A DNA stretch of 64,000 nt from Muribaculaceae bacterium Isolate-110 (HZI) (lineage in GTDB: Bacteria > Bacteroidota > Bacteroidia > Bacteroidales > Muribaculaceae). This document shows positions 1 to 64,000 of this stretch, one piece after another. Both the position numbers and the translations under genes were made by a program. The notes under the pieces are model-generated. The model made no database searches, was not told the DNA's origin, and saw only the letters and a list, made by a program, of their open reading frames with translations. The stretch covers positions 1 to 64,000 of the forward strand of contig RIBL01000004.1 of assembly GCA_003762875.1 (NCBI GenBank), in the 5' to 3' direction. How positions within the stretch are numbered: the first letter of the stretch is position 1; every line of letters starts with the position of its first letter.

Positions 1-98
1 ATCTCTATCCAAGAGATACACGATATTGACATCACCTTATACCCTAAATTTAAACCATATCGACCAATCTAAGCTATCGCCCCAATTTGTTCAGGCCC

Positions 99-147
99 GG
101 CAACTTCAGTTGCCGCACGACCCTAAGCTCATGCCCGCAGGTCGTGC
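99..147. promoter_or_regulatory. Two adjacent hairpins upstream of susC
   Basis: Positions 99-114 form a hairpin with arms GGCAACT and AGTTGCC. Positions 115-122 (GCACGACC) pair with 140-147 (GGTCGTGC). They lie 65-115 bases before the susC start. They may be a leader structure of the susC transcript or the terminator of a gene outside the window. There is no T-run after the second arm, which slightly favours a leader. Confidence 0.4.
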
Positions 148-212
148 ATAAACACGTCTGACTCAACACTATATACATGACACAAATCTTATTTATCAAT
201 TAACTATTTTAC

Positions 213-3200
213 ATGAAAGACTTAAACACAGGTCGTAGCCAATGGCTACGGCGAATTTCCTTTGCTACGCACTGGAAAACAATGCTCCTGCTGATGGTGC
301 TCTGCGTGGGTCTGCCCGCACGCGCTCAGAACATCACCGTGAACGGCGTTGTCGAGGACAGCGCAGGCGAACCCATGATCGGCGCGACAGTGCTCGTCGA
401 CGGTTCAAAGGACGGTGTAGCTACTGACTTTGACGGTAATTTTACCATCAAGTGTGCCCCCAACGCCAAGCTGCATGTATCATACATCGGCTACAAGCCG
501 CAGACCATCGAGGTCAACGGCCAGACAAATATCAAGGTAGTGCTTCTCGAGGACTCCGAGGCTCTCGAGGAAGTCGTTGTAATCGGTTATGGTGGCACCC
601 GTGCCCGCCGCGACCTCACCGGTTCGGTAGGTTCGGTGTCAGGTGTCAAGCTCGCCGCCGTGCCTGTGACCTCGGCAGCCGTCGCCCTCCAGGGTAAGGT
701 GGCCGGTGTGCAGGTAACCACCGTCGACGGTCAGCCCGGTGCCGACATCAACATCCGCGTGCGCGGTGCGACGTCAGTGACCCAGGCCAACGACCCCCTC
801 TATATCGTGGACGGTTTCCAGGTCGACAACATCAACGACATCCCGCCGGCCGACATCCAGAGCATCGACATTCTCAAGGATGCCTCGCTCACCGCTATCT
901 ACGGTGCCAAGGGTGGTAACGGTGTAGTCATCGTGACCACCAAGTCGGCTCAGGAAGGCAAGACCCAGGTCAACTTCAACGCCCAGGGCTCTATCAGCCA
1001 CATCTCCAAGAAAATGGATCTGATGGGTGCCTCTGATTTCGTACAGTATCAGTGGGACCTCGCCGCTCCCAGATCCAAGCGTAACACCACCGAGACCAAC
1101 CTGTTCCGCTACAACTTCGGTAACCCCCATGACATGGACCTCTACAGCCGTGCACCCTCTCATGACTGGCAGGACGAGGTGATGGGCGGCAACCCCTTCA
1201 GTTACTCGACCAACCTCTCGATCGGCGGCGGTACAGACAAGACCCGTTACAATATCTCGATCACCCAGTCGGATGACCGCGGTATCATCATGGGTACAGG
1301 TGTACGCCGTACCAACATCCACACCAAACTTCAGACCAAGATTCTCCCCAACCTTACCCTCCAGTTCAACCCCAAAGTATCCTATCGTCGCGATGAGGGT
1401 GCCGGAGGTGACAATGTAGGCACAGGCGGTATCATCGACGTGCTCCGCTATCGTCCGACCAACGGTCTGCGCGAACTCGGCATGTTCTGGGGCGAAGGCG
1501 TAGCCGATCCTGACGAAGAGGCTCGCTTCGCTTACACCAACCCTGTAAACGACATCGCTCAGAACACCCGCAAACGTCATTCCTATACAGTGACCAACCA
1601 GGCAGCTCTCGAGTACAAGCCCATCACCGGCCTTACTCTCCGCACCGAGGGTGTCTACAACTTCGCCTTCTCTGACGACAAGCGTTTCTGGGGTCCCCTG
1701 ACCAATACCGGCAAACGTCACAACAACCTGCCCGTAGCTCAGATACTCAAACGGCAGAGAAACTCCTACACCTGGACCACAACCGCCAGCTATGACTGGA
1801 GCATCAAGGATATGCACAACTTCTATGCTCTCGTAGGCTTCGAGCTCTACAACTCGCAGATACAAAATACGATGCAGCAGAACCGCTACTTCCCCCGCGA
1901 CATAGATGCCCAGCGTGCTTGGGACAACATGGGTCTCGGTACTCCCTACCAGTCGACCTCCGAGCTCGGCACCGCTGACCGCACCACCTCTTACTTCGGC
2001 CAGATCAACTACAACTACAATCACAAGTATCTCCTCTCGGCCACATTCCGTGCCGACGGTTCTTCGCTCTTCGCCCCCGGCAACCAGTGGGGTTACTTCC
2101 CCTCGGTATCGGGTGCATGGGTGCTCTCTGAGGAAAACTTCCTCAAGGACCAGACCTGGCTCAACGAACTCAAGTTCCGCGCCGCCATCGGTAAGGCCGG
2201 TAACAACCGTATCGACGCCGACCAGTGGCGATTCCTTTACTATAGCAACAACACCGAGGGTCCCGGCTTCGGCGAGACAACTATGGACGGCGAGCTCTGG
2301 ATGGATACCGGCCGCAATCTCGTGAACCCCGACCTCAAGTGGGAGACCACTCTGACACGCAACTTCGCGTTTGACATCGCTCTCTTCGACAACCGTCTGC
2401 GCATCACCCCCGAGTATTACTGGAACACCACTTCCGACCTTATCTACGAGGCCGACGTGCTCACCACCATGGGTTACACCAAGCAGTTCCAGAACATCGG
2501 CCAGGTGACCAACCGCGGTTTCGAGCTCTCGGTCAACGGTGACATTCTCCGCGGCAAGGACTATGTGCTCTCGGCCAGCTTCAACATCGGTGCCAACAAG
2601 ATGAAGGTCGACAAACTTACAGGCGACGAGTCTTATCTCGAGCTCCGTCACTCACGCGCAGCCACTTCAGCCGGCAACAACTATCGTCTCGAGGTAGGCG
2701 GTGAAGTAGGTCTCATCTACGGCTACGTTTACGACGGTCTCTATGGCTTCGACGAGTTTACATATGACTCCGGCTCTTCATCTTACAGGCCCAACCCCGG
2801 CACCGTAAATATGAATGACATTTTTGACGACAACCGTGCAGGTGATGCCACCCTTCCCGGCAAACCCAAATTCAAGGACCTCAACGGCGACGGTCATATC
2901 GACGAAAACGACCGTATGGTCATCGGCCGCACCACACCCAAGCTCCAGGGCGGTTTCGGTCTCAACGGCCAGTGGAAAGGCTTTGACTTTGTAGCCAACT
3001 TCACCTACTTCCTCGACTTTGACGTATACAACGCCACCGCCTACTACCTCTCATCCTCTATCGGTAACACCGGCGGTAACTACTATAATGTATTCTCCAA
3101 GTTCACCGACCGTTGGAACTATACTTACGGCACCGAGCACACCTACGGTAACACCCAGCAGCCCGACCTCATGAATATGTATGAGCCCATGAACGCCGGC

Positions 3201-3503
3201 AAGACACATTGGAACCCCGCCGATATGCGCAAAGAGCTCACCGTAAGCAACTTTGTCGAGGATGGTTCGTTCCTGCGCTGCACCGACATCACCCTCGGCT
3301 ACACTCTGCCCGCCAACATCATCAAGCATGCCGGCATGAGCAAGTGTCGCTTCTATGCCTCGGTGACCAACCCCTTCATCGTAACCTCTTACTCAGGTTT
3401 CGACCCCGAGGTTGACATCCAGAGCGGTCTCACCCCGAGCTACGACTTCAACCGCTACCCGCGTTCTCGCAGCTACGTACTCGGCATAAACCTTTCATTC
3501 TAA
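213..3503 (+). CDS. SusC/RagA family TonB-linked outer-membrane transporter
   Basis: This is a TonB-dependent channel that imports glycan oligomers across the outer membrane together with its SusD partner. A signal peptide ends near residue 38 (ARAQ). A carboxypeptidase-D-like regulatory domain follows (about 42-115, with the GATVLVDGSKDG and DFDGNF motifs), then the TonB-box-like EEVVVIGYGG, a plug domain (about 130-245) and a beta-barrel ending in an aromatic residue (NLSF). The length of 1096 residues is normal for the family. There is no STN domain, so direct anti-sigma signalling is unlikely. susD starts 38 bases downstream, in the usual order. The family is certain; the substrate is not visible, although the third gene suggests a plant cell-wall or pectin-type glycan. 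Confidence 0.97.
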   Translation: MKDLNTGRSQWLRRISFATHWKTMLLLMVLCVGLPARAQNITVNGVVEDSAGEPMIGATVLVDGSKDGVATDFDGNFTIKCAPNAKLHVSYIGYKPQTIEVNGQTNIKVVLLEDSEALEEVVVIGYGGTRARRDLTGSVGSVSGVKLAAVPVTSAAVALQGKVAGVQVTTVDGQPGADINIRVRGATSVTQANDPLYIVDGFQVDNINDIPPADIQSIDILKDASLTAIYGAKGGNGVVIVTTKSAQEGKTQVNFNAQGSISHISKKMDLMGASDFVQYQWDLAAPRSKRNTTETNLFRYNFGNPHDMDLYSRAPSHDWQDEVMGGNPFSYSTNLSIGGGTDKTRYNISITQSDDRGIIMGTGVRRTNIHTKLQTKILPNLTLQFNPKVSYRRDEGAGGDNVGTGGIIDVLRYRPTNGLRELGMFWGEGVADPDEEARFAYTNPVNDIAQNTRKRHSYTVTNQAALEYKPITGLTLRTEGVYNFAFSDDKRFWGPLTNTGKRHNNLPVAQILKRQRNSYTWTTTASYDWSIKDMHNFYALVGFELYNSQIQNTMQQNRYFPRDIDAQRAWDNMGLGTPYQSTSELGTADRTTSYFGQINYNYNHKYLLSATFRADGSSLFAPGNQWGYFPSVSGAWVLSEENFLKDQTWLNELKFRAAIGKAGNNRIDADQWRFLYYSNNTEGPGFGETTMDGELWMDTGRNLVNPDLKWETTLTRNFAFDIALFDNRLRITPEYYWNTTSDLIYEADVLTTMGYTKQFQNIGQVTNRGFELSVNGDILRGKDYVLSASFNIGANKMKVDKLTGDESYLELRHSRAATSAGNNYRLEVGGEVGLIYGYVYDGLYGFDEFTYDSGSSSYRPNPGTVNMNDIFDDNRAGDATLPGKPKFKDLNGDGHIDENDRMVIGRTTPKLQGGFGLNGQWKGFDFVANFTYFLDFDVYNATAYYLSSSIGNTGGNYYNVFSKFTDRWNYTYGTEHTYGNTQQPDLMNMYEPMNAGKTHWNPADMRKELTVSNFVEDGSFLRCTDITLGYTLPANIIKHAGMSKCRFYASVTNPFIVTSYSGFDPEVDIQSGLTPSYDFNRYPRSRSYVLGINLSF

Positions 3504-3540
3504 TCAACACTTAGTCTTTTACCATTCACAGTAAAACCAA

Positions 3541-5601
3541 ATGAAATTACGCAATATATTCATAGCGGGACTTTCGGCTGTAGCTCTTGTCGGCTGCAAC
3601 GACTATCTCGAGGTGGACGCTCCCTCAAAGAATTTCCCCGAGGACGTCTTCTCCGACTCCCGCGCTATGGTCCGCGCACTCAATGGTGTGTATGCTTCAA
3701 TGCTTTCAAGCGACACATACGGCGACAAGTTGATCAATAATTACTGTCTCAACAGCGATGTCGATTTCAACGCCACGTCCACACAGTACTCCACTTCCAA
3801 CCAGTATCGCCGCTTTGACTGCGACCCTGACGGCTCCGATCTGAAGAACACCTGGGCCGACCTCTATCACGGCATAGAGGTGTGCAACCTCTTTATCGAG
3901 GGTGCCGAAGGCTCGCCCGCTTATGACCCCGAGAATCCCGATACTGACATAGTGCAGATGATCGGCGAGGCCAAGGTGGCACGCGCCATGTTCTACCACG
4001 ACCTCATCTGGATGTTTGGCGACGTACCCTTCTCTACCAAGTCATCCCAGAAAAGCGAGACCAAGATTTATCCTGTCACCGACCGCATCCAGATACTCGA
4101 CTTCCTCATAAATGACATCGCCGATGTAGCCGACAACATGATGGATCCCTCCCAGTTGCCCGAAGGCATCGAGCGCATCTCACGTCAGGCAGCCTATGCA
4201 ATGATAGCCCGTCTGGCCATGACTGCCGGCGGATGGTATCTTGCCCCCGACGGCGATACCTACGGCAAGATGACCCGTGCAGCCAACTATCTCGACTACT
4301 ACAAGATTGCCCGCGATTATGCCAAGAAAGTAAAGGACTCTGACATACATCATCTCAATAAAGATTACTATCAGGTGTTTGTCGACGAGTGCAACAATAT
4401 CGTGGCCAACAACGACGATCCCATCTTCGAGATACCTTTCGCCAAGGAGTCGACCGGCAACATCGGTTACATCCACGGACCGCGCATGGACCAGTATGAG
4501 GGTCAGACACCCCACCCCTACGGACGCATCAGAAGCACAGCCGAGCTCAATCCACTCTACCGCTTCATGTTTGACGAAGATGACACCCGCCGCGACTACA
4601 TCAACCAGCTCTTCCGTTATACGGCCACAGGCTCGGAACATGAATGTCGTCTCCACACATCTTATACCGTTCAGAACGGCAAGTGGTCCAAACTCTGGGT
4701 CAACGGAGGTCTCGGTCGCATCACCGAGGGCAACACAGGCATCAACTACCCCTATCTCCGTTATGCCGATGTGCTCCTGACTCTTGCCGAAGCAGAAAAC
4801 GAGCTCAACCAGGGCCCGACCGACCTCGCAAGAGAATGTATGCACATCGTGCGCGAACGTGCCTTCCGCTTCAACAGCGATGGCCGCGGCAACCCCCTCA
4901 AGATTGACGCCTATCCCGACGGAGGCTATGAGGAGTTCCGCAAGTCCGTTCTCGACGAGCGCAAGTTTGAGTTTGCCGGAGAGAACATGCGTTGGCGCGA
5001 CCTCGTGCGCAACAACATGTACAACCTCGAGGTTTACTGGACATTCTTCCGCAACCTTGCCATCGCCGAGGAAGGCTCCGGCTCTTCGGCCTATCTCTCC
5101 ATCGTGGCTGAGCGCGACTTTGGCAGCGACGAGGCTTATGACGAACTCCCCTACCAGATGACAAGCGTGCGCACTTATCGCAATCTTGACACCAACACCG
5201 GTGAAAAGATTCTCTCCACCTCCCAGTTCCCCAACTCTGACATCGAGATCTGCTGGATTGTAAATCCTTACCGCCGTATGACTTCGTCTGAGCTAAATGC
5301 AATCAAGGCACAGCACAAAGACATCCCCAATGCCAACTGGGTAGGCGAGGACTATTTCGCATGGGTCGACGGTGATAACGAGATACGCGACCAGATCCGT
5401 TACTCGCTTCGCGGTTATATCTACATGACCGAGATGGGCGTGCTCAATATTGTCGAGAACGGCAACTCACGCATTGCCCCCGAACCCGACCTCACTTACA
5501 AACCCGAGGATCTCCCCGTGCTAAGATATATCCTTCCCTATCCGCGTACGGAGATAGCCCGTTCTCAGGGACAGTATGTCAACAAATACGGTTACAGATA
5601 A
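3541..5601 (+). CDS. SusD/RagB family surface glycan-binding lipoprotein
   Basis: This is the SusD-like lid that captures glycan at the cell surface and closes over the SusC barrel. The lipobox is LVGC with Cys19, followed by NDYLEVDAPSKN, a typical SusD opening. The helical TPR-like core contains YHDLIWMFGDVPF and the family hallmark region VLDERKFEFAGENMRWRDLVR near residue 480. At 686 residues it is long for the family (usually 500-600), with extra sequence in the C-terminal third. It sits between susC and the beta-helix lipoprotein with gaps under 40 bases, so the three are probably one transcript. Confidence 0.97.
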   Translation: MKLRNIFIAGLSAVALVGCNDYLEVDAPSKNFPEDVFSDSRAMVRALNGVYASMLSSDTYGDKLINNYCLNSDVDFNATSTQYSTSNQYRRFDCDPDGSDLKNTWADLYHGIEVCNLFIEGAEGSPAYDPENPDTDIVQMIGEAKVARAMFYHDLIWMFGDVPFSTKSSQKSETKIYPVTDRIQILDFLINDIADVADNMMDPSQLPEGIERISRQAAYAMIARLAMTAGGWYLAPDGDTYGKMTRAANYLDYYKIARDYAKKVKDSDIHHLNKDYYQVFVDECNNIVANNDDPIFEIPFAKESTGNIGYIHGPRMDQYEGQTPHPYGRIRSTAELNPLYRFMFDEDDTRRDYINQLFRYTATGSEHECRLHTSYTVQNGKWSKLWVNGGLGRITEGNTGINYPYLRYADVLLTLAEAENELNQGPTDLARECMHIVRERAFRFNSDGRGNPLKIDAYPDGGYEEFRKSVLDERKFEFAGENMRWRDLVRNNMYNLEVYWTFFRNLAIAEEGSGSSAYLSIVAERDFGSDEAYDELPYQMTSVRTYRNLDTNTGEKILSTSQFPNSDIEICWIVNPYRRMTSSELNAIKAQHKDIPNANWVGEDYFAWVDGDNEIRDQIRYSLRGYIYMTEMGVLNIVENGNSRIAPEPDLTYKPEDLPVLRYILPYPRTEIARSQGQYVNKYGYR

Positions 5602-5631
5602 TCATTTAACCCTATAATTTAATACGACACA

Positions 5632-7995
5632 ATGAAAAAATTCATATATTTCCTTGCTGCATTGATGGCACTCTCGGTGACTTCATGTAAGGAGGATGAC
5701 ATTACCTTCAACAACGTCGATGACCTTGACCGTCTCCCGATGCCCATGTTCCGCAAGAGAGACAATACAAACATCAGCGACGAAAGCGACATGTATGCCT
5801 CCAAAGTCATGGATGGTCGTCCTAATGCCATTCAGCTCCACTGGTTTGGCGTAGAAGGTGCTGCCGGCTACGAGATTCGTTATGCCGTCAACATCACCTC
5901 TGGCCTCGAAGAAGACTGGCGCGACCCCGCGCGTAACGTTACATACGTGACTCTCCCCGCCGACCAGCTTCACTATGAGATATACAATCTCGAATATTCG
6001 ACTCCCTATCGTTTCTGCATCCGCGCCCTTCACCCCACCGACCCGTCCAAAAACTCCAACTGGTATGGTATGGGCGACGGTCGTCAGTGGGAGGACTGGA
6101 TGGGTATCACTACCGATCCCCGTTATGCAACTCCTATCGTTGTTGACACCCGCGAAAAAGACTATGACGCATTCACCGTCCTCATCGATACTAATTTCGA
6201 TCCCTCGGCCTATAACTCGCAGGATGCCGACACCATAAGAAGTCGTTTCCAGATTGATAATAACGGCCGCTTCAAAGTGACCCACCTTATCGTTAAGCCC
6301 TCTCCTATCAATCCCCTGGCAAAAGTACCCGCTGAGTTTGAGAACTATGAGCTCAGCTCTGACGAAATTGGCGACGACGGTATCGGTCAGATACGTGTCA
6401 CCGGTCTTGACTCAAGCGCGCTCTATCTCGTAGCCCTCCGTGACGCCACTAATCCCAAGGCTGAGGCTGAGGTTGACACCTACTACAACTATGCGACAAT
6501 CCGTACTCGTGGAGACGCAGGCCCCGACATCCTGATACCCCACCGTGTGGCTACATCCATATGGAAAGACCCCGAAAATCCCTCTGACGACACCCAGGAC
6601 CAGCTCTGGTTTGAAGGCGAACAAGCCTTCCAGGCTTGCCGTATCGACACCGTGATTGCCAAATTCAACTCCGACTTCTCTCTGGCCGAAGGTCAGACAT
6701 TCCTCCTCGAAGGCGGCAAGGCCTATTACGTGCGCGGCAATCAGTCTATAAGCAAGGGCTTCACACTCAAGACCGACCCCGCCGATATTCTCGCCGGAAA
6801 GGGACGTGCCAAAGTATACCTGGGCGGCATCGCCCGCAGCGGTGACGGCATCCTTTCTTGCAACTGGAACCTCGGCAAAGAGCTTGAACCGGGCGAATTT
6901 GATGTTCCCATCAAGGTTGAAAACATTATCTTCCAGGACATAGACTTTGACTGCCCGCTCATGATTAACTTCGGCGGTGCGCAGACCGGCGTCGGCAACA
7001 TAACAGCGAACTACTTCGCCAATATGTATTCTCAGGGTATGGGAGTAGAGTTTGACTCGTTCCAGATGCTCAACTGTACTTTCCAGGGTTTCTGCCGCGG
7101 CTTCTTCCGCGTTCAGGGCAATAAGACCAAGAAATTCCACAAAATAGTAATTGACAACTGTGTGTTCTTCAACCAGGGCTATTACGACAACAACGGTCGT
7201 GGCTACTCGTGGATTGCAGGTGCCGCCAATGCCGGCCGTCCTGACGAAAATCTCTATGAAGATTTCCAGATGACAAACAACACTTTCTACGACTGTCCCC
7301 GTCACGCATTCATCTCCGACAACAACGTCGATGTTCCCTGGAATGACAACGTACACTGGAATATCCGAGTCGAGAACAACACTTTCATCAATGTTGGCAC
7401 CCGCAGCACCGGCCGTGTATTCTTCGACACACGCTATGTGCCCGGAGGTTCTAAAATATCGTTCAAGCGTAATCTTATCGTGACCGCAGCCGACGAAAAC
7501 GACCATCGCAACCTCTATGCATCAGGCATGGACCTCCGCAACATCAACGGCACCGGCGAACTCGAGCTCGACATCCGTGATAACTACTCGGCTGGATGCC
7601 GTCCCGAGCACCTGGTTGATGACGGTATTCTCACCAATAACAAGTTCTCGGCCAACCGTAACTCGGCCGGTGCACATCCCGAAGCCTTCGTTCCCGGAAT
7701 GACCGCCACCGACCTGCTCATCAAGGTTGGTTCGACACCTCTTCGTGCCGACGAGCTCTTCAACGATCCCAACCCTGTATTCCATGCTGCTGACGCTTCG
7801 GTCCATGACCCCAAGATGCACTGGATTGATCCGGAAAACATTTGGACACGTCTCCAGTACAAAAACGACCTCAAGGTGACAACCCACGAGATCTACGTCA
7901 ACAACATCGGTGACCAGCGTTGGAAGACCGGTGATCCCAAGTGGTACTATCCGGCAGGCTCACCAGTTCCTACACCCGGCACACCCGCTGAGTAA
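5632..7995 (+). CDS. Surface lipoprotein with FN3-like and right-handed beta-helix regions (DUF4957/DUF5123 type)
   Basis: The signal peptide ends in a lipobox (SVTSC, Cys19) followed by KEDD, the acidic pattern associated with surface export in Bacteroidota. Residues about 55-310 look like one or two fibronectin-III-like sandwiches (AIQLHWFGVEGAAGYEIRYAV). From about 340 onward the sequence has Asn-rich beta-helix turns (MLNCTFQGF, IDNCVFFNQ, MTNNTFYDC, VENNTFINVG). I recognise the pattern of DUF4957/DUF5123 proteins, which occur behind SusC/SusD pairs in pectin-type loci. Binding is more likely than catalysis, but a lyase-like fold cannot be ruled out. It is the last gene of the cluster and a terminator follows. 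Confidence 0.8.
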   Translation: MKKFIYFLAALMALSVTSCKEDDITFNNVDDLDRLPMPMFRKRDNTNISDESDMYASKVMDGRPNAIQLHWFGVEGAAGYEIRYAVNITSGLEEDWRDPARNVTYVTLPADQLHYEIYNLEYSTPYRFCIRALHPTDPSKNSNWYGMGDGRQWEDWMGITTDPRYATPIVVDTREKDYDAFTVLIDTNFDPSAYNSQDADTIRSRFQIDNNGRFKVTHLIVKPSPINPLAKVPAEFENYELSSDEIGDDGIGQIRVTGLDSSALYLVALRDATNPKAEAEVDTYYNYATIRTRGDAGPDILIPHRVATSIWKDPENPSDDTQDQLWFEGEQAFQACRIDTVIAKFNSDFSLAEGQTFLLEGGKAYYVRGNQSISKGFTLKTDPADILAGKGRAKVYLGGIARSGDGILSCNWNLGKELEPGEFDVPIKVENIIFQDIDFDCPLMINFGGAQTGVGNITANYFANMYSQGMGVEFDSFQMLNCTFQGFCRGFFRVQGNKTKKFHKIVIDNCVFFNQGYYDNNGRGYSWIAGAANAGRPDENLYEDFQMTNNTFYDCPRHAFISDNNVDVPWNDNVHWNIRVENNTFINVGTRSTGRVFFDTRYVPGGSKISFKRNLIVTAADENDHRNLYASGMDLRNINGTGELELDIRDNYSAGCRPEHLVDDGILTNNKFSANRNSAGAHPEAFVPGMTATDLLIKVGSTPLRADELFNDPNPVFHAADASVHDPKMHWIDPENIWTRLQYKNDLKVTTHEIYVNNIGDQRWKTGDPKWYYPAGSPVPTPGTPAE

Positions 7996-8064
7996 TCAAT
8001 CCCGACACACCCTCATAGCCTTATAAGGACGGCCCACGCCTCCAGGCCATGAGTCACCCACATT

Positions 8065-8097
8065 CCCCTCACCCATTCACGGGCGAGGGGGATTTTT
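8065..8097 (+). terminator. Intrinsic terminator of the SusC/SusD cluster
   Basis: CCCCTCACCC (8065-8074) pairs with GGGCGAGGGG (8081-8090) around a six-base loop, with one mismatch, and TTTTT follows at 8093-8097. It lies 70 bases after the beta-helix lipoprotein stop. Confidence 0.85.
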
Positions 8098-8192
8098 GTA
8101 ATATGTATGATTCACGACCATTGAAACAGACATCAAACAACCGGCGCAGATTGTTATAAATCTAAAATAATATCCTGATTTTAAACCCGATA

Positions 8193-8224
8193 TTTGCATT
8201 TGACCGCCAAATATATTAATTTTG
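8193..8224 (+). promoter_or_regulatory. Consensus Bacteroidota promoter of the 8.2-8.9 kb cassette
   Basis: TTTG at 8193-8196, 20 bases, then TAATTTTG at 8217-8224. This matches the Bacteroidota sigma consensus exactly. The first start codon is 22 bases further on. Confidence 0.8.
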
Positions 8225-8246
8225 CCACAAACATTACACGACAATT

Positions 8247-8393
8247 ATGGAAACGACAAACACAATCCACATCCCGAATCCCTCTCCCGAGTTGGTCGCG
8301 TTCCTCAAAGCCGCCCAAGAGCGCAAACGCGAACGCATGGACGACCTTATAAAGAGAGTTGTCAATGGTGATAAATCCATAAAAGTCATCTGA
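8247..8393 (+). CDS. Small 48-residue protein of unknown function
   Basis: This ATG-started frame of 48 residues begins METTNTIHIPNPSPELVAFL and continues with a highly charged helix (QERKRERMDDLIKRVVNG). It lies 22 bases after a consensus promoter and 10 bases before the next gene, so the two are probably co-transcribed. The short amphipathic helical design resembles antitoxins or small regulatory partners, but I do not recognise a family. Base composition is more AT-rich than in flanking genes. Confidence 0.6.
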   Translation: METTNTIHIPNPSPELVAFLKAAQERKRERMDDLIKRVVNGDKSIKVI

Positions 8394-8403
8394 CAGCCTC
8401 AGT

Positions 8404-8892
8404 ATGCATCGAGAAGAGACATTGATTTCCGACAATGAGGGCAACTATATTGTAGTAGCCCTCGATTTTTATAGTCGCGACTATAAGATTGATGTACTTT
8501 CCATCCCCGAGGAATACTGTCATATCGACATTGTTGACATAAACATCCGTAAACTGCTTCTTAACATGCCGTTAGGCTATGCTGCCATGGCAAAAATGAT
8601 AAAATGGCTAAGCTCAAGATTTTATGACAACAATGCCATTTTCACATTCATATGTTCACTCGATCCATTGCAGTCTCGCCACAACAGCTTAGCACCTGAA
8701 TTATATCGGTGGAAATGGTTTGATTTGTTATATCAGAGAGCATGTCAGGCAGGAATGACTGACGGTATAAGTGTGCAGGATGTCATATTCGGTCCTGACG
8801 GTTACAAATCCTATAGCCGCGCATTCTATTCCGACTCACAAGCTCCGATAGTCCATCTGCTCGCATCTCATCTCAGGTCAAAATATTCCTGA
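8404..8892 (+). CDS. Hypothetical protein, second gene of an AT-rich cassette
   Basis: A 162-residue soluble protein without signal peptide or membrane segment. It starts MHREETLISDNEGNYIVVALDFY. The middle (FTFICSLDPLQSRHNSL, LYRWKWFDLLYQRA) is rich in aromatic residues and could be a small alpha/beta fold. No catalytic motif is recognised. It follows the 48-residue gene by 10 bases and shares its AT-rich composition, unlike the C-rich genes around it. A two-gene toxin/antitoxin or accessory module brought in by transfer is possible but unproven. Confidence 0.6.
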   Translation: MHREETLISDNEGNYIVVALDFYSRDYKIDVLSIPEEYCHIDIVDINIRKLLLNMPLGYAAMAKMIKWLSSRFYDNNAIFTFICSLDPLQSRHNSLAPELYRWKWFDLLYQRACQAGMTDGISVQDVIFGPDGYKSYSRAFYSDSQAPIVHLLASHLRSKYS

Positions 8893-8908
8893 ACCAGCCA
8901 CAATAAAC

Positions 8909-8932
8909 AAGGGAGAGCCGCAGCCCTCCCTT
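8909..8932. terminator. Bidirectional terminator between converging genes
   Basis: AAGGGAG (8909-8915) pairs with CTCCCTT (8926-8932), followed by AAACTTT-type repeats to about 8958. It separates the cassette (plus) from cinA (minus). Confidence 0.6.
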
Positions 8933-8958
8933 AAACTTTAAACTTTTAACTCTAAACT

Positions 8959-10203
8959 TTAAAATCCTCTCAGGATTTTGACCGCAAGTATCAGAGCCCG
9001 GCTTGTGGCCGAATTGATGACACGTTCGCGCGAACCGTTGAAACGGGCCGTCTCATAGAGCTCGCGGTCACCGCAGCGGGCGCAGATACACACCGTCCCG
9101 ACAGGCTTCTCGGGTGTACCGCCTCCTGGGCCCGCGATACCGCTCGTAGCCACCGTCACGTCAGCCCCGGTGACACGCTGCACACCCTCGGCCATCTGAC
9201 GCACCACAGGGATGCTCACCGCTCCGTGAGCGGCGATGTCATCGCCATTTACGCCGAGCACACGCGTCTTTACCTCGTTACTGTACGACACCACGCCGCC
9301 GGCCACCACATCCGATGCCCCGGCTATCAGAGTCAGTTCATGGGCTATATTGCCACCCGTGCAGCTCTCGGCCGTAGCCAATGTCAGACCTCGTCTGCGA
9401 CACTCTTCAAGCAATATCTCGGCCGGGGTCAGGTCGCGGTCGGCAAGCACAGCCGGCCCGAGTATCTCCTTGAGCCGCGCAACCTCGCGAGAAACCTCTC
9501 CGCGTATAAATGCCTCATCCTCATGATGGCCGTCAAGACGCAGACGTATCAGACCCGGCTTGGGAAGATAAGCCAGATGGAGCCACCCGGGCAACGATTC
9601 CTCCCACGGGGCTATCTTCATGGCCAGCGCGCTCTCCGTGTAGTCAGTCACCATAAGCACCGCATGCTCTATGTGCACACTCGACGGGAAACGCTCGCGC
9701 AACGCCGGAAACACCGCCTCGGCCATCATGGTCTCTGTCTCGTAAGGCACGCCCGGCATCGATACCAGCACACGCCCCTCGCGCTCAAACCACATGATGG
9801 GCGCGGTGCCCACACGGTTTTGTATCACCCGACACGAACTCGGCACCACAGCCTGAGCTTCCGTCAGAGGATTCATCTTCAGCCCGCGGCGGTCAAAGAT
9901 GCGGTGGATATTCTCGGTCACCGCCGGGTCGGTCACCATCTCGCCGCCGAAATAATCGCGCAGCACGCTCTTGGTGATGTCATCCTTGGTCGGCCCGAGA
10001 CCACCGGTGGTCAGCACCACCTGTGCCCGCTCAAACCCGCGGTCGATGGCGCGGCGTATATCATCGGCACAGTCGCTAACCGTCTGCACCTCACACACCT
10101 CCCACCCCCACGGCGAGATATGACGGGCTATCCAGCCCGAATTGGTATCGGTGACCTGCCCTATCAGCAGCTCGTCACCTATCACTATTACCGATACTTT
10201 CAT
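8959..10203 (-). CDS. cinA: CinA family protein, nicotinamide-nucleotide amidohydrolase type
   Basis: This is a full-length two-domain CinA of 414 residues. The N-terminal MoaB/COG1058 domain carries IGDELLIGQVTDTNSGWIA and TTGGLGPTKDD. The C-terminal deamidase domain carries ATAESCTGGNIAHELT and SGIAGPGGGTPEKPVGTV. Proteins of this family hydrolyse NMN to NaMN and in some lineages also act on ADP-ribose in NAD salvage. The start is 13 bases after the tsaD stop, so tsaD-cinA form an operon on the minus strand. Confidence 0.95.
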   Translation of the reverse strand: MKVSVIVIGDELLIGQVTDTNSGWIARHISPWGWEVCEVQTVSDCADDIRRAIDRGFERAQVVLTTGGLGPTKDDITKSVLRDYFGGEMVTDPAVTENIHRIFDRRGLKMNPLTEAQAVVPSSCRVIQNRVGTAPIMWFEREGRVLVSMPGVPYETETMMAEAVFPALRERFPSSVHIEHAVLMVTDYTESALAMKIAPWEESLPGWLHLAYLPKPGLIRLRLDGHHEDEAFIRGEVSREVARLKEILGPAVLADRDLTPAEILLEECRRRGLTLATAESCTGGNIAHELTLIAGASDVVAGGVVSYSNEVKTRVLGVNGDDIAAHGAVSIPVVRQMAEGVQRVTGADVTVATSGIAGPGGGTPEKPVGTVCICARCGDRELYETARFNGSRERVINSATSRALILAVKILRGF

Positions 10204-10216
10204 CGCATCTGTATTA

Positions 10217-11233
10217 TTATACGTTCACGCGCGCGTAGGGCACACTGTCGTAGCGGCAGAACTGTCGGTCGAGATACTTGTAATAACCCGCTATGGCCAC
10301 CATGGCCGCATTGTCGGTCGTAAACACTCTCGCCGGGATAAACGGCGTGAGCCCGCGGCGCACACAGTACTCCTCCACCGCATGGCGCACACCCGAGTTG
10401 GCCGACACTCCGCCGCCTATGGCGATAGTCTTCACGCCAGTCTGCTTCACAGCCTTGTCGAGCTTGTCCATGAGTATTTCTATGATAGTGCGCTGGAGCG
10501 AGGCGGCCAGATCGGCAAGATTATTCTCCACAAAATCAGGGTCGACCTTCACATTGTCGCGCAGAGTGTAGAGAAACGACGTCTTGAGTCCGCTGAAACT
10601 ATAGTCGAGCCCCGCGATGTGAGGCTTGGCAAACTTAAACCGTGACGCGTCGCCCTCGGCCGCCAGACGGTCGATGTGAGGACCGCCCGGATAAGGCAGA
10701 CCCATCACCTTGGCACACTTGTCGAAAGCCTCGCCCGCCGCATCGTCGATAGTGCGGCCGAGTATCTCCATGTCGTTATAATTGCGCACAAGTATTATCT
10801 GGCTGTTGCCGCCCGACACGAGCAGACACAGGAAAGGATATTCAGGCACAGGGTCTGACTCCTCGCGTCTGATGAAATGCGACAACACGTGTCCGTGCAG
10901 ATGGTTGACATCCACGATAGGCACCCTCAGACCGAGCGAAAGCCCCTTGGCAAATGATGTGCCCACATGCAGCGACCCAAGCAGTCCCGGGCCGCGCGTA
11001 AAAGCGATGGCCGAAAGTTCATGCTTGTCGACACCCGCACGTTTGAGAGCCGTATCGACCACCGGCACGATATTCTGCTGATGAGCGCGCGAAGCCAGTT
11101 CAGGCACCACGCCACCATACTCCGCATGCACATCCTGCGACGCGATGACATTGCTCAGCAGCACACCGTCGCGTATCACAGCCGCCGACGTATCATCGCA
11201 CGACGACTCTATTCCCAATACTATAATGCTCAT
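10217..11233 (-). CDS. tsaD: tRNA threonylcarbamoyladenosine transferase TsaD
   Basis: TsaD transfers the threonylcarbamoyl group to A37 of ANN-decoding tRNAs. I see the ASKHA-fold start (VLGIESSCDDTSAAVI), the metal-binding HLHGH, SGGNSQIILV, and GGGVSANSGVR. I chose the ATG at 11233 (MSIIVLGIESSC, 338 residues) over an upstream TTG, because family members begin directly with this strand. A -7 box TAATTTTG on the minus strand lies at 11253-11260. cinA follows. Confidence 0.97.
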   Translation of the reverse strand: MSIIVLGIESSCDDTSAAVIRDGVLLSNVIASQDVHAEYGGVVPELASRAHQQNIVPVVDTALKRAGVDKHELSAIAFTRGPGLLGSLHVGTSFAKGLSLGLRVPIVDVNHLHGHVLSHFIRREESDPVPEYPFLCLLVSGGNSQIILVRNYNDMEILGRTIDDAAGEAFDKCAKVMGLPYPGGPHIDRLAAEGDASRFKFAKPHIAGLDYSFSGLKTSFLYTLRDNVKVDPDFVENNLADLAASLQRTIIEILMDKLDKAVKQTGVKTIAIGGGVSANSGVRHAVEEYCVRRGLTPFIPARVFTTDNAAMVAIAGYYKYLDRQFCRYDSVPYARVNV

Positions 11234-11291
11234 AGCGATAAACAATTTCCCGCAAAATTACTACTTTTTCTCCAAAATCCCCCCGCCCGAC

Positions 11292-11326
11292 GCAAAAGTG
11301 TGAGCGCGCAAGCGCGAAAAGCCCCA
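11292..11326. repeat. Partial copy of the REP-element tail
   Basis: The piece AAAAGTGTGAGCGCG and the following GC-rich stretch match the segment that follows each CCGAGCTTCAGCTCGG palindrome in the array near 20.8-21.1 kb. The palindrome itself is missing here. Confidence 0.6.
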
Positions 11327-11343
11327 TTTGCCCCACCCCCCTC

Positions 11344-11374
11344 AAAAAAAGCGGCCGCCCGAGACAGGGCGGCC
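11344..11374 (-). terminator. Terminator of the OmpA-like gene
   Basis: GGCCGCCC (11353-11360) and GGGCGGCC (11367-11374) form an 8-bp stem with a six-base loop. The A-run 11344-11350 gives a T-run on the minus strand. Confidence 0.85.
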
Positions 11375-11433
11375 ACCACTTATGAGAGATAATTAGAATT
11401 GATGATGCTTCTTAACAAATAATTACGGGCACA

Positions 11434-12135
11434 TTACCGGAGAGTACCGTTATTGGCGGCATCGATCATCTGCTGATTGGCAGTGATATAAATCTCCACG
11501 CGGCGGTTCTGCGCGCGCCCCTCGGCAGTAGCGTTTGAAGCCACATAATCCTGCATAGGCAGACCCTCGGCCGAAAGACGGTTGGCGGCTACACCGCTGT
11601 TGAGAAGATAATTGCGCACGGCATCGGCACGACCGGTCGACACGCGCTGGTTCACAGCCAGAGTGCCGGTATCGTCAGTATAGCCATAAATCTGCACATT
11701 GGTGTCGGGATTGCTGATAAGCGACGACGCAAACTTAGTCAGGTCGGTCTTCGCGCTCGAGCTCAGTGTAGTGCCGTTGGTCGGGAAAAGAATACCGCCG
11801 TTAAATGTCACCTTGATAGCCTGGAGACCGTTAGAGTCGGTAGTCTTCTCTATCTGGGCCTGCTTGGCAAGCTCGGCCTCAAGCTCGGCCTGCTGCTTGT
11901 CCATCTTCTTGCCGATGAGCACACCTGCGCCCGTACCTACGGCTGCACCGATGGCCGCACCGATGGCCGCACCCTTGCCGCCGCCGATGAGCGCGCCCAG
12001 ACCGGCTCCTACGCCGGCACCGCCGCCACCGCCGATGAGGGCACCTTTACCTGTATTGCTCATTGACGAGCAACCTGTCATACCGAGCACGCACACTGCA
12101 AGCACAGGTATACCTATTACTTTCAGAAATTTCAT
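11434..12135 (-). CDS. OmpA family outer-membrane lipoprotein (YiaD-like)
   Basis: A 233-residue envelope protein. The lipobox is MTGC (Cys22). A glycine-zipper region (GGGGGAGVGAGLGALIGG, about 32-75) follows, then a short helix rich in Glu/Gln and the peptidoglycan-binding OmpA C-terminal domain (about 110-225) with IYGYTDDTG, RADAVRNYLL and AQNRRVEIYI. It is expected to link the outer membrane to peptidoglycan. A TATATTTG -7 box on the minus strand lies at 12173-12180. It has its own terminator. Confidence 0.93.
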   Translation of the reverse strand: MKFLKVIGIPVLAVCVLGMTGCSSMSNTGKGALIGGGGGAGVGAGLGALIGGGKGAAIGAAIGAAVGTGAGVLIGKKMDKQQAELEAELAKQAQIEKTTDSNGLQAIKVTFNGGILFPTNGTTLSSSAKTDLTKFASSLISNPDTNVQIYGYTDDTGTLAVNQRVSTGRADAVRNYLLNSGVAANRLSAEGLPMQDYVASNATAEGRAQNRRVEIYITANQQMIDAANNGTLR

Positions 12136-12253
12136 AATCTATTTTTTTAAGTTAATTTTGTTAATCCTGATGCAAATATACAAAGAATATTTGATGAAAA
12201 TTACCAAAATCTGCAATAATTCGATTAACAGGGCATTACGCCCGACATATACC

Positions 12254-12418
12254 TCACACTCCGCCGGCCAGTCCTAAGGCCGCCGGCAACACCGAAGCGG
12301 CCACATCCGTGTCGCCAAACAGGTCGGCCACCGTAAGCCACACAAGCAGCAGCACTATCAGCACCACCACTCCTATCACAAGCCACAACGGCACTCGTCT
12401 TGTATCCTTGTCACTCAT
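12254..12418 (-). CDS. Small single-pass membrane protein
   Basis: A 54-residue protein starting MSDKDTRRVPLWLVIG, with one strong membrane helix (VVVLIVLLLVWLTVA) and a short hydrophobic tail. An upstream ATG would add 33 residues that look random, so I prefer the start at 12418. No family is recognised. It is divergent from the gene at 12544. Confidence 0.5.
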   Translation of the reverse strand: MSDKDTRRVPLWLVIGVVVLIVLLLVWLTVADLFGDTDVAASVLPAALGLAGGV

Positions 12419-12543
12419 AACAATAGTTGTAAGATTATCATTTTTATACGCTATATCCATCAAAACACCCGACAACGCATAATTGTTAGAGGAATTTTCG
12501 TTAATTTTGTCCGACAATCAACCATAGCAATACCCCCGACCAC

Positions 12544-13128
12544 ATGCAATACAACCAGATGCAGATCATCAAACGCCGTTTTTTCGCCATGCGCAACGGC
12601 ATCATAGCCGACACCCTGCGCAAAGCCGGACTCAACTACCGCATGATATTCGGCCTCAACCTGCCGCAGATCACCGACATCGCCGCCGACCTGCCCCACA
12701 CCCCCTCGCTGGCCGCCGAGCTATGGGCCGACACACGCACTCGCGAGAGCCTCCTCCTCGCCCCGATGCTCTATCCCGTCATGGAAATGAGTACCGGCAC
12801 CGCCGCCGCATGGCTCGCACAGGCTCCCACCACCGAAGTGGCCGACGTGCTGTGCCTCCGCCTCCTGCGCCGTCACCCCGACGCCCTCGCCATAGCCCTC
12901 GACGCGCTCGACGCTCCCGCCGATATCACACGCTACACAGCCCTGCGCCTGCTCTTCAACCTCCTCATCCTCGCCCAATCACCCTCCTCCGACACCCACA
13001 ACCAGGCCGCCGCGCTCGCCGCCGACATACGCCCTCACATCGAGGCCGCACTCGCCTCAGCCACCCCTCTCACACGCCCCATAGCCGCGCAACTTCTCGA
13101 TGAAATAGACTTCTCCCTCGAAAGCTGA
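12544..13128 (+). CDS. Helical-repeat protein resembling the DNA alkylation repair family
   Basis: A 194-residue all-helical protein (MRNGIIADTLRKAGLNYRMI, LPQITDIAADL, DAPADITRYTALRLLFNLL) with HEAT-like helix pairs. Bacteroidota proteins of this size and opening are often labelled DNA alkylation repair. The catalytic tryptophan/aspartate set of AlkC/AlkD cannot be confirmed by eye, so activity is uncertain. A TAATTTTG -7 box sits at 12502-12509. Confidence 0.65.
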   Translation: MQYNQMQIIKRRFFAMRNGIIADTLRKAGLNYRMIFGLNLPQITDIAADLPHTPSLAAELWADTRTRESLLLAPMLYPVMEMSTGTAAAWLAQAPTTEVADVLCLRLLRRHPDALAIALDALDAPADITRYTALRLLFNLLILAQSPSSDTHNQAAALAADIRPHIEAALASATPLTRPIAAQLLDEIDFSLES

Positions 13129-13158
13129 GGTATTTTTTACAAAAAATTAACCCGTTTA

Positions 13159-13189
13159 TTTGCAAAAACACTCTTTTATCGTAAATTTG
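13159..13189 (+). promoter_or_regulatory. Consensus promoter of the peptide transporter
   Basis: TTTG at 13159-13162, 19 bases, TAAATTTG at 13182-13189, 35 bases before the start codon. Confidence 0.8.
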
Positions 13190-13224
13190 CACCTGATCAA
13201 TACCAAATCCTTATACCAATCATT

Positions 13225-14745
13225 ATGTTCAAGAACCATCCCAAGGGCCTGATACCTGCGGCCCTGAGCAACATGGGCGAACGATTCGGCTACTACATCA
13301 TGAACGCTGTTCTCGTCCTGTTCCTTTGCTCCAAGTTCGGCCTCAATGAAGAGACGAGCACACTCATCTACTCATTCTTCTATGCCGGCATCTACGTTCT
13401 CAGCCTCGTGGGCGGATACATTGCCGACAAGACCTGCAACTACAAGGGTACTATCATCTCGGGCCTCCTCGTCATGACCTTTGGCTACGTGATTCTTGCC
13501 ATACCCATTCTCGCCACCGAGGGCAACACCTCCTGGCTCCTCACGGTGACCTGCGTCGCGCTCTTCCTCATCGCCTTCGGCAACGGTCTCTTCAAAGGCA
13601 ACCTCCAGGCCATCGTCGGTCAGCTCTACGACAATCCCAAATATAGCTCGCAGCGTGACTCCGGCTTCCAGATATTCTACGTATTCATCAACATCGGCGG
13701 TGTCCTCGCCCCCTTCGTGGCTCCCATGCTCCGTAGCTGGTGGCTCAACGCCAACGGCATGTCCTACAACGCGTCATTCCCCGCCATGTGTCATGAATAC
13801 CTCAGCGTCGCCGACTCCATGACCGATGAAAACATGAACAATCTCTACGCCCTCGCCACAGCCGTAGGCCACCATGGCGAAGAGATGTCAGAGTTCTGCA
13901 CACGCTACCTCGACGTATTCAACACCGGCATCCACTACTCATTCATCGCATCGGTTGCCGCCATGCTCATCTCACTCACCGTATTCCTCTGCGTCAAGAA
14001 AGGCCTCCCCTCGCCCGTGCGTCAGGCCGCTACCGAGGATGCCGGCTACACACAGGAGGAGAAGACCGCAATGGCCAAGGAAATCAAGCAGCGCATGTAT
14101 GCACTCTTCGCAGTGCTCGGCATAGCCATCTTCTTCTGGTTCTCTTTCCACCAGAACGGCACCTCCATGTCGCTCTTCGCACGTGACTTCGTCGACACCT
14201 CCACCATCGCCCCCGAGATATGGCAGGCTGTCAACCCCTTCTTTGTCATCGTGCTCACACCCCTCATCATCCTCCTCTTCTCATCGCTCTCGCGTAAAGG
14301 CAAAGAGATTTCCACTCCCCGCAAGATTGCAATCGGCATGGGGCTCGCCGGCATCGCCTACCTCTTCCTGACCATCTACTCGCTCTATATGGGCTATCCC
14401 TCCGGCACAGAGTTCCGCGCTCTCAGCGAAGCCGCCAAGGCCGGGCTCCTCTCCGGTCCCTGGGTGCTCATCCTCTACTACTTCTTCATGACCGTGGCCG
14501 AGCTCTTCATCTCGCCCCTCGGACTCTCGTTCGTATCCAAGGTAGCCCCCAAGCACATGCAGGGTCTCTGCCAGGGTCTCTGGCTCGGTGCCACAGCCGT
14601 GGGTAACCTCATGCTCTGGATCGGCCCGCTGATCTACAACAAAGCCCCCATCTGGGTAGCCTGGGCCGTGTTCCTCGCTGTCTGCATCATCTCGATGGGC
14701 ATCATGTTCGCCATGGTGAAATGGCTCGAGAGAGTGACCAAGTAA
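13225..14745 (+). CDS. Proton-dependent oligopeptide transporter (POT/PTR2 family)
   Basis: A 506-residue inner-membrane peptide/proton symporter with about 12-14 helices. The family signature of helix 1 is present as NMGERFGYYIMNA, where the usual ExxER reads NxxER: the first Glu is replaced by Asn and the core ER pair is kept. QIFYVFINIGGVLAPFVAP matches the PTR2 signature in helices 4-5. C-terminal helices contain LFISPLGLSFVSKVAPKHMQG, typical of the family. It has its own promoter and terminator. Confidence 0.95.
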   Translation: MFKNHPKGLIPAALSNMGERFGYYIMNAVLVLFLCSKFGLNEETSTLIYSFFYAGIYVLSLVGGYIADKTCNYKGTIISGLLVMTFGYVILAIPILATEGNTSWLLTVTCVALFLIAFGNGLFKGNLQAIVGQLYDNPKYSSQRDSGFQIFYVFINIGGVLAPFVAPMLRSWWLNANGMSYNASFPAMCHEYLSVADSMTDENMNNLYALATAVGHHGEEMSEFCTRYLDVFNTGIHYSFIASVAAMLISLTVFLCVKKGLPSPVRQAATEDAGYTQEEKTAMAKEIKQRMYALFAVLGIAIFFWFSFHQNGTSMSLFARDFVDTSTIAPEIWQAVNPFFVIVLTPLIILLFSSLSRKGKEISTPRKIAIGMGLAGIAYLFLTIYSLYMGYPSGTEFRALSEAAKAGLLSGPWVLILYYFFMTVAELFISPLGLSFVSKVAPKHMQGLCQGLWLGATAVGNLMLWIGPLIYNKAPIWVAWAVFLAVCIISMGIMFAMVKWLERVTK

Positions 14746-14775
14746 GGCTCAGCATCTTATTAACAAAATATTAAC

Positions 14776-14805
14776 AATCGGCCTCCGCTTGCGGGGGCCG
14801 ATTTT
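14776..14805 (+). terminator. Terminator of the peptide transporter
   Basis: AATCGGCC (14776-14783) pairs with GGCCGATT (14796-14803) around an inner CCGC/GCGG stem, followed by a T-rich tail. Confidence 0.88.
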
Positions 14806-14858
14806 ATTATGTAACTTTGCGCCCTCATTACGAAAATACACGTTTCCAATCATAACCA

Positions 14859-17201
14859 ATGCGTATCCCCACAGCCACAATCACGCTCCTGTCACTCCTC
14901 CTGACATTTCTCTCCGCCGGAGCCGCCCCCGCCGACACTCCCGTGACCTATGCACCGGCCGACACCGCCGCCCTGCAGCTCGGCGAAGTCAGCGTGACAT
15001 CCATCAAGCAGTCATCATCGCTCCTGCGCCAGCCCGTGACAGTCACCACAGTAAGCCAGGGACAGATCGAGCGGTTCAACATAGCCGGAATGAAAGGCGT
15101 AAGCGAAATCGCCCCCAACTTCTTCATGCCCGACTACGGCTCACGCATGACATCCTCCATCTACGTGCGCGGCATCGGGGCTCGCATCGACCAGTCGGCC
15201 GTCGGACTCAACATCGACAATATCCCCTATCTCAACAAAAACGGCTTTGACTTCGACATGCTCGACGTCGAGCGCATCGAAGTGCTCCGCGGCCCCCAGT
15301 CGACCCTCTACGGCCGCAACACCATCGCCGGACTCATCAACGTCTACACCCTCTCGCCCATGTCATGGCAGGGCGTGCGCATCATGGCCGAGGGGAGCAT
15401 TCCCGCCGCCGGACGTGCCGGCATAGGCATCTATCAGAAACTCGCGCCGCGCCTGGCCATGAGCCTCAACGGTTACGTATCCCACACCCACGGATACTTC
15501 CGCAACCTCCACAACGGCAAGCGCGCCGACGCCTCAACCGACTTCTCCGGCCGATGGAAGACCCACTGGCGGCCCACTGACCGACTGAGCTTCGAAAACG
15601 TCCTCTCGGCCGGACACGCCCGCCAGAGCGGCTATCCCTATGCCTACGTCGAGACCGGCGACATCAACTATAACGACACCTGCTTCTACCGACGCACCTC
15701 GGTGACCGACGGTCTCACAGTCCGCTGGGCCGGACCGTCGGTGAGCATAGCCTCCATCACAGGCTTGCAGTTTCTCAGCGACAATATGACGCTCGACCAG
15801 GACTTCCTCCCTGAAAGCTACTTCACCCTCACCCAGCGTCAGCTAGACCGCAGCATCACGCAGGACATCGTAGTGCGCGGCCACAAAGGCGGCTACTCAT
15901 GGCTCGCCGGAGCATTCGCCTTCTACAAATACGGCTCCATGACCGCCCCCGTGACATTCAAGGAGGACGGCATCGAAAACCTCATCCTCTCCAATATCCG
16001 CGGCAACATGCCCTCGTTCATACAGCTCGACTGGGCCGACGACAACTTCCTGCTCGGCAGCGATTTCCGCCACCACGTCAGCGGAGCCGCCCTCTATCAC
16101 CAGAGCACCTACGACCTCGGCCCCTGGAGCTTCGCTCTCAACATGCGCTTTGACTACGAGCACACCGCCCTCTCCTACCGCAGCAACTGCGCCACCGGGG
16201 CCGTCGGCTCGGTCAACCTCCCGCAGCTCCCGCGTCCCATACCCTTCACACTCTCGGCCGACATCGACGAGGCCGGTCGCCTCAAGCAGACATTCCGCCA
16301 GTTTCTGCCCAAACTCAGCGTCACCTACAATCTCCGCAACTCGGCCGTATTTCTCTCGGTCGCCAAAGGCTATAAGTCGGGCGGATTCAACACCCAGATG
16401 TTCAGCGACTTTCTCCAGCAGCAGATGATAACCCAAATGAAGGACCAGGCCCTCGACCTCATGACAGGCATGATGCCGGGCGCAGGCGGCTCAGGCTCCG
16501 GCTCTGCCACACGCCCCGCCGACACCTCAGCCGACACTCCGCAATACACCGCCGCCGACTACGTGTCCTACAAGCCCGAGACCTCATGGAACTACGAGCT
16601 GGGCGGACACTTCTCCTGCGACGAAGGCCGCGTCTACTCCACCTTCTCGGCCTTCTACATCGACGTGCGCGACCAGCAGATTACTGTCTTCCCCGAAGGC
16701 AATTCCACCGGACGCATGATGACCAACGCAGGACGCTCACGCTCATTCGGCGCGGAGCTCACACTGCGTTACACACCCACCGACCGATGGCGGTTTGACC
16801 TCTCCTACGGCTACACCAACGCACGCTTCCGCCGCTTCATCGACGCCGGAAAAGACCTCGCAGGCAACCGCATACCCTATGCCCCCTCCAACACCCTCTT
16901 CCTTGCCGCCTCCTACCGCCTGCCCCTGCACGGCGCATTTATCGACGCCATCAGCTTCAGCCCCACACTCCGCGGCACAGGCTCAATCTACTGGGACGAG
17001 GAAAACCTCTACCGACAGCCCTTCTACGCCGAGCTCGGAGCCTCAGTGCGATTCCACCACTCACGCTTCACCCTCGACCTCTGGGGCAAAAACCTCACCG
17101 ACACCCGCTTTGACGTATTCCGCTACTCATCCGTGGGCAATGACTTCTTCCAGCGCGGCAAGCCTCTCCGCGGCGGTGTCACCCTGCGGCTCAACCTCTA
17201 A
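14859..17201 (+). CDS. TonB-dependent receptor
   Basis: A 780-residue outer-membrane receptor. The signal peptide ends near AGAAPA. The plug domain (about 45-165) has SIYVRGIGARID and VERIEVLRGPQSTLYGRNTIAGLINVYT, followed by a 22-strand type barrel. Unlike the SusC protein at 0.2 kb it has no carboxypeptidase-like N-terminal domain and no SusD partner, so the ligand is more likely a siderophore, cofactor or other small ligand than a glycan. That is inference from architecture only. A TAACTTTG -7 box lies at 14812-14819. Confidence 0.92.
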   Translation: MRIPTATITLLSLLLTFLSAGAAPADTPVTYAPADTAALQLGEVSVTSIKQSSSLLRQPVTVTTVSQGQIERFNIAGMKGVSEIAPNFFMPDYGSRMTSSIYVRGIGARIDQSAVGLNIDNIPYLNKNGFDFDMLDVERIEVLRGPQSTLYGRNTIAGLINVYTLSPMSWQGVRIMAEGSIPAAGRAGIGIYQKLAPRLAMSLNGYVSHTHGYFRNLHNGKRADASTDFSGRWKTHWRPTDRLSFENVLSAGHARQSGYPYAYVETGDINYNDTCFYRRTSVTDGLTVRWAGPSVSIASITGLQFLSDNMTLDQDFLPESYFTLTQRQLDRSITQDIVVRGHKGGYSWLAGAFAFYKYGSMTAPVTFKEDGIENLILSNIRGNMPSFIQLDWADDNFLLGSDFRHHVSGAALYHQSTYDLGPWSFALNMRFDYEHTALSYRSNCATGAVGSVNLPQLPRPIPFTLSADIDEAGRLKQTFRQFLPKLSVTYNLRNSAVFLSVAKGYKSGGFNTQMFSDFLQQQMITQMKDQALDLMTGMMPGAGGSGSGSATRPADTSADTPQYTAADYVSYKPETSWNYELGGHFSCDEGRVYSTFSAFYIDVRDQQITVFPEGNSTGRMMTNAGRSRSFGAELTLRYTPTDRWRFDLSYGYTNARFRRFIDAGKDLAGNRIPYAPSNTLFLAASYRLPLHGAFIDAISFSPTLRGTGSIYWDEENLYRQPFYAELGASVRFHHSRFTLDLWGKNLTDTRFDVFRYSSVGNDFFQRGKPLRGGVTLRLNL

Positions 17202-17302
17202 ACAACCTCTAACATTTATTGATATTATTTGCACATCCTCTCGGCAATAAACCCCTCACACCTGCGTTTGAATCATTGACAATAACAACAATATCATATA
17301 TA

Positions 17303-18229
17303 ATGAAGAAAATTATCCTTTCAGCAGCCATCGCGCTCTCGGCTCTTGCCTTCACTTCATGTCTCAGCTCAAGCGGTGAGAGCAAGAACGAAGCCACCAT
17401 AACCTACGGAGGCTCTCTCTGCTTCAACCGCGTCACCGACCTCCAGACAGGCGAGACTTTCAACACATCCGACCCGCAATACTCCTTCCTCCTCGACTAC
17501 ACCAACCAGCTCGTCACCCCCTCGATGACCAACCTCAAGCTCGCGGAAGATGCCTCGGGTCTCTCCTTCAAGCTCCCCTCGCTCAAGGTCAACCTCAACT
17601 CGCAGGACTACTCCTACACCGTCAACGGCATCGACCTCATCCCCGAAGGCGCGTCTCAGCAATACGTCTTCTCAACCTTCTCGTTCAAGGCCATCGACCG
17701 CGCCTTCCGCACCAACAGCGGCACCTACATCTACTCGCCCGTCTATGACATCTCCTACACCGTCAACGGTCGCTACAGCGTGACAGTCTATCCCACCCGT
17801 TACGACCTGCTCGGCACCACCACATCCAACGCCGACGGCAAAGACCCCTACACCTCCACCAAACCCATCTACTCCATCACTCTTGACACAAGCAAGAAGA
17901 CTGCCAACCTCACCCTCACCGACGCCGTCTTCGCCTCAGGCCACACCACAATGAAATTCGGAGTCAAAGACCTCCCCTATGAAATCATGTCAGACGGCAG
18001 CATCGAGATAAAGACCCCCGCCGACGAGAAATCACAGATAGTCGACACAGCCGGTGACGTCAAGAACGCCTACCTCTCTGGCATAACCATCCATATCAGC
18101 GTCCCCACAAGCCGCGGATCCTACATATCATTCCACGCCAACATCCCCGGCATGCAGGGCTCGGCCTCCGATGACGAGTATGACGTAAGAGCCAATCTCT
18201 CCTACTACATACCCACCACTGAAGACTAA
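17303..18229 (+). CDS. Lipoprotein of unknown function, downstream of the TonB receptor
   Basis: This 308-residue protein starts MKKIILSAAIALSALAFTSC, with the lipobox Cys at residue 20. The rest is rich in beta structure and Ser/Thr/Tyr, with apparently repeated sandwich-like halves (LPSLKVNLNSQDYSYTVNGI, LTDAVFASGHTTMKFGVKDL). An in-frame extension to 17219 lacks signal-peptide character and was rejected. It lies 101 bases after the receptor gene and may be its accessory protein. TATTATTTGCAC at about 17223 could be a separate promoter. Confidence 0.75.
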   Translation: MKKIILSAAIALSALAFTSCLSSSGESKNEATITYGGSLCFNRVTDLQTGETFNTSDPQYSFLLDYTNQLVTPSMTNLKLAEDASGLSFKLPSLKVNLNSQDYSYTVNGIDLIPEGASQQYVFSTFSFKAIDRAFRTNSGTYIYSPVYDISYTVNGRYSVTVYPTRYDLLGTTTSNADGKDPYTSTKPIYSITLDTSKKTANLTLTDAVFASGHTTMKFGVKDLPYEIMSDGSIEIKTPADEKSQIVDTAGDVKNAYLSGITIHISVPTSRGSYISFHANIPGMQGSASDDEYDVRANLSYYIPTTED

Positions 18230-18308
18230 AAGTGTTAACGTAAGTTAAACACCACAATCATAAAAACCATTTTCAAAATACCGTGTTATAATGGTGTAGT
18301 TACTATTA

Positions 18309-18386
18309 TTTGCACTGTGTTTTCATGGTATTAGATTTAAGGTTAAAGACAACGGGTCATCGTGATGATGACCCGTTAGTTTTTTT
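18309..18386 (+). ncRNA. Probable Bacteroidales small RNA with its own terminator
   Basis: A promoter-like CTATTATTTG (18303-18312) is followed by a T-rich stretch, TTTTCATGG (about 18319-18327), then TTAGATTTAAGGTTAA (18331-18346) and a strong terminator at 18351-18386. From memory this block closely resembles a short intergenic sequence found repeatedly in Bacteroides genomes, consistent with the Rfam Bacteroidales-1 motif or the FopS family of paralogous sRNAs. Which of these it is cannot be settled by eye. Expected transcript length is about 70 nt. There is no ORF. Confidence 0.55.
18351..18386 (+). terminator. Strong intrinsic terminator
   Basis: AACGGGTCATC (18351-18361) pairs perfectly with GATGACCCGTT (18367-18377) around a five-base loop, followed by a run of seven T (18380-18386). 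Confidence 0.92.
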
Positions 18387-18485
18387 AGCACACCTCATGC
18401 ACACCGAGCAAAAAAAATCACTAACTTTGCCGTCGCAAGTCAAAAGGCCATCCAACCGCCATAACCACCTAAGGACTTAGTAACC

Positions 18486-20069
18486 ATGACACGCAAATAC
18501 GACTATCTCGTTATAGGCTCGGGCATCGCCGGAATGAGCTTTGCCCTCAAAGTCGCAGGCCACGGCTCAGTGGCCCTCGTATGCAAGACCACTCTCGACG
18601 AAGCCAACACCGCCCTCGCACAAGGCGGCGTAGCATCCGTCACCAACCTCGAGGTCGATGACTTCGACAAACACATCCACGACACAATGGTGGCCGGCGA
18701 CTGGCTCAGCGACCTGCAGGCCGTCGAGAAAGTCGTGCGCAACGCTCCCGCGCAGATCAACGAACTCATACGCTGGGGCGTAGACTTCGACAAAAACGAT
18801 GACGGCACCTTCGACCTCCACCGCGAAGGCGGACACTCCGAGTTTCGCATACTCCACCACGCCGACAACACCGGCTTCGAGATACAGGACTCTCTCATCA
18901 AAGCCGTCCGCGCTAACCCCAACATCGACATCTACGAGCACCACTTCGCCATCGAAATCATCACCCAGCACCACCTGGGCAAGATAGTCACGCGACGCAC
19001 CCCCGACATCACCTGTTACGGAGCCTACGTCCTCGACACAGCCACCGGAAACGTCGACACATTCCTCTCCCGCATCACCCTCATAGCCACCGGAGGATGC
19101 GGAGCCGTCTACCGCACCACCACCAACCCCCTCGTAGCCACCGGCGACGGCATAGCCATGGTCTACCGCGCCAAAGGCACTGTCAAAGACATGGAATTCA
19201 TACAATTCCACCCCACGGCCCTCTATCATCCCGGCGACCGGCCATCATTTCTCATCACCGAGGCCATGCGAGGCTACGGAGCAGTCCTGCGCAACAAGCG
19301 CGGCGAGGAATTCATGCACCGCTACGACCCGAGACTCTCACTCGCTCCACGCGACATCGTAGCACGCGCCATAGACTCCGAAATGAAACTCCACGGCGAC
19401 GATCACGTCTACCTCGACGTCACTCACAAAGACCCCGAAGAGACACGCCGCCACTTCCCCAACATCTACGCCAAATGCCTCTCACTCGGCATAGACATCA
19501 CACGCGACTATATCCCCGTCGCACCCGCAGCCCACTACCTCTGCGGAGGCATACAGGTCGACACCAACGCCGAGTCATCAATCCGACGCCTCTACGCCGT
19601 CGGCGAATGCTCATGCACCGGACTCCACGGAGGCAACCGACTCGCATCCAACTCTCTCATCGAAGCCGTAGTCTACGCCGATGCCGCCGCCAGCCACTCC
19701 ATGCAGCAGATATCACACTACGACTTCCGCACCGACGTCCCCGAATGGAATGACGAAGGCACACGCCACCCCGAAGAAATGGTGCTCATCACTCAGAGCA
19801 TACGCGAAGTCGGACAGATCATGGGCACATATGTCGGCATCGTACGCTCCGACCTGCGCCTCGACAGAGCATGGAACCGCCTCGACATCCTATACGAAGA
19901 GACCGAAAAACTGTTCAAACGCTCCAAAGCCTCACGCGAAATCTGCGAGCTGCGCAACATCATCAACGTCGGCTACCTCATCATGCGCCAGGCCAAAGAA
20001 CGCAAAGAATCACGCGGACTCCACTACACTGTCGACTATCCTCCCGTGCCCCACAGCCCCGAAAACTAA
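18486..20069 (+). CDS. nadB: L-aspartate oxidase NadB
   Basis: NadB oxidises L-aspartate to iminoaspartate in de novo NAD synthesis. This 527-residue flavoprotein shows the FAD Rossmann motif YLVIGSGIAGMSFALKVA, ALAQGGVASV, HREGGHSEFRILHHAD with active-site residues, and the C-terminal helical domain with NIINVGYLIMRQAKERKESRGLHYTVDYP. A TAACTTTG -7 box lies at 18422-18429. No nadA or nadC is in the window. Confidence 0.97.
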   Translation: MTRKYDYLVIGSGIAGMSFALKVAGHGSVALVCKTTLDEANTALAQGGVASVTNLEVDDFDKHIHDTMVAGDWLSDLQAVEKVVRNAPAQINELIRWGVDFDKNDDGTFDLHREGGHSEFRILHHADNTGFEIQDSLIKAVRANPNIDIYEHHFAIEIITQHHLGKIVTRRTPDITCYGAYVLDTATGNVDTFLSRITLIATGGCGAVYRTTTNPLVATGDGIAMVYRAKGTVKDMEFIQFHPTALYHPGDRPSFLITEAMRGYGAVLRNKRGEEFMHRYDPRLSLAPRDIVARAIDSEMKLHGDDHVYLDVTHKDPEETRRHFPNIYAKCLSLGIDITRDYIPVAPAAHYLCGGIQVDTNAESSIRRLYAVGECSCTGLHGGNRLASNSLIEAVVYADAAASHSMQQISHYDFRTDVPEWNDEGTRHPEEMVLITQSIREVGQIMGTYVGIVRSDLRLDRAWNRLDILYEETEKLFKRSKASREICELRNIINVGYLIMRQAKERKESRGLHYTVDYPPVPHSPEN

Positions 20070-20096
20070 CCACACCCCCCTAAAACCGCAACAGCC

Positions 20097-20741
20097 ATCC
20101 GACACCTCATCATACTGCTCCTCCTGACGCTGTTCATCCTCCCCCCCGTGCATGCACAAACCACAGCGTCCATCCCCTCCGCCGAAGAAATCGAAGCCGG
20201 AGGCGGACGCAAACGCGCACTCGAAGGCTACTACTTCTTCGACGGAGACGAAGGCCCCGAGACACTAATGCTCGTCCTCGGAGAAGTCACAGTATTCCCG
20301 CCGCTAAAATTCAAAAACAAAAAAGAAGAACAGTTCTACTGGAAGACAGTCCGCGACGTACGCAAGACCCTCCCCTACGCCAAACTCATCTGCGAGACCC
20401 TCATCGAGACCTACGAATACATCGAGACCTTCCCCACCCAGAAAGAGCGCGAAGAGCATCTCAAAAAAATGGAAGGAGCCGTCTTCGAGCAATACAAACC
20501 CGTTCTCAAGAAATTCACCAAAAGCCAGGCCCAGATGCTCATCAAGCTCATCAACCGCGAGACCAACCAATCAAGCTACAACATCCTCAAAGCCTTCCTC
20601 GGCAGCTTCCGTGCCGGCTTCTGGCAGACTTTCGGCCGCTTCTTCGGTGTCAACCTCAAGACCTCCTACAACCCCGACAAAGACCGCAAAGACGCCATCA
20701 TAGAGCGCGTCGCCACTATGGTCGAGCTCGGTCAGCTCTAA
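20097..20741 (+). CDS. DUF4294 family secreted protein with unclear start codon
   Basis: The clear coding part (from 20148, 197 residues) contains EGYYFFDGDEGPETLMLVLGEVTVFPPLKFKNKKEE and a helical C-terminal half, which I recognise as DUF4294. The frame also reads upstream from 20097 as RHLIILLLLTLFILPPVHAQ, a textbook signal peptide. No ATG, GTG or TTG exists in this frame between the nadB stop (20069) and the GTG at 20148. A start at 20097 would need ATC. The feature start marks the signal peptide, not a proven start codon. It is in the same frame as nadB. Function is unknown. Confidence 0.75.
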   Translation: MRHLIILLLLTLFILPPVHAQTTASIPSAEEIEAGGGRKRALEGYYFFDGDEGPETLMLVLGEVTVFPPLKFKNKKEEQFYWKTVRDVRKTLPYAKLICETLIETYEYIETFPTQKEREEHLKKMEGAVFEQYKPVLKKFTKSQAQMLIKLINRETNQSSYNILKAFLGSFRAGFWQTFGRFFGVNLKTSYNPDKDRKDAIIERVATMVELGQL

Positions 20742-20754
20742 CCCCTGTCCGCGA

Positions 20755-21075
20755 AGCTTTGTCCACGCTCCGAGCTTCAGCTCGGCCTTTGTAAAAAGTG
20801 TGAGCGCGGAAGCCCGAAAGCCCGGCCGCGAAGCCCCCTCGGCCGCAAAGCCTTTGTCCCCGCTCCCGAGCTTCAGCTCGGCCCTTGTAAAAAGTGTGAG
20901 CGCGGAAGCCCGAAAGCCCGGCCGCGAAGCCCCCTCGGCCGCAAAGCCTTTGTCCCCGCTCCCGAGCTTCAGCTCGGCCTTTGTAAAAAGTGTGAGCGCG
21001 GAAGCCCGAAAGCCCGGCCGCGAAGCTTTGTCCCCGCTCCCGAGCTTCAGCTCGGCCCTTGAAAAAGAGCGCGGA
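20755..21075. repeat. Tandem REP/BIME array, four palindromes in 96-bp units
   Basis: The palindrome CCGAGCTTCAGCTCGG occurs at 20770-20785, 20866-20881, 20962-20977 and 21040-21055. Spacings are 96, 96 and 78 bases; the last unit lacks 18 bases. Each palindrome is followed by a (T)GTAAAAAGTGTGAGCGCG block and a GC-rich segment, and units are nearly identical. It fills the gap between the DUF4294 gene and the structured RNA. Other copies occur near 11.3, 23.85, 33.5 and 60.0-60.2 kb. Confidence 0.9.
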
Positions 21076-21081
21076 AGCCCC

Positions 21082-21127
21082 CTCATAACCTTATAACCTC
21101 ATAACCTTTTTGCTCGAAGAGCAAAAA
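21082..21127. repeat. Dispersed repeat: GGTTAT tandem plus GCTC/GAGC hairpin
   Basis: CTCATAACCTTATAACC (21082-21098) is followed by CTCATAACC and then a hairpin TTTTTGCTC-GAA-GAGCAAAAA (21107-21127). The same composite occurs in the opposite orientation near 46890-46950. Confidence 0.65.
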
Positions 21128-21440
21128 AAATGGCCCGGCGGGTCACTGGTACCACTTGCCGGGCCGAAGTTGTAGTTATCGGAAAGGCAACTACTTGCCT
21201 TTCCAAGGTCTTTACGGCTAAAGACCTTACATCATTGCCGGAGCGTCGCTCTCATCCCACTTTCGTAGAGAAAATCACTCTGCGCCGGAGAAGCGAAGGC
21301 ACAGTCAGACTGTCCCCTCACATAGCCCGAGGCTCGTTGCCAAGTGCTACTTTTGCGAAAACCTACGGGGAGAGACTTCATCAACGGGATGGGCAACACT
21401 CCTTTCGTGCTTTCATCTATACTAACGCCCCCACCCCGCA
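21123..21440 (-). ncRNA. Unidentified structured RNA, about 310 nt
   Basis: On the minus strand a degenerate -7 box (ACACTTTG, 21439-21446) leads into a region dense in helices and ends at a perfect terminator: GGCCCGGC (21132-21139) with GCCGGGCC (21158-21165) and a run of eight T on the minus strand (21123-21130). Inside are perfect 10-bp hairpins at 21181-21204 (loop CTAC) and 21205-21228 (loop CGGC), small hairpins at 21301-21313 and about 21241-21251, and a long-range helix GTTGCC (21336-21341) with GGCAAC (21392-21397). It lacks RNase P core motifs, the tRNA-like ends of tmRNA, and SRP or 6S features I could recognise. Confidence 0.65.
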
Positions 21441-21459
21441 AAGTGTTTTACTAACAACT

Positions 21460-21491
21460 GTTGAAAGTCATTAAAAAAAACACTAAATTTG
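21460..21491 (+). promoter_or_regulatory. Promoter of rsmA
   Basis: GTTG at 21460-21463 (consensus TTTG), 20 bases, TAAATTTG at 21484-21491, 19 bases before the start codon. It overlaps the upstream side of the minus-strand RNA promoter. Confidence 0.7.
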
Positions 21492-21510
21492 TACACTCAA
21501 AACAAGCAGC

Positions 21511-22332
21511 ATGAAGAGAGAACGCCACAGCCACACCCCCCGTCCACACCGCATACAGAGTGCCGTAAAACCCAAGAAAGCACTCGGCCAGCACTTCCTC
21601 ACCGACGAAAGCGTGGCCCAACGCATCGCAGCCACCCTCGACCCGTGGCACGGTCTCCCCGTGCTTGAAGTCGGCCCCGGAATGGGCGTACTCACAAAAT
21701 ATCTCCTCGCCTCAGGCCACGACGTAAAAGTCGCCGAGATCGACGCCGAAAGCATACAATATCTACGCTACAACTTCCCCGAACTCATCGGACGCATACT
21801 CGACGCCGATTTCCTGCGCCTCGACCTCGCAGCCCTCTATCCCGACGGCAGCAAATTCTGCGTCATAGGCAACTATCCCTACAATATATCCTCACAGATA
21901 TTTTTCCACATCCTCGACTACAAAGACCAGGTCAAAGCATGTTCAGGCATGCTCCAGCGCGAAGTCGCACAGCGTCTCGCCGCCCCCGAGGGCACCAAAG
22001 ACCGCGGCATACTCAGCGTCTTGCTCCAGGCATGGTATGACGTGCGCTACCTCTTCACAGTCGACGAAAACGTCTTCAACCCGCCCCCCAAAGTCAAGAG
22101 CGGCGTCATCATCATGACCCGCAACGACGTCACCGACCTCGGCTGCGACGAACGACTCTTCAAGACCGTTGTCAAGACCACCTTCGGACAGCGGCGCAAG
22201 ACCATCCGCAACTCCATCCGCGGCCTTCTTCCCCCCGGAGCCCCGCTGCCCGACACCCCGCTTCTCACCCTGCGGCCCGAACAGCTCACCGTAGCCCAGT
22301 TTATCGAACTCACCAACCTCCTCACCCCCTAA
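21511..22332 (+). CDS. rsmA: 16S rRNA (A1518/A1519) dimethyltransferase RsmA/KsgA
   Basis: RsmA dimethylates two adjacent adenines in the 3' helix of 16S rRNA during 30S maturation. The 273-residue protein has KKALGQHFLTDE, SAM motif I VLEVGPGMGVLTKYLL, the acidic motif AEIDAES, and the catalytic NYPYNIS (NLPYNIS in many bacteria). The C-terminal helical domain is complete. A basic N-terminal extension of about 20 residues precedes the core. Confidence 0.97.
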   Translation: MKRERHSHTPRPHRIQSAVKPKKALGQHFLTDESVAQRIAATLDPWHGLPVLEVGPGMGVLTKYLLASGHDVKVAEIDAESIQYLRYNFPELIGRILDADFLRLDLAALYPDGSKFCVIGNYPYNISSQIFFHILDYKDQVKACSGMLQREVAQRLAAPEGTKDRGILSVLLQAWYDVRYLFTVDENVFNPPPKVKSGVIIMTRNDVTDLGCDERLFKTVVKTTFGQRRKTIRNSIRGLLPPGAPLPDTPLLTLRPEQLTVAQFIELTNLLTP

Positions 22333-22418
22333 GCCCTATTGGCCCAATCCGGCCTCATCAGCTCCCGCTATCCCCAAGGCCGCGCAGCCATCCGCCCCAT
22401 TAGCTTCATCCGTCACCA

Positions 22419-23780
22419 ATGAAAGAGTTCAATCCAGAATACCTCCAGCACCTGCGCAAAATCATCGAGGACCACGCCGACAGCGCAGCCCGCGAAGAGC
22501 TCAGCGACCTCCATCCCGCCGACATCGCCGAGCTCTACCGCGACCTCGACCTTGAAGAAGCAGAATATCTCTTCCGACTCCTTGACGAAGAGACTCAGGC
22601 CGACGTGCTCATGGAGCTCGACGAAGACGAGCGCGCAAAGCTACTCAGCAAGATGGACGCCGAGGACATCGCCAAGCAGATTGAACACCTCGACACCGAC
22701 GACGCCGTCGACATCATACAGGAGCTTGACGAAGACGAGCGCGACAAAATCCTCAGTCACATCGATGACGTCGAGCAGGCCGGCGACATCATCGACCTGC
22801 TCCAGTATGACGAAGACACCGCCGGCGGACTCATGGGCACCGAAATGATAGTCGTCAACGAAAACTGGAGCATGCCCGAATGCATCAAACAGATGAGAAT
22901 GCAGGCCGAAGACATGGACGAAGTCTACTATGTCTACGTTGTCGACAACGATGACCGCCTCCGAGGCACACTCCCTCTGAAGAAACTCATCACCCACCCC
23001 TCCGTCTCCAAGATCAAACACGTCATGGAAGACGATCCCGTAGCCGTAAAAGCCGACACCCCCATCGACGAAGTAGCTCTCGACTTCGAGAAATACGACC
23101 TCGTCGCCATGCCTGTAATCGACTCCATCGGACGACTCCTCGGACGCATCACCGTCGATGACGTAATGGATAAAGTACGCGACTCAAGCGAGCGAGACTA
23201 TCAGCTAGCATCAGGTCTTAGTCACGACGTAGAGAGTGATGACAAACTCTTCGCACAGACCAAAGCACGCCTCCCATGGCTACTCATAGGCATGATAGGC
23301 GGACTATGCAACTCATTCATACTCGGAAAATTTGAAGGCGGCTTCGTCGTCGACCCCGCACTCGCCCTCTTCATACCCCTCATCGGAGGCACAGGAGGTA
23401 ACGTCGGCACACAATCATCAGCCATCGTAGTCCAGGGCCTCGCCAACGGCTCTCTCGACATACGCAAATCCACCCGCCAGCTCCTCAAAGAGCTCGGTGT
23501 CGGACTCGTCAACGGCGGCATCATAGCCCTTCTCGTCTTCATCTACAACTATTTCACCATAGGCCAGGGCCACGAGGTCACCACCTTTGCCGTATCGATA
23601 TCACTCTTCTGCGTCGTAATGTTCGCCTCAGTCTTCGGCACTTTCGTACCCCTCACTCTTGAAAAACTCAAGATAGACCCCGCACTCGCCACAGGCCCCT
23701 TTATCTCCATCACCAACGACATCATCGGTATGCTCATCTACATGACCATATCCACCTGGCTCATCATAGCCTTCCACTAA
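22419..23780 (+). CDS. mgtE: Magnesium transporter MgtE
   Basis: A 453-residue Mg2+ channel. The N-terminal helical superhelix (about 1-130) is rich in Asp/Glu (LMELDEDERAKLLSKMDAEDI), as expected for a Mg2+-sensing domain. Two CBS domains (about 135-255) follow, then five membrane helices (about 285-453) with GGTGGNVGTQSSAIVVQGLANG, the family's conserved pore-region motif. It lies 86 bases after rsmA on the same strand. Confidence 0.96.
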   Translation: MKEFNPEYLQHLRKIIEDHADSAAREELSDLHPADIAELYRDLDLEEAEYLFRLLDEETQADVLMELDEDERAKLLSKMDAEDIAKQIEHLDTDDAVDIIQELDEDERDKILSHIDDVEQAGDIIDLLQYDEDTAGGLMGTEMIVVNENWSMPECIKQMRMQAEDMDEVYYVYVVDNDDRLRGTLPLKKLITHPSVSKIKHVMEDDPVAVKADTPIDEVALDFEKYDLVAMPVIDSIGRLLGRITVDDVMDKVRDSSERDYQLASGLSHDVESDDKLFAQTKARLPWLLIGMIGGLCNSFILGKFEGGFVVDPALALFIPLIGGTGGNVGTQSSAIVVQGLANGSLDIRKSTRQLLKELGVGLVNGGIIALLVFIYNYFTIGQGHEVTTFAVSISLFCVVMFASVFGTFVPLTLEKLKIDPALATGPFISITNDIIGMLIYMTISTWLIIAFH

Positions 23781-23824
23781 AGCCCGGCCATCAGCCCCAT
23801 CCGGTCCATCCCCCTCAGCCCCAC

Positions 23825-23897
23825 GCAGCGCGCAGCCTTTGTCCCCGCTCCCGAGCTTCAGCTCGGCCTTTTTGAAAAAGAATGAGCGCGAAAGCCC
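23825..23897. repeat. Single REP copy downstream of mgtE
   Basis: The palindrome CCGAGCTTCAGCTCGG is at 23851-23866, with the same upstream CCTTTGTCCCCGCTC and downstream GAGCGCG(A)AAGCCC flanks as in the 20.8-21.1 kb array. It sits between converging genes. Confidence 0.85.
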
Positions 23898-23908
23898 ATG
23901 CCACGCGG

Positions 23909-24496
23909 CTACCTCCGTCTTCTCCGGCAACGAGTCGAAGTCTTGATTTTCATGCTGTCAGTCTTCATCACTGTCACCCCCAGCAGGCCTCTCATCACAG
24001 GCACCGTCACCGAATCTCCGTCATGCACACGGCGGTAACGCCTCTCGTCCATACCCACAAACTTCTCCTCACCGTTATTAAGCACAATCTTCAGTTTATA
24101 CACATAATACTTCTCACCCGTCGCCACATAACGCCGTCCCACACGGCGAGTCTTGCGACGCTCCTCGCGGAAATGACCCGCTACCACCCCACGCTCCACA
24201 TGCTCGCCCGAACGGTCGGCAAGCATATTGTTAAGAGCAAAAAACGCAAACGACAGCACAGCCGCCGTAAACACCACGTGACACCCATAGTTCCACCAGC
24301 GGGAATCACTGTCCGTAAGCCATTGCCACATCCGCCACATATGCAGCCCCGTCGCAAGCCCGACACACAGCGTAACAGCCGGCACTATCCACCACTCGAT
24401 TACAGTATCCTTATAAAGCAGCATCGCCCACACAATCATCCCTGTCAGAACCACGACAGCGACAACAATCTTCACGCCTCTCAAAAACTTATTCAT
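23909..24496 (-). CDS. Hypothetical inner-membrane protein
   Basis: This 195-residue protein has three likely membrane helices: about 8-27 (KIVVAVVVLTGMIVWAMLLY), 35-52 (WWIVPAVTLCVGLATGLH) and 70-90 (VVFTAAVLSFAFFALNN). A charged soluble domain of about 100 residues follows, with a beta-rich part (YYVYKLKIVLNNGEEKFVGM, DGDSVTVPVMRGLLGVTVMK) that could be a small barrel, and a poly-Arg tail. No family is recognised. It stands alone between a REP copy and the GH3 terminator. Confidence 0.65.
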   Translation of the reverse strand: MNKFLRGVKIVVAVVVLTGMIVWAMLLYKDTVIEWWIVPAVTLCVGLATGLHMWRMWQWLTDSDSRWWNYGCHVVFTAAVLSFAFFALNNMLADRSGEHVERGVVAGHFREERRKTRRVGRRYVATGEKYYVYKLKIVLNNGEEKFVGMDERRYRRVHDGDSVTVPVMRGLLGVTVMKTDSMKIKTSTRCRRRRR

Positions 24497-24516
24497 AACT
24501 CATAAATAAAATTATC

Positions 24517-24558
24517 AAGGGCCGTAAGCCAAACCCGCAGGTTCGGCCTACGGCCCTT
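24517..24558 (-). terminator. Terminator after the GH3 gene
   Basis: AAGGGCCGTA (24517-24526) pairs with TACGGCCCTT (24549-24558), with further pairing inside. It lies 20 bases past the GH3 stop. On the minus strand it is followed by a T-rich stretch. Confidence 0.75.
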
Positions 24559-24577
24559 AAAGATATTTTTTAAATCA

Positions 24578-27094
24578 TTATTCTACAATAATCTCCTGCT
24601 CTCCCTCAGGCATATGCACCACATATTTGCCCGGGCGTGTCACCACCCTCTGGCTCTCGGAGTCAAACACCGCAAAAGCATCACCTCCGAGCGTGATCTC
24701 CACCTTCTCGGTCTTGCCCGCGGGGATATGCACACGCTTGAAACCCTTGAGATTTCTGATGGGGCCCGACACATCGGCCGGACAGCTCACATACACCATC
24801 ACCACCTCGTCGCCGTCCATCTTGCCCGTATTCTTCACAGGCACAGTCACCTTAACAGGCTCACCGGCCTTCACACGAGTCGACGAATACTTAGGCTTGC
24901 CATACTTGAAAGTCGTATAGCTCAGTCCGTGGCCGAAAGGATAGAGCGGCTCGCCCTTGAAATAGCGATACGTGCGGCCTACCATCGAATAATCCTCAAA
25001 ATCAGGCAGCTGGCTATCGTCCTTATAGAAGGTTATAGGCAGACGGCCTCCGGGATTGTAGTCGCCAAACAGCACCTCGGCCACAGCACGGCCGCCACCC
25101 TGACCGGGATACCACGCCTGAAGCACAGCGTCACATATCTCATCCTCGGGCGTAAGAGCCACTGCCGAACCCGAGCAGTTGACATACACCACCTTCTTGC
25201 CAGCATCCTTGATTTTCTTTATCAACTGACGCTGCACGCTCGGCAGTTCGATTGATTCGCGGTCGCCACCCCTGAATCCGGGCACCGACACCTTCATCTC
25301 CTCGCCTTCGAGCTGGGGAGAGATACCGCCGACAAATATCACTACATCGGCATCAGCGAAATCCACAGGCTCCTCCTTGGCCGAGAGGATGTCAAACTTG
25401 AGTGTGGCATCACCCTCGAAGTGCTTGAAACGCACCGCGATGTCATGGCGGCTACCCTTCTCCGCGCTGAAGATATACGACGCCTTATGATTCTGACGCC
25501 CCTCTGGATGACGCACTATCACCTCCTTGCCGTCGAGCGTCACAAGCTCGTCGCCCTTGCTCGACTCAAACTCTATGATATAGTCGCCCGACTCGGGAGC
25601 CTCAAACGTGCCCGTATACAGACCGCTGAAATTGGTCAGCTCCACGCCGGGAGCAAACACTGTAGCTCCACCGCCGTCCAGACGTATCGGAGTCGTATAG
25701 GTAGCCGTAGCCACGGGCGCGCCCTCCATCTTGTGGTCGTTCCAGTAGGAAGCCTTCATGCCATCGGCTATGCGGTCAAAATAAGAAGTCTTGTTGTCGC
25801 TCACCACATGAGAGCATCCGCGCTCATACACTGCGTCGGGCACATAACCCCTCACACCCTCCAGCACAGTCACCGTATGGGCGGGAAAACCGTTATAATT
25901 GCCCCACTGCATCACCGAGTCGTTGGCATTGGGACCCATCACATAGATTTTCTTGCCGGCCTTGGGGTCGAGCGGCAATATACCGTTGTTCTTGAGCAAT
26001 GTCATCGACTTGCGCGCCATCTCGAGAGCCTTGGCCGCGTGGGCCGGAGTGTTGAGATGAGTCGCCTCGCTGTAACTGTTCCAAGGCACATCGGCCGCCG
26101 AGTCGATTTCACCCAGACGATAGCGATAGTCGAGCAGCTTCACCACAGCCGAGTCGATGGTGGCCTCAGTGATGAGACCCTGCTCGTAAGCCTTGCGCAG
26201 ACTCTTGTAGATAGGTCCGCACTCGAGGTCCGTACCCGAAATCACCGCGTCAGAGCTCGCATGCGCGTCCGACGGATGAGTGTTGTGGGCCCAGTCGGAG
26301 ATAAAGTCGCGTATGGCCCAGCAGTCCGACACTATTATGTTTTTATAGCCCCACTCGCCGCGCAATATCTGCTGCAACAGTTTCTTGCTCGAGCAGCAAG
26401 GCTCACCCTCATATCGGTTGTAGGCACACATCACCTGCGCCACATCCTCGTCGACAAGAGTCTTGAACGCGGGCAGATAAGTCTCCCACAGGTCGCGCGG
26501 GTCTATATCCTTGGCGTCAAACGAGTGGCGGTTCCACTCGGGCCCGCTGTGCACTGCAAAGTGCTTGGCTCCGGCCAGAGTCTTCATATACTTGCCTCCG
26601 CGCGGGCCCTGCAGCCCGTTGACCACGGCCACACCCATGCGCGAAGCCAGATAAGGGTCCTCGCCATAAGTCTCCTGGCCACGTCCCCAGCGAGGGTCGC
26701 GGAAGATGTTGACATTGGGGGTCCAGAACGACAGGCCCTGATAACGCTTGATATGGCCGCTCTTTCTGAAGCCGTTGAATTTCGCGCGGGCCTCGTCGCT
26801 GATTATATCGAATGTCTCGCCGACGGCCTCGTCGTCAAACGTCGCAGCCATGCCGATGGTCTGCGGGAACACAGTCGCAAGCCCTGCTCGGGCAACACCG
26901 TGCAGAGCCTCGCTCCACCAGTTGAACTCAGGGATACCCAACCGCGGGATAGCCGGTGACGCGTCCATCATCAGCGAAATTTTTTCGTCAAGTGTAAGTC
27001 TGGGCAACATGGCCTCGGCTTTCTCGCGCGACGTCTCAGCCGACGCCCCGAGCAATCCTGCCGCCATAAGTGTCGCAACAAGCAGTTTTTTCAT
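24578..27094 (-). CDS. Glycoside hydrolase family 3 with PA14 insert, beta-xylosidase/glucosidase type
   Basis: This 838-residue exported enzyme should release terminal beta-linked sugars from plant-type oligosaccharides. Its signal peptide ends near GASA. The GH3 N-terminal barrel contains FNWWSEALHGVARAG, the form common in beta-xylosidases. The presumed nucleophile is the Asp in IIVSDCWAI. The C-terminal domain is split by a PA14-like domain (about 455-600; KASYWNDHKMEGAP, GDYIIEFESSKGDE), and a fibronectin-III-like domain closes the protein. The xylosidase preference is inferred from the WWSEALHG motif. A TATCTTTG -7 box on the minus strand is at 27133-27140. The Crp/Fnr regulator lies upstream in the same orientation. 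Confidence 0.92.
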   Translation of the reverse strand: MKKLLVATLMAAGLLGASAETSREKAEAMLPRLTLDEKISLMMDASPAIPRLGIPEFNWWSEALHGVARAGLATVFPQTIGMAATFDDEAVGETFDIISDEARAKFNGFRKSGHIKRYQGLSFWTPNVNIFRDPRWGRGQETYGEDPYLASRMGVAVVNGLQGPRGGKYMKTLAGAKHFAVHSGPEWNRHSFDAKDIDPRDLWETYLPAFKTLVDEDVAQVMCAYNRYEGEPCCSSKKLLQQILRGEWGYKNIIVSDCWAIRDFISDWAHNTHPSDAHASSDAVISGTDLECGPIYKSLRKAYEQGLITEATIDSAVVKLLDYRYRLGEIDSAADVPWNSYSEATHLNTPAHAAKALEMARKSMTLLKNNGILPLDPKAGKKIYVMGPNANDSVMQWGNYNGFPAHTVTVLEGVRGYVPDAVYERGCSHVVSDNKTSYFDRIADGMKASYWNDHKMEGAPVATATYTTPIRLDGGGATVFAPGVELTNFSGLYTGTFEAPESGDYIIEFESSKGDELVTLDGKEVIVRHPEGRQNHKASYIFSAEKGSRHDIAVRFKHFEGDATLKFDILSAKEEPVDFADADVVIFVGGISPQLEGEEMKVSVPGFRGGDRESIELPSVQRQLIKKIKDAGKKVVYVNCSGSAVALTPEDEICDAVLQAWYPGQGGGRAVAEVLFGDYNPGGRLPITFYKDDSQLPDFEDYSMVGRTYRYFKGEPLYPFGHGLSYTTFKYGKPKYSSTRVKAGEPVKVTVPVKNTGKMDGDEVVMVYVSCPADVSGPIRNLKGFKRVHIPAGKTEKVEITLGGDAFAVFDSESQRVVTRPGKYVVHMPEGEQEIIVE

Positions 27095-27121
27095 GGTGTT
27101 ACAGTATTGTAGTTTTTACAT

Positions 27122-27140
27122 TATCTTTGTCGCAAAGATA
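27122..27140. promoter_or_regulatory. Palindrome of two face-to-face -7 boxes
   Basis: TATCTTTGTCGCAAAGATA is a perfect 8-bp inverted repeat with a three-base centre. Each arm is a consensus -7 box, one per strand. The minus-strand one serves the GH3 gene. The plus-strand one would fire towards the regulator gene in antisense. Confidence 0.6.
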
Positions 27141-27218
27141 CGAAAAATACATATAAAAATCAAAAAAACAGCCGTTGGCCGTAAAAAAAGCGTCATTCAC
27201 CCTCCTTCCACCACATTT

Positions 27219-27264
27219 CTAAACAATTGTTTAGTATTTCACACACGCCATTTCACTACTTTTG
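27219..27264 (+). promoter_or_regulatory. Palindromic site and orphan plus-strand promoter
   Basis: CTAAACAATTGTTTAG (27219-27234) is a perfect 16-bp palindrome. It is followed by a consensus -7 box TACTTTTG at 27257-27264. No plus-strand gene follows before 28461, so any transcript would be non-coding or antisense to the 3' part of the Crp/Fnr gene. The palindrome may be an operator. Confidence 0.45.
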
Positions 27265-27393
27265 CACTCGCAAAAACAATTAAGTGCTTTATTACATCCT
27301 AACCTATTCACCTTACACATAAGTCTATACATATCTGTTTTTTATCCTGACTTTTCTTTAATACGGTATGTATTATTAACCCCTATGTCGTCC

Positions 27394-27954
27394 TTACTCG
27401 GCCAACTGCTTGCGCAGACGGCTGAGATGGACCGGGGTAATACAAAGCCACGAAGCGATGTCACACAGCGGAGCTTTCTGAAACAGACTCGGATAAGCCT
27501 TCAGCACCTTCATGTAACGCTCGCGCGGCGAAAGCCTGTACATATCAAGATAACGGCCGTAGATTGTCCTGAAAAGCACAACCTCTATACCGACGCAGAA
27601 ACGTAAGCCACGTCTCACGGCAAAGCTCACAAATTCTTCCATGCTCACCACCCACACCCGGCTGCGACGTCCGGCGACAATCGACACCTCCGACGGAAAC
27701 CCCGACAAATTGCTGTTGATGTCACACACATAATCATCATCAAACGAAAAGCCCACCACCCGCTCCTCGCCATCTGTCGTATTGACCAGAAAACGCATAT
27801 AGCCCGACTCCACATATCCCAGCTCCCCCGCCACCGACCCCGCGGACAGAAACACATCTCCCTTGGCATACTCACGCATCACTCCGCGGGTCATACACAG
27901 CTCCTTCACCGATGACAAGTCAAGCAATTCACGATAGACGTTAAACTCAGCCAT
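27394..27954 (-). CDS. Crp/Fnr family transcription regulator
   Basis: A 186-residue regulator. An N-terminal cyclic-nucleotide-binding fold (about 20-120; YAKGDVFLSAGSVAGELGYVESGYMRFLV) is followed by a dimer helix and a winged-helix region whose recognition segment is LCDIASWLCITPVHLSRLRKQ. The classical cAMP phosphate-binding cassette is absent, so the effector is unknown. There is no Fe-S cysteine cluster. A minus-strand TACATTTG -7 box is at 28009-28016. It lies 299 bases upstream of the GH3 gene in the same direction and may regulate it (inference). Confidence 0.9.
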   Translation of the reverse strand: MAEFNVYRELLDLSSVKELCMTRGVMREYAKGDVFLSAGSVAGELGYVESGYMRFLVNTTDGEERVVGFSFDDDYVCDINSNLSGFPSEVSIVAGRRSRVWVVSMEEFVSFAVRRGLRFCVGIEVVLFRTIYGRYLDMYRLSPRERYMKVLKAYPSLFQKAPLCDIASWLCITPVHLSRLRKQLAE

Positions 27955-28460
27955 AAATCCATTAAAACGTTAAGAGGATGTTTAGAGGTTGTTTAATAAA
28001 ATGATTCGCAAATGTAGTGGAAAATTCTATAATCTAACCGTTTACCCAATGTTAAAAAATCCTAAAACCACTTTGCACACATAACTTCCCGGAAAGCTTC
28101 ACTAAATTAACCGTCAAGCAATCAAATTCATTCATGTTACCATGAAAAACATATTTCCCGGCTGTTTGCAGTCACCATGCCCATCCCGTCCGCCATATGT
28201 CTGCGGGCTGAGCGCGTAGTCGACAGGCTGCGGTCCGTGCCGTGTTGAAATAAATCGCAATCGCGAGTTTCGCGACACTCATCGTGACGGCAAGGGCTAT
28301 GTATCTCTTCATCACAGGCGACGAATACTCGCCCAAGAACACATGCTTCCGGTCACTGTTGATTTTTTAATAAAAATTTAACAGGGACTTTATATTATTA
28401 ACGGCACACAAGCCGTAACTTTGCATCCGTAAAATCACCAAACTCCATCGAATCAATACT
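27955..28460. other. 506-bp intergenic region
   Basis: It holds the Crp/Fnr -7 box (28009-28016), a weak minus-strand frame at 28172-28312, and a TAACTTTG -7 box at 28416-28423 for the GH28 gene. I see no tRNA, repeat or strong hairpin. Confidence 0.6.
28172..28312 (-). CDS. Doubtful 46-residue frame, possible gene remnant
   Basis: The frame starts MKRYIALAVTMSVAKLAIAI and stays open upstream of its ATG for another 17 codons (containing HVFLGEYSSPV). The first 20 residues could be a signal peptide or membrane helix; the remainder is Arg/Trp-rich and unlike a normal protein. It may be a decayed gene or chance. No family is recognised. Confidence 0.2.
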   Translation of the reverse strand: MKRYIALAVTMSVAKLAIAIYFNTARTAACRLRAQPADIWRTGWAW

Positions 28461-29879
28461 ATGAAACGAACAATTCTCACGTCACTCTCCCTTCTGCTGC
28501 TCACCCTCCTCTCCGCCCGTGCAGCCGACAGCTACAGCCACTATTATCAAGGCCTCCCCATTGACATCCGTCAGGTCACACCCATCACCTTCCCTGACCG
28601 CACAGCATCCATCACCGCCCACGGAGCCGTAGGCGACGGCGTAACACTCTGCACCACAGCCATACAGAGCACCATCGACTCGCTCGCAGCCCTCGGAGGC
28701 GGCACCGTCTCCATCCCCATGGGCGTATGGCTCACAGGCCCCATCGAGCTCCGTGACAACATCAACCTCTCGCTCGACCGCAACGCTATCCTCTACTTCT
28801 CGCCCGACAAATCCCTCTACATCGACCCCAAGCCCAAAGCCACACGCGTCAAGGCCTGCATCTCAGCCACCCGCTGCACCAACATCGGCATCACCGGCTC
28901 AGGCATGATCGACGGCAACGGCTCACAGTGGCGTCCCGTCAAGCGAGGCAAAGTCAGTAATGTGGAATGGAACGACTTCAAAGCCATGGGTGGCGTAGAA
29001 CGCGACAACGGCTCGCTCTGGTATCCGTGGGAACTCCGCTCAGGCTATGAGGACGTAGCCCCCACCCCCGAAAAGCAGGAAAAGAAGCGCAACGACCTCT
29101 TCCGCGTATTCTACTGCGAAAACATACTCCTTGAAGGCGTCACTTTCCAGAACGCCCCCAAATTTCACGTCCATCCCTTCAACAGCCGCAACATCATCAT
29201 GGACGGCATCACCGTACGCTGTCCCTGGAACGCCCAGAACGGTGACGCCATCGACCTCTCCGACTGCCACCAGGCACTCATCGTCAACTCCACGGTCGAC
29301 GCCGGCGACGACGGCCTCTGCCTCAAGAGCGGCACACGCAAAGACGGCACCGACATCAACGGCGTAGCCGACGTGCTCATGCGTTACAACACCGTATACC
29401 ACGCCCACGGAGCCTTCGTGATAGGCAGCGAAGACATCTGCGGCATCGACCGCGTCGTAGCCACCGACTGCCGCTTCTCAGGCACCGACACCGGCCTTCG
29501 TTTCAAGAGCGCGATAGGCCGCGGAGGCAAGACTTCCGACATATATCTCTACAACATCATGATGGCCGACATACGTGGCGAAGCCATAATCTTTGAATGC
29601 TCCTACGCCGACCGTCCCGCCGGCTCCAAGTCAGGCGACACACCCGCCGTCAAAGAGCTCGTCAACGTCCCCGAATTCAAAGACATAAAAATCTACGACA
29701 TCATCTGCCGCGGCTGCAAGACAGGCATCAAAGCTACAGGCATACAAGGCATGGACTGCGTGCACGACATCGACATCTCCAACAGCACCATCGTCTATCG
29801 CAACGCCCCCACCGCCATCGACTCAGCCACAGCCCGCATCAACCTCACCAACGTCCGCCTCATCCCTGACAAAAAATAA
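28461..29879 (+). CDS. Glycoside hydrolase family 28, polygalacturonase-type
   Basis: This exported enzyme should cleave alpha-galacturonic linkages in pectin or rhamnogalacturonan fragments. The 472-residue protein has a signal peptide ending near SARA and a right-handed beta-helix. GH28 motifs appear in order: ITGSGMIDGNGSQWRP, NGDAIDLSDC (catalytic Asp), DAGDDGLCLKSG (catalytic Asp pair), HGAFVIGSE (His and Gly motif) and a TGLRFKSAIGRGG segment containing the RxK-like site. Whether it acts exo or endo cannot be seen. A TAACTTTG -7 box is at 28416-28423. It may work with the SusC/SusD cluster at 0.2-8 kb. Confidence 0.94.
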   Translation: MKRTILTSLSLLLLTLLSARAADSYSHYYQGLPIDIRQVTPITFPDRTASITAHGAVGDGVTLCTTAIQSTIDSLAALGGGTVSIPMGVWLTGPIELRDNINLSLDRNAILYFSPDKSLYIDPKPKATRVKACISATRCTNIGITGSGMIDGNGSQWRPVKRGKVSNVEWNDFKAMGGVERDNGSLWYPWELRSGYEDVAPTPEKQEKKRNDLFRVFYCENILLEGVTFQNAPKFHVHPFNSRNIIMDGITVRCPWNAQNGDAIDLSDCHQALIVNSTVDAGDDGLCLKSGTRKDGTDINGVADVLMRYNTVYHAHGAFVIGSEDICGIDRVVATDCRFSGTDTGLRFKSAIGRGGKTSDIYLYNIMMADIRGEAIIFECSYADRPAGSKSGDTPAVKELVNVPEFKDIKIYDIICRGCKTGIKATGIQGMDCVHDIDISNSTIVYRNAPTAIDSATARINLTNVRLIPDKK

Positions 29880-29955
29880 AACAGACTCTCTCACCTCCTC
29901 CCATCCGGCTCAATCAGCCTCACTCTCCCCCCCGCTTTTTTATCAAAAAATTGTT

Positions 29956-29991
29956 ATACACTGCAAAAAAATCATTATTTTTGCAGTGTAT
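29956..29991 (+). promoter_or_regulatory. Promoter embedded in a 14-bp inverted repeat
   Basis: ATACACTGCAAAAA (29956-29969) and TTTTTGCAGTGTAT (29978-29991) are perfect inverted arms with an eight-base spacer. The right arm overlaps the -7 box TATTTTTG at 29976-29983. The site is placed to act as an operator over the promoter of the lipoprotein gene at 30132. A role as the GH28 terminator is also possible, but no T-run follows it. Confidence 0.6.
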
Positions 29992-30026
29992 TTATTGTAT
30001 ATATCCCGACTACACAAGTAACTTAC

Positions 30027-30086
30027 ATGTCCGTGGGCATGTTTTTAACGACTTTTGCTGACACCTCCCTCTCCGTAGGCACGTGA
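30027..30086 (+). promoter_or_regulatory. Possible leader ORF and hairpin in the 5' UTR
   Basis: A 19-codon frame (MSVGMFLTTFADTSLSVGT) lies in the roughly 140-nt leader between the promoter at 29976 and the gene at 30132. Its first codons overlap a small hairpin (CATG...CATG, 30026-30041) followed by TTTTT. Attenuation is conceivable; chance is equally likely. Confidence 0.25.
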
Positions 30087-30131
30087 ATATACACCTTCCC
30101 AACCTGTTGATACCAATCATTTTATAGACAT

Positions 30132-31922
30132 ATGTACAAATTACTCTCAAGACTTTCGTTGACTACAGCCGTGGCCGTCTCATGTCTGCCGCTGACAGGA
30201 TGCTTTGATGACAGCTACGACCTCGAAGACATCGACACAACAGCCGAGATCAAAGTAAACAATCTCGTAATCCCCGTCAACCTTGACGAAATCACACTCT
30301 CCAACATCTTTGACCTCGACGAAGAAAGCGTAGTCAAAGACATCGACGGCATCTATGCCGTAAGCGTTGACGGCGACTTCAGCTCAGACGCCATCACCAT
30401 CAACGCCGTAACCCTCTCGCGCCCCACTATCCCCCCGACCACAGCCGACATCGTGCTGCTCGGCGACGGCACAGGCAGCGTGACACCCGTCCCGGGCATT
30501 GAAGCCACATTCACCTACGGCATCACAGGATTCAGCACGACATTCAACTACACCACATCTTCAGTCGATAAAAGCATCCGCCACCTCTCCCGCATAGGGG
30601 TCGACTGGACCATCGACGTCCGTCTCACGGTCGCCAACCCCGCCAACGCCTTCAAGACGGTAGCCTTCCGCGGAGTCTCGCTCAAACTCCCCGCCGGTCT
30701 CCACACCCCCGACTATGTCAACAACGGCGGCGTCATCACTCTCGATGACATCACCCTCAGCCCCGGAGCCATGACCCACAGCGTAGCCATACGCGTCGAC
30801 GAGATTGACTTCTCGCGCCTCACTCCCGCCGAATACACCTTCACACCCTCGGCCGACGGACTCGCTCCCGGCACACTCTCTCTCAACGGCACCATCGGCA
30901 TCCAGGGCGGCAACGTAGTAGCCGTAATCAACAGCTCGGCCACCACAGTCCCCGCCAAGACCACACTCACCCTCGCCCCCACCGGCAACGACATCCAAGT
31001 CAAATCCATCGACGGCACCATACGCTACGCCATCACCGACTTCAACGTCGACCCCGTGCAGCTCAACGACCTTCCCGACCTCTTGCAGCAGGATGGCACC
31101 GACATAACCATCTCCAACCCACGTCTCTACCTCTCCATCAACAACCCCATGGCCGGCTACGGCCTTGACGCAAGCAGCGGACTCACACTCACCGCTTGCC
31201 GCAACGACGGCTCGCGACAGCCCTACTCGCTCGATCCCGGCCAGAGCATCGTCATCGGACACAACAACGGCATAGCCGGCCCCTACCGCTTCTGCCTCGC
31301 ACCCGACCCCTCGGCCGCAGGAGGTCTCGCCGAGTATGCCGGAGCCACACCGGTGCTCTATCACGGTCTCGGCAACGTGCTCAGCGGAGCCGGACTCCCC
31401 TCATCCATCGAGGTAGATTTTGACGACCCATGCGCAGGCCCCGGCGAAGTCAGAAACTTTACCGTGCCCAACACCCTCGACAAAATCCAAGGCTCATATC
31501 ACTTCTACGCCCCCCTCAACCTCGGCGTAGGCTCCACCATCGTCTATGACGAGACCACTGACGGATGGAGCGACGACACAATCGACAAAATCACCATCGA
31601 GACCCTCAAGATCAACGCTTCGGTCACCAACTCGCTCCCCTTCGACATCGTAATCTCAGGCTATCCCGTTGACGCACAGGGCAACCAGTGCAAAGACATC
31701 CACACCGGCTCACCCGTAAGCCTCGGCAGTGTCACCGTCAAAGCCGGAGAGACCTCACCCCTGAGCCTCGCCACCACAGGCACCATCCGCGCCATCGACG
31801 GAGTGCGCTACTACGCCACAGCCAAAGTCACACGCCCCGACGTGACTCTCCGTCCCGACGCGACAATCTCGCTCACAGGCATCAAAGCCACAATCTCAGG
31901 CTTCTACATCGACGAACTCTAA
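30132..31922 (+). CDS. Large surface lipoprotein of unknown function
   Basis: A 596-residue lipoprotein with lipobox LTGC (Cys24) followed by FDDSYDLED, an acidic surface-export-like tail. The rest is a run of beta-sandwich-like segments (VDWTIDVRLTVANPANAFKTVAF, GSVTVKAGETSPLSLATTGTI), consistent with an extended multi-domain surface protein. No catalytic motif is recognised. The DUF5723 outer-membrane protein follows by 36 bases and is a likely partner. Confidence 0.75.
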   Translation: MYKLLSRLSLTTAVAVSCLPLTGCFDDSYDLEDIDTTAEIKVNNLVIPVNLDEITLSNIFDLDEESVVKDIDGIYAVSVDGDFSSDAITINAVTLSRPTIPPTTADIVLLGDGTGSVTPVPGIEATFTYGITGFSTTFNYTTSSVDKSIRHLSRIGVDWTIDVRLTVANPANAFKTVAFRGVSLKLPAGLHTPDYVNNGGVITLDDITLSPGAMTHSVAIRVDEIDFSRLTPAEYTFTPSADGLAPGTLSLNGTIGIQGGNVVAVINSSATTVPAKTTLTLAPTGNDIQVKSIDGTIRYAITDFNVDPVQLNDLPDLLQQDGTDITISNPRLYLSINNPMAGYGLDASSGLTLTACRNDGSRQPYSLDPGQSIVIGHNNGIAGPYRFCLAPDPSAAGGLAEYAGATPVLYHGLGNVLSGAGLPSSIEVDFDDPCAGPGEVRNFTVPNTLDKIQGSYHFYAPLNLGVGSTIVYDETTDGWSDDTIDKITIETLKINASVTNSLPFDIVISGYPVDAQGNQCKDIHTGSPVSLGSVTVKAGETSPLSLATTGTIRAIDGVRYYATAKVTRPDVTLRPDATISLTGIKATISGFYIDEL

Positions 31923-31958
31923 CCGTTTCCATACCCTAATATTTCAGTAACTACAACG

Positions 31959-33326
31959 ATGATACACAACATAAAATCTCTCGCCGCACGTGGTATGGCA
32001 GCGGTTATCGCCATGCTTCCCGTATGCGCCTCGGCCCAGAATCTCCAGTCGGGCTACTTTGACGACAACTATCTCTACCGCTTCCAGTCCAACCCCGCTT
32101 TCGGCAACGAAGGACACGGATTCGTGGCCATGCCCGGACTCGGCAACCTCAACCTCGCCACCAACGGCACCATCGGCGTCAGCCACATCCTCTACAACGT
32201 CAACGGCAAGACCACCACGCTCCTCAACCCCGGCGTGAGCGCGAACGAAGTCCTCGACGGACTCAAAGACAAAAACCGCCTCGGCATCAACCTCCGCGAG
32301 ACAGTCCTCGCCTTCGGATTCAGCGGCATGGGTGGCTATAACACCTTCAGCGTCAACGCACGCGCCGACATCGGACTCTCTCTGCCCAAAGACATATTCC
32401 GTCTGGCCAAAGAAGGTCTCCAAAACACTACCTACGACCTCTCCCACCTCAACGCCCGCGGAGCCGCATGGGCCGAAATAGCACTCGGACACTCCCACCG
32501 CATCAACGACCGCCTCTCAGTCGGAGCCACTCTCAAACTTCTCGCAGGCGTAGGCTCCATGCAGACCGACATCCGCACAGCCGACCTCCAGTTGCGCGAA
32601 GACACCTGGATAGCCAGCGTCGATGCCGAGCTTCAGACAAGCCTCAAAAACATCAGCTACGAGACAAAATACAACGAAGACACCCGCCGCGACTACGTCA
32701 ACGGAGTCAACATCGACGACTTCTCACCCATCAGCGGCTACGGCATGGCCATCGACCTCGGAGCCGTCTACAAGCTCAACGACGACTGGGAATTTTCGGC
32801 ATCACTCCTCGACCTCGGCTGCATCTCATGGGACAACAACCACGTAGCCTCCACCAACGGACTGCAGCAGGTAGTGACCGACGACTACTCTTTCAACGTC
32901 GACAACAACGACACATGGGACAAGTTTAAAGACAACCTCACCATGCTCTACCAGCTTGAAGACCTCGGAGACACAGGCAGCCGCCTCTCAGGTATCGGAG
33001 CTACGATGAACCTCGCCGCACAGTACACGCTCCCCGTCTACCGTCGCGCCAAATTCGGATTTCTAAGCACCACACGCTTCAACGGCCCCTTCACCTGGAC
33101 CGACTTCCGCCTCTCGGCCAACATCGAGCCCATCAGCTTCATCTCCGCAGGCGTCAACGTCGGCATGGGCACATTCGGACCCTCATTCGGCTGCATCGTC
33201 AACCTCAAAGCCCCGGGCTTCAACCTCTTCGTAGCCTCCGACCACATCCCCGGCAAACTTGCCAAGCAAGGCGTCCCCCTCAACTCCAACCTCAACCTCA
33301 ATCTCGGCCTCAACTTCCCCTTCTGA
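31959..33326 (+). CDS. DUF5723 family outer-membrane beta-barrel protein
   Basis: This 455-residue protein has a signal peptide ending near ASAQ. The opening LQSGYFDDNYLYRFQSNPAFG and the closing NLNLNLGLNFPF are typical of the DUF5723 family, whose members look like FadL/PorV-type barrels. Alternating strands with glycine-rich turns run throughout. The function is unknown; PorV-like proteins act as outer-membrane shuttles or lipid channels. It is paired with the lipoprotein upstream. Confidence 0.85.
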   Translation: MIHNIKSLAARGMAAVIAMLPVCASAQNLQSGYFDDNYLYRFQSNPAFGNEGHGFVAMPGLGNLNLATNGTIGVSHILYNVNGKTTTLLNPGVSANEVLDGLKDKNRLGINLRETVLAFGFSGMGGYNTFSVNARADIGLSLPKDIFRLAKEGLQNTTYDLSHLNARGAAWAEIALGHSHRINDRLSVGATLKLLAGVGSMQTDIRTADLQLREDTWIASVDAELQTSLKNISYETKYNEDTRRDYVNGVNIDDFSPISGYGMAIDLGAVYKLNDDWEFSASLLDLGCISWDNNHVASTNGLQQVVTDDYSFNVDNNDTWDKFKDNLTMLYQLEDLGDTGSRLSGIGATMNLAAQYTLPVYRRAKFGFLSTTRFNGPFTWTDFRLSANIEPISFISAGVNVGMGTFGPSFGCIVNLKAPGFNLFVASDHIPGKLAKQGVPLNSNLNLNLGLNFPF

Positions 33327-33338
33327 TCCACAGAGAAG

Positions 33339-33463
33339 ATACAAAAGGACAAAAGCCTTATAAGAAACAAAAGCTTTTAATCTAAGAGAGCTGACAGCTA
33401 CTGCTTCACGGCCTTGAAAAAATTAAAGCTTTTGTCTCTTATGAGACTTTTGTCCTTTTATAT
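33339..33463. repeat. Long imperfect inverted repeat, arms about 42 nt
   Basis: Arm 33339-33381 (with AAAAGGACAAAAG, AACAAAAGCTTTTAAT) pairs with 33422-33463 (ATTAAAGCTTTTGT, CTTTTGTCCTTTTAT) with a few mismatches and a 40-nt spacer. It follows the DUF5723 gene and probably ends that transcript. It belongs to a set of long gene-end inverted repeats in this window. Confidence 0.75.
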
Positions 33464-33479
33464 CCCCTATCCGGCCGCT

Positions 33480-33547
33480 TACAGCGCGCAGCTTTGCCCC
33501 ACCGATCCCGAGCTTTGAGAAAGTGTGAGCGCGTAAGCGCGAAATAA
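33480..33547. repeat. Degenerate REP-like element
   Basis: A CAGCTTTGCCCC segment, a half palindrome CCCGAGCTTTGAG, then AAAGTGTGAGCGCG and CGCGAAA match the order of parts in the 20.8 kb array, but the second palindrome arm is lost. Confidence 0.6.
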
Positions 33548-33737
33548 TACCGCTACCACCCCTCACAAAAGTGCGATAACGCCACACACCAACATTTTCA
33601 GCCCGCGAATGAAAAAATATCGGACGATTTTTTGTAATTTTGCGAAATTATTGGCCGTGAGACAAATATTTTGAACTCAACCACGCCAAAGACTCATCTC
33701 CACAAGCAAAAACCCTCAAAAAGCATAGTCCCAAATT

Positions 33738-34889
33738 ATGCAGAACATCATACTTTTCGACCCCGTAAAAGCGCGGACCAACCTGCTCCCGCTTACCTAC
33801 ACACGCCCCGTGGCCCTCATACGTCACGGCATCACCACCATGCTCGAAAAATGGCAACGCGCCATCCCGGGCAACTACTCTTTTCAGACCCAGGACTACC
33901 TGAGCATCAAATACTCCCTCGTCTCAGCCGACGAAGACAACGACCTCTACATCGCCGCCAACATCCATCCCGATCCGCAGCTCACCCAGGCCATTCTCGC
34001 CCTCGCACCCCGCGAGCAGCTAACCCTCGGCGGCGAAGTCATAGCCCGACGCGGCTACCGCGAAGAAGGTCCGAAAACAGAATACACCGGCACCCCACTT
34101 GCCATCAACAACATATGGGACATCTTCATGCTCAATGACCAAGCCATCCGACGCGACTTCGCAGACATCACAGCCGGACGCACCTCACAGCCACTGAGCA
34201 CCACATGTACCCTCATAGGCGACCCCGCCGACCTCTTCATCGAAGAAGGAGCCACAGTCGAAGCCGCCACCATCAACGTCAAGCACGGCCCTGTCTATAT
34301 AGGCCCACACGCCGAAATAATGGAAGGAGCCTGCCTGCGCGGCCCCATAGCACTCTGCGAGCACGCAGTCGTCAACATGGGCGGCAAAATCTACGGAGCC
34401 ACCACACTCGGCCCCTACTGCAAAGTAGGTGGCGAGCTCAACAACGTAGTCATGACAGGCTACTCCAACAAAGCCCACGACGGATTTCTCGGCAACGCCG
34501 TCATCGGCGAATGGTGCAACCTCGGAGCCGGATGCACAGCCTCCAACCTCAAAAACACCTACGGCACCATCAAGCTATGGAGCATGGGACAAGGACGCTT
34601 CGTCGACACAGGCCTCCAATTCTGCGGTCTCATCATGGGCGATCACTCCAAAGCCGGCATCAACACCATGTTCAACACCGCCACCACCGTAGGCGTAGGC
34701 GTAAACTTCTACGGAGCAGGCTTCCCCCGCACATTCATACCCTCCTTCACACAAGGCTCCACAGCCGGCATGAAACCCGTCTTCATGGACGCCTTCTTCG
34801 AGACAGCCGCCAAAGTCATGGCGCGCCGCCACATCGAGCTGACACAGATGGACAAAGACATACTTTACTCACTCTACAGTCAGCAATAA
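33738..34889 (+). CDS. GlmU-like sugar nucleotidyltransferase/left-handed beta-helix protein
   Basis: The 383-residue protein has an N-terminal degenerate nucleotidyltransferase-like domain (MQNIILFDPVKARTNLLPLTY, RPVALIRHG) without the usual GxGTRL loop. Its C-terminal half is a hexapeptide left-handed beta-helix (YIGPHAEIMEGACLRGPIALCE, NLGAGCTASNLKN). This fits the Bacteroidota putative sugar nucleotidyl transferase family related to GlmU. Substrates are unknown. A TAATTTTG -7 box lies near 33635. The aminotransferase follows by 37 bases. Confidence 0.85.
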   Translation: MQNIILFDPVKARTNLLPLTYTRPVALIRHGITTMLEKWQRAIPGNYSFQTQDYLSIKYSLVSADEDNDLYIAANIHPDPQLTQAILALAPREQLTLGGEVIARRGYREEGPKTEYTGTPLAINNIWDIFMLNDQAIRRDFADITAGRTSQPLSTTCTLIGDPADLFIEEGATVEAATINVKHGPVYIGPHAEIMEGACLRGPIALCEHAVVNMGGKIYGATTLGPYCKVGGELNNVVMTGYSNKAHDGFLGNAVIGEWCNLGAGCTASNLKNTYGTIKLWSMGQGRFVDTGLQFCGLIMGDHSKAGINTMFNTATTVGVGVNFYGAGFPRTFIPSFTQGSTAGMKPVFMDAFFETAAKVMARRHIELTQMDKDILYSLYSQQ

Positions 34890-34926
34890 CACCCCCATAT
34901 CCAACCTCTTAACATAAGGAAAAACA

Positions 34927-36141
34927 ATGCCCCAAGTATCCGAACGCGGCGAACTCATGCCCGCCTCACCCATACGCCGTCTCGTCCCCCTGGCCAACCA
35001 GGCCAAGCAGCGCGGCATCAAAGTCTACCACCTCAACATCGGCCAACCAGACGTACCAACTCCCAGCGAAGGCCTCGACGCACTCAAGCACATAGACCGC
35101 AACGTGCTCGAATACAGTCCTTCAGACGGACTGCTCTCGCTGCGTCAGAAACTCAAAGGCTACTACAAGCGATTCAACATCGACGTCAACGTCGACGACA
35201 TCATCGTCACCACAGGAGGCTCCGAAGCCGTCCTCTTCGCCTTCATGGCATGCCTCGACCCCGGCGACGAAATCATAGTCCCCGAGCCCGCCTATGCCAA
35301 CTACATGGCCTTCGCAATCTCAGCCGGAGCCAAAATCGTCACCGTACCCTCCACCATCGACGAAGGCTTCGCACTCCCCCCCGTCGAAAAATTTGAAGAA
35401 CTAATCACACCACGCACCAAAGGCATACTCATCTGCAACCCCAACAACCCCACAGGCTATCTCTACACCATGAAAGAGATGTTGCAGATACGTGACCTCG
35501 TAAAGAAATACGACCTCTTCCTTTTCTCCGACGAAGTCTACCGCGAGTTCTGCTACACAGGCGCACCCTACATCTCAGCCTTCCATCTCCCAGGCATCGA
35601 AGAACAGGTAGTGCTTGTCGACTCCGTATCAAAACGTTACAACGAATGCGGCATACGCATCGGCGCACTCATTACCAAACACCCAGCCCTGAAGAAAAAC
35701 GTCATGAAATTCTGCCAGGCACGCCTCAGTCCGCCCCTGCTGGGCCAGATAGTAGCCGAAGCATCCATTGATACCTCAGCCGAATACATGCTCGCCACCT
35801 ACAACGAATATGTCGAGCGCAGAAAATTCCTCATCGACCAGCTCAACAAAATACCCGGCTGCTACACACCCATACCCATGGGTGCATTCTACACCGTAGT
35901 CAAGCTCCCCGTTGACGACGCCGACAAATTCTGCCAATGGTGTCTGAGCGACTTCGACCTCGACGGCGAGACCATCTTCATGGCACCCGCCTCAGGCTTC
36001 TACACCACCCCCGGCATGGGCCGCGACGAAGTGCGCATGGCCTACGTCCTCAACAAAGAAGACCTCGCCAAAGCAATGAAAATCCTGGCAGCAGCCCTCA
36101 AAGCCTACCCTGGCTCAACCTATAACAGGCAAGAAGCGTGA
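34927..36141 (+). CDS. Class I/II PLP-dependent aminotransferase (AspC-like)
   Basis: A 404-residue fold-type I aminotransferase. It has YHLNIGQPDVPTP near the start, the turn FMACLDPGDEIIVPEPAYANY, LICNPNNPTGYLY, the PLP-contact SDEVYREF, and the Schiff-base lysine in DSVSKRYNECGIRIG. Aspartate or aromatic amino acids are plausible substrates; the exact one is not visible. Its stop overlaps the GTG start of the U32 gene. Confidence 0.93.
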   Translation: MPQVSERGELMPASPIRRLVPLANQAKQRGIKVYHLNIGQPDVPTPSEGLDALKHIDRNVLEYSPSDGLLSLRQKLKGYYKRFNIDVNVDDIIVTTGGSEAVLFAFMACLDPGDEIIVPEPAYANYMAFAISAGAKIVTVPSTIDEGFALPPVEKFEELITPRTKGILICNPNNPTGYLYTMKEMLQIRDLVKKYDLFLFSDEVYREFCYTGAPYISAFHLPGIEEQVVLVDSVSKRYNECGIRIGALITKHPALKKNVMKFCQARLSPPLLGQIVAEASIDTSAEYMLATYNEYVERRKFLIDQLNKIPGCYTPIPMGAFYTVVKLPVDDADKFCQWCLSDFDLDGETIFMAPASGFYTTPGMGRDEVRMAYVLNKEDLAKAMKILAAALKAYPGSTYNRQEA

Positions 36142-37397
36142 AACGGACAGACTTTGAAATAATGGCCCCCGTAGGGTCATACGAATCGCTCCACGCCGCC
36201 ATCGAAGCCGGAGCCGACGCCGTATACTTCGGAGTCGAAGGCCTCAACATGAGAGCCCGCTCATCAGTCAACTTCACACTCGACGACCTGCGACGCATCG
36301 CATCTATATGCGACGCCGCAGGCGTCAAGACCTATCTCACCGTCAACACCATCATCTACGACAACGAGATAGACAAATGCCGCGAAGTAATCGATGCCGT
36401 CAGTCAGAGCGGCATCACTGCCATCATAGCCAGCGACATAGCAGCCATCGAATACGCCCGCAGCATAGGAGTCGAAGTCCACATCTCCACCCAGGTCAAC
36501 GTCAGCAACACCGAAGCCGTCAGATTCTACTCCCGGTGGGCCGATGTCATGGTACTCGCGCGCGAACTATCGCTCGACCAGGTCGCAGCCATCCACCGTG
36601 CCATCACCGAGCAAGACATCCGAGGCCCCAAAGGCGAGCCCATACGCCTCGAAATGTTCTGCCACGGCGCACTGTGCATGGCCGTATCAGGCAAATGCTA
36701 CCTCAGCCTCCACGAGATGAACTCCAGTGCCAACCGCGGAGCATGTACCCAGATATGCCGCCGGGGCTATCGCGTCACCGACATCGAGACAGGCGACGAG
36801 CTACAGGTCGACAACAAATACATCATGTCGCCCAAAGACCTCAAGACCATCCACTTCCTCAACAAAATGATTGACGCCGGCGTCAGAGTCTTCAAGATCG
36901 AAGGACGCGCCCGAGGCCCCGAATACGTGGCCCTCACAGTACGCGCCTACTCCGAAGCCATACAGGCCATCTGCGACGGCACCTACTCCGACGAAATGAT
37001 AAGCCGCTGGGACACATCACTCTCACGCGTCTTCAACCGAGGATTCTGGGACGGCTACTACATGGGACAGCGTCTCGGCGAATGGTCATCAAAATACGGC
37101 TCCTCAGCCACCAAAGTCAAACGCTACATAGCCAAAGGCGTACGCTACTTCCCCCGTCTCGGCGTAGGCGAATTTCTCATGGAAGCAGGCGAGCTCCACC
37201 CCGACGACGAAATCGTCATCACAGGCACCGACACCGGAGCCATCATCATGAAAGCCGGCGAACTGCGTCTCGACTACGACCCCGTGCCCGTCGTCACCAA
37301 AGGCCAGAGCTTCTCACTGCGCGTCCCCCGCAAAATCCGCCCCTCCGACCGCATGTATCTCTGGCAGGACACCACCCCCGCCGACCCCAAGCCCTGA
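36138..37397 (+). CDS. U32 family protein (TrhP/RlhA type)
   Basis: The 419-residue protein contains the U32 signature EMFCHGALCMAVSGKCYLS plus further conserved cysteines (GACTQICRRGYRV). The N-terminal TIM-barrel part begins IMAPVGSYESLHAAIEAGADAVYFG. Members such as TrhP and RlhA are RNA hydroxylation enzymes; older annotation calls them peptidases or collagenases. The start is GTG at 36138, overlapping the upstream TGA by four bases (GTGA), so translation is probably coupled. Confidence 0.9.
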   Translation: MKRTDFEIMAPVGSYESLHAAIEAGADAVYFGVEGLNMRARSSVNFTLDDLRRIASICDAAGVKTYLTVNTIIYDNEIDKCREVIDAVSQSGITAIIASDIAAIEYARSIGVEVHISTQVNVSNTEAVRFYSRWADVMVLARELSLDQVAAIHRAITEQDIRGPKGEPIRLEMFCHGALCMAVSGKCYLSLHEMNSSANRGACTQICRRGYRVTDIETGDELQVDNKYIMSPKDLKTIHFLNKMIDAGVRVFKIEGRARGPEYVALTVRAYSEAIQAICDGTYSDEMISRWDTSLSRVFNRGFWDGYYMGQRLGEWSSKYGSSATKVKRYIAKGVRYFPRLGVGEFLMEAGELHPDDEIVITGTDTGAIIMKAGELRLDYDPVPVVTKGQSFSLRVPRKIRPSDRMYLWQDTTPADPKP

Positions 37398-37506
37398 CAC
37401 AAACATCCGACCTTTAGCATCCTTCTGAAACAAGAATTTTCACAGTGGAAGGATGGGGGAAATGCGGGATTTTTTGTATCTTTGCAATATACAAGCATTT
37501 TAGCCC
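37398..37506. other. Strand-composition switch point and parE promoter
   Basis: This 109-bp gap separates a C-rich plus strand to the left from a G-rich plus strand to the right. Hand counts: 36301-36360 has 22 C and 10 G; 37561-37620 has 13 C and 27 G. It contains an AT-rich right half and a TATCTTTG -7 box (37477-37484) for parE. No cluster of DnaA boxes is evident. Confidence 0.5.
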
Positions 37507-39483
37507 ATGAGTGACGAGAATTTTACTGACGAGAACCTTTTTGATGCCGCAGGAGCAGTGAACTCCGGGCCGGGTGTCGGCGATACCGAGGCCGAGGAGG
37601 AGGTGGTGGACTACAGCGAGGATGATATACGCACCCTCGACTGGAAGGAGCATATACGCCGCCGCCCTGGCATGTATATCGGCAAACTTGGAGACGGCTC
37701 CAACTTTGACGACGGTATATATGTACTTATCAAGGAGGTGCTCGACAATGGCATCGATGAGTTCATGATGGGCTACGGACGCCAGATCACCCTCGACGTG
37801 GAGGGGGGCACGGTGACCGTGCGCGACTATGGCCGCGGCATCCCGCTGGGCAAGGTGGTGGATGTGTCGTCCAAGATGAATACCGGCGCGAAGTATGACT
37901 CGAAATCGTTTAAGAAGTCGGTCGGCCTCAACGGCGTGGGCATCAAGGCTGTCAACGCGCTCTCGACGGAGTTTTTCATCCGCAGCGTGCGCGACGGCCA
38001 GGCCAAGAGTGTGCTCTACAGCCGCGGCGAGATTATCGAGGAGAGCGGACTGGTGGACACCGACGAGCAGTCGGGTACGCTTGTGAGATTTACGCCCGAC
38101 GCCGACATTTTCCGCGACTACCAGTTTCAGGACAAGTATATAGTGCCGCTGGTCAAGAATTACACTTATCTCAACACAGGACTGGCACTTATCTATAACG
38201 GCAAACGATACATCTCGCGCGGCGGTCTGCTTGACCTGTTGCGCGACAACATGAGTGTCGACCCTCTCTACGCGCCCATCCATCTCAAGGGCGATGACAT
38301 CGAGGTGACGCTGACGCATGCCAACCAGCGCGGCGAGGAGTATTACTCGTTTGTCAACGGCCAGCACACCACTCAGGGAGGCACGCATCTGACGGCTTTC
38401 AAGGAGGCGGTGTCGCGCACCATCAAGGAGTATTTCAAGCGTGACTTCGATTATTCCGACATACGCAACGGCATGATTGCCGCGGTGTCGATCAAGGTGG
38501 AGGAGCCGGTGTTTGAGTCGCAGACCAAGACCAAGCTGGGCAGCCGCGATGTTGGTCCCGAGGGGCCGACGGTAGCCAAGTTTGTGGGCGATTTCATCAA
38601 GACCGAGCTCGACAATTACCTGCACCGCAACACCGATATAGCCGACATAATACTCAAGAAGGTGCAGGAGAGCGAGCGCGAGCGCAAGGCTATGGCCGGC
38701 GTGACCAAACTGGCGCGCGAGAAGGCCAAGAAGGTCAATCTGCACAACAAGAAACTGCTCGACTGCCGCGTGCATTTCAACGACCCCAAGGGTGACGAGG
38801 AGAAGAAGCGCGCGTCGTCGATATTTATAACGGAGGGTGACTCGGCCGCCGGGTCGATCACCAAGATACGCAACGTGGAGACCCAGGCGGTGTTCTCGCT
38901 GCGAGGCAAGCCTAAAAATTCCTACGGGGTGCCGGCCAAGATACTTTATGAGAACGATGAATTCAATCTGCTTCAGGCGGCTCTCAACATCGAGGAGGGC
39001 ATCGACGGTCTGCGCTACAACAATGTGATTATCGCGACCGATGCGGATGTCGACGGCATGCACATCAGGCTGCTGCTGCTGACGTTCTTCCTGCAGTTTT
39101 TCCCCGACATGATCAAGAAAGGGCACCTGTATGTATTGCAGACACCTCTCTTCCGTGTGCGCAATGCCAAGACTGCCAAGCGCGCGGGACGCAAGGGGGG
39201 CAATGAGGAGACTTATTACTGCTACACCGACGAGGAGCGCGTGGCAGCCATTGCCAAGCTGGGCGATAATGCCGAGATTACGCGATTCAAGGGTCTAGGC
39301 GAGATTTCTCCCGATGAGTTCCGCGGGTTTATCGGTCCTGAGATGAGGGTTGACCGAGTGACGCTGCGCAAGGAGGATGCGGTCGACGAGCTGCTGGAGT
39401 TTTATATGGGTAAGAACACTATGGAACGACAGGAGTTTATCATCGACAACCTTGTGGTGGAGGATGATTCGGAGCTCTTATAG
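37507..39483 (+). CDS. parE: DNA topoisomerase IV subunit B / GyrB-type ATPase
   Basis: The 658-residue type IIA topoisomerase ATPase subunit has the GHKL domain with [39 protein letters not shown] and [16 protein letters not shown]. The Toprim domain has [11 protein letters not shown] and [10 protein letters not shown]. The size and the acidic N-terminal extension ([14 protein letters not shown]) fit Bacteroidota ParE. GyrB is the alternative, but there is no 170-residue insert. parC is not in the window. Codons are markedly more G-ending than in genes left of 37.4 kb. Confidence 0.92.
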
Positions 39484-39585
39484 TTACTCTTACAGTTAAA
39501 AGAACAACAAGTTAAAGGACTAATATCAGGCATCTATAGTATTTATTCAATTTGACATTCAATCCGACAATCTTTTTTAACGCTG

Positions 39586-40023
39586 ATGACATTATTGTTT
39601 CCGGGAACTTTTGATCCTTTTACCGTCGGGCATGCTTCGATAGTGGAGCGGGCTCTGCCTCTGTGTGAGCGGATGGTGATTGCTGTCGGTTATAACGCGT
39701 CGAAGAGTTCGGCGGCCGATGGTGCCGCACGGCGTGTGGAAAGCATCGCGGCACTGTATGCCGGCAATCCCAAGGTAAAGGTCATCGCCTATGACGGTCT
39801 GACTGTCGACGCCTGCCGCCGCGAGGGTGCCGATTGGATGCTGCGCGGCGTGAGGTCGGTGGCCGACTATGAATATGAGCGTAATCTGGCCGACATCAAC
39901 CGTGCCATCGCCGGCATCGAAACTCTGCTGCTCTACTCTCTTCCAGAACTAAGCTACATATCATCGTCAATGGTCAGAGAACTTGCCTCGCATGGCCATG
40001 ACATTACAAAATATCTCCCATGA
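39586..40023 (+). CDS. coaD: Phosphopantetheine adenylyltransferase CoaD
   Basis: CoaD forms dephospho-CoA from 4'-phosphopantetheine and ATP, the fourth step of CoA synthesis. The 145-residue protein carries the nucleotidyltransferase motif PGTFDPFTVGHASIVERA, LRGVRSVADYEYERNLADIN, and the ISSSMVREL motif. It is slightly shorter than usual (about 155-160) but complete. Its stop overlaps the start of the S41 gene (ATGA). Confidence 0.96.
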   Translation: MTLLFPGTFDPFTVGHASIVERALPLCERMVIAVGYNASKSSAADGAARRVESIAALYAGNPKVKVIAYDGLTVDACRREGADWMLRGVRSVADYEYERNLADINRAIAGIETLLLYSLPELSYISSSMVRELASHGHDITKYLP

Positions 40024-41621
40024 GAAGAATTTTCATACTTTTAGCCACACTGTTGACTACCGCCATGACGGCGGCATTATGGGCCGACGTCAGACTGTCG
40101 CCCGACCGGAAACTGGCTTTTGCCCAGCAGATTATCGCCAACTATTATGTTGACGCCATCGACACCACCAAGGTGGTGGAGGATGCTATCGTAGCTATGC
40201 TCAAGGACCTGGATCCCCACTCGACCTACTCCAACGCCGAGGAGACGCGCGAGCTGACCGAGCCGCTCGACGGAAATTTCTCGGGCATAGGCATACGTTT
40301 CCAGATGAACAACGACACGCTCTATGTCATCGAGTCGGTGGCCGGAGGTCCGTCGGAGCGCGTAGGCATCCAGCCGGGCGACCGCATCATCTCGTGCAAC
40401 GATACGGTGATAGCCGGTGTCAAGAAGCCCAACTCGGAAATACTTAAAGTGTTGCGCGGTCCCAAGGGGTCGATAGCCAATCTGAAAGTGCTGCGCAAAC
40501 GCACGCCCGAGCCTATAATGTTTGCCGTGAAGCGTGACGAGATACCCATCTACAGCGTCGACGCATCCTATATGGTCAACGACAGCGTGGGCTTTATCTC
40601 GATAGCCCGCTTTGCCGGCACTACTGCCGACGAGGTGAACGATGCCATGAAGAAGCTCGGCAAGAGCGGCATGAAGCATCTCATCATCGACCTCTGCGAC
40701 AACGGCGGCGGCTATCTTAAAGCGTCGACCGACGTGGTGAACAATTTTCTGCGCCGCGGCGACCTGATAGTCTACACCGACTCCCCCAAAAACGGTTCGA
40801 GCCGCTTTGAGGCTCCTACGGACGGTAAGTTTCTTGACGGACGCGTGGTGGTGATGGTCAACCAGTATTCAGCCTCGGCGAGCGAGATTCTCTCGGGCGC
40901 GCTCCAAGACAATGACCGTGGTGTCATCGTTGGCCGCCGCACTTTTGGCAAGGGCCTGGTGCAGAGACCGTTCCCCTTCCCCGATGGGTCAATGATACGT
41001 CTGACCGTGGCACGCTATCACACTCCTTCGGGCCGTTGCATCCAGAAGCCGTATGCCGACGGTGACGATGATGCCTACCGCATGGATATGGTGAACCGCT
41101 ATAAGTCGGGCGAGCTGAGTTCGGCCGATTCTATCTCGCTGCCCGACTCGCTGCGTTACAGCACTCTGCGCCTGGGCCGTGCGGTATATGGCGGAGGCGG
41201 CATCATGCCCGATGAGTTCGTGCCGCTCGACACGACTTTCTACACCGACTATTACCGCGACCTTGTGGCCAAGGGTGCCATCAGTGATTACACGCTTCAG
41301 TATGTCGACGAGAACCGCCAGGCTCTGAAGAAGAAGTATAAGACGGAGAAGGCTTATCTGGATCAGTTTGAGGTTACTCCGGAGATTATGCAGGGGCTCA
41401 TAGACACGGGCGTCAAAAATGGCGTGGAGCTGAATCAGGAGCAGTATGAGACGTCACGCGAATATCTGGCTGCGATTGTGAAGGGCCTTGTAGGCCGCGA
41501 CCTGTTTGACCAGTCAACCTATTTCAAGGTTATGAATCCCCATAACAATATTTTCAGCACGGCTGTGGAGATCATCAACGACCCTCAGCGATATGCGGGT
41601 TTCTTGCAGTCAAAAAAGTAA
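40020..41621 (+). CDS. S41 family C-terminal processing peptidase
   Basis: A 533-residue periplasmic serine protease with a signal peptide, a PDZ domain (about 80-165; GIGIRFQMNNDTLYVIESVAGGPSERVG) and the S41 core. The catalytic dyad is the Ser in NQYSASASEILSGAL and the Lys in RRTFGKGLVQR. It should trim protein tails in the envelope. A second, diverged copy is at 53220. It is in an operon with coaD and probably parE. Confidence 0.94.
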   Translation: MRRIFILLATLLTTAMTAALWADVRLSPDRKLAFAQQIIANYYVDAIDTTKVVEDAIVAMLKDLDPHSTYSNAEETRELTEPLDGNFSGIGIRFQMNNDTLYVIESVAGGPSERVGIQPGDRIISCNDTVIAGVKKPNSEILKVLRGPKGSIANLKVLRKRTPEPIMFAVKRDEIPIYSVDASYMVNDSVGFISIARFAGTTADEVNDAMKKLGKSGMKHLIIDLCDNGGGYLKASTDVVNNFLRRGDLIVYTDSPKNGSSRFEAPTDGKFLDGRVVVMVNQYSASASEILSGALQDNDRGVIVGRRTFGKGLVQRPFPFPDGSMIRLTVARYHTPSGRCIQKPYADGDDDAYRMDMVNRYKSGELSSADSISLPDSLRYSTLRLGRAVYGGGGIMPDEFVPLDTTFYTDYYRDLVAKGAISDYTLQYVDENRQALKKKYKTEKAYLDQFEVTPEIMQGLIDTGVKNGVELNQEQYETSREYLAAIVKGLVGRDLFDQSTYFKVMNPHNNIFSTAVEIINDPQRYAGFLQSKK

Positions 41622-41639
41622 CAGGTTTATTCTTCATAG

Positions 41640-41718
41640 AAAGAAAGTAACAAGTTAAAGGAGTTTAGACAGGAGATGTAATAAGATGTCTAAACTCCTT
41701 TAACTTGTTACTTTCTTT
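41640..41718. repeat. Perfect 32-bp inverted repeat between converging genes
   Basis: Arms 41640-41671 and 41687-41718 are exact reverse complements with a 15-base loop. Each strand would form a very stable RNA hairpin, so it probably terminates both the S41 gene and the DUF2807 gene. Confidence 0.85.
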
Positions 41719-41728
41719 ACTATAAGAA

Positions 41729-42463
41729 TTACTTTTTGATGGTGCCGCCGGTGGATTTGTCGGTGGTGATGGCGGGGCAGGAGAGTTTTCGGACGTTGAT
41801 GGAGCCGCCGGAGGAGGCTTTGACTGTGGCTGTGTTGGCGGCTCCGGCTATGGATATGTCGCCGCCCGAGGTGGCATCAGCGGTGAGGCTGTCGGCGGTG
41901 ACGGCGTCGATGTCGATGTCGGAGCCCGAAGAGGCGTCAAATGCTGCGGTCTTGGTGGTGAGAATGTCGATGTCAATGTCAGCTCCCGAGCTTGTGTTGC
42001 ACTGCAGCGAGCCACAGGTGAGCCATTCGATGCTGATGTCGGAGCCGGATGAGGCTGTGATTTCGGCATCCTGTCCGGGGACATTGACGGGCGCGGGGAC
42101 TTCGAGCTCGGCTCCGGAACTTGTGCTCATACGTGCTACGTGAGGAGCATAGAGAGTGACTTTGACATCTTTGAGGGGATGGCCCCCGCCAATTCCGAAG
42201 AGACTGAGAAGGCTTTGTTTTGTATCGCTTTCGCCATAGATGTGGAGTACACCCTTTCGGAGTGTCACCTTGACATTGGTTATGTTTTTAGCGGGGCCTG
42301 TGATGAGCACCTTGGCCCGGAGGGTGTCGGGGATGTAGGTCACGTCGACTCCGGCCGAGACACGTAGCGCGCTGACGGTGCCTTTGAGTGAGAGGGAACG
42401 CTCGGCGGCACTGACCGTGACTGCCATGAGGACGAGGAGCAATGAGGCGAGGATTTTTTTCAT
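41729..42463 (-). CDS. DUF2807 (GIN-like) auto-adhesin family protein
   Basis: A 244-residue exported protein starting MKKILASLLLVLMAVTVSAAE. The C-terminal two thirds is a beta-helix-like domain with at least five turns of an SSG(S/A)(D/E)(I/L) repeat (TSSGAELEV, SSGSDISI, SSGADIDI, SSGSDIDI, SGGDISI, SSGGSINV). I start it at 42463; the longer upstream frame is antisense-like sequence without a signal peptide. It is the last gene of a padR-pspC-DUF2807 operon, which suggests envelope stress. Confidence 0.88.
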   Translation of the reverse strand: MKKILASLLLVLMAVTVSAAERSLSLKGTVSALRVSAGVDVTYIPDTLRAKVLITGPAKNITNVKVTLRKGVLHIYGESDTKQSLLSLFGIGGGHPLKDVKVTLYAPHVARMSTSSGAELEVPAPVNVPGQDAEITASSGSDISIEWLTCGSLQCNTSSGADIDIDILTTKTAAFDASSGSDIDIDAVTADSLTADATSGGDISIAGAANTATVKASSGGSINVRKLSCPAITTDKSTGGTIKK

Positions 42464-42513
42464 ACGCGGGGTGATAATTTTAGCGGTATATATAATAATG
42501 TGTGACAAGACCG

Positions 42514-43665
42514 TCAGCTTATGACGACGGGGACCATGGAGACGGCCGAGACGGTGTAGAGGACAGAGGAGACGTTGCAGGCAAAGGTGTCGAAAAATTC
42601 CATGGGTCCGTTGCCGAGGCCGAGGAGTATGCATGAGCCGATGATAAACACCGCTTCGAGCACTATGAGGGAGATTATGGCTGTCACCGACATGCTCGGC
42701 GCGCGAAAGAGGGTGGCGATGCCGACGCGACAGAGGCAGAGGGCCGGAAGAGCTACGGCAAAGAGCACCAGAGCGCATCCCCAACCCTGGAGATAGGGAC
42801 TGCCGGAGGATATGCCGAAGGCTGTTAGGAGGGTGTCGTTGGAGGCGAAATAGAGGCAGGTGACGCCGCCGACTATGACTATGCCGACGATGGCCGTGGC
42901 AAAACCGACGAGTCCGCCGACAAGACCGAGGATGACGAGGATTATGCGTCCGATAATGAGGAAGATACTGTTGATGACATTACTGACGCTTCCGCCCGAG
43001 GGAACCGGGGCGGCGGGAGGAGCGATGTTGTCGATGACGGTCTGGCCAACGTTGTCGACGGTGACCGGCTCGCCGCGCATCTCGAGTATCTGACGCGGGG
43101 TGCGCGCGGGAGGAATGACCATCCAGCAGATGAGATAGCCGAGCAGGAGAGGCCAGAAGAGGCCGAATTTTGTAAGCGAGAGCGTGGCCACCACTACGAG
43201 TATGCGCAGCACTGTGACATCCCAGCCGAGATATTGTCCGAGGCCGGCTATGACTCCGCCGAACACTTTGTGACGCTCGTCGCGGAAAAACTTTTTATGA
43301 AACGGGGGCGGTGTGGCACCGTCGGCCACGGGTGACGTTTCGGCACCGAAGGGTTCAGGGCGGGATGGACGGGAGGGCTCGGAGGCATCCGACTCAAAGC
43401 CGGCTTCGTCGGTAATCTCGTCGGGGCGGCCCATGATGGAGATGACACGGTTGACGTCATCGATGACTATCACCGAAGCTCCGCCGGCCAGCCGCTGGTC
43501 GAAGTGCTCGGAGATGCGAAACTCGATGTCGTTGACAATCTCTATGCCCTCGTCGCCGGGAAAAGCGTCGCGGAGCTGGGCAAGATAGTTCTGGAGGAGG
43601 GTGTAGGCGTCCTCGTCGATATGGTATATTTTGCCGTTAATATTTACTTGGAATGTCTTTTTCAT
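42514..43665 (-). CDS. PspC domain membrane protein
   Basis: A 383-residue protein. A soluble N-terminal part (MKKTFQVNINGKIYHIDEDAY) is followed by a PspC domain near residues 125-195 (KVFGGVIAGLGQYLGWDVTVLRILVVVATL) and several further membrane helices to the C-terminus. PspC proteins act in phage-shock type membrane stress. The start at 43665 overlaps the padR stop by four bases. The upstream in-frame extension is the padR gene in another frame and was dropped. Confidence 0.9.
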   Translation of the reverse strand: MKKTFQVNINGKIYHIDEDAYTLLQNYLAQLRDAFPGDEGIEIVNDIEFRISEHFDQRLAGGASVIVIDDVNRVISIMGRPDEITDEAGFESDASEPSRPSRPEPFGAETSPVADGATPPPFHKKFFRDERHKVFGGVIAGLGQYLGWDVTVLRILVVVATLSLTKFGLFWPLLLGYLICWMVIPPARTPRQILEMRGEPVTVDNVGQTVIDNIAPPAAPVPSGGSVSNVINSIFLIIGRIILVILGLVGGLVGFATAIVGIVIVGGVTCLYFASNDTLLTAFGISSGSPYLQGWGCALVLFAVALPALCLCRVGIATLFRAPSMSVTAIISLIVLEAVFIIGSCILLGLGNGPMEFFDTFACNVSSVLYTVSAVSMVPVVIS

Positions 43666-44012
43666 TGCGGCAGGTATTTGTTGTTGTAGTCGAGTTGAAG
43701 GATTGTTACTGCTGAGGCTATCTCGTCCCATGACTGCTGGAGCTGCTCGAGAAACTGATGGCCCACGGGGGTGATGGAGTAATATTTGCGCGGGGGGCCC
43801 TGAGTAGACTCTTCCCAGCGATAGGACAGGAGTCCGTCGTTTTTGAGGCGCGTGAGCAGGGGATAGAGCGTGCCCTCCATCACTATCAGATGGGCCTCCT
43901 TGAGCCGGGCTATCATCTCGGAGGCGTAGGCGTCGCCCCGCTTGAGGATGAGCAGCACGCAAAACTCAAGCATCCCTTTGCGCATCTGTGATTTTAAGTT
44001 GTCGATATTCAT
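43662..44012 (-). CDS. PadR family transcription repressor
   Basis: A 116-residue regulator starting MNIDNLKSQMRKGMLEFCVL. The PadR winged helix is complete: YASEMIARLKEAHLIVMEGTLYPLLTRLKNDGLLSYRWEES and RKYYSITPVG. Such repressors usually control their own operon, here with PspC and DUF2807. The TTG-like upstream extension was rejected because family members start at this motif. Confidence 0.94.
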   Translation of the reverse strand: MNIDNLKSQMRKGMLEFCVLLILKRGDAYASEMIARLKEAHLIVMEGTLYPLLTRLKNDGLLSYRWEESTQGPPRKYYSITPVGHQFLEQLQQSWDEIASAVTILQLDYNNKYLPQ

Positions 44013-44044
44013 ATGTCGGACGTTTTGTCTGTTATTTGGCATTG

Positions 44045-44087
44045 CAAAGATAGGAAGATTCCACAGTACTTTGCAATACATAGTACT
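44045..44087 (-). promoter_or_regulatory. padR operon promoter and likely PadR operator
   Basis: Reading the minus strand: ATTG (44074-44077), 21 bases, TATCTTTG (44045-44052). An inverted repeat with AGTACT at 44065-44070 and AGTACT again at 44082-44087 covers the -33 element. This is a good position for autorepression. Confidence 0.6.
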
Positions 44088-44204
44088 AAGATTTAACAAA
44101 TATTAAGCAAAAGATTATCCGAAATTTCGTCAATAATGGCCAAAGAGTCATCCGTGAGAGTATGACTAAATGAAGGTTAAGCAAAAAAGTTGTAATTTTG
44201 CAAA

Positions 44205-45347
44205 ATGATTATGAGACACCTGATAACAATATTTGCCATGCTGTTGTCGCTGACTGCGATGGCTGTGGAGCCGACCTCCATGACCGCCGGCGAGCCGGAC
44301 TCAACGGCATGCGATACGTGCTGTAATGGAGTGAGCAAGACCTATTGGATAAAGCAATTGATCGACAACGGTTTTCGCATCCATGACGAGGGGGTGTGCT
44401 ATCCGCGCTTCCCGCGTTTCTGCCTGAACGTGTACAACTGGGGCGACCGTACATTCAACTCCTACGACACCGCCTATGTGGTGGGCACGGGCAAGAACTG
44501 GAAGCTCCAGGGCAAGAGCTACAACTGGATGGAGACGTCAACGATAATGTTTCCGAAGCAGTCGTCGGTCAACATGCATTCCGACCTGTATAGCGACGCG
44601 GGGTTCTCGCTCAATTTCATGGCAGTGAGCATCGGTTATATGTGGAACATCAACAAGCTCTTCACCGACCCGACCAACCGACGGACGTTTAATCTTGACT
44701 TCACATGCTCGCGCTTTTCGCTCAATTATCAGTCGGTGTCGTCGACGGGAGGGATGATTATAACGCAATTTGGCGACTATAACAACGGCCACAGGCTCCA
44801 CTATAAATTTGACGACTGTTCGACCGACTCGAAGACGCTCGACGTGTATTGGTTTTTCAATCATTACCGTTATTCGCAGGCTGCAGCTTACAGTTATTCG
44901 AAATATCAACTGCGCAATGCGGGAACTCCGCTGGTAGGGTTTAACTTTACGGAGCAGCATATCAAGATGAATTTCAACGGGATGCCGGATATTATGCTTG
45001 AGCATTCGCCACTGGAAAGCAATGAATATCAGTCGGACTACAGGAGCTATTGCGCTATGGGCGGATATTCCTACAACTGGGTGCTGAAGCCTCGCCGCTG
45101 GCTCATAAACGCTACCGGCATGGTGGCTGTGGGCTACAGACAGCTTATCAGTTCGGGCGATGAACGCGACTCGAAGTCGCGCGTGGCCAACAATTTCAAA
45201 ATCAATATAGCTGCGGTGTATAACCACAAGGCATTGTTTGCAGCGTTCACCGCCCGCGGCATGGGTTATGTCAATTATAATATGGGCGACCTGAGCCACC
45301 TGAATACTATCATCTCGTTCACAGCAGCTGTCGGAATGAGATTCTAA
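44205..45347 (+). CDS. DUF4421 family outer-membrane protein
   Basis: A 380-residue exported protein with a signal peptide (LITIFAMLLSLTAMA) and alternating beta-strands ending in an aromatic residue (AAVGMRF), consistent with a barrel. I recognise the DUF4421 pattern (YWIKQLIDNGFRIHDE, SSVNMHSDLYSDAGFSLNFMAVSIGY, NEYQSDYRSYCAMGGYSYNWVL). Function unknown. A TAATTTTG -7 box at 44193-44200 is only four bases from the first ATG and ten from a second one at 44211, so the real start may be MRHLIT and the mRNA almost leaderless. Confidence 0.85.
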   Translation: MIMRHLITIFAMLLSLTAMAVEPTSMTAGEPDSTACDTCCNGVSKTYWIKQLIDNGFRIHDEGVCYPRFPRFCLNVYNWGDRTFNSYDTAYVVGTGKNWKLQGKSYNWMETSTIMFPKQSSVNMHSDLYSDAGFSLNFMAVSIGYMWNINKLFTDPTNRRTFNLDFTCSRFSLNYQSVSSTGGMIITQFGDYNNGHRLHYKFDDCSTDSKTLDVYWFFNHYRYSQAAAYSYSKYQLRNAGTPLVGFNFTEQHIKMNFNGMPDIMLEHSPLESNEYQSDYRSYCAMGGYSYNWVLKPRRWLINATGMVAVGYRQLISSGDERDSKSRVANNFKINIAAVYNHKALFAAFTARGMGYVNYNMGDLSHLNTIISFTAAVGMRF

Positions 45348-45352
45348 CTCAC

Positions 45353-45474
45353 TATAGTTTAAAAAGTTAAGAAGCTGAAAAATTTAAGACAATAGTTTGG
45401 CCGGGTATTTGTTGGTAATAGACCCACCAAGCTATTATCTTAACTTTTTCAGCTTCTTAACTTTTTAAACTATA
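45353..45474. repeat. Long inverted repeat, 43-nt arms, converging genes
   Basis: Arm 45353-45395 and arm 45432-45474 are inverted copies with two mismatches. The right arm covers the last two codons and stop of menA. Both carry GTTAAGAAGCTGAAAAA. It probably acts as a two-way terminator. Confidence 0.82.
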
Positions 45475-46343
45475 AGAGTAGCTGTGAAGGTTAGGGTGTA
45501 GAGGAGCATGAGTATGGCGGTCATGCCGAGAAGGGGATTGAGGGCGGGACCGTGACGACGCACGAGGCGCGTGTAGAGGATGAAGTGGAGCACGAGATAT
45601 ATGCTTGGGGGTAGCCATCCCCATCGCAAGGCTGCGAGCCATGCGGGCATGGTGAGGATGACGGCCATGAAACCGTTGGCAAGATAGAGGGAGGCTGTGG
45701 CGCGAAGACCGATGACTACGGCAAGGGTGCGTTTGCCTACGGCGAGGTCATCGGCCCGGTCACGGTAATTGTTGACCAGAAGCACATTGGCTCCCATGAG
45801 TCCGATGCCGACCGACATGGCGAGCAGCCACCAGCCGAAACTACCGCCCATGAGCATGTAGGTGAGGCAGACGGGGACTATGCCGAAGAAAATGATAACG
45901 GCGATCTCGCCAAGGGCGTGGCGTGACAGCGGATAGGGGCCGGAGCTGTAGGCTATGACGCCGAGGGCGGTGAGGACGCCGGCGATGTACATCCACCATT
46001 GTCCGTAGAGGGCTACGAGCAAGACTCCGACCACACATGCGAGAGCGAGGGTGGCATAGGTGGCTGTCTTCATGGCGCGGGGGGTAATGTCGCCTTCGGT
46101 GACTCCGCGACGGGGTCCTGCGCGGCCGGCTTTGTCGAGCCCGGCTTTGAAGTCGTAGTATTCGTTGGCGAAGTTGGATGCTATCTGGGCGAGAAGGGCG
46201 AAGAGCATGCACATGAGCCAGGGAACGAGTCTGAACCGCCAGGCGAGCATGCCGAGCGCGCCTGCGTAGATGACGCCTGCAAGGGAGACGGGGAGGGTGC
46301 GTAAACGCATGGCTTCAAGCCATATCTTGATTTTTCCCGACAT
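45465..46343 (-). CDS. menA: 1,4-dihydroxy-2-naphthoate polyprenyltransferase MenA
   Basis: MenA attaches the polyprenyl tail to DHNA in menaquinone synthesis. This UbiA-family membrane enzyme of 292 residues has about eight or nine helices. The first Asp-rich motif is ANEYYDFKAGLDKAGRAGPRRGVTEG and the second region is VNNYRDRADDLAVGKRTL. Both fit MenA better than UbiA. No other men genes are in the window. Confidence 0.94.
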   Translation of the reverse strand: MSGKIKIWLEAMRLRTLPVSLAGVIYAGALGMLAWRFRLVPWLMCMLFALLAQIASNFANEYYDFKAGLDKAGRAGPRRGVTEGDITPRAMKTATYATLALACVVGVLLVALYGQWWMYIAGVLTALGVIAYSSGPYPLSRHALGEIAVIIFFGIVPVCLTYMLMGGSFGWWLLAMSVGIGLMGANVLLVNNYRDRADDLAVGKRTLAVVIGLRATASLYLANGFMAVILTMPAWLAALRWGWLPPSIYLVLHFILYTRLVRRHGPALNPLLGMTAILMLLYTLTFTATLIV

Positions 46344-46375
46344 GTTTTTTCTTTATTTTACTTAGAGGGTTCAAT

Positions 46376-46475
46376 ATGTCAAAAAAGTTAAGACAGTAGT
46401 ACCGGAGCCTGATGGGTGATGCGTTTTTGGTCGCTGTCTACCATTACTCCCGAACTTCTGTCTTAACTCTTTGAC
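46376..46475. repeat. Imperfect inverted repeat between menA and the HIT gene
   Basis: GTCAAAAAAGTTAAGACAGTAGT (from 46378, 23 nt) pairs with a CTTCTGTCTTAACTCTTTGAC arm ending at 46475. It shares the GTTAAGACAG words with neighbouring gene-end repeats. Confidence 0.65.
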
Positions 46476-46492
46476 TTGTTGCTTCCTGTATG

Positions 46493-46882
46493 TTATTCAA
46501 ATTGTGCGGCGATAGCGTCGGCTATGGACTGCATTTCTTCGGCGGGGAAGGTGTGTTTTTTGGTGAAATCCATGTCGGCTTCGCTGTTGATGGGGAGGAG
46601 GTGTATATGGGTGTGGGGCACTTCAAGGCCTACAACGGCCACTCCTACCCGCGAGCAGGGGATGGCTTTCTCGATTGCTTTGGCTACGCGACGGGCGAAG
46701 AGGATGAGGTCGCGGTATTCGTCTTCGGTGAGATCGAAGATGTAGTCGACTTCACGACGGGGGATGACTAGGACGTGGCCGCGAGCTACGGGGTTGATGT
46801 CGAGAAAGGCGTAGTGCTTGTCATCGGCGGCGACTTTGTAGGAGGGGATTTCGCCGGCAGCTATTTTGGAGAAGATAGTCAT
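46493..46882 (-). CDS. HIT family nucleotide hydrolase
   Basis: A 129-residue histidine-triad protein starting MTIFSKIAAGEIPSYKV. The signature HTHIHLLPIN matches HxHxHxx with a polar ending. NPVARGHVLVIPRREV is typical of the HINT branch, which hydrolyses nucleoside phosphoramidates. A start seven codons upstream adds residues with no family support. greA lies upstream in the same direction. Confidence 0.93.
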   Translation of the reverse strand: MTIFSKIAAGEIPSYKVAADDKHYAFLDINPVARGHVLVIPRREVDYIFDLTEDEYRDLILFARRVAKAIEKAIPCSRVGVAVVGLEVPHTHIHLLPINSEADMDFTKKHTFPAEEMQSIADAIAAQFE

Positions 46883-46886
46883 AGAG

Positions 46887-46950
46887 AGTTGCTCTTCGAG
46901 CAAAGGTTATGAGGTTATATGGTTATGAGGTTATAGAGAGCTTGCTCTTC
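46887..46950. repeat. Second copy of the GGTTAT/GCTC hairpin repeat
   Basis: TTGCTCTTCGAGCAA occurs twice (about 46889-46903 and 46931-46945), separated by GGTTATGAGGTTATATGG repeats. It is the inverse of the element at 21082-21127. Confidence 0.65.
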
Positions 46951-46982
46951 GAGCAAGAGGTGGAGGGTGCCGGATGGCGGGA

Positions 46983-47453
46983 TTAGAAGCTGATCTCGAC
47001 GATCTCAAACTTCATGACACCGGCGGGGACACGGATGTCGACGATTTCGCCGAGCTTGTGGCCGAGAAGTCCCTGGGCGATGGGGGTGGAGCTGCCGATC
47101 TTCTTTTCCTTGAGGTTGGCCTCGGAGTCGGCTACGATGGTATACTCCATAGTCATGCCGTTGGTGTGGTTTTTGATCTTGACACGGTTGAGTATCTGCA
47201 CCTCTTCGTTGTTGAGATTGCTCTCGTCGATGATGCGCGAGTTGGCTACAAGGTCTTTAAGCTGGGCTATCTTCATTTCGAGCATGCCCTGGGCTTCCTT
47301 GGCGGCGTCATACTCGGAGTTTTCCGAGAGGTCGCCTTTGTCGCGGGCCTCGGCGATGGCTGCTGATATGCGGGGACGTTCCACTGATTCGAGAAACGCG
47401 ATTTCTTCCATTTTTTTCTTGTAACCTTCTTTGGTCATGTAAGTTATTGCCAT
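46983..47453 (-). CDS. greA: Transcription elongation factor GreA
   Basis: GreA stimulates cleavage of backtracked RNA by RNA polymerase. The 156-residue protein has the N-terminal coiled coil (GYKKKMEEIAFLESVERPRISAAIAEARDKGDLSENSEYDAAKEAQGML), including the catalytic acidic tip DLSENSEYDAA. The C-terminal FKBP-like domain (SSTPIAQGLLGHKLGEIVDI) is complete. It has its own promoter with a leader of about 150 nt. Confidence 0.97.
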   Translation of the reverse strand: MAITYMTKEGYKKKMEEIAFLESVERPRISAAIAEARDKGDLSENSEYDAAKEAQGMLEMKIAQLKDLVANSRIIDESNLNNEEVQILNRVKIKNHTNGMTMEYTIVADSEANLKEKKIGSSTPIAQGLLGHKLGEIVDIRVPAGVMKFEIVEISF

Positions 47454-47614
47454 GGCTGTAAAAAAGTTTGTTCTGTATCTGTGAGAGGTTTATGTTATCG
47501 GTTGCGATGTTTTACACAACACTTTTCTATCGGGTGAACGTAAAAAAATTTAGAATCTCGAGGCTTACGGCTACGAGACCCTACAATAAAAAGATTGCTA
47601 TTTTTTACGTAGTG

Positions 47615-47646
47615 CAAAGGTAGTCACAAAAAGGGGAGAAAGCAAT
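47615..47646 (-). promoter_or_regulatory. Promoter of greA
   Basis: On the minus strand: ATTG (47643-47646), 20 bases, TACCTTTG (47615-47622). The leader that follows contains a hairpin TCTCG...CGAGA near 47552-47570. Confidence 0.7.
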
Positions 47647-47721
47647 TATCGCAGTGTGTTTTAACAAATTTTCACCGCTTGAAAAAATGGTTAAAATCAT
47701 AATTTACGTACTTTTGTAATA

Positions 47722-48255
47722 ATGAAAACCACATTTCTCATAGGATATATGGGCAGCGGCAAGACTACGCTCGGACGTGCTGTGGCGGCCCGGACAGGCA
47801 TCCGTTTTATCGACCTCGACAATTATATCGAGGAGCGCGAGGGATGCTCGATCAAGGAGATTTTTGCCTCGCGTGGCGAGGATGCATTCCGCGCCATCGA
47901 GCGGGATGCCCTGCAGGAGGTGAGCCGTATGGCCGACACTCTGGTGGCGTGTGGCGGGGGCACTCCGTGTTTCGGCGACAATATGGATCTGCTCAACCGC
48001 TGCGGACTGACGGTGTATCTCGACGCACCCCACGGGAGTCTGCTGTCACGGCTCAAGGAGGGGCGTGCCAAACGTCCGCTCATAGCCGGGCTGAACGACA
48101 AGGAGCTGGACGAGTTTATCGTCAGGCAGATGGAGTGGCGTCGGCCTCATTACAGCCGTGCCGCCCTGAGGTTTGACAGCTCGCGGCTGGAGTCGGCCGA
48201 GGAGGTGGCCGAGAGTGTGGAGAATTTTTTAAAACTCATAGAGTATGAATGTTGA
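47722..48255 (+). CDS. aroK: Shikimate kinase AroK
   Basis: AroK phosphorylates shikimate in chorismate synthesis. The 177-residue protein has Walker A GYMGSGKTTLGRAVA, the shikimate-binding DLDNYIEEREG with the usual Asp, the GGGTPCF loop and the lid with RPLIAG. The -7 box TACTTTTG (47709-47716) ends five bases before the ATG, so the mRNA is probably leaderless. Its end overlaps the next start by 11 bases. Confidence 0.96.
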   Translation: MKTTFLIGYMGSGKTTLGRAVAARTGIRFIDLDNYIEEREGCSIKEIFASRGEDAFRAIERDALQEVSRMADTLVACGGGTPCFGDNMDLLNRCGLTVYLDAPHGSLLSRLKEGRAKRPLIAGLNDKELDEFIVRQMEWRRPHYSRAALRFDSSRLESAEEVAESVENFLKLIEYEC

Positions 48256-49432
48256 ATCGACTCCTACCGCGGTAGAGCAGCCCTGCGAGGTGCGCAACCG
48301 CAACCGCCGTCTCACGATAGGGTTGCCCCGATGTGAGGATCCGGCCGAACGCCGTTTTCCACTGACTCCTGAGGGAGCGGCCCTGCTCATCGAGAGGGGA
48401 TTCAGCGTGAAGATGCAGGAGGGGGCGGCCAAGAGCATCCATTATGAAGATTCGCGCTACATACGCGCGGGGGTGGAGATAGCTCCGCGCTCGGAGACAC
48501 TGAGCTGTGACATAGTGATCTATACGGCCACTCTGAGCGAGAGCGACGCGCGGGCCCTGAGGCGCGGGGCGATGATGCTGACGCTGCTGAGGGCAGCGTG
48601 TGGCAACGAGCGCGTGATACGCGCGCTGCTGGAGCGTCATGTCATATCCATAGCCCTCGACCTGGTGGAAGATGAACGGGGATGCACGCCGTTTGCCGAC
48701 ATTCTGGCCGAAATCGACGGTCGCGCGTCGATAGCCATAGCCTCGTCGCTGCTTGCCGACTCGCAGAAGGGCAAAGGCATACTGCTCGGAGGAGTGGCCG
48801 GCATAGTGCCGTGTGAGGTTCTTGTAATCGGCTCGGGCATAGCCGCATGCGCTGCTTCGCGCTCGGCTGTCGGTCTGGGTGCGACGGTGAGGATGTTTGA
48901 CAACGACATCTATTCGCTGCGGCGTGCGTCACAGGAACTCGGGGCGGGTGTCATCACCTCGGCCCTTCATCCGCGCACACTTGACAATGCCCTGCGCTCG
49001 GCCGATGTGGTGGTGGCCACGCCTGTGACGATGCCGTTCGCGCTCCACCGCGAGGCCGTCGGACGTATGAAGAAGGGGGTGCTGACGTTTGACCTCACGG
49101 CTGCGGCCGACGGGTCATCGTTTCCGTCGATGACCCCCGTGGACCTCGCGCTGGCCTCGGCGGTGGACGGATCGTTGCGCACCGACAACCGCATCTGTTA
49201 CGTACACGCCGGAAGCGCGGTGGCACGCACGGCCGCGATGGCTCTGACCAATACGCTGCTGACACTGCTTGAGAGCATTGTCAGCTGTGAAGGCCCGTCA
49301 AACGCGCTGAAGCTGCATCCGGGCATGCAGAAGGCAACTCTGACATTTTTCGGCAAGCCGGTCAACCCGGCTGTGGCCTCCATGTTGCGCACACGCAGTG
49401 TGGATATTTCCATTTTTCTGACTTTATCGTAA
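48245..49432 (+). CDS. Alanine dehydrogenase/transhydrogenase-like protein with altered active site
   Basis: This 395-residue protein has the AlaDH/PNT two-domain layout: an N-terminal catalytic-type domain (RLTIGLPRCEDPAERRFPLTP) and an NAD-binding Rossmann fold (VLVIGSGIAACAASRSAVGLGATVRMFDND). In classical alanine dehydrogenase a lysine in VKVKEP and a histidine in YLHLA are catalytic. The matching segments here read DIVIYTATL and MLTLLRAACG, without either residue. It may have a different reaction or no dehydrogenase activity. It is flanked by aroK and rnhA in one operon. Confidence 0.8.
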   Translation: MNVESTPTAVEQPCEVRNRNRRLTIGLPRCEDPAERRFPLTPEGAALLIERGFSVKMQEGAAKSIHYEDSRYIRAGVEIAPRSETLSCDIVIYTATLSESDARALRRGAMMLTLLRAACGNERVIRALLERHVISIALDLVEDERGCTPFADILAEIDGRASIAIASSLLADSQKGKGILLGGVAGIVPCEVLVIGSGIAACAASRSAVGLGATVRMFDNDIYSLRRASQELGAGVITSALHPRTLDNALRSADVVVATPVTMPFALHREAVGRMKKGVLTFDLTAAADGSSFPSMTPVDLALASAVDGSLRTDNRICYVHAGSAVARTAAMALTNTLLTLLESIVSCEGPSNALKLHPGMQKATLTFFGKPVNPAVASMLRTRSVDISIFLTLS

Positions 49433-49437
49433 TATTA

Positions 49438-50082
49438 ATGGCTCCACGCAAGAGATTTTATGTAGTATGGGCGGGTCACGCCACGGGGGTGTTCGACTCA
49501 TGGGAGGAGTGTGAGCTCCAGACCAAGGGTTATGCGGGCGCGAAGTTCAAGGCGTTTGACTCGCAGGAGGCGGCTGTGGCTGCCTATCGCGGCAATCCTG
49601 ACGAACACATGGGACTGCTGCGCTCGATAGCCGAACACCGCACGGCTCCGGTGAATTATGAGGATTTTCCAGAGATACGCCTCGACTCGCTGGCTGTGGA
49701 CGCGGCGTGCTCTAAAAACCCCGGACCTGTGGAATATCAGGGAGTGTGGGTGCGTACCGGCGAGCGTATCTTTCATGTCGGGCCGCTCGAGGGGGGCACC
49801 AATAATATAGGTGAGTATCTCGCGCTGGTCCACGGCCTGGCTCTGCTGAAGGCTCAGGGCCGACACACGACTCCGATATATACAGATTCGCGCACGGCGC
49901 GCTCATGGGTAAAGAAGGGGCAGCCGAAGACTACGCTAGCCCGTACGCCGCAAAACGCGCGCCTTTTCGAGATGCTCGACCGCGCGACGGCGTGGTTAGC
50001 TAACAATACTTTCAGCAATCCTATCCTTACATGGGATACGCCTCAATGGGGGGAGATACCGGCTGATTTCGGACGCAAATAA
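49438..50082 (+). CDS. rnhA: Ribonuclease HI with N-terminal viroplasmin-type domain
   Basis: RNase HI cuts the RNA strand of RNA-DNA hybrids. The 214-residue protein has an N-terminal Cauli_VI/viroplasmin hybrid-binding domain (about 5-50; KRFYVVWAGHATGVFDSWEECELQTKGYAGAKFKAF) and an RNase H domain (about 80-214). Its catalytic acids are in VDAACSKNPGP, NIGEYLALVHGL, IYTDSRTA and the C-terminal WDTPQWGEIPADFGRK. It begins five bases after the previous stop. Its last codons lie in a large hairpin repeat. Confidence 0.94.
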   Translation: MAPRKRFYVVWAGHATGVFDSWEECELQTKGYAGAKFKAFDSQEAAVAAYRGNPDEHMGLLRSIAEHRTAPVNYEDFPEIRLDSLAVDAACSKNPGPVEYQGVWVRTGERIFHVGPLEGGTNNIGEYLALVHGLALLKAQGRHTTPIYTDSRTARSWVKKGQPKTTLARTPQNARLFEMLDRATAWLANNTFSNPILTWDTPQWGEIPADFGRK

Positions 50083-50132
50083 CCCTGGGCGGTTATTTGC
50101 GTCCGAAATCAGCCGGTATCTCCCCCATTGAG
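50042..50132. repeat. 43-nt inverted copy of the rnhA 3' end
   Basis: The left arm 50042-50084 contains the last 13 or so codons and the stop of rnhA. The right arm 50091-50132 is its reverse complement with a one-base indel in a G/C run. The spacer is six bases (CTGGGC). It forms an almost perfect hairpin at the gene end. Confidence 0.92.
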
Positions 50133-50209
50133 ATTTAGAGGTTGAAAGTTTACTCCTATAGTTAAAAAAGTCAAAGGAGTTTACAATGTAAACTACAAGA
50201 GATAGGAAA

Positions 50210-51247
50210 TCAGAACATGGGAGTGAAGGGGGTGGTGGGGAAGAGGCGTGAGGTGACGTCGCCCACGTAGTCGGCAGTCTTGGTGGTGTCGAGCTTCATT
50301 ACCGATGCACCTTTGCGGAGGTCACACTTGCCGAGGTCGACATAAAACATGCCTGGATTGGTGACGATGTCGAAGTAGTAACGCAGGTCACGGATGTTGG
50401 AAAACGATCGCCACTGGGTGGAGGAAACGTTGGCATCGCCGAGCGTGTAGGTGTAGGGCACGGAGACATTGTTGAGTATCGAGCGCGTAATGGAAACACC
50501 AAGGTCGGCCTCGCCGGTCTTCTCGACATGGGAGTCAAAGAAGTAGCCGCGCACGTAACGGTCGGGGCTGCTGACAGTACCGGGTAGGGTATTCTGTCCC
50601 CCTTTCTTTACCCAGTAGTCGTTGATGGCATTCATCTGGAGATAGGGAGGATCGTTGGTGAGCATCTTGATGTCCTGACCTTCGTAGATATTGATTTTGC
50701 CATGGTCAAACTCTACCATGGCTGAGCGGCCGCGCGAATCGGTGATGCCCCAGTGGAGGGCGGAGGTGGTACCATTGTCGAATGTCGCGCCCGAGATGGT
50801 GAAGTTGTGCTGACGCAGGAGTGCTACAGCCTCGGGAGTGTCGGCACACATGTCGAGAAGCCAGGCCGGAAACATAGCGAGCGACATAGGAGGACGGTTG
50901 GCGGTGGAGTCGCTCTCGTAGACGGTGCCTTTGCAGAAGAGACCGTTGACCACGAGACCTTTTTCGTTCATGCCTTCTGTGACGCCTCCGTCATAGCTCA
51001 CGGCGTAAACCGCACCATACTTTGAGGTCCATGTGACGGAGCCCGGAAGAGAGTTGCCCATCTTCCGCATGCCTCGTGGATATACATATATATTGGTGGG
51101 GATAGGAGTCTTCCAGTCAAGAGAGCGGCCTACGATACGAAGGCTGTCGTTGCCCACATAGAGGACTCGTGAGCAGGCCTCGGCGCGCAGCCCCGATGCT
51201 GTGATAGCAAGCGCGGCGACGAGAGGATAAAGATAACATAGTTTCAT
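50210..51247 (-). CDS. Choloylglycine hydrolase family (bile salt hydrolase/penicillin V acylase-like)
   Basis: A linear-amide C-N hydrolase of the Ntn superfamily, 345 residues. The signal peptide ends at AEA and exposes Cys as the new N-terminus (CSRVLYVG), the required nucleophile. Other family residues are the Asp in RSLDWK, the Asn in LTNDPPYLQM and the Arg in PDRYVRGYFF. This fits the Gram-negative exported branch that includes Bacteroides bile salt hydrolases; penicillin V acylase or AHL acylase activity is possible. It stands alone. Confidence 0.9.
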   Translation of the reverse strand: MKLCYLYPLVAALAITASGLRAEACSRVLYVGNDSLRIVGRSLDWKTPIPTNIYVYPRGMRKMGNSLPGSVTWTSKYGAVYAVSYDGGVTEGMNEKGLVVNGLFCKGTVYESDSTANRPPMSLAMFPAWLLDMCADTPEAVALLRQHNFTISGATFDNGTTSALHWGITDSRGRSAMVEFDHGKINIYEGQDIKMLTNDPPYLQMNAINDYWVKKGGQNTLPGTVSSPDRYVRGYFFDSHVEKTGEADLGVSITRSILNNVSVPYTYTLGDANVSSTQWRSFSNIRDLRYYFDIVTNPGMFYVDLGKCDLRKGASVMKLDTTKTADYVGDVTSRLFPTTPFTPMF

Positions 51248-51419
51248 TGTGACATGTGTATATGAGAGTTGGGGAAATAGTGAAACGGTTACGGGCCGGC
51301 TTCAGCCGGGGCCGATTCATATTTATGAAACGCGGGCGGGGTGTGTATTGTTCAGCATCAGAGACTTTGCAAATTGTTCAACCGACAATATTTAAAAATT
51401 CTTAATATGAGCTAATTTT

Positions 51420-51451
51420 TTTGGCGGGCACCGTGATTGTATATAATTTTG
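51420..51451 (+). promoter_or_regulatory. Orphan consensus promoter, possible sRNA gene downstream
   Basis: TTTG (51420-51423), exactly 20 bases, TAATTTTG (51444-51451). The next start codon of a gene is 338 bases away and has its own promoter. A hairpin pairing AGGACAA (near 51534) with TTGTCCT (near 51577), with an inner GTCGTCGTGATGAC, could end a transcript of about 130 nt. Confidence 0.55.
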
Positions 51452-51734
51452 TATCGGAAAGAAACACACAACATAGTTGTATTCCTTGGACTGATAAAGA
51501 TTTTACGCATTATTTTTTAGTTTTTATGGACTAAGGACAAAGGCAACTTCTCAGACTGTCGTCGTGATGACGCTTGTCCTCTGAAAAAATGGTGTTGTGT
51601 AAGTATGATATAATCTCTACATTATTTGGATGATATAGTTTGAATTAACTATAGATCGCAAATTGCCTTTTGGCTTTAGTCCGGTGTTCCTTGCTGATAA
51701 GGGGCAGCGGATATTTTTTTTGCCCTGAAGCAAT

Positions 51735-51765
51735 TTTGAATTGACGATGATTTTGGCTAATTTTG
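51735..51765 (+). promoter_or_regulatory. Promoter of the glycosyltransferase gene
   Basis: TTTG (51735-51738), 19 bases, TAATTTTG (51758-51765), 23 bases before the start codon. Confidence 0.8.
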
Positions 51766-51788
51766 ACAGCCTGTAGCCCGGCACTTCT

Positions 51789-52799
51789 ATGAACAACCTG
51801 TCACCTACTCCCCCACCCTGCCGTCCGGCCGTGACATTTGTCATGCCCGCCTATAATGCCGCTCAGTATATCGACGAGGCTATCGGCTCGATAGTCGCGC
51901 AGAGCTTCGTGGACTGGGAGCTGATAGTGGTGGATGATCATTCGACCGACGACACGGCCATGAGGGCACGCGAATGGGCTTGCAGGGAACCGAAAATCAG
52001 AGTGTTGCAGACAGAGCGTCAGACGGGGTCGGCTTTTATACCGCGCAAGACTGCCATAGAGACGGCCGGGAGCGATCTTATATGCTGCGTGGATGCCGAC
52101 GACCGCATCGCCCCTGACTTTATGCAACGGCTGATGAGACGCCGGCTCGAGACGGGAGCCGACATAGTGTATCCCTCGATGTGGAGCCTCGGCGGCGGGA
52201 CTTCACAAAGGCTGCTGCCTCATGACACCGGGCTGTATGACAAGACCATTGCGGGGCGAGATGTTGTAAGACTGACGCTGGACGGCTGGAAAATCAATAC
52301 AAACGGGGCACTGAAAGAGAGACGGCTGTATCTGTCGCTCTACGAGCGGATGCCTGACTTTGCAAACCATACGTTTGCCGACGAGTTACTGACACGCTAT
52401 CTTATATACGACGCCCGACGGGTGGCTTTCTGCGATGCGGCTTATTATTACCGCATCAACCCCGGGTCAGTAACCCGCAAGGTGTCCGTGAAACAATTTC
52501 ACTATCTGCTGAGCAATATGACGCTCATTTCGTTTGCCCGCGAGCGTTACGGAGTAGGGTCGGAAGAGTATGCGCTGGCTCAGAAGCAGAATTTTTTGGG
52601 CTATTACAGCGCGTTGCTTATGCTGGAGGAGGGCAAGCTGCCCGAGGCAGAGGCCGCGGAGGCGCGACGCTTGACCGTCCGTGCCCGCGAGGCTATCGAT
52701 TACGGCTCGCTAAAAGACCATATATCGTGGCGTTTCAGGCTGATGTACATGCTGCCAGAGAAGACTTTCATATTGCTTAGAAAATTACGACGGACTTAA
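51789..52799 (+). CDS. Glycosyltransferase family 2
   Basis: A 336-residue inverting GT-A enzyme: VTFVMPAYNAAQYIDEAIGSIVAQSFVDWELIVVDDHSTDD at the N-terminus and the DxD-type motif CVDADDR near residue 100. A helical C-terminal part of about 130 residues follows. There is no membrane segment. It stands alone rather than in a polysaccharide cluster, so the acceptor is unknown. Confidence 0.92.
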   Translation: MNNLSPTPPPCRPAVTFVMPAYNAAQYIDEAIGSIVAQSFVDWELIVVDDHSTDDTAMRAREWACREPKIRVLQTERQTGSAFIPRKTAIETAGSDLICCVDADDRIAPDFMQRLMRRRLETGADIVYPSMWSLGGGTSQRLLPHDTGLYDKTIAGRDVVRLTLDGWKINTNGALKERRLYLSLYERMPDFANHTFADELLTRYLIYDARRVAFCDAAYYYRINPGSVTRKVSVKQFHYLLSNMTLISFARERYGVGSEEYALAQKQNFLGYYSALLMLEEGKLPEAEAAEARRLTVRAREAIDYGSLKDHISWRFRLMYMLPEKTFILLRKLRRT

Positions 52800-52820
52800 A
52801 ATATCTTACCTAAAACAAAT

Positions 52821-52849
52821 AATCCCCGCGAAATCACTTCGCGAGGATT
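52821..52849 (-). terminator. Terminator of the tRNA-Asn pair
   Basis: AATCCCCGCGAA (52821-52832) pairs with TTCGCGAGGATT (52838-52849), and a T-rich tail follows on the minus strand. Confidence 0.8.
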
Positions 52850-52854
52850 GCTTG

Positions 52855-52928
52855 CGCTTCAGGATGGGCTTGAACCAACGACCCCCTGATTAACAGTCAG
52901 GTGCTCTAACCAACTGAGCTACTGAAGC
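52855..52928 (-). tRNA. tRNA-Asn (GTT), distal copy
   Basis: On the minus strand, acceptor arms GCTTCAG/CTGAAGC, D-arm GCTC...GAGC, anticodon stem CTGA(C)/(G)TCAG type with loop CTGTTAA (anticodon GTT), and TPsiC GGTTCAAGCC. The CCA is not encoded. It is identical to the next copy. Confidence 0.96.
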
Positions 52929-52957
52929 AGTGTTGTGTTGCAATATACTATGTTGTG

Positions 52958-53031
52958 CGCTTCAGGATGGGCTTGAACCAACGACCCCCTGATTAACAGT
53001 CAGGTGCTCTAACCAACTGAGCTACTGAAGC
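52958..53031 (-). tRNA. tRNA-Asn (GTT), proximal copy
   Basis: Same sequence as the gene at 52855-52928, 29 bases upstream of it in transcription order. The promoter is at 53074-53105 on the minus strand. Confidence 0.96.
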
Positions 53032-53073
53032 AGTGCTCGCCTCGAGGGGTACGCCCTCTTGACTTTAGCGATG

Positions 53074-53105
53074 CAAAATTACACTTAATATTTGAACTAT
53101 GCAAC
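53074..53105 (-). promoter_or_regulatory. Promoter of the tRNA-Asn pair
   Basis: On the minus strand: GTTG (53102-53105), 20 bases, TAATTTTG (53074-53081). Confidence 0.65.
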
Positions 53106-53219
53106 CTTTTTTGAAAAAAAATCTTTCGTTAAATGATTTTTTGACTTTTTGATTGTTCAAGTGTTATAATTATTGAGTAATTTTACAACCACGTTTTCAA
53201 CTTCAATCCCAATTCCGAC

Positions 53220-54863
53220 ATGAAGAAACTGACCCTTTTAGCGGCCTCTCTGGTATTGCTGTCGCTCCTTGCCTCAGCGGCGACACGCAGCAAGAAGAGC
53301 GACATTGCACGCAATCTCGATATATTCAACGCGATATATAAGGAATTACAGACGTTTTATGTAGACTCAATCGACGCCGAAAAGTCAATCAACACTGCAA
53401 TCGGCGCGATGCTCAACGACATCGACCCCTACACGGAGTATATCCCCGCCAAAGAGCAGGAGCAATTTCGCACCATGACCACAGGCGAGTATGCCGGCAT
53501 CGGGTCGATGATACAGCAGACGCCCGAAGGAGTCATCATCTCGGAGCCTTATGAGGGAAGCCCCGCCCATCAGGCCGGACTGCGCCCGGGTGACCTGATA
53601 GTGATGATCGACAACGACTCGGTGAAAGGCTGGACGTCGGAGAAGGTCAGCGCGCATCTCAAAGGAGCCAACGGCTCGATGCTGCGCGTGACGGTAGACC
53701 GCCCTTATGTCGAGGACTCGATACTCTCGTTTGACATCAAGCGTGCCAAGATACAGATACCTTCGGTGCCCTACTCGGGAATGCTGCGCGACGGCGTGGG
53801 ATATATAAGTCTCAACACATTCTCGGAGAAAAGCTATCCCGAAGTGCGCGAAGCTCTCGAGCGACTCATCAAGGAGGGAGCCAAGGGCATAGTGCTCGAC
53901 CTGCGCGGCAACGGCGGCGGTCTGGTGGAGAGCGCGGTGCAGATACTCGGGCTGTTTCTGCCCAAGGGCACCACAGTGCTGAGCACCCGCGGCAAGGGTG
54001 TGCTCAACGAGAAGGTCTACAAGACCTCCGTACAGCCTGTCGACACCAAAATACCACTGACGGTACTCATCGACGGTGCGTCGGCATCCGCCGCCGAGAT
54101 TGTGACCGGAGCCGTCCAGGATCTGGACCGCGGCGTGGTGATTGGCAACCGCTCATTCGGCAAGGGACTCGTGCAGTCCACCCGTCAGCTCCCCTATGAC
54201 GGTCTGCTCAAGGTGACCATAGCAAAATATTATATCCCCTCGGGCCGACTCATACAGGCCATCGACTATTCCCACCGCAATCCCGACGGATCGGTGGCGC
54301 GCATACCCGACTCGCTGACTACGGTGTTTCACACGGCCGGCGGACGCGAGGTGCGTGACGGCGGCGGCATCACGCCCGACATAACCATCGAGCTGCCCGA
54401 CGTGAACCGTCTGACCTACAACGTGGTGAGAGACAACTGGGCGTTTGACTTCGCCAACCGCTACGCGGCGTCGCACACGTCGATACCCTCGCCCGAGGAG
54501 TTTGTGGTGACCGACACCATCTATGAGGAGTTCAAGAAGTCAATCGACCCGGCCCGCTTCAACTATGACAAGGTGTGTGAAAGCGCGGTGGAGCAGTTGC
54601 GCGAGATAGCCAAGGCCGAAGGCTATATGAACGACTCGACCTCGGCTCAGTTTGACGTGCTTGCCGGGATGCTCAAGCACGACCTCAACCGCGACCTCGA
54701 CATCAACCGCAGCAACATCTCGCCCTATCTGGCAGGTGAAATCGTGCGCCGCTATTATCATCAGAAGGGCGAAATCATCAACTCGCTGCGCGAGGACAAG
54801 ACCGTCGACTCGGCCGTCACCGTGCTGACAACTCCCCGCTACATGGAGATACTCGGGAAGTAA
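53220..54863 (+). CDS. S41 family C-terminal processing peptidase (CtpA-like)
   Basis: A 547-residue periplasmic tail-specific protease. It has a signal peptide (TLLAASLVLLSLLASAA), a PDZ domain (about 85-170; GEYAGIGSMIQQTPEGVIISEPYEGSPAHQAGLRPGDLI) and the S41 core with the catalytic Ser in DGASASAAEIVTGAV and Lys in NRSFGKGLVQST. It is a paralogue of the gene at 40020. mfd follows 39 bases later. Confidence 0.95.
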   Translation: MKKLTLLAASLVLLSLLASAATRSKKSDIARNLDIFNAIYKELQTFYVDSIDAEKSINTAIGAMLNDIDPYTEYIPAKEQEQFRTMTTGEYAGIGSMIQQTPEGVIISEPYEGSPAHQAGLRPGDLIVMIDNDSVKGWTSEKVSAHLKGANGSMLRVTVDRPYVEDSILSFDIKRAKIQIPSVPYSGMLRDGVGYISLNTFSEKSYPEVREALERLIKEGAKGIVLDLRGNGGGLVESAVQILGLFLPKGTTVLSTRGKGVLNEKVYKTSVQPVDTKIPLTVLIDGASASAAEIVTGAVQDLDRGVVIGNRSFGKGLVQSTRQLPYDGLLKVTIAKYYIPSGRLIQAIDYSHRNPDGSVARIPDSLTTVFHTAGGREVRDGGGITPDITIELPDVNRLTYNVVRDNWAFDFANRYAASHTSIPSPEEFVVTDTIYEEFKKSIDPARFNYDKVCESAVEQLREIAKAEGYMNDSTSAQFDVLAGMLKHDLNRDLDINRSNISPYLAGEIVRRYYHQKGEIINSLREDKTVDSAVTVLTTPRYMEILGK

Positions 54864-54902
54864 CGGCCTCATCCGGTCCTCAACGCAAGCGTTATCCAAT
54901 CC

Positions 54903-57900
54903 ATGACTTTACAGGAACTCAGCGACAGATTTCTCTCCTCGCCGCGCGGGCAGGCTCTACGCAAGGCTCTTGCGGGACGCACACGCATAATCTCGGTGTA
55001 TAATCTCGCAGGCTCGGCCCCGGCGATGATGCTCGGCGCGCTGCCGGCGCGCAAGGTGCCGACAGTGGTGGTGGCCGACTCGCTCGACGATGCAGGCTAT
55101 ATGTATCACGACCTCACAAGGATACTGGGCGAGGAGAAGGTGGCGATGTTTCCGTCGGGCTACAAGCGCGACATCAAGTATGGCCAGCCCGACGCGCCAT
55201 CGCAGATACTCCGCACCGAGGCCCTCAACCGCTGGCATTCGCCCAAGGCTCCGCAATATGTGGTGACCTATCCCGAAGCTATGGCCGAGAAGGTGGCCTC
55301 GCGCGAGACTATAGACGACCACACCATACGTCTGGCCACCGGGTCGGAGCATGATCTTACAGAAATAATCAGATGGCTGAGAGACAACGGATTCAACGAA
55401 GTCGACTATGTGTATGAGCCGGGGCAGTTTGCATCACGCGGCTCCATACTCGACATCTTCGGCTACAGCAGCGAGCTTCCTCTGCGCATCGACTTCTTCG
55501 GCGACGAAATCGACTCGATACGTCTCTTCAACATCGAGACACAGCTCTCGGAGCAGAAACTCGACCACACCTCCATCACCTCAGGCATAGCTGCCGAGAA
55601 TGCACAGGGCGAGTCGCTGCTCGACTATGTGGACCCGTCGACGCTCTTTGTGATGCGCGACGCAGGCTACACCGTGAGCCGCATACGCGCCATAGCCGCC
55701 GAGGAGTTCTCGCAGAGCGCGATAATAGCTGGCGAGGGCGACACCGGAGCCATGAGCCAGGTGATAGACGCCGAAGAGTTTGACAGACATCTGGCTACAT
55801 TCCGCCAGGTGAGATTCACTGCGGGCGCGCAGCCTGACGGCGAGGCCGGCGCGACAATCGACTTTGGCTGCACGCCACAGATAATCTATCACAAAAATTT
55901 TGACCTCATCGCCGACTCGTTCTCGGGATTTCTCGGCGAGGGCTACACCATATATATATTAAGCGACAGCGAGAAACAGATTGAACGTCTGAAAGCCATC
56001 TTCGCCGACCGCGGCAACGACATCACGTTTGCCCCGGTGACGCCGACCCTCCACGAAGGGTTCAGCGACAAAGGGTTGAAGATGTGTGTGTTTACCGACC
56101 ATCAGATATTTGACCGTTTCCACAAATACACACTCAAGAGCGACCGTGCCCGCTCGGGCAAACTCGCGCTCTCGCTCAAAGAGCTGAGTGCCATCGAGCC
56201 GGGCGACTACATAGTGCACGTTGACCACGGCGTGGGCCGGTTTGCCGGACTGCTGCGCACCAATGTCAACGGCCGCACACAGGAGATGATCAAGCTCGTC
56301 TATGCCAACGATGACATCATCTTCGTGTCGATACACGCCCTGCACAAGCTGGCCAAATATCGCGGCAAGGAGGGTGTGCCACCAAAAATCAACAAACTCG
56401 GCACCGGCGCGTGGAATAAGCTCAAGGAGCGCACCAAGAGCAAACTCAAGGACATAGCCCGCGACCTGATACGCCTCTATGCAGCCCGCAAGGAGGAGAA
56501 AGGCCATGCCTTCGCGCCCGACAGCTATCTGCAACAGGAGCTGGAGGCATCGTTTATCTACGAGGACACCCCCGACCAGTTGACAGCCACCAAGGCCGTA
56601 AAGGCCGACATGGAGAGCCCCAAGCCTATGGACCGCCTGATATGCGGCGACGTAGGTTTCGGCAAGACCGAGGTGGCGATACGCGCCGCCTTCAAGGCTG
56701 CGGTCGACGGCAAACAGACGGCCGTGCTGGTGCCGACGACAGTGCTCGCCTATCAGCACTTCCGCACATTCTCCGAGCGTCTCAAAGAGTTGCCCGTGAG
56801 GGTCGACTATCTCTCGCGCGCACGCACGGCCAAGCAGGTCAAACAGATAGTCAAAGAGCTTGCCGAGGGGAAGATAGACATCCTCATCGGAACCCACAAA
56901 ATCATCGGCAAGGAGGTGAAATTCAAGGACCTCGGGCTGCTCATCATCGACGAGGAGCAAAAATTCGGCGTGGCCGTCAAGGAGAAACTCAAGCAGATGA
57001 AGGTCAGTGTCGACACTCTGACCATGAGTGCGACCCCCATCCCGCGCACCCTCCAGTTCTCACTCATGGGAGCGCGTGACCTCTCGGCCATCAACACCCC
57101 TCCGCCCAACCGCTATCCCATCATCACGTCGGTCAACGCCGGGAGCGACGACATCATCAGCGAGGCTGTCAACTTTGAACTGTCGCGCAACGGCCAGGTG
57201 TTTATAGTCAACAACCGCATCGAGGGGCTTTATGACCTCGAGGCCCAGGTGAAACGCCTTGTGCCCGACGCACGCATCATTGTGGGGCACGGCCAGATGC
57301 CTCCCGAGAAACTCGAGAAGGCCATCATAGACTTTGCTAACCACGACTATGACGTGCTCATAGCCACCACCATCATAGAGAGCGGTATCGACATGCCCAA
57401 TGTCAACACCATCATAGTTAACAATGCGCAAAACTTCGGGCTCTCGGAGCTCCACCAGTTGCGCGGACGCGTGGGGCGCAGCAACCGCAAGGCTTTCTGC
57501 TATCTGCTGGTGCCGCCGGGGCTTCCGCTCACGCCGGTGGCACGCCGCCGCCTCCAGGCCATCGAGAGTTTCAGCGAACTGGGTAGCGGCATACACATAG
57601 CCATGCAGGACCTCGACATACGCGGAGCCGGTAATCTGCTGGGCGCGGAGCAGAGCGGATTTATAGCCGACCTGGGCTATGAGACCTATCAGAAGATACT
57701 CAAAGAGGCCGTGACCGAACTACGCACACAGGAGTTTGCCGAGCTCGACAAGGCCGAAACGCTCGAGAGCGCGCAGGAGGAGTATGTGGCCGACTGTGTA
57801 ATCGAGAGTGACATGGAACTGCTCCTCCCGGCCGACTATGTGCCCACCGAGAGCGAGCGCATATCGCTCTATCAGGAGCTCGACGGCATAGAGCGCGAGA

Positions 57901-58247
57901 GCGATCTGCTGGAGTTTCGCTCGCGCCTGACCGACCGCTTCGGAGCCATACCGGAGGTCACGCTCGAACTGCTCCGCATCCCTACCCTGCGCCGTCTGGC
58001 ACGCCGCCTTGGCATCGAAAAAGTGGCTCTGAAGCAGGGCAAGATGTTCACTTATTTCGTTGACGACAACAACAAGGCTTACTACCAAAGCGAGATGTTC
58101 GGACGGATGGTGAACTATCTCACCTCCAATCCGCGACGTGTGCAGATACGCGACAAGAACGGAAGGAAATCGTTTGCTTTCCTCAACATCCCCTCGGTAG
58201 AGACCGCAGTGGCGATACTGCAGAGCATAATGGATTTTAAAGCATAG
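54903..58247 (+). CDS. mfd: Transcription-repair coupling factor Mfd
   Basis: Mfd removes stalled RNA polymerase from DNA lesions and recruits UvrA. The 1114-residue protein has the UvrB-like N-terminal module, the polymerase-interacting CarD/RID domain (EPGDYIVHVDHGVGRFAGL, about 430-500), and superfamily 2 translocase motifs: Walker A CGDVGFGKTEVAIRAAF, DEEQ box IIDEEQKFGV and motif VI QLRGRVGRS. The TRCF C-terminal domain is present. The length is normal. Confidence 0.97.
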   Translation: MTLQELSDRFLSSPRGQALRKALAGRTRIISVYNLAGSAPAMMLGALPARKVPTVVVADSLDDAGYMYHDLTRILGEEKVAMFPSGYKRDIKYGQPDAPSQILRTEALNRWHSPKAPQYVVTYPEAMAEKVASRETIDDHTIRLATGSEHDLTEIIRWLRDNGFNEVDYVYEPGQFASRGSILDIFGYSSELPLRIDFFGDEIDSIRLFNIETQLSEQKLDHTSITSGIAAENAQGESLLDYVDPSTLFVMRDAGYTVSRIRAIAAEEFSQSAIIAGEGDTGAMSQVIDAEEFDRHLATFRQVRFTAGAQPDGEAGATIDFGCTPQIIYHKNFDLIADSFSGFLGEGYTIYILSDSEKQIERLKAIFADRGNDITFAPVTPTLHEGFSDKGLKMCVFTDHQIFDRFHKYTLKSDRARSGKLALSLKELSAIEPGDYIVHVDHGVGRFAGLLRTNVNGRTQEMIKLVYANDDIIFVSIHALHKLAKYRGKEGVPPKINKLGTGAWNKLKERTKSKLKDIARDLIRLYAARKEEKGHAFAPDSYLQQELEASFIYEDTPDQLTATKAVKADMESPKPMDRLICGDVGFGKTEVAIRAAFKAAVDGKQTAVLVPTTVLAYQHFRTFSERLKELPVRVDYLSRARTAKQVKQIVKELAEGKIDILIGTHKIIGKEVKFKDLGLLIIDEEQKFGVAVKEKLKQMKVSVDTLTMSATPIPRTLQFSLMGARDLSAINTPPPNRYPIITSVNAGSDDIISEAVNFELSRNGQVFIVNNRIEGLYDLEAQVKRLVPDARIIVGHGQMPPEKLEKAIIDFANHDYDVLIATTIIESGIDMPNVNTIIVNNAQNFGLSELHQLRGRVGRSNRKAFCYLLVPPGLPLTPVARRRLQAIESFSELGSGIHIAMQDLDIRGAGNLLGAEQSGFIADLGYETYQKILKEAVTELRTQEFAELDKAETLESAQEEYVADCVIESDMELLLPADYVPTESERISLYQELDGIERESDLLEFRSRLTDRFGAIPEVTLELLRIPTLRRLARRLGIEKVALKQGKMFTYFVDDNNKAYYQSEMFGRMVNYLTSNPRRVQIRDKNGRKSFAFLNIPSVETAVAILQSIMDFKA

Positions 58248-58310
58248 AGGTGTGTAATGTTTAAAGGAGAAATGTTAAAGTTTAGAAGGCCAGCCGATTC
58301 ACGACTTAGC

Positions 58311-58396
58311 GGCAAGCCTGCCAAGGATTGAATAATTACTTAACCGGCTTGCCAAGAATTACTAATTACCAATTACCAATTACTAATCGCTAATTG
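58311..58396. repeat. Inverted repeat and ATTACYA heptamer repeats before comM
   Basis: GGCAAGCC (58311-58318) pairs with GGCTTGCC (58346-58353). A tandem array of about four 7-base units (ATTACTA, ATTACCA, ATTACCA, ATTACTA) follows at 58359-58386 and decays towards the comM start. Confidence 0.7.
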
Positions 58397-58403
58397 ACAA
58401 AGG

Positions 58404-60017
58404 ATGCTGATAAAGACTTATGGAGCCGCGGTGCAAGGCATTGACGCGCTGATAGTGACTATAGAAGTCGCCGCCGAGAAAGGAGTATCGTTTGCACTCG
58501 TGGGCATGGCTGACACAGCCGTGAGGGAGAGCCACGAACGAGTGGTGTCGGCCCTGACTCAGAGCGGATATTCGTGGCCGCGACGCCGCACGGTGGTCAA
58601 TCTCTCGCCGGCCGATGTGCGCAAGGAGGGAGCGGCCTATGACCTGCCTATCGCGCTCGGTATTCTTGCTGCATCCGAACAGATAAAGTGTATACACCCG
58701 CTTGAGTCATACATGATTATGGGTGAGCTGTCGCTCGACGGGTCGGTGCTGCCCATACGCGGCGTGCTGCCTATGGCTATCAAGGCTCGCGAGATGGGAT
58801 TCAAGGGGATGATAGTGCCGCGGGCCAACGTGTCGGAAGGTGCCGTGGTCAATAATCTTGACGTATATGGCGTGGGGTCGCTGGGAGAAGTCGTGGAGTT
58901 TTTTACCGGCAAACGAGAGCTTGAGCCGACAGTGATAAACACACGCGCGGAATTTGCCTCGGCCGCCACACATTTTGACTGCGATTTCTCGGAAGTCAAG
59001 GGTCAGGAGAGCGTGAAGCGAGCCTTTGAAGTGGCGTGTGCGGGCGGTCACAATCTGCTGATGGTCGGTCCGCCGGGAGCAGGCAAGTCGATGATGGCCA
59101 AACGTCTGCCCACCATACTGCCTCCGCTCACACTGTCGGAAGCCCTCGAGACCACCAAGATACACTCTGTGGCCGGACGTCTGAAAAGCGGCGCGCGCCT
59201 CATGACCGCCCGCCCCTATCGCGCGCCCCACCACACCATCAGCCCGGTGGCTCTTGTGGGCGGCGGCTCCAATCCGATGCCGGGAGAAATCTCGCTCGCA
59301 CATAACGGCGTGCTGTTCATGGACGAGTTTCCCGAGTTTTCGCGCCAAGTGCTGGAGGTGATGCGCCAGCCGCTCGAAGACCGCCACATCACGGTGGCAA
59401 GAGCAAAATACAGCATCGACTATCCGGCCGGATTCATGCTTGTGGCGAGCATGAACCCGTGTCCGTGTGGCTATTACAACCATCCCGGCAAGGAGTGCAC
59501 CTGTTCGCCGGGAGCCGTGCAGAAGTATCTCAACCGCATATCCGGGCCGCTGCTTGACCGTATAGACCTGCAGGTGGAGATACAGCCGGTGAGTTTTGAC
59601 AGCCTCGTGTCGAAGGCTCCGGCCGAGGGGAGCGAGGCCATACGCCAACGGGTGATGAAAGCACGGCGCATACAGGCGCGGCGATTCGCACAGGAGCGAC
59701 ACATACACTGCAACGCACAGATGAACCACCGACTGCTCACACTCCACGCTTCGCCCGACCGCGAGGGGATGCAACTGCTGCGCGACACCATGACACGACT
59801 CGACATGAGCGCGCGTGCCTATGACCGCATACTGAAAGTGGCGCGCACCATCGCCGACCTCGACTATGCCTCACGCCCCGGCTTTGACGAGACCGACGAG
59901 GCCACCCTCACCACCGCAGCCGGAGCCCCGGTGCTCAGCGACCACATCTACGAGGCCCTCGCCTACCGCAACCTCGACCGCGCCTCATGGGGCAAAAGCT
60001 TCGCGCAGGAGATTTAA
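58404..60017 (+). CDS. comM: YifB/ComM family AAA+ ATPase (Mg-chelatase-like)
   Basis: A 537-residue protein with an N-terminal ChlI/Lon-like domain (GAAVQGIDALIVTIEVAAEKG, FALVGMADTAVRESHERV). The AAA+ core has Walker A GPPGAGKSMMAKRLPTILPP, Walker B LFMDEFPEF, and the zinc-like MNPCPCGYYNHPGKECTCS. In transformable bacteria ComM is a branch-migration helicase that helps integrate donor DNA. Its role here is unknown. It is followed by the RAYT region. Confidence 0.93.
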   Translation: MLIKTYGAAVQGIDALIVTIEVAAEKGVSFALVGMADTAVRESHERVVSALTQSGYSWPRRRTVVNLSPADVRKEGAAYDLPIALGILAASEQIKCIHPLESYMIMGELSLDGSVLPIRGVLPMAIKAREMGFKGMIVPRANVSEGAVVNNLDVYGVGSLGEVVEFFTGKRELEPTVINTRAEFASAATHFDCDFSEVKGQESVKRAFEVACAGGHNLLMVGPPGAGKSMMAKRLPTILPPLTLSEALETTKIHSVAGRLKSGARLMTARPYRAPHHTISPVALVGGGSNPMPGEISLAHNGVLFMDEFPEFSRQVLEVMRQPLEDRHITVARAKYSIDYPAGFMLVASMNPCPCGYYNHPGKECTCSPGAVQKYLNRISGPLLDRIDLQVEIQPVSFDSLVSKAPAEGSEAIRQRVMKARRIQARRFAQERHIHCNAQMNHRLLTLHASPDREGMQLLRDTMTRLDMSARAYDRILKVARTIADLDYASRPGFDETDEATLTTAAGAPVLSDHIYEALAYRNLDRASWGKSFAQEI

Positions 60018-60033
60018 GCCGCCTGCTTAAGAC

Positions 60034-60047
60034 GGAGCTGAAGCTCC
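60034..60047 (-). repeat. REP palindrome, inverted orientation, before the RAYT gene
   Basis: GGAGCTGAAGCTCC has the core GAGCTGAAGCTC, the reverse complement of GAGCTTCAGCTC in the 20.8 kb array. Together with the copy at 60146 it forms a head-to-head REP pair. Confidence 0.75.
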
Positions 60048-60145
60048 TGCGCTGAAACAAAGCCTGCGGGAAATGAGATGATGCTCGGAAGCCGAGGCGT
60101 TACTGCAAGAGGAGACAGAGGCTTTCTTCCTTTTTGTTTTAGCAT

Positions 60146-60159
60146 CGAGCTTCAGCTCG
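60146..60159 (+). repeat. REP palindrome, direct orientation, before the RAYT gene
   Basis: CGAGCTTCAGCTCG matches the array palindrome core and lies 55 bases before the RAYT start. Between the two copies is another small hairpin (CTCGGAAGCCGAG, about 60092-60104). Confidence 0.75.
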
Positions 60160-60213
60160 TATCCATTATTTTTCAATCCATGACTCCCTAACCTGTCTCA
60201 ACTATTCCTTACC

Positions 60214-61128
60214 ATGAGCAAGCAGCAGATACAACGCGCGGCATGGCATGACTACCGCTCGCGATGCATTTATATGATTACTATCACCAAGCGTTGGGAC
60301 CAGCCCCCTTTCAGCTCGCTTGTCGGCGATTACAGACTTCCGACAGGCTCGCCGGGATGCTCGTCAACGGCCATGACTCCTCTTGGCACGATAATACAAC
60401 AGGCCATAAGACATCTACCCTGTCATGAACCGGCTATAAAGCTGCTCCAATATTCAGTGATGCCCGACCATGCGCACATACTGCTGTTTGTCACTCGCCC
60501 AACCGCCGAGCCGATAGGGGCGGCTATAGCCCGAATGAAGGCGGAAATAAACCGGTCGTGGGGCTATGGCAGCGTCTTCAACCCCGGATTCAATGACCAG
60601 ATACTCAAATCATCGCGCTCTCTACAGACTCTTTATGACTATATTCGCGACAATCCACGACGACTGGCAGTAAGACAGGCTATGCCCGACTTCTTCAGGC
60701 GGGTCAGGAATATTACAATCAACGGGAGGAGGTGTCAGAGCTATGGCAATCAGTTTTTGCTGAGGTGTCCGTTTAAGGAGCAGGTAGTGGTGCACAGGGC
60801 CGATGATGAGGCCACAAGAAGGGTCTTGAGGGAGAGGTGGCTCTATGCGGCGGCTAACGGCGGGGTGCTCGTGTCGCCGTTTATCTCGCCGGCCGAGAAG
60901 GCTGTACGCGCCGAGGCGGAGGAGGCCGGCGGACGCGTGATACTTATCAGCAACAACCCGTTTGCCGAACGTTACAAACCTAATGTCCGCGATTTTGACC
61001 TCTGTTGCCGTGGGCGGCTGCTGATCGTGACTCCGGCAGGCGGGGAATGGGCCGGCGAGAAGGTGTCGCGCGAGGTGTGCATGGCCATGAACGCGCTGGC
61101 GGCCGACATCTATGCCGCCGGAGCGTGA
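60214..61128 (+). CDS. REP-associated tyrosine transposase (RAYT) with extra C-terminal domain
   Basis: RAYTs are domesticated relatives of IS200/IS605 Y1 transposases that cut and join REP palindromes. In this 304-residue protein the HUH motif is His86-Ala-His88 in MPDHAHILLF. The stretch NPGFNDQIL...LYDYIRDNPRRLA (123-152) matches the RAYT pattern PGFHDHxLR...YIxxNPxRA, so Tyr143 is the likely catalytic residue. The C-terminal portion (about 175-304; GGVLVSPFISPAEKAVRAEA, GGRVILISNNPF, GRLLIVTP) is not part of the Y1 fold and resembles a DprA/LOG-like Rossmann domain. That assignment is tentative. REP copies lie directly upstream. Confidence 0.82.
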   Translation: MSKQQIQRAAWHDYRSRCIYMITITKRWDQPPFSSLVGDYRLPTGSPGCSSTAMTPLGTIIQQAIRHLPCHEPAIKLLQYSVMPDHAHILLFVTRPTAEPIGAAIARMKAEINRSWGYGSVFNPGFNDQILKSSRSLQTLYDYIRDNPRRLAVRQAMPDFFRRVRNITINGRRCQSYGNQFLLRCPFKEQVVVHRADDEATRRVLRERWLYAAANGGVLVSPFISPAEKAVRAEAEEAGGRVILISNNPFAERYKPNVRDFDLCCRGRLLIVTPAGGEWAGEKVSREVCMAMNALAADIYAAGA

Positions 61129-61158
61129 TGTTCAGGATTTTTTGTTATCTTTGCAGTC

Positions 61159-62091
61159 ATGGCAAGGAATTTACTGGGCCGCTATGTGTGGCTCATCGAC
61201 ACTATAAGACGCTTCGGATCAATCAGGCGCGATAAGCTCAACGAGCTGTGGGCCCGCTCACCCTACTCGGACGGGGAACCGCTGCCCCGACGCACGTTTT
61301 ACAACTATCGTGCGGCTATCGAGGAGCTGTTTGCTATCACTATCGAGTGTGACCCGGCTACGTATGAATACAGCATCGCCTCGGGCAACGACCGCCAGGA
61401 GGGTGTGACCGACTGGCTGCTCAACTCGGCAGCCATGAGCAATGTGCTCTCGACAGTATCGGACGTGTCGGACCGCATATTTCTCGAAGATGTGCCCTCG
61501 GCCCGCACTTATCTGTCGCAGGTGGTGTCGGCTCTTAGAGAGCACCGCACGGTGTTGTTCACCTATCGGCCTTACACACGCTCTACTCCTACGCACGGGG
61601 TGGCTGTCGAGCCTTATTTTCTGAAGATTTTCCGCCAGCGGTGGTATCTGACCGGGCGCAATGCGGGCGACGGCAAGGTGAAGACCTACGCGCTCGACAG
61701 AATGGAGGATGTGACGGTGAGCGACGGGACATTTGAACCCGACCCGACGTTTGACGCCGAGAGTTATGTGCGCGACACTTTCGGCATAGTTTTTTCGCAG
61801 GGCGAGCCCAAGGAAGTAGCCCTGCGCACCGACCCGCGCCAGGCTAAGTATTTCCGCGCGCTGCCGTTGCACCACTCGCAGAGAGAGGCGGTGCATGATT
61901 CTTACTCAATATTTTATTACCGTCTGCGCCTCACGCCCGACTTTGTGCAGGAGATACTTTCGCTTGGACCGAAAGTGACTGTCATCTCGCCTCCCGAGCT
62001 GCGGGCCATGGTGAAGACGTCGCTGCGCGAAACGCTCGCGCTCTATGAGGACACGCCTCAGGGCCAGGGTATGTCGGGGACACCCGAGTAG
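61159..62091 (+). CDS. WYL domain transcription regulator
   Basis: The 310-residue protein has an N-terminal winged-helix region (LIDTIRRFGSIRRDKLNELW, RRTFYNYRAAIEELF). A WYL domain follows (about 125-195; VLFTYRPYTRSTPTHGVAVEPYFLKIFRQRWYLTGRN), then a WCX C-terminal extension. WYL regulators often sense nucleic acid or nucleotide ligands and control defence or DNA-damage genes. The -7 box TATCTTTG (61146-61153) is five bases from the ATG. The 3' end overlaps the adenosyltransferase gene by 34 bases on the opposite strand. Confidence 0.92.
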   Translation: MARNLLGRYVWLIDTIRRFGSIRRDKLNELWARSPYSDGEPLPRRTFYNYRAAIEELFAITIECDPATYEYSIASGNDRQEGVTDWLLNSAAMSNVLSTVSDVSDRIFLEDVPSARTYLSQVVSALREHRTVLFTYRPYTRSTPTHGVAVEPYFLKIFRQRWYLTGRNAGDGKVKTYALDRMEDVTVSDGTFEPDPTFDAESYVRDTFGIVFSQGEPKEVALRTDPRQAKYFRALPLHHSQREAVHDSYSIFYYRLRLTPDFVQEILSLGPKVTVISPPELRAMVKTSLRETLALYEDTPQGQGMSGTPE

Positions 62092-62645
62092 TGGTTGAGC
62101 CCGCGGGCGAGGATGAAGAGATAGTCACTGAGACGGTTGATGTAGCGCATCACCATGGGGTGGACGTATGCTCCGGTGTCGGCGAGGTCGAGGACTTCGC
62201 GCTCGGCACGGCGACATACTGTGCGGGCTACGTGGGCCACGCCGGCTGCTATGGTCCCGCCGGGGAGTATGAAAGTGCGCTGGGGCGGCACGGAGGCATC
62301 GAGGCGGTCGATGGCGTGCTCGAGGGCTTCGATGTCGGCCTCGGTGACAGTCGGCTGCTTGAGGTCGGAGGGGAGTGGATCGTCAGGCCCAAGCTGAGGC
62401 GAGGGGGTGGCGAGATAGGCTCCGAGGCTGAACATCACGGCATTGACGCGCAACAGGAGTGTGCTGTCCTCGGCTGCGGCATCTATGTCGCGGACGTGGG
62501 CCTGGAGGAGTCCGATGTGGGCGTTAAGCTCGTCGACCGAACCGTAGGCTGTGACACGGGGTGAGTTTTTGGCTACGCGCGTGCCGCCGACAAGGGCTGT
62601 GGTGCCGTTGTCACCCGTGCGGGTATAAATCATACTTTTCTTCAT
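62058..62645 (-). CDS. Cob(I)alamin adenosyltransferase, PduO type
   Basis: This enzyme makes adenosylcobalamin from ATP and cob(I)alamin. The 195-residue protein starts MKKSMIYTRTGDNGTTALVGG, the PduO ATP-binding motif. YGSVDELNAHIGLL and FILPGGTIAAGVAHVARTVCRRAER, with the family's conserved Arg pair, follow. A longer upstream frame was rejected because the -7 box TATTTTTG (minus strand, 62651-62658) lies five bases before this ATG. Confidence 0.95.
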   Translation of the reverse strand: MKKSMIYTRTGDNGTTALVGGTRVAKNSPRVTAYGSVDELNAHIGLLQAHVRDIDAAAEDSTLLLRVNAVMFSLGAYLATPSPQLGPDDPLPSDLKQPTVTEADIEALEHAIDRLDASVPPQRTFILPGGTIAAGVAHVARTVCRRAEREVLDLADTGAYVHPMVMRYINRLSDYLFILARGLNHYSGVPDIPWP

Positions 62646-62646
62646 G

Positions 62647-62679
62647 ATTGCAAAAATACACCATTTTTTCGTAAATTTG
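62647..62679 (+). promoter_or_regulatory. Promoter of ribE, overlapping the divergent adenosyltransferase promoter
   Basis: ATTG (62647-62650), 21 bases, TAAATTTG (62672-62679). The opposite-strand -7 box at 62651-62658 lies within the spacer, so the two promoters compete for polymerase. Confidence 0.65.
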
Positions 62680-62686
62680 CCAGGCA

Positions 62687-62762
62687 AGAGAGAGTTTTTT
62701 ACTCAGCCCGGCTGACGGTCATGAGCAGTTTTGCCGGCTGGCTCTCTCCGGAGGGCAAGAGA
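62687..62762 (+). promoter_or_regulatory. Structured leader of ribE with two competing helices
   Basis: GAGAGAG (62688-62694) can pair with CTCTCTC (62742-62748), supported by AGCCCGGC (62705-62712) with GCCGGCT (62733-62739). The TCTCT (62743-62747) can instead pair with AGAGA (62758-62762). The conserved FMN-riboswitch segments are absent. Confidence 0.45.
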
Positions 62763-62809
62763 TATATAACTGAATTTCAATCAATCATATAACAAACAAC
62801 AGAATACAT

Positions 62810-63412
62810 ATGTTTTCAGGAATAGTAGAAGAAGCCGCCCGCGTGGTGGATGTTGTGAGCCGTGACGGCAATATAGACCTTAAAGTGGCATGCTCGTTTG
62901 CCAATGAGCTTCGCATCGACCAGAGCGTGGCCCACAACGGTGTGTGTCTGACAGTGGTAGACCTCCCCGGCGACGGGACTTATACCGTCACTGCCATACA
63001 GGAGACTCTCGACCGCAGCAACCTCGGCCTGCTGCGTCCGGGCGACCGCGTGAATCTCGAGCGGTCGATGCTTATGAACGGACGCCTCGACGGCCATATC
63101 GTGCAGGGCCATGTCGACACCACAGCCGTGTGTGAGAGCGTGGAGGATGTCGAGGGCAGCAAATACTTCAAATTTACCTATGAGGTGAGCCGCGAGATGG
63201 CCCGCCAGGGCTATATGACCGTCGAGAAAGGCTCGGTGACGGTCAACGGCGTGAGCCTCACGGTGTGTGACTCGACCCCGACATCGTTTCGTGTAGCTAT
63301 AATCCCCTACACCTTCGAGCATACCAACTTCAACGCCATCGTGCCGGGGACAAGAGTCAATCTCGAGTTTGACATCATCGGCAAGTATCTCGCCCGTCTG
63401 GCTTCGCTGTAA
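62810..63412 (+). CDS. ribE: Riboflavin synthase alpha subunit
   Basis: It dismutates 6,7-dimethyl-8-ribityllumazine to riboflavin. The 200-residue protein consists of two tandem lumazine-binding barrels: residues 1-96 start MFSGIVEEAARVVDVV with SVAHNGVCLTVV, and 97-195 have DGHIVQGHVDTTAVCESVED and SVTVNGVSLTVCD. The phenylalanine after Met1 is the usual active-site residue. It has a leader of about 125 nt. Confidence 0.97.
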   Translation: MFSGIVEEAARVVDVVSRDGNIDLKVACSFANELRIDQSVAHNGVCLTVVDLPGDGTYTVTAIQETLDRSNLGLLRPGDRVNLERSMLMNGRLDGHIVQGHVDTTAVCESVEDVEGSKYFKFTYEVSREMARQGYMTVEKGSVTVNGVSLTVCDSTPTSFRVAIIPYTFEHTNFNAIVPGTRVNLEFDIIGKYLARLASL

Positions 63413-63514
63413 ATAAAGCGGGAAAAATCGTGCCCTCGTGTGTCTTATTTCACACATTTACATAAACTTTTGGGTATAATTGCAATAAAATTCGTATATT
63501 TGCACCTCACAACC

Positions 63515-63538
63515 GACGGGGTGTGGAGCGTCCCCGTC
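63515..63538 (+). promoter_or_regulatory. Hairpin in the secDF leader
   Basis: GACGGGG (63515-63521) and CCCCGTC (63532-63538) form a 7-bp stem in the roughly 85-nt leader after the TATATTTG -7 box at 63495-63502. Confidence 0.5.
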
Positions 63539-63594
63539 ATGTCAAACCGAAAAATTCAAATACTTAAATCACTTTAATACACTACTTTAACACA

Positions 63595-64000
63595 ATGCAA
63601 AGCAAAGGATCTTTGGGAAGTGTTGTTGCCGGTGTGATAGCCATCTTCATGGTGCTCATCTGCCTCTTCTACCTTTCTTTCACCGTGGTGACCAACCACT
63701 GGGAGGGCAAGGCCGAGGAATATGCAGCCACCGAGGCAGCCAAGGACAACAACTCTCCGGAAACTAAACGTAAAGCCTATAGCGAGTACATCAAGAACAT
63801 CGCTAACGAAAAAGTTTATCTCGGCTACACTTTCAACGAAGTACAGAAACTCGCCGTAGGCCTCGGTCTCGACCTCAAGGGCGGTATGAACGTGACACTT
63901 CAGGTTTCCGTTCCCGACATCCTCCGCTCGATGGCCAACTCGGAAGGCAACCCCTACTTCAACACCGCCATCGCCAACGCCGACTCGGTAGCCCGCGTCA
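63595..64000 (+). CDS. secDF: Protein translocase SecDF, N-terminal part (cut by window end)
   Basis: The frame opens at ATG 63595 and stays open to the end of the window (135 codons). The first membrane helix is at about 9-33 (VVAGVIAIFMVLICLFYLSFTVV). A periplasmic region follows with the SecD D1 motif GLDLKGGMNVTLQVSVPDI. In Bacteroidota secD and secF are usually fused in one gene, which cannot be checked here. SecDF helps pull exported proteins through SecYEG using the proton gradient. Confidence 0.93.
   Translation, partial: MQSKGSLGSVVAGVIAIFMVLICLFYLSFTVVTNHWEGKAEEYAATEAAKDNNSPETKRKAYSEYIKNIANEKVYLGYTFNEVQKLAVGLGLDLKGGMNVTLQVSVPDILRSMANSEGNPYFNTAIANADSVARV

Follow-up and report, generated by a model that had tools for sequence, protein, structure and literature searches.

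The window analysed here is a stretch of 64,000 nucleotides from Muribaculaceae bacterium Isolate-110 (HZI). Near its end, an open reading frame on the plus strand (60214–61128) encodes a 304-aa protein in which translation, conserved residues, profiles and structure models predict two parts: an N-terminal Y1 (HUH) RAYT-like domain (approximately residues 1–163; 60214–60702) and a C-terminal DprA-like Rossmann domain (approximately residues 164–304; 60703–61125). The HUH motif codons H86-A87-H88 occupy 60469–60477 and the codon of the presumed nucleophile Y143 occupies 60640–60642. The Y1/HUH protein described in the initial annotation, with HAH at 86–88 and YIRDNPRR at 143–150, is confirmed. 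The gene adjoining it upstream on the same strand (58404–60017) is one that we take to be comM, a name given by eye and in the initial annotation; it is a recurrent upstream neighbour of the fusion-gene family. Downstream, the plus-strand frame at 61159–62091 is presumably a WYL-type regulator, a name assigned by eye. A genome search found the fusion gene in single copy, and an ordinary dprA is encoded elsewhere in the same genome.

The N-terminal half is matched by NCBIfam REP_Tyr_transpos (NF047646) at 29.5 bits (E 5.6e-7), under the 80-bit cut-off of that family, and all 30 aligned relatives match the same model at E ≤ 0.01; Pfam Y1_Tnp gives 15.8 bits and does not reach its cut-off of 23. 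The protein carries DHAH at 85–88 and Y143-IRD-N147-P148, and H86, H88 and N147 are kept in 108 of 108 aligned rows and Y143 in 107. The sole exception at Y143 is L076, a comM-side RAYT in which His replaces the catalytic Tyr and the adjoining hairpins are kept. The tryptophan that is conserved in RAYTs before the GTAG-contact region is F122 in the window protein, and this position is F in 91, W in 15 and Y in two of the 108 rows. A Foldseek search of the PDB with a full-length AlphaFold model of moderate confidence, built on three sequences (pLDDT 64.6, pTM 0.44), matched IS200 2f4f at E 8.0e-4 and, at E 8.5e-4, the RAYT-REP complex 4er8. Judged by profiles, residues and model, the N-terminal half is a Y1/HUH domain of RAYT-like type, in line with the identity first proposed for it. 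Y-x3-N-P is the signature by which Quentin et al. 2018 (PMC6006769) characterise class 2, to which the RAYTs belong.

For the C-terminal half, the initial annotation had suggested a separate “DprA/LOG-like” domain, to be checked by structure prediction. The full-length model matched Streptococcus pneumoniae DprA (3uqz) at E 1.3e-3 with probability 1.00, and Helicobacter pylori DprA and ShosA also matched, ShosA appearing in the output of the C-terminal model as well. Residues 162–304 modelled alone (three sequences; moderate confidence, pLDDT 70.6, pTM 0.65) again gave 3uqz as the top match with probability 1.00 and a TM-score of 0.54 by query length, at E 5.4e-3, the best value for this model, with no match under E 0.001. 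A LOG-type fold was absent from the best 50 Foldseek matches of either model, where DprA was present, and we reject it. The DprA half of the suggestion is thus upheld by two models and by the stand-alone relatives described below, and the LOG half is dropped.

At the sequence level the link runs through intermediates. Pfam DprA (PF02481) has no match to the window protein. Of 345 genomes from the class, 10 are matched at E ≤ 0.001 by a profile of the C-terminal domain, the window's genome among them. Six of the nine other matches (L181–L186) are stand-alone open frames of 153–176 aa, a set that excludes two weaker matches in apparently longer stand-alone proteins (L187, L188) and one DprA (L189; 127 bits to Pfam DNA_processg_A, E 3.4e-4 to the C-terminal profile). 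These six come from other Bacteroidia families. In hhalign, the C-terminal domain aligns with the profile of the six at probability 97.6 (E 3e-12). In Pfam searches with five of them, all gave DNA_processg_A matches between E 3e-5 and 2.2e-8; one (L185) scores 34.0 bits, above the cut-off of 29.6, and the other four score 23.7–28.1. Against NCBIfam dprA the stand-alone proteins reach 15.9–25.1 bits (cut-off 191). Direct hhalign comparison of the C-terminal profile and DprA yields a weak match (P 0.0056, probability 6.5%), with P at 0.25–0.88 for four control pairs that involve the C-terminal or the stand-alone profile. A search of solved-structure sequences with the C-terminal profile returns DprA chains at E 0.053–0.057, which we do not count as proof. 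Because the direct comparison is weak, the case rests on structure together with the stand-alone intermediates.

Several DprA positions have counterparts in the aligned C-terminal half. The GTR Arg corresponds to R195, which is Arg in 91 of 108 rows, and the RNR Asn to N293, kept in 105 of 108; the GN of KGN and the SG/SP turn are matched as well. The SG.A.GID loop and the last DprA strand have no counterparts in the hhalign alignment, and we therefore call this half DprA-like and not DprA. On sequence and model comparison, the C-terminal half (about residues 164–304) is related to the DprA Rossmann fold. DprA binds single-stranded DNA and loads RecA.

Two REP elements lie upstream of the fusion gene, inverted to each other with their tags pointing inward. 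Copy 1 (60029–60073, minus strand; 48.3 bits to a covariance model of the element) has its TTTGT tag at 60057–60061 and its hairpin, GGAGCT-GA-AGCTCC, at 60034–60047. Copy 2 (60122–60164, plus strand; 35.7 bits) has the tag at 60133–60137 and the hairpin, CGAGCT-TC-AGCTCG, at 60146–60159. The pair of inverted palindromes reported earlier is therefore real, but the hairpin quoted for it, CCGAGCTTCAGCTCGG, is the form of the dispersed copies (e.g. 23851–23866), and the gene-side copies differ from it in the outer pairs. Dispersed copies in the window, all on the plus strand, are found at 20747–20789, just behind an ORF ending at 20741, at 20841–20885, 20937–20981 and 21016–21059, and at 23826–23870, behind an ORF ending at 23780. 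The four between 20747 and 21059 form an array with spacings of 96, 96 and 78 nt; between them, after TTTGTAAAAAGTG, lies a second hairpin-like stretch, possibly a different kind of REP.

With up to one mismatch allowed, the window contains seven copies of the 12-base core GAGCTTCAGCTC, all of them exact, where 0.40 are expected, and none of 100 shuffles reached seven. Genome-wide (3.42 Mb) there are 18 copies of the core against three of the backwards pattern. The common architecture is a 5′ TTTGT tag, then 9–11 nt, then the hairpin core; 15 of the 18 core copies have the tag, against none for the reversed control. Of the three untagged copies, L007 retains a decayed tag, and at L001 and L018 nothing of the element can be seen. 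The covariance model places the REP at a minimum of 18 genomic positions at E ≤ 4.4e-5 (16 that built the model and two new ones), a count that may be low since the search scored 150 of 1854 first-look candidates; 16 of these places lie away from the fusion gene. In 11 other genomes, matches below E 0.001 were confined to one (G482, two matches), which is the source of L051, the tree row nearest to the window protein. The GT[AG]G guide is absent from the foot of the window REP hairpin. The family of about 18 copies is small compared with the more than 100 copies that are usual for REPs as described in PMC2817692.

We then read the flanks of 93 family loci: the window gene (L019), L023, L049, L050, 29 loci from a family search and 60 chosen from its list. 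The hairpin scan rules and hairpin types were fixed after the flanks had been inspected. A tag plus hairpin lies within 200 nt upstream at 47 of the 93 loci, on both strands in 19, compared with 52 of 1052 control windows of 200 nt from the same loci and 55 of 1860 shuffled upstream regions; downstream the figure is 21 of 93. Loci of other families have an upstream element in eight of 23 cases, against 11 of 219 control windows. In the remaining 46 family loci, the scan recognised no upstream REP.

Two hairpin types are prominent, A (GCT-TC/TT-AGC) and B (GC-TT-GC). In the 300 nt upstream, A alone is present at 23 of 108 loci, B alone at 19 and neither at 66, and control windows contain A in 0 and B in three of 470. 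For the 42 typed loci, the A and B labels require two changes on the RAYT tree, whereas 300 shuffles required at least eight (mean 14.1). Hairpin type thus tracks RAYT clade, which is the pattern of cognate REP-RAYT pairs. Genes without the palindrome seen at this locus, which the initial annotation had named as a refutation, do exist (a different hairpin accompanies many relatives, and at about half the scan recognised none), yet the type follows the RAYT clade. Upstream of L053, L054, L055 and others, many hairpins have no more than three Watson-Crick pairs around the loop, and beyond these come tandem G-A mismatches (GAGCTTTAGCGA or GAGCTTCAGCGA), an arrangement that may be a structural trait of such REPs.

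A survey of Bacteroidales for the same fusion, as suggested at the outset, found fused relatives in number. At E ≤ 1e-5, 14 of 295 genomes from the order have a homologue, counting the window's own genome and one whose homologue is an unfused Y1 protein (G151, L032), as do 202 of 397 Muribaculaceae genomes, where a few of the weakest matches may lack the fusion. The full-length profile matches 226 of 395 genomes sampled from the phylum; among the matches listed, with at most a few candidates scored per genome, all except the window's own cover the Y1 part only. The lineage is thus found here in Bacteroidales and is frequent in Muribaculaceae.

In a tree of the Y1 domain, one branch with support of 99 separates 114 fused rows from 30 unfused ones, namely L032 and 29 from the phylum. 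A smaller tree gives support of 100 for 108 fused against 29 unfused rows. The RAYT tree leaves out 13 of 121 loci (second loci of the same gene and broken, very long or partial copies), and when seven of these were restored in the larger Y1 tree, six fell on the fused side and L032 with the unfused rows. Since the phylum search contributed its top-scoring unfused loci and not a complete sampling, a single fusion event is favoured, not proven.

We regard the locus as a separate-lineage REP-RAYT system, in which a Y1/HUH enzyme is fused to a DprA-like domain and accompanied by cognate REPs, and put the probability of this reading at about 0.72. It is supported by the two domains, the tagged REP family, the hairpin type that follows RAYT phylogeny, the one fused clade and the repeated occupation of the site behind comM.

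comM lies upstream and on the same strand at 29 of the 93 family loci, with 80–448 nt between the aligned ends (the count set includes L049, a named Muribaculaceae record, and L057, from G372 of the window's family, which encode the same protein and are one gene in two collections), and 64 loci have no comM within the stretch read. No other gene of ≥ 100 codons recurs in four or more of the 108 loci, save in six close orthologues of one genus and in one loose four-locus cluster. Six loci of genus g198 (L135, L137, L141, L142, L143 and L147) show a second conserved location, behind another gene common to all six. On the RAYT tree the comM-side label is widely scattered but slightly clustered (20 changes against a shuffled mean of 24.3, with nine of 500 shuffles as low).

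Divergence of the RAYT and of comM is unrelated across 26 comM loci (Mantel test; Spearman rho −0.002, permutation p 0.49), and mean RAYT identity stays flat at 0.46–0.48 across five bins of comM identity; the window locus and L062, for example, are 86% alike in comM and 51% in the RAYT. On this basis, vertical inheritance beside comM was rejected. Among 23 same-genus comM loci, four have the WYL gene 11–69 nt behind comM and no RAYT, two have a RAYT, one a RAYT remnant, one breaks off too soon, and in the other 15 neither gene lies within the sequence that was read. The remnant (L237), 23 nt behind comM, comprises truncated RAYT sequence (residues 231–299) and a piece of hairpin, a sign of decay. 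The unrelated divergence, together with the four loci in which the next gene directly follows comM, suggests repeated colonisation or replacement and not descent in place, and turnover of the site by insertion or recombination fits best.

These observations also bear on a reading that overlaps the REP-RAYT one and differs in what moves, in which the REP pair and the gene together form a mobile unit (a REPtron cassette) that targets the 3′ side of comM, as opposed to a settled host gene whose activity is limited to spreading REPs. Such a unit would account for the constant placement of comM, always upstream and co-directional where present, with hardly any other recurrent neighbour, as well as for the unrelated divergence and for congener sites with the WYL gene alone, a RAYT or a remnant. 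However, the gene is single-copy in its genome, filled and empty intergenic flanks do not align by eye and yield neither exact ends nor a target duplication, and the 15 congener loci with other sequence behind comM do not qualify as clean empty sites. The slight clustering of the comM label also counts against it, and recombination between comM flanks or very fast divergence could give the same incongruence. We consider a mobile unit a serious possibility at somewhat under even odds.

The position behind comM could instead be selected, with the Y1-DprA protein working alongside the ComM branch-migration helicase in transformation or recombination. ComM is called canonical in Gram-negatives for its branch-migration role in PMC11612176, and both the recurrent co-directional position and the DprA kinship of the C-terminal half would suit such a partnership. 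We judge it rather unlikely, given the 64 of 93 loci without comM in the stretch read and the presence of a separate dprA in the genome.

A toxin–antitoxin or phage-defence protein built on the DprA-like domain is very improbable. Two of the stand-alone relatives were checked and match the PADLOC PsyrA model (3.1e-15 and 1.8e-14), and ShosA appears in the Foldseek results, but PADLOC matched none of three fused proteins, there is no recurrent partner gene, and the REPs would stay unexplained. In related searches, nothing in PHROGs matches the window protein, and none of 42 pattern matches to viral relatives was confirmed. That the hairpins are ordinary terminators or mRNA structures lying near the gene by chance is least probable of all, for although the dispersed copies in the window sit behind ORF ends, the fixed tag distance, the inverted pairing at the gene, the upstream excess (47 of 93 loci against 52 of 1052 windows) and the co-segregation with RAYT clade all speak against it.

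The REP-RAYT reading places the system near known families and apart from each. Like the class 2 RAYT/TnpA-REP systems described in the main text of PMC6006769 (E. coli 4er8), it combines HUH and Y-x3-N-P motifs with inverted gene-side REPs, dispersed REPs and a REP type tied to lineage. It differs in the extra C-terminal DprA-like domain of about 140 aa, in a TTTGT tag 9–11 nt from the hairpin core in place of GT[AG]G at its foot, and in a mostly F position in place of the conserved W. REPs flank the gene upstream here but, at 47 of 93 family loci by scan, are not universal. Subclass 2.6 and class 3 also have no GT[AG]G guide according to the same text. Subclass 2.6 (RAYT group 5, mainly Bacteroidetes) shares the phylum and the atypical hairpins without GT[AG]G; by its description in Table 1 of that paper, it has NH[LIV]H and YIH[QN]NP motifs, a median length of 179 aa and no distal C-terminal domain. 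Subclasses 2.1 and 2.3 do have extra C-terminal domains, HTH-like in 2.1 and subclass-specific in 2.3, with YIELNP, Y[IV]HLNP or YVDLNP motifs, and the text reports no REPs for them by automatic or manual search. The window protein has a DprA-like tail, REPs and YIRDNP, and is set apart from the 2.3 tail by description.

Compared with IS200/IS605 TnpA, which the same source describes as having YxxxQ, about 150 aa, many near-identical copies and hairpins at both ends, the protein shares the Y1/HUH fold but has Y-x3-N-P and one copy in the genome. Its likeness to DprA (PF02481; 3uqz, 4ljr) spans the Rossmann core between the KGN and RNR regions, including the GN, the GTR Arg and the RNR Asn, whereas SPFISPAEK replaces the SG.A.GID loop, the last core strand and the C-terminal part are missing, and a Y1 domain is fused on. 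The closest relatives found for the C-terminal domain are the PsyrA-like L181–L186 of Bacteroidia, which are single-domain and have no Y1 gene beside them by eye. We found no paper joining DprA with RAYT or “tyrosine transposase” in a search that covered few subscription papers and does not settle priority, and the word DprA is absent from the main text of Quentin et al. (PMC6006769). The many relatives with their own matching hairpins, often beside comM, suggest an undescribed variety of hairpin-handling DNA system.

As to how such a system might act, we reason from the known families for both cleavage and strand handling. The Y1/HUH half would bind REP hairpins with their 5′ TTTGT tag when these are single-stranded, during replication or after DNA uptake, and Y143 would probably nick the strand near the tag, the inverted upstream pair and the dispersed copies serving as cognate substrates. 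The DprA-like half would most likely hold the single strand beside the cut or dimerise the enzyme, and may hand the strand to the recombination machinery (RecA), as DprA does. By the same analogy, REPs would be cut and spread by the enzyme, the DprA-like half would bind single-stranded DNA, and the module would move.

A further-reaching picture, which we think unlikely, is that of a REP-RAYT class whose nuclease brings its own DprA-like single-strand handler and so couples REP cutting to homologous recombination. Its modules would move as units and repeatedly replace one another behind comM, thereby sitting beside, and perhaps using or tuning, the host machinery for integrating foreign strands.

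What RAYTs offer their hosts and how REPs spread are open questions. That nature has fused a RAYT with a DprA-like domain suggests that its partner process is single-strand handling and recombination, which can be tested in one protein, and would bring together the fields of REP/REPIN biology and DNA uptake. The occupation of the comM flank, with RAYT and comM divergence unrelated, provides a natural record of module turnover.
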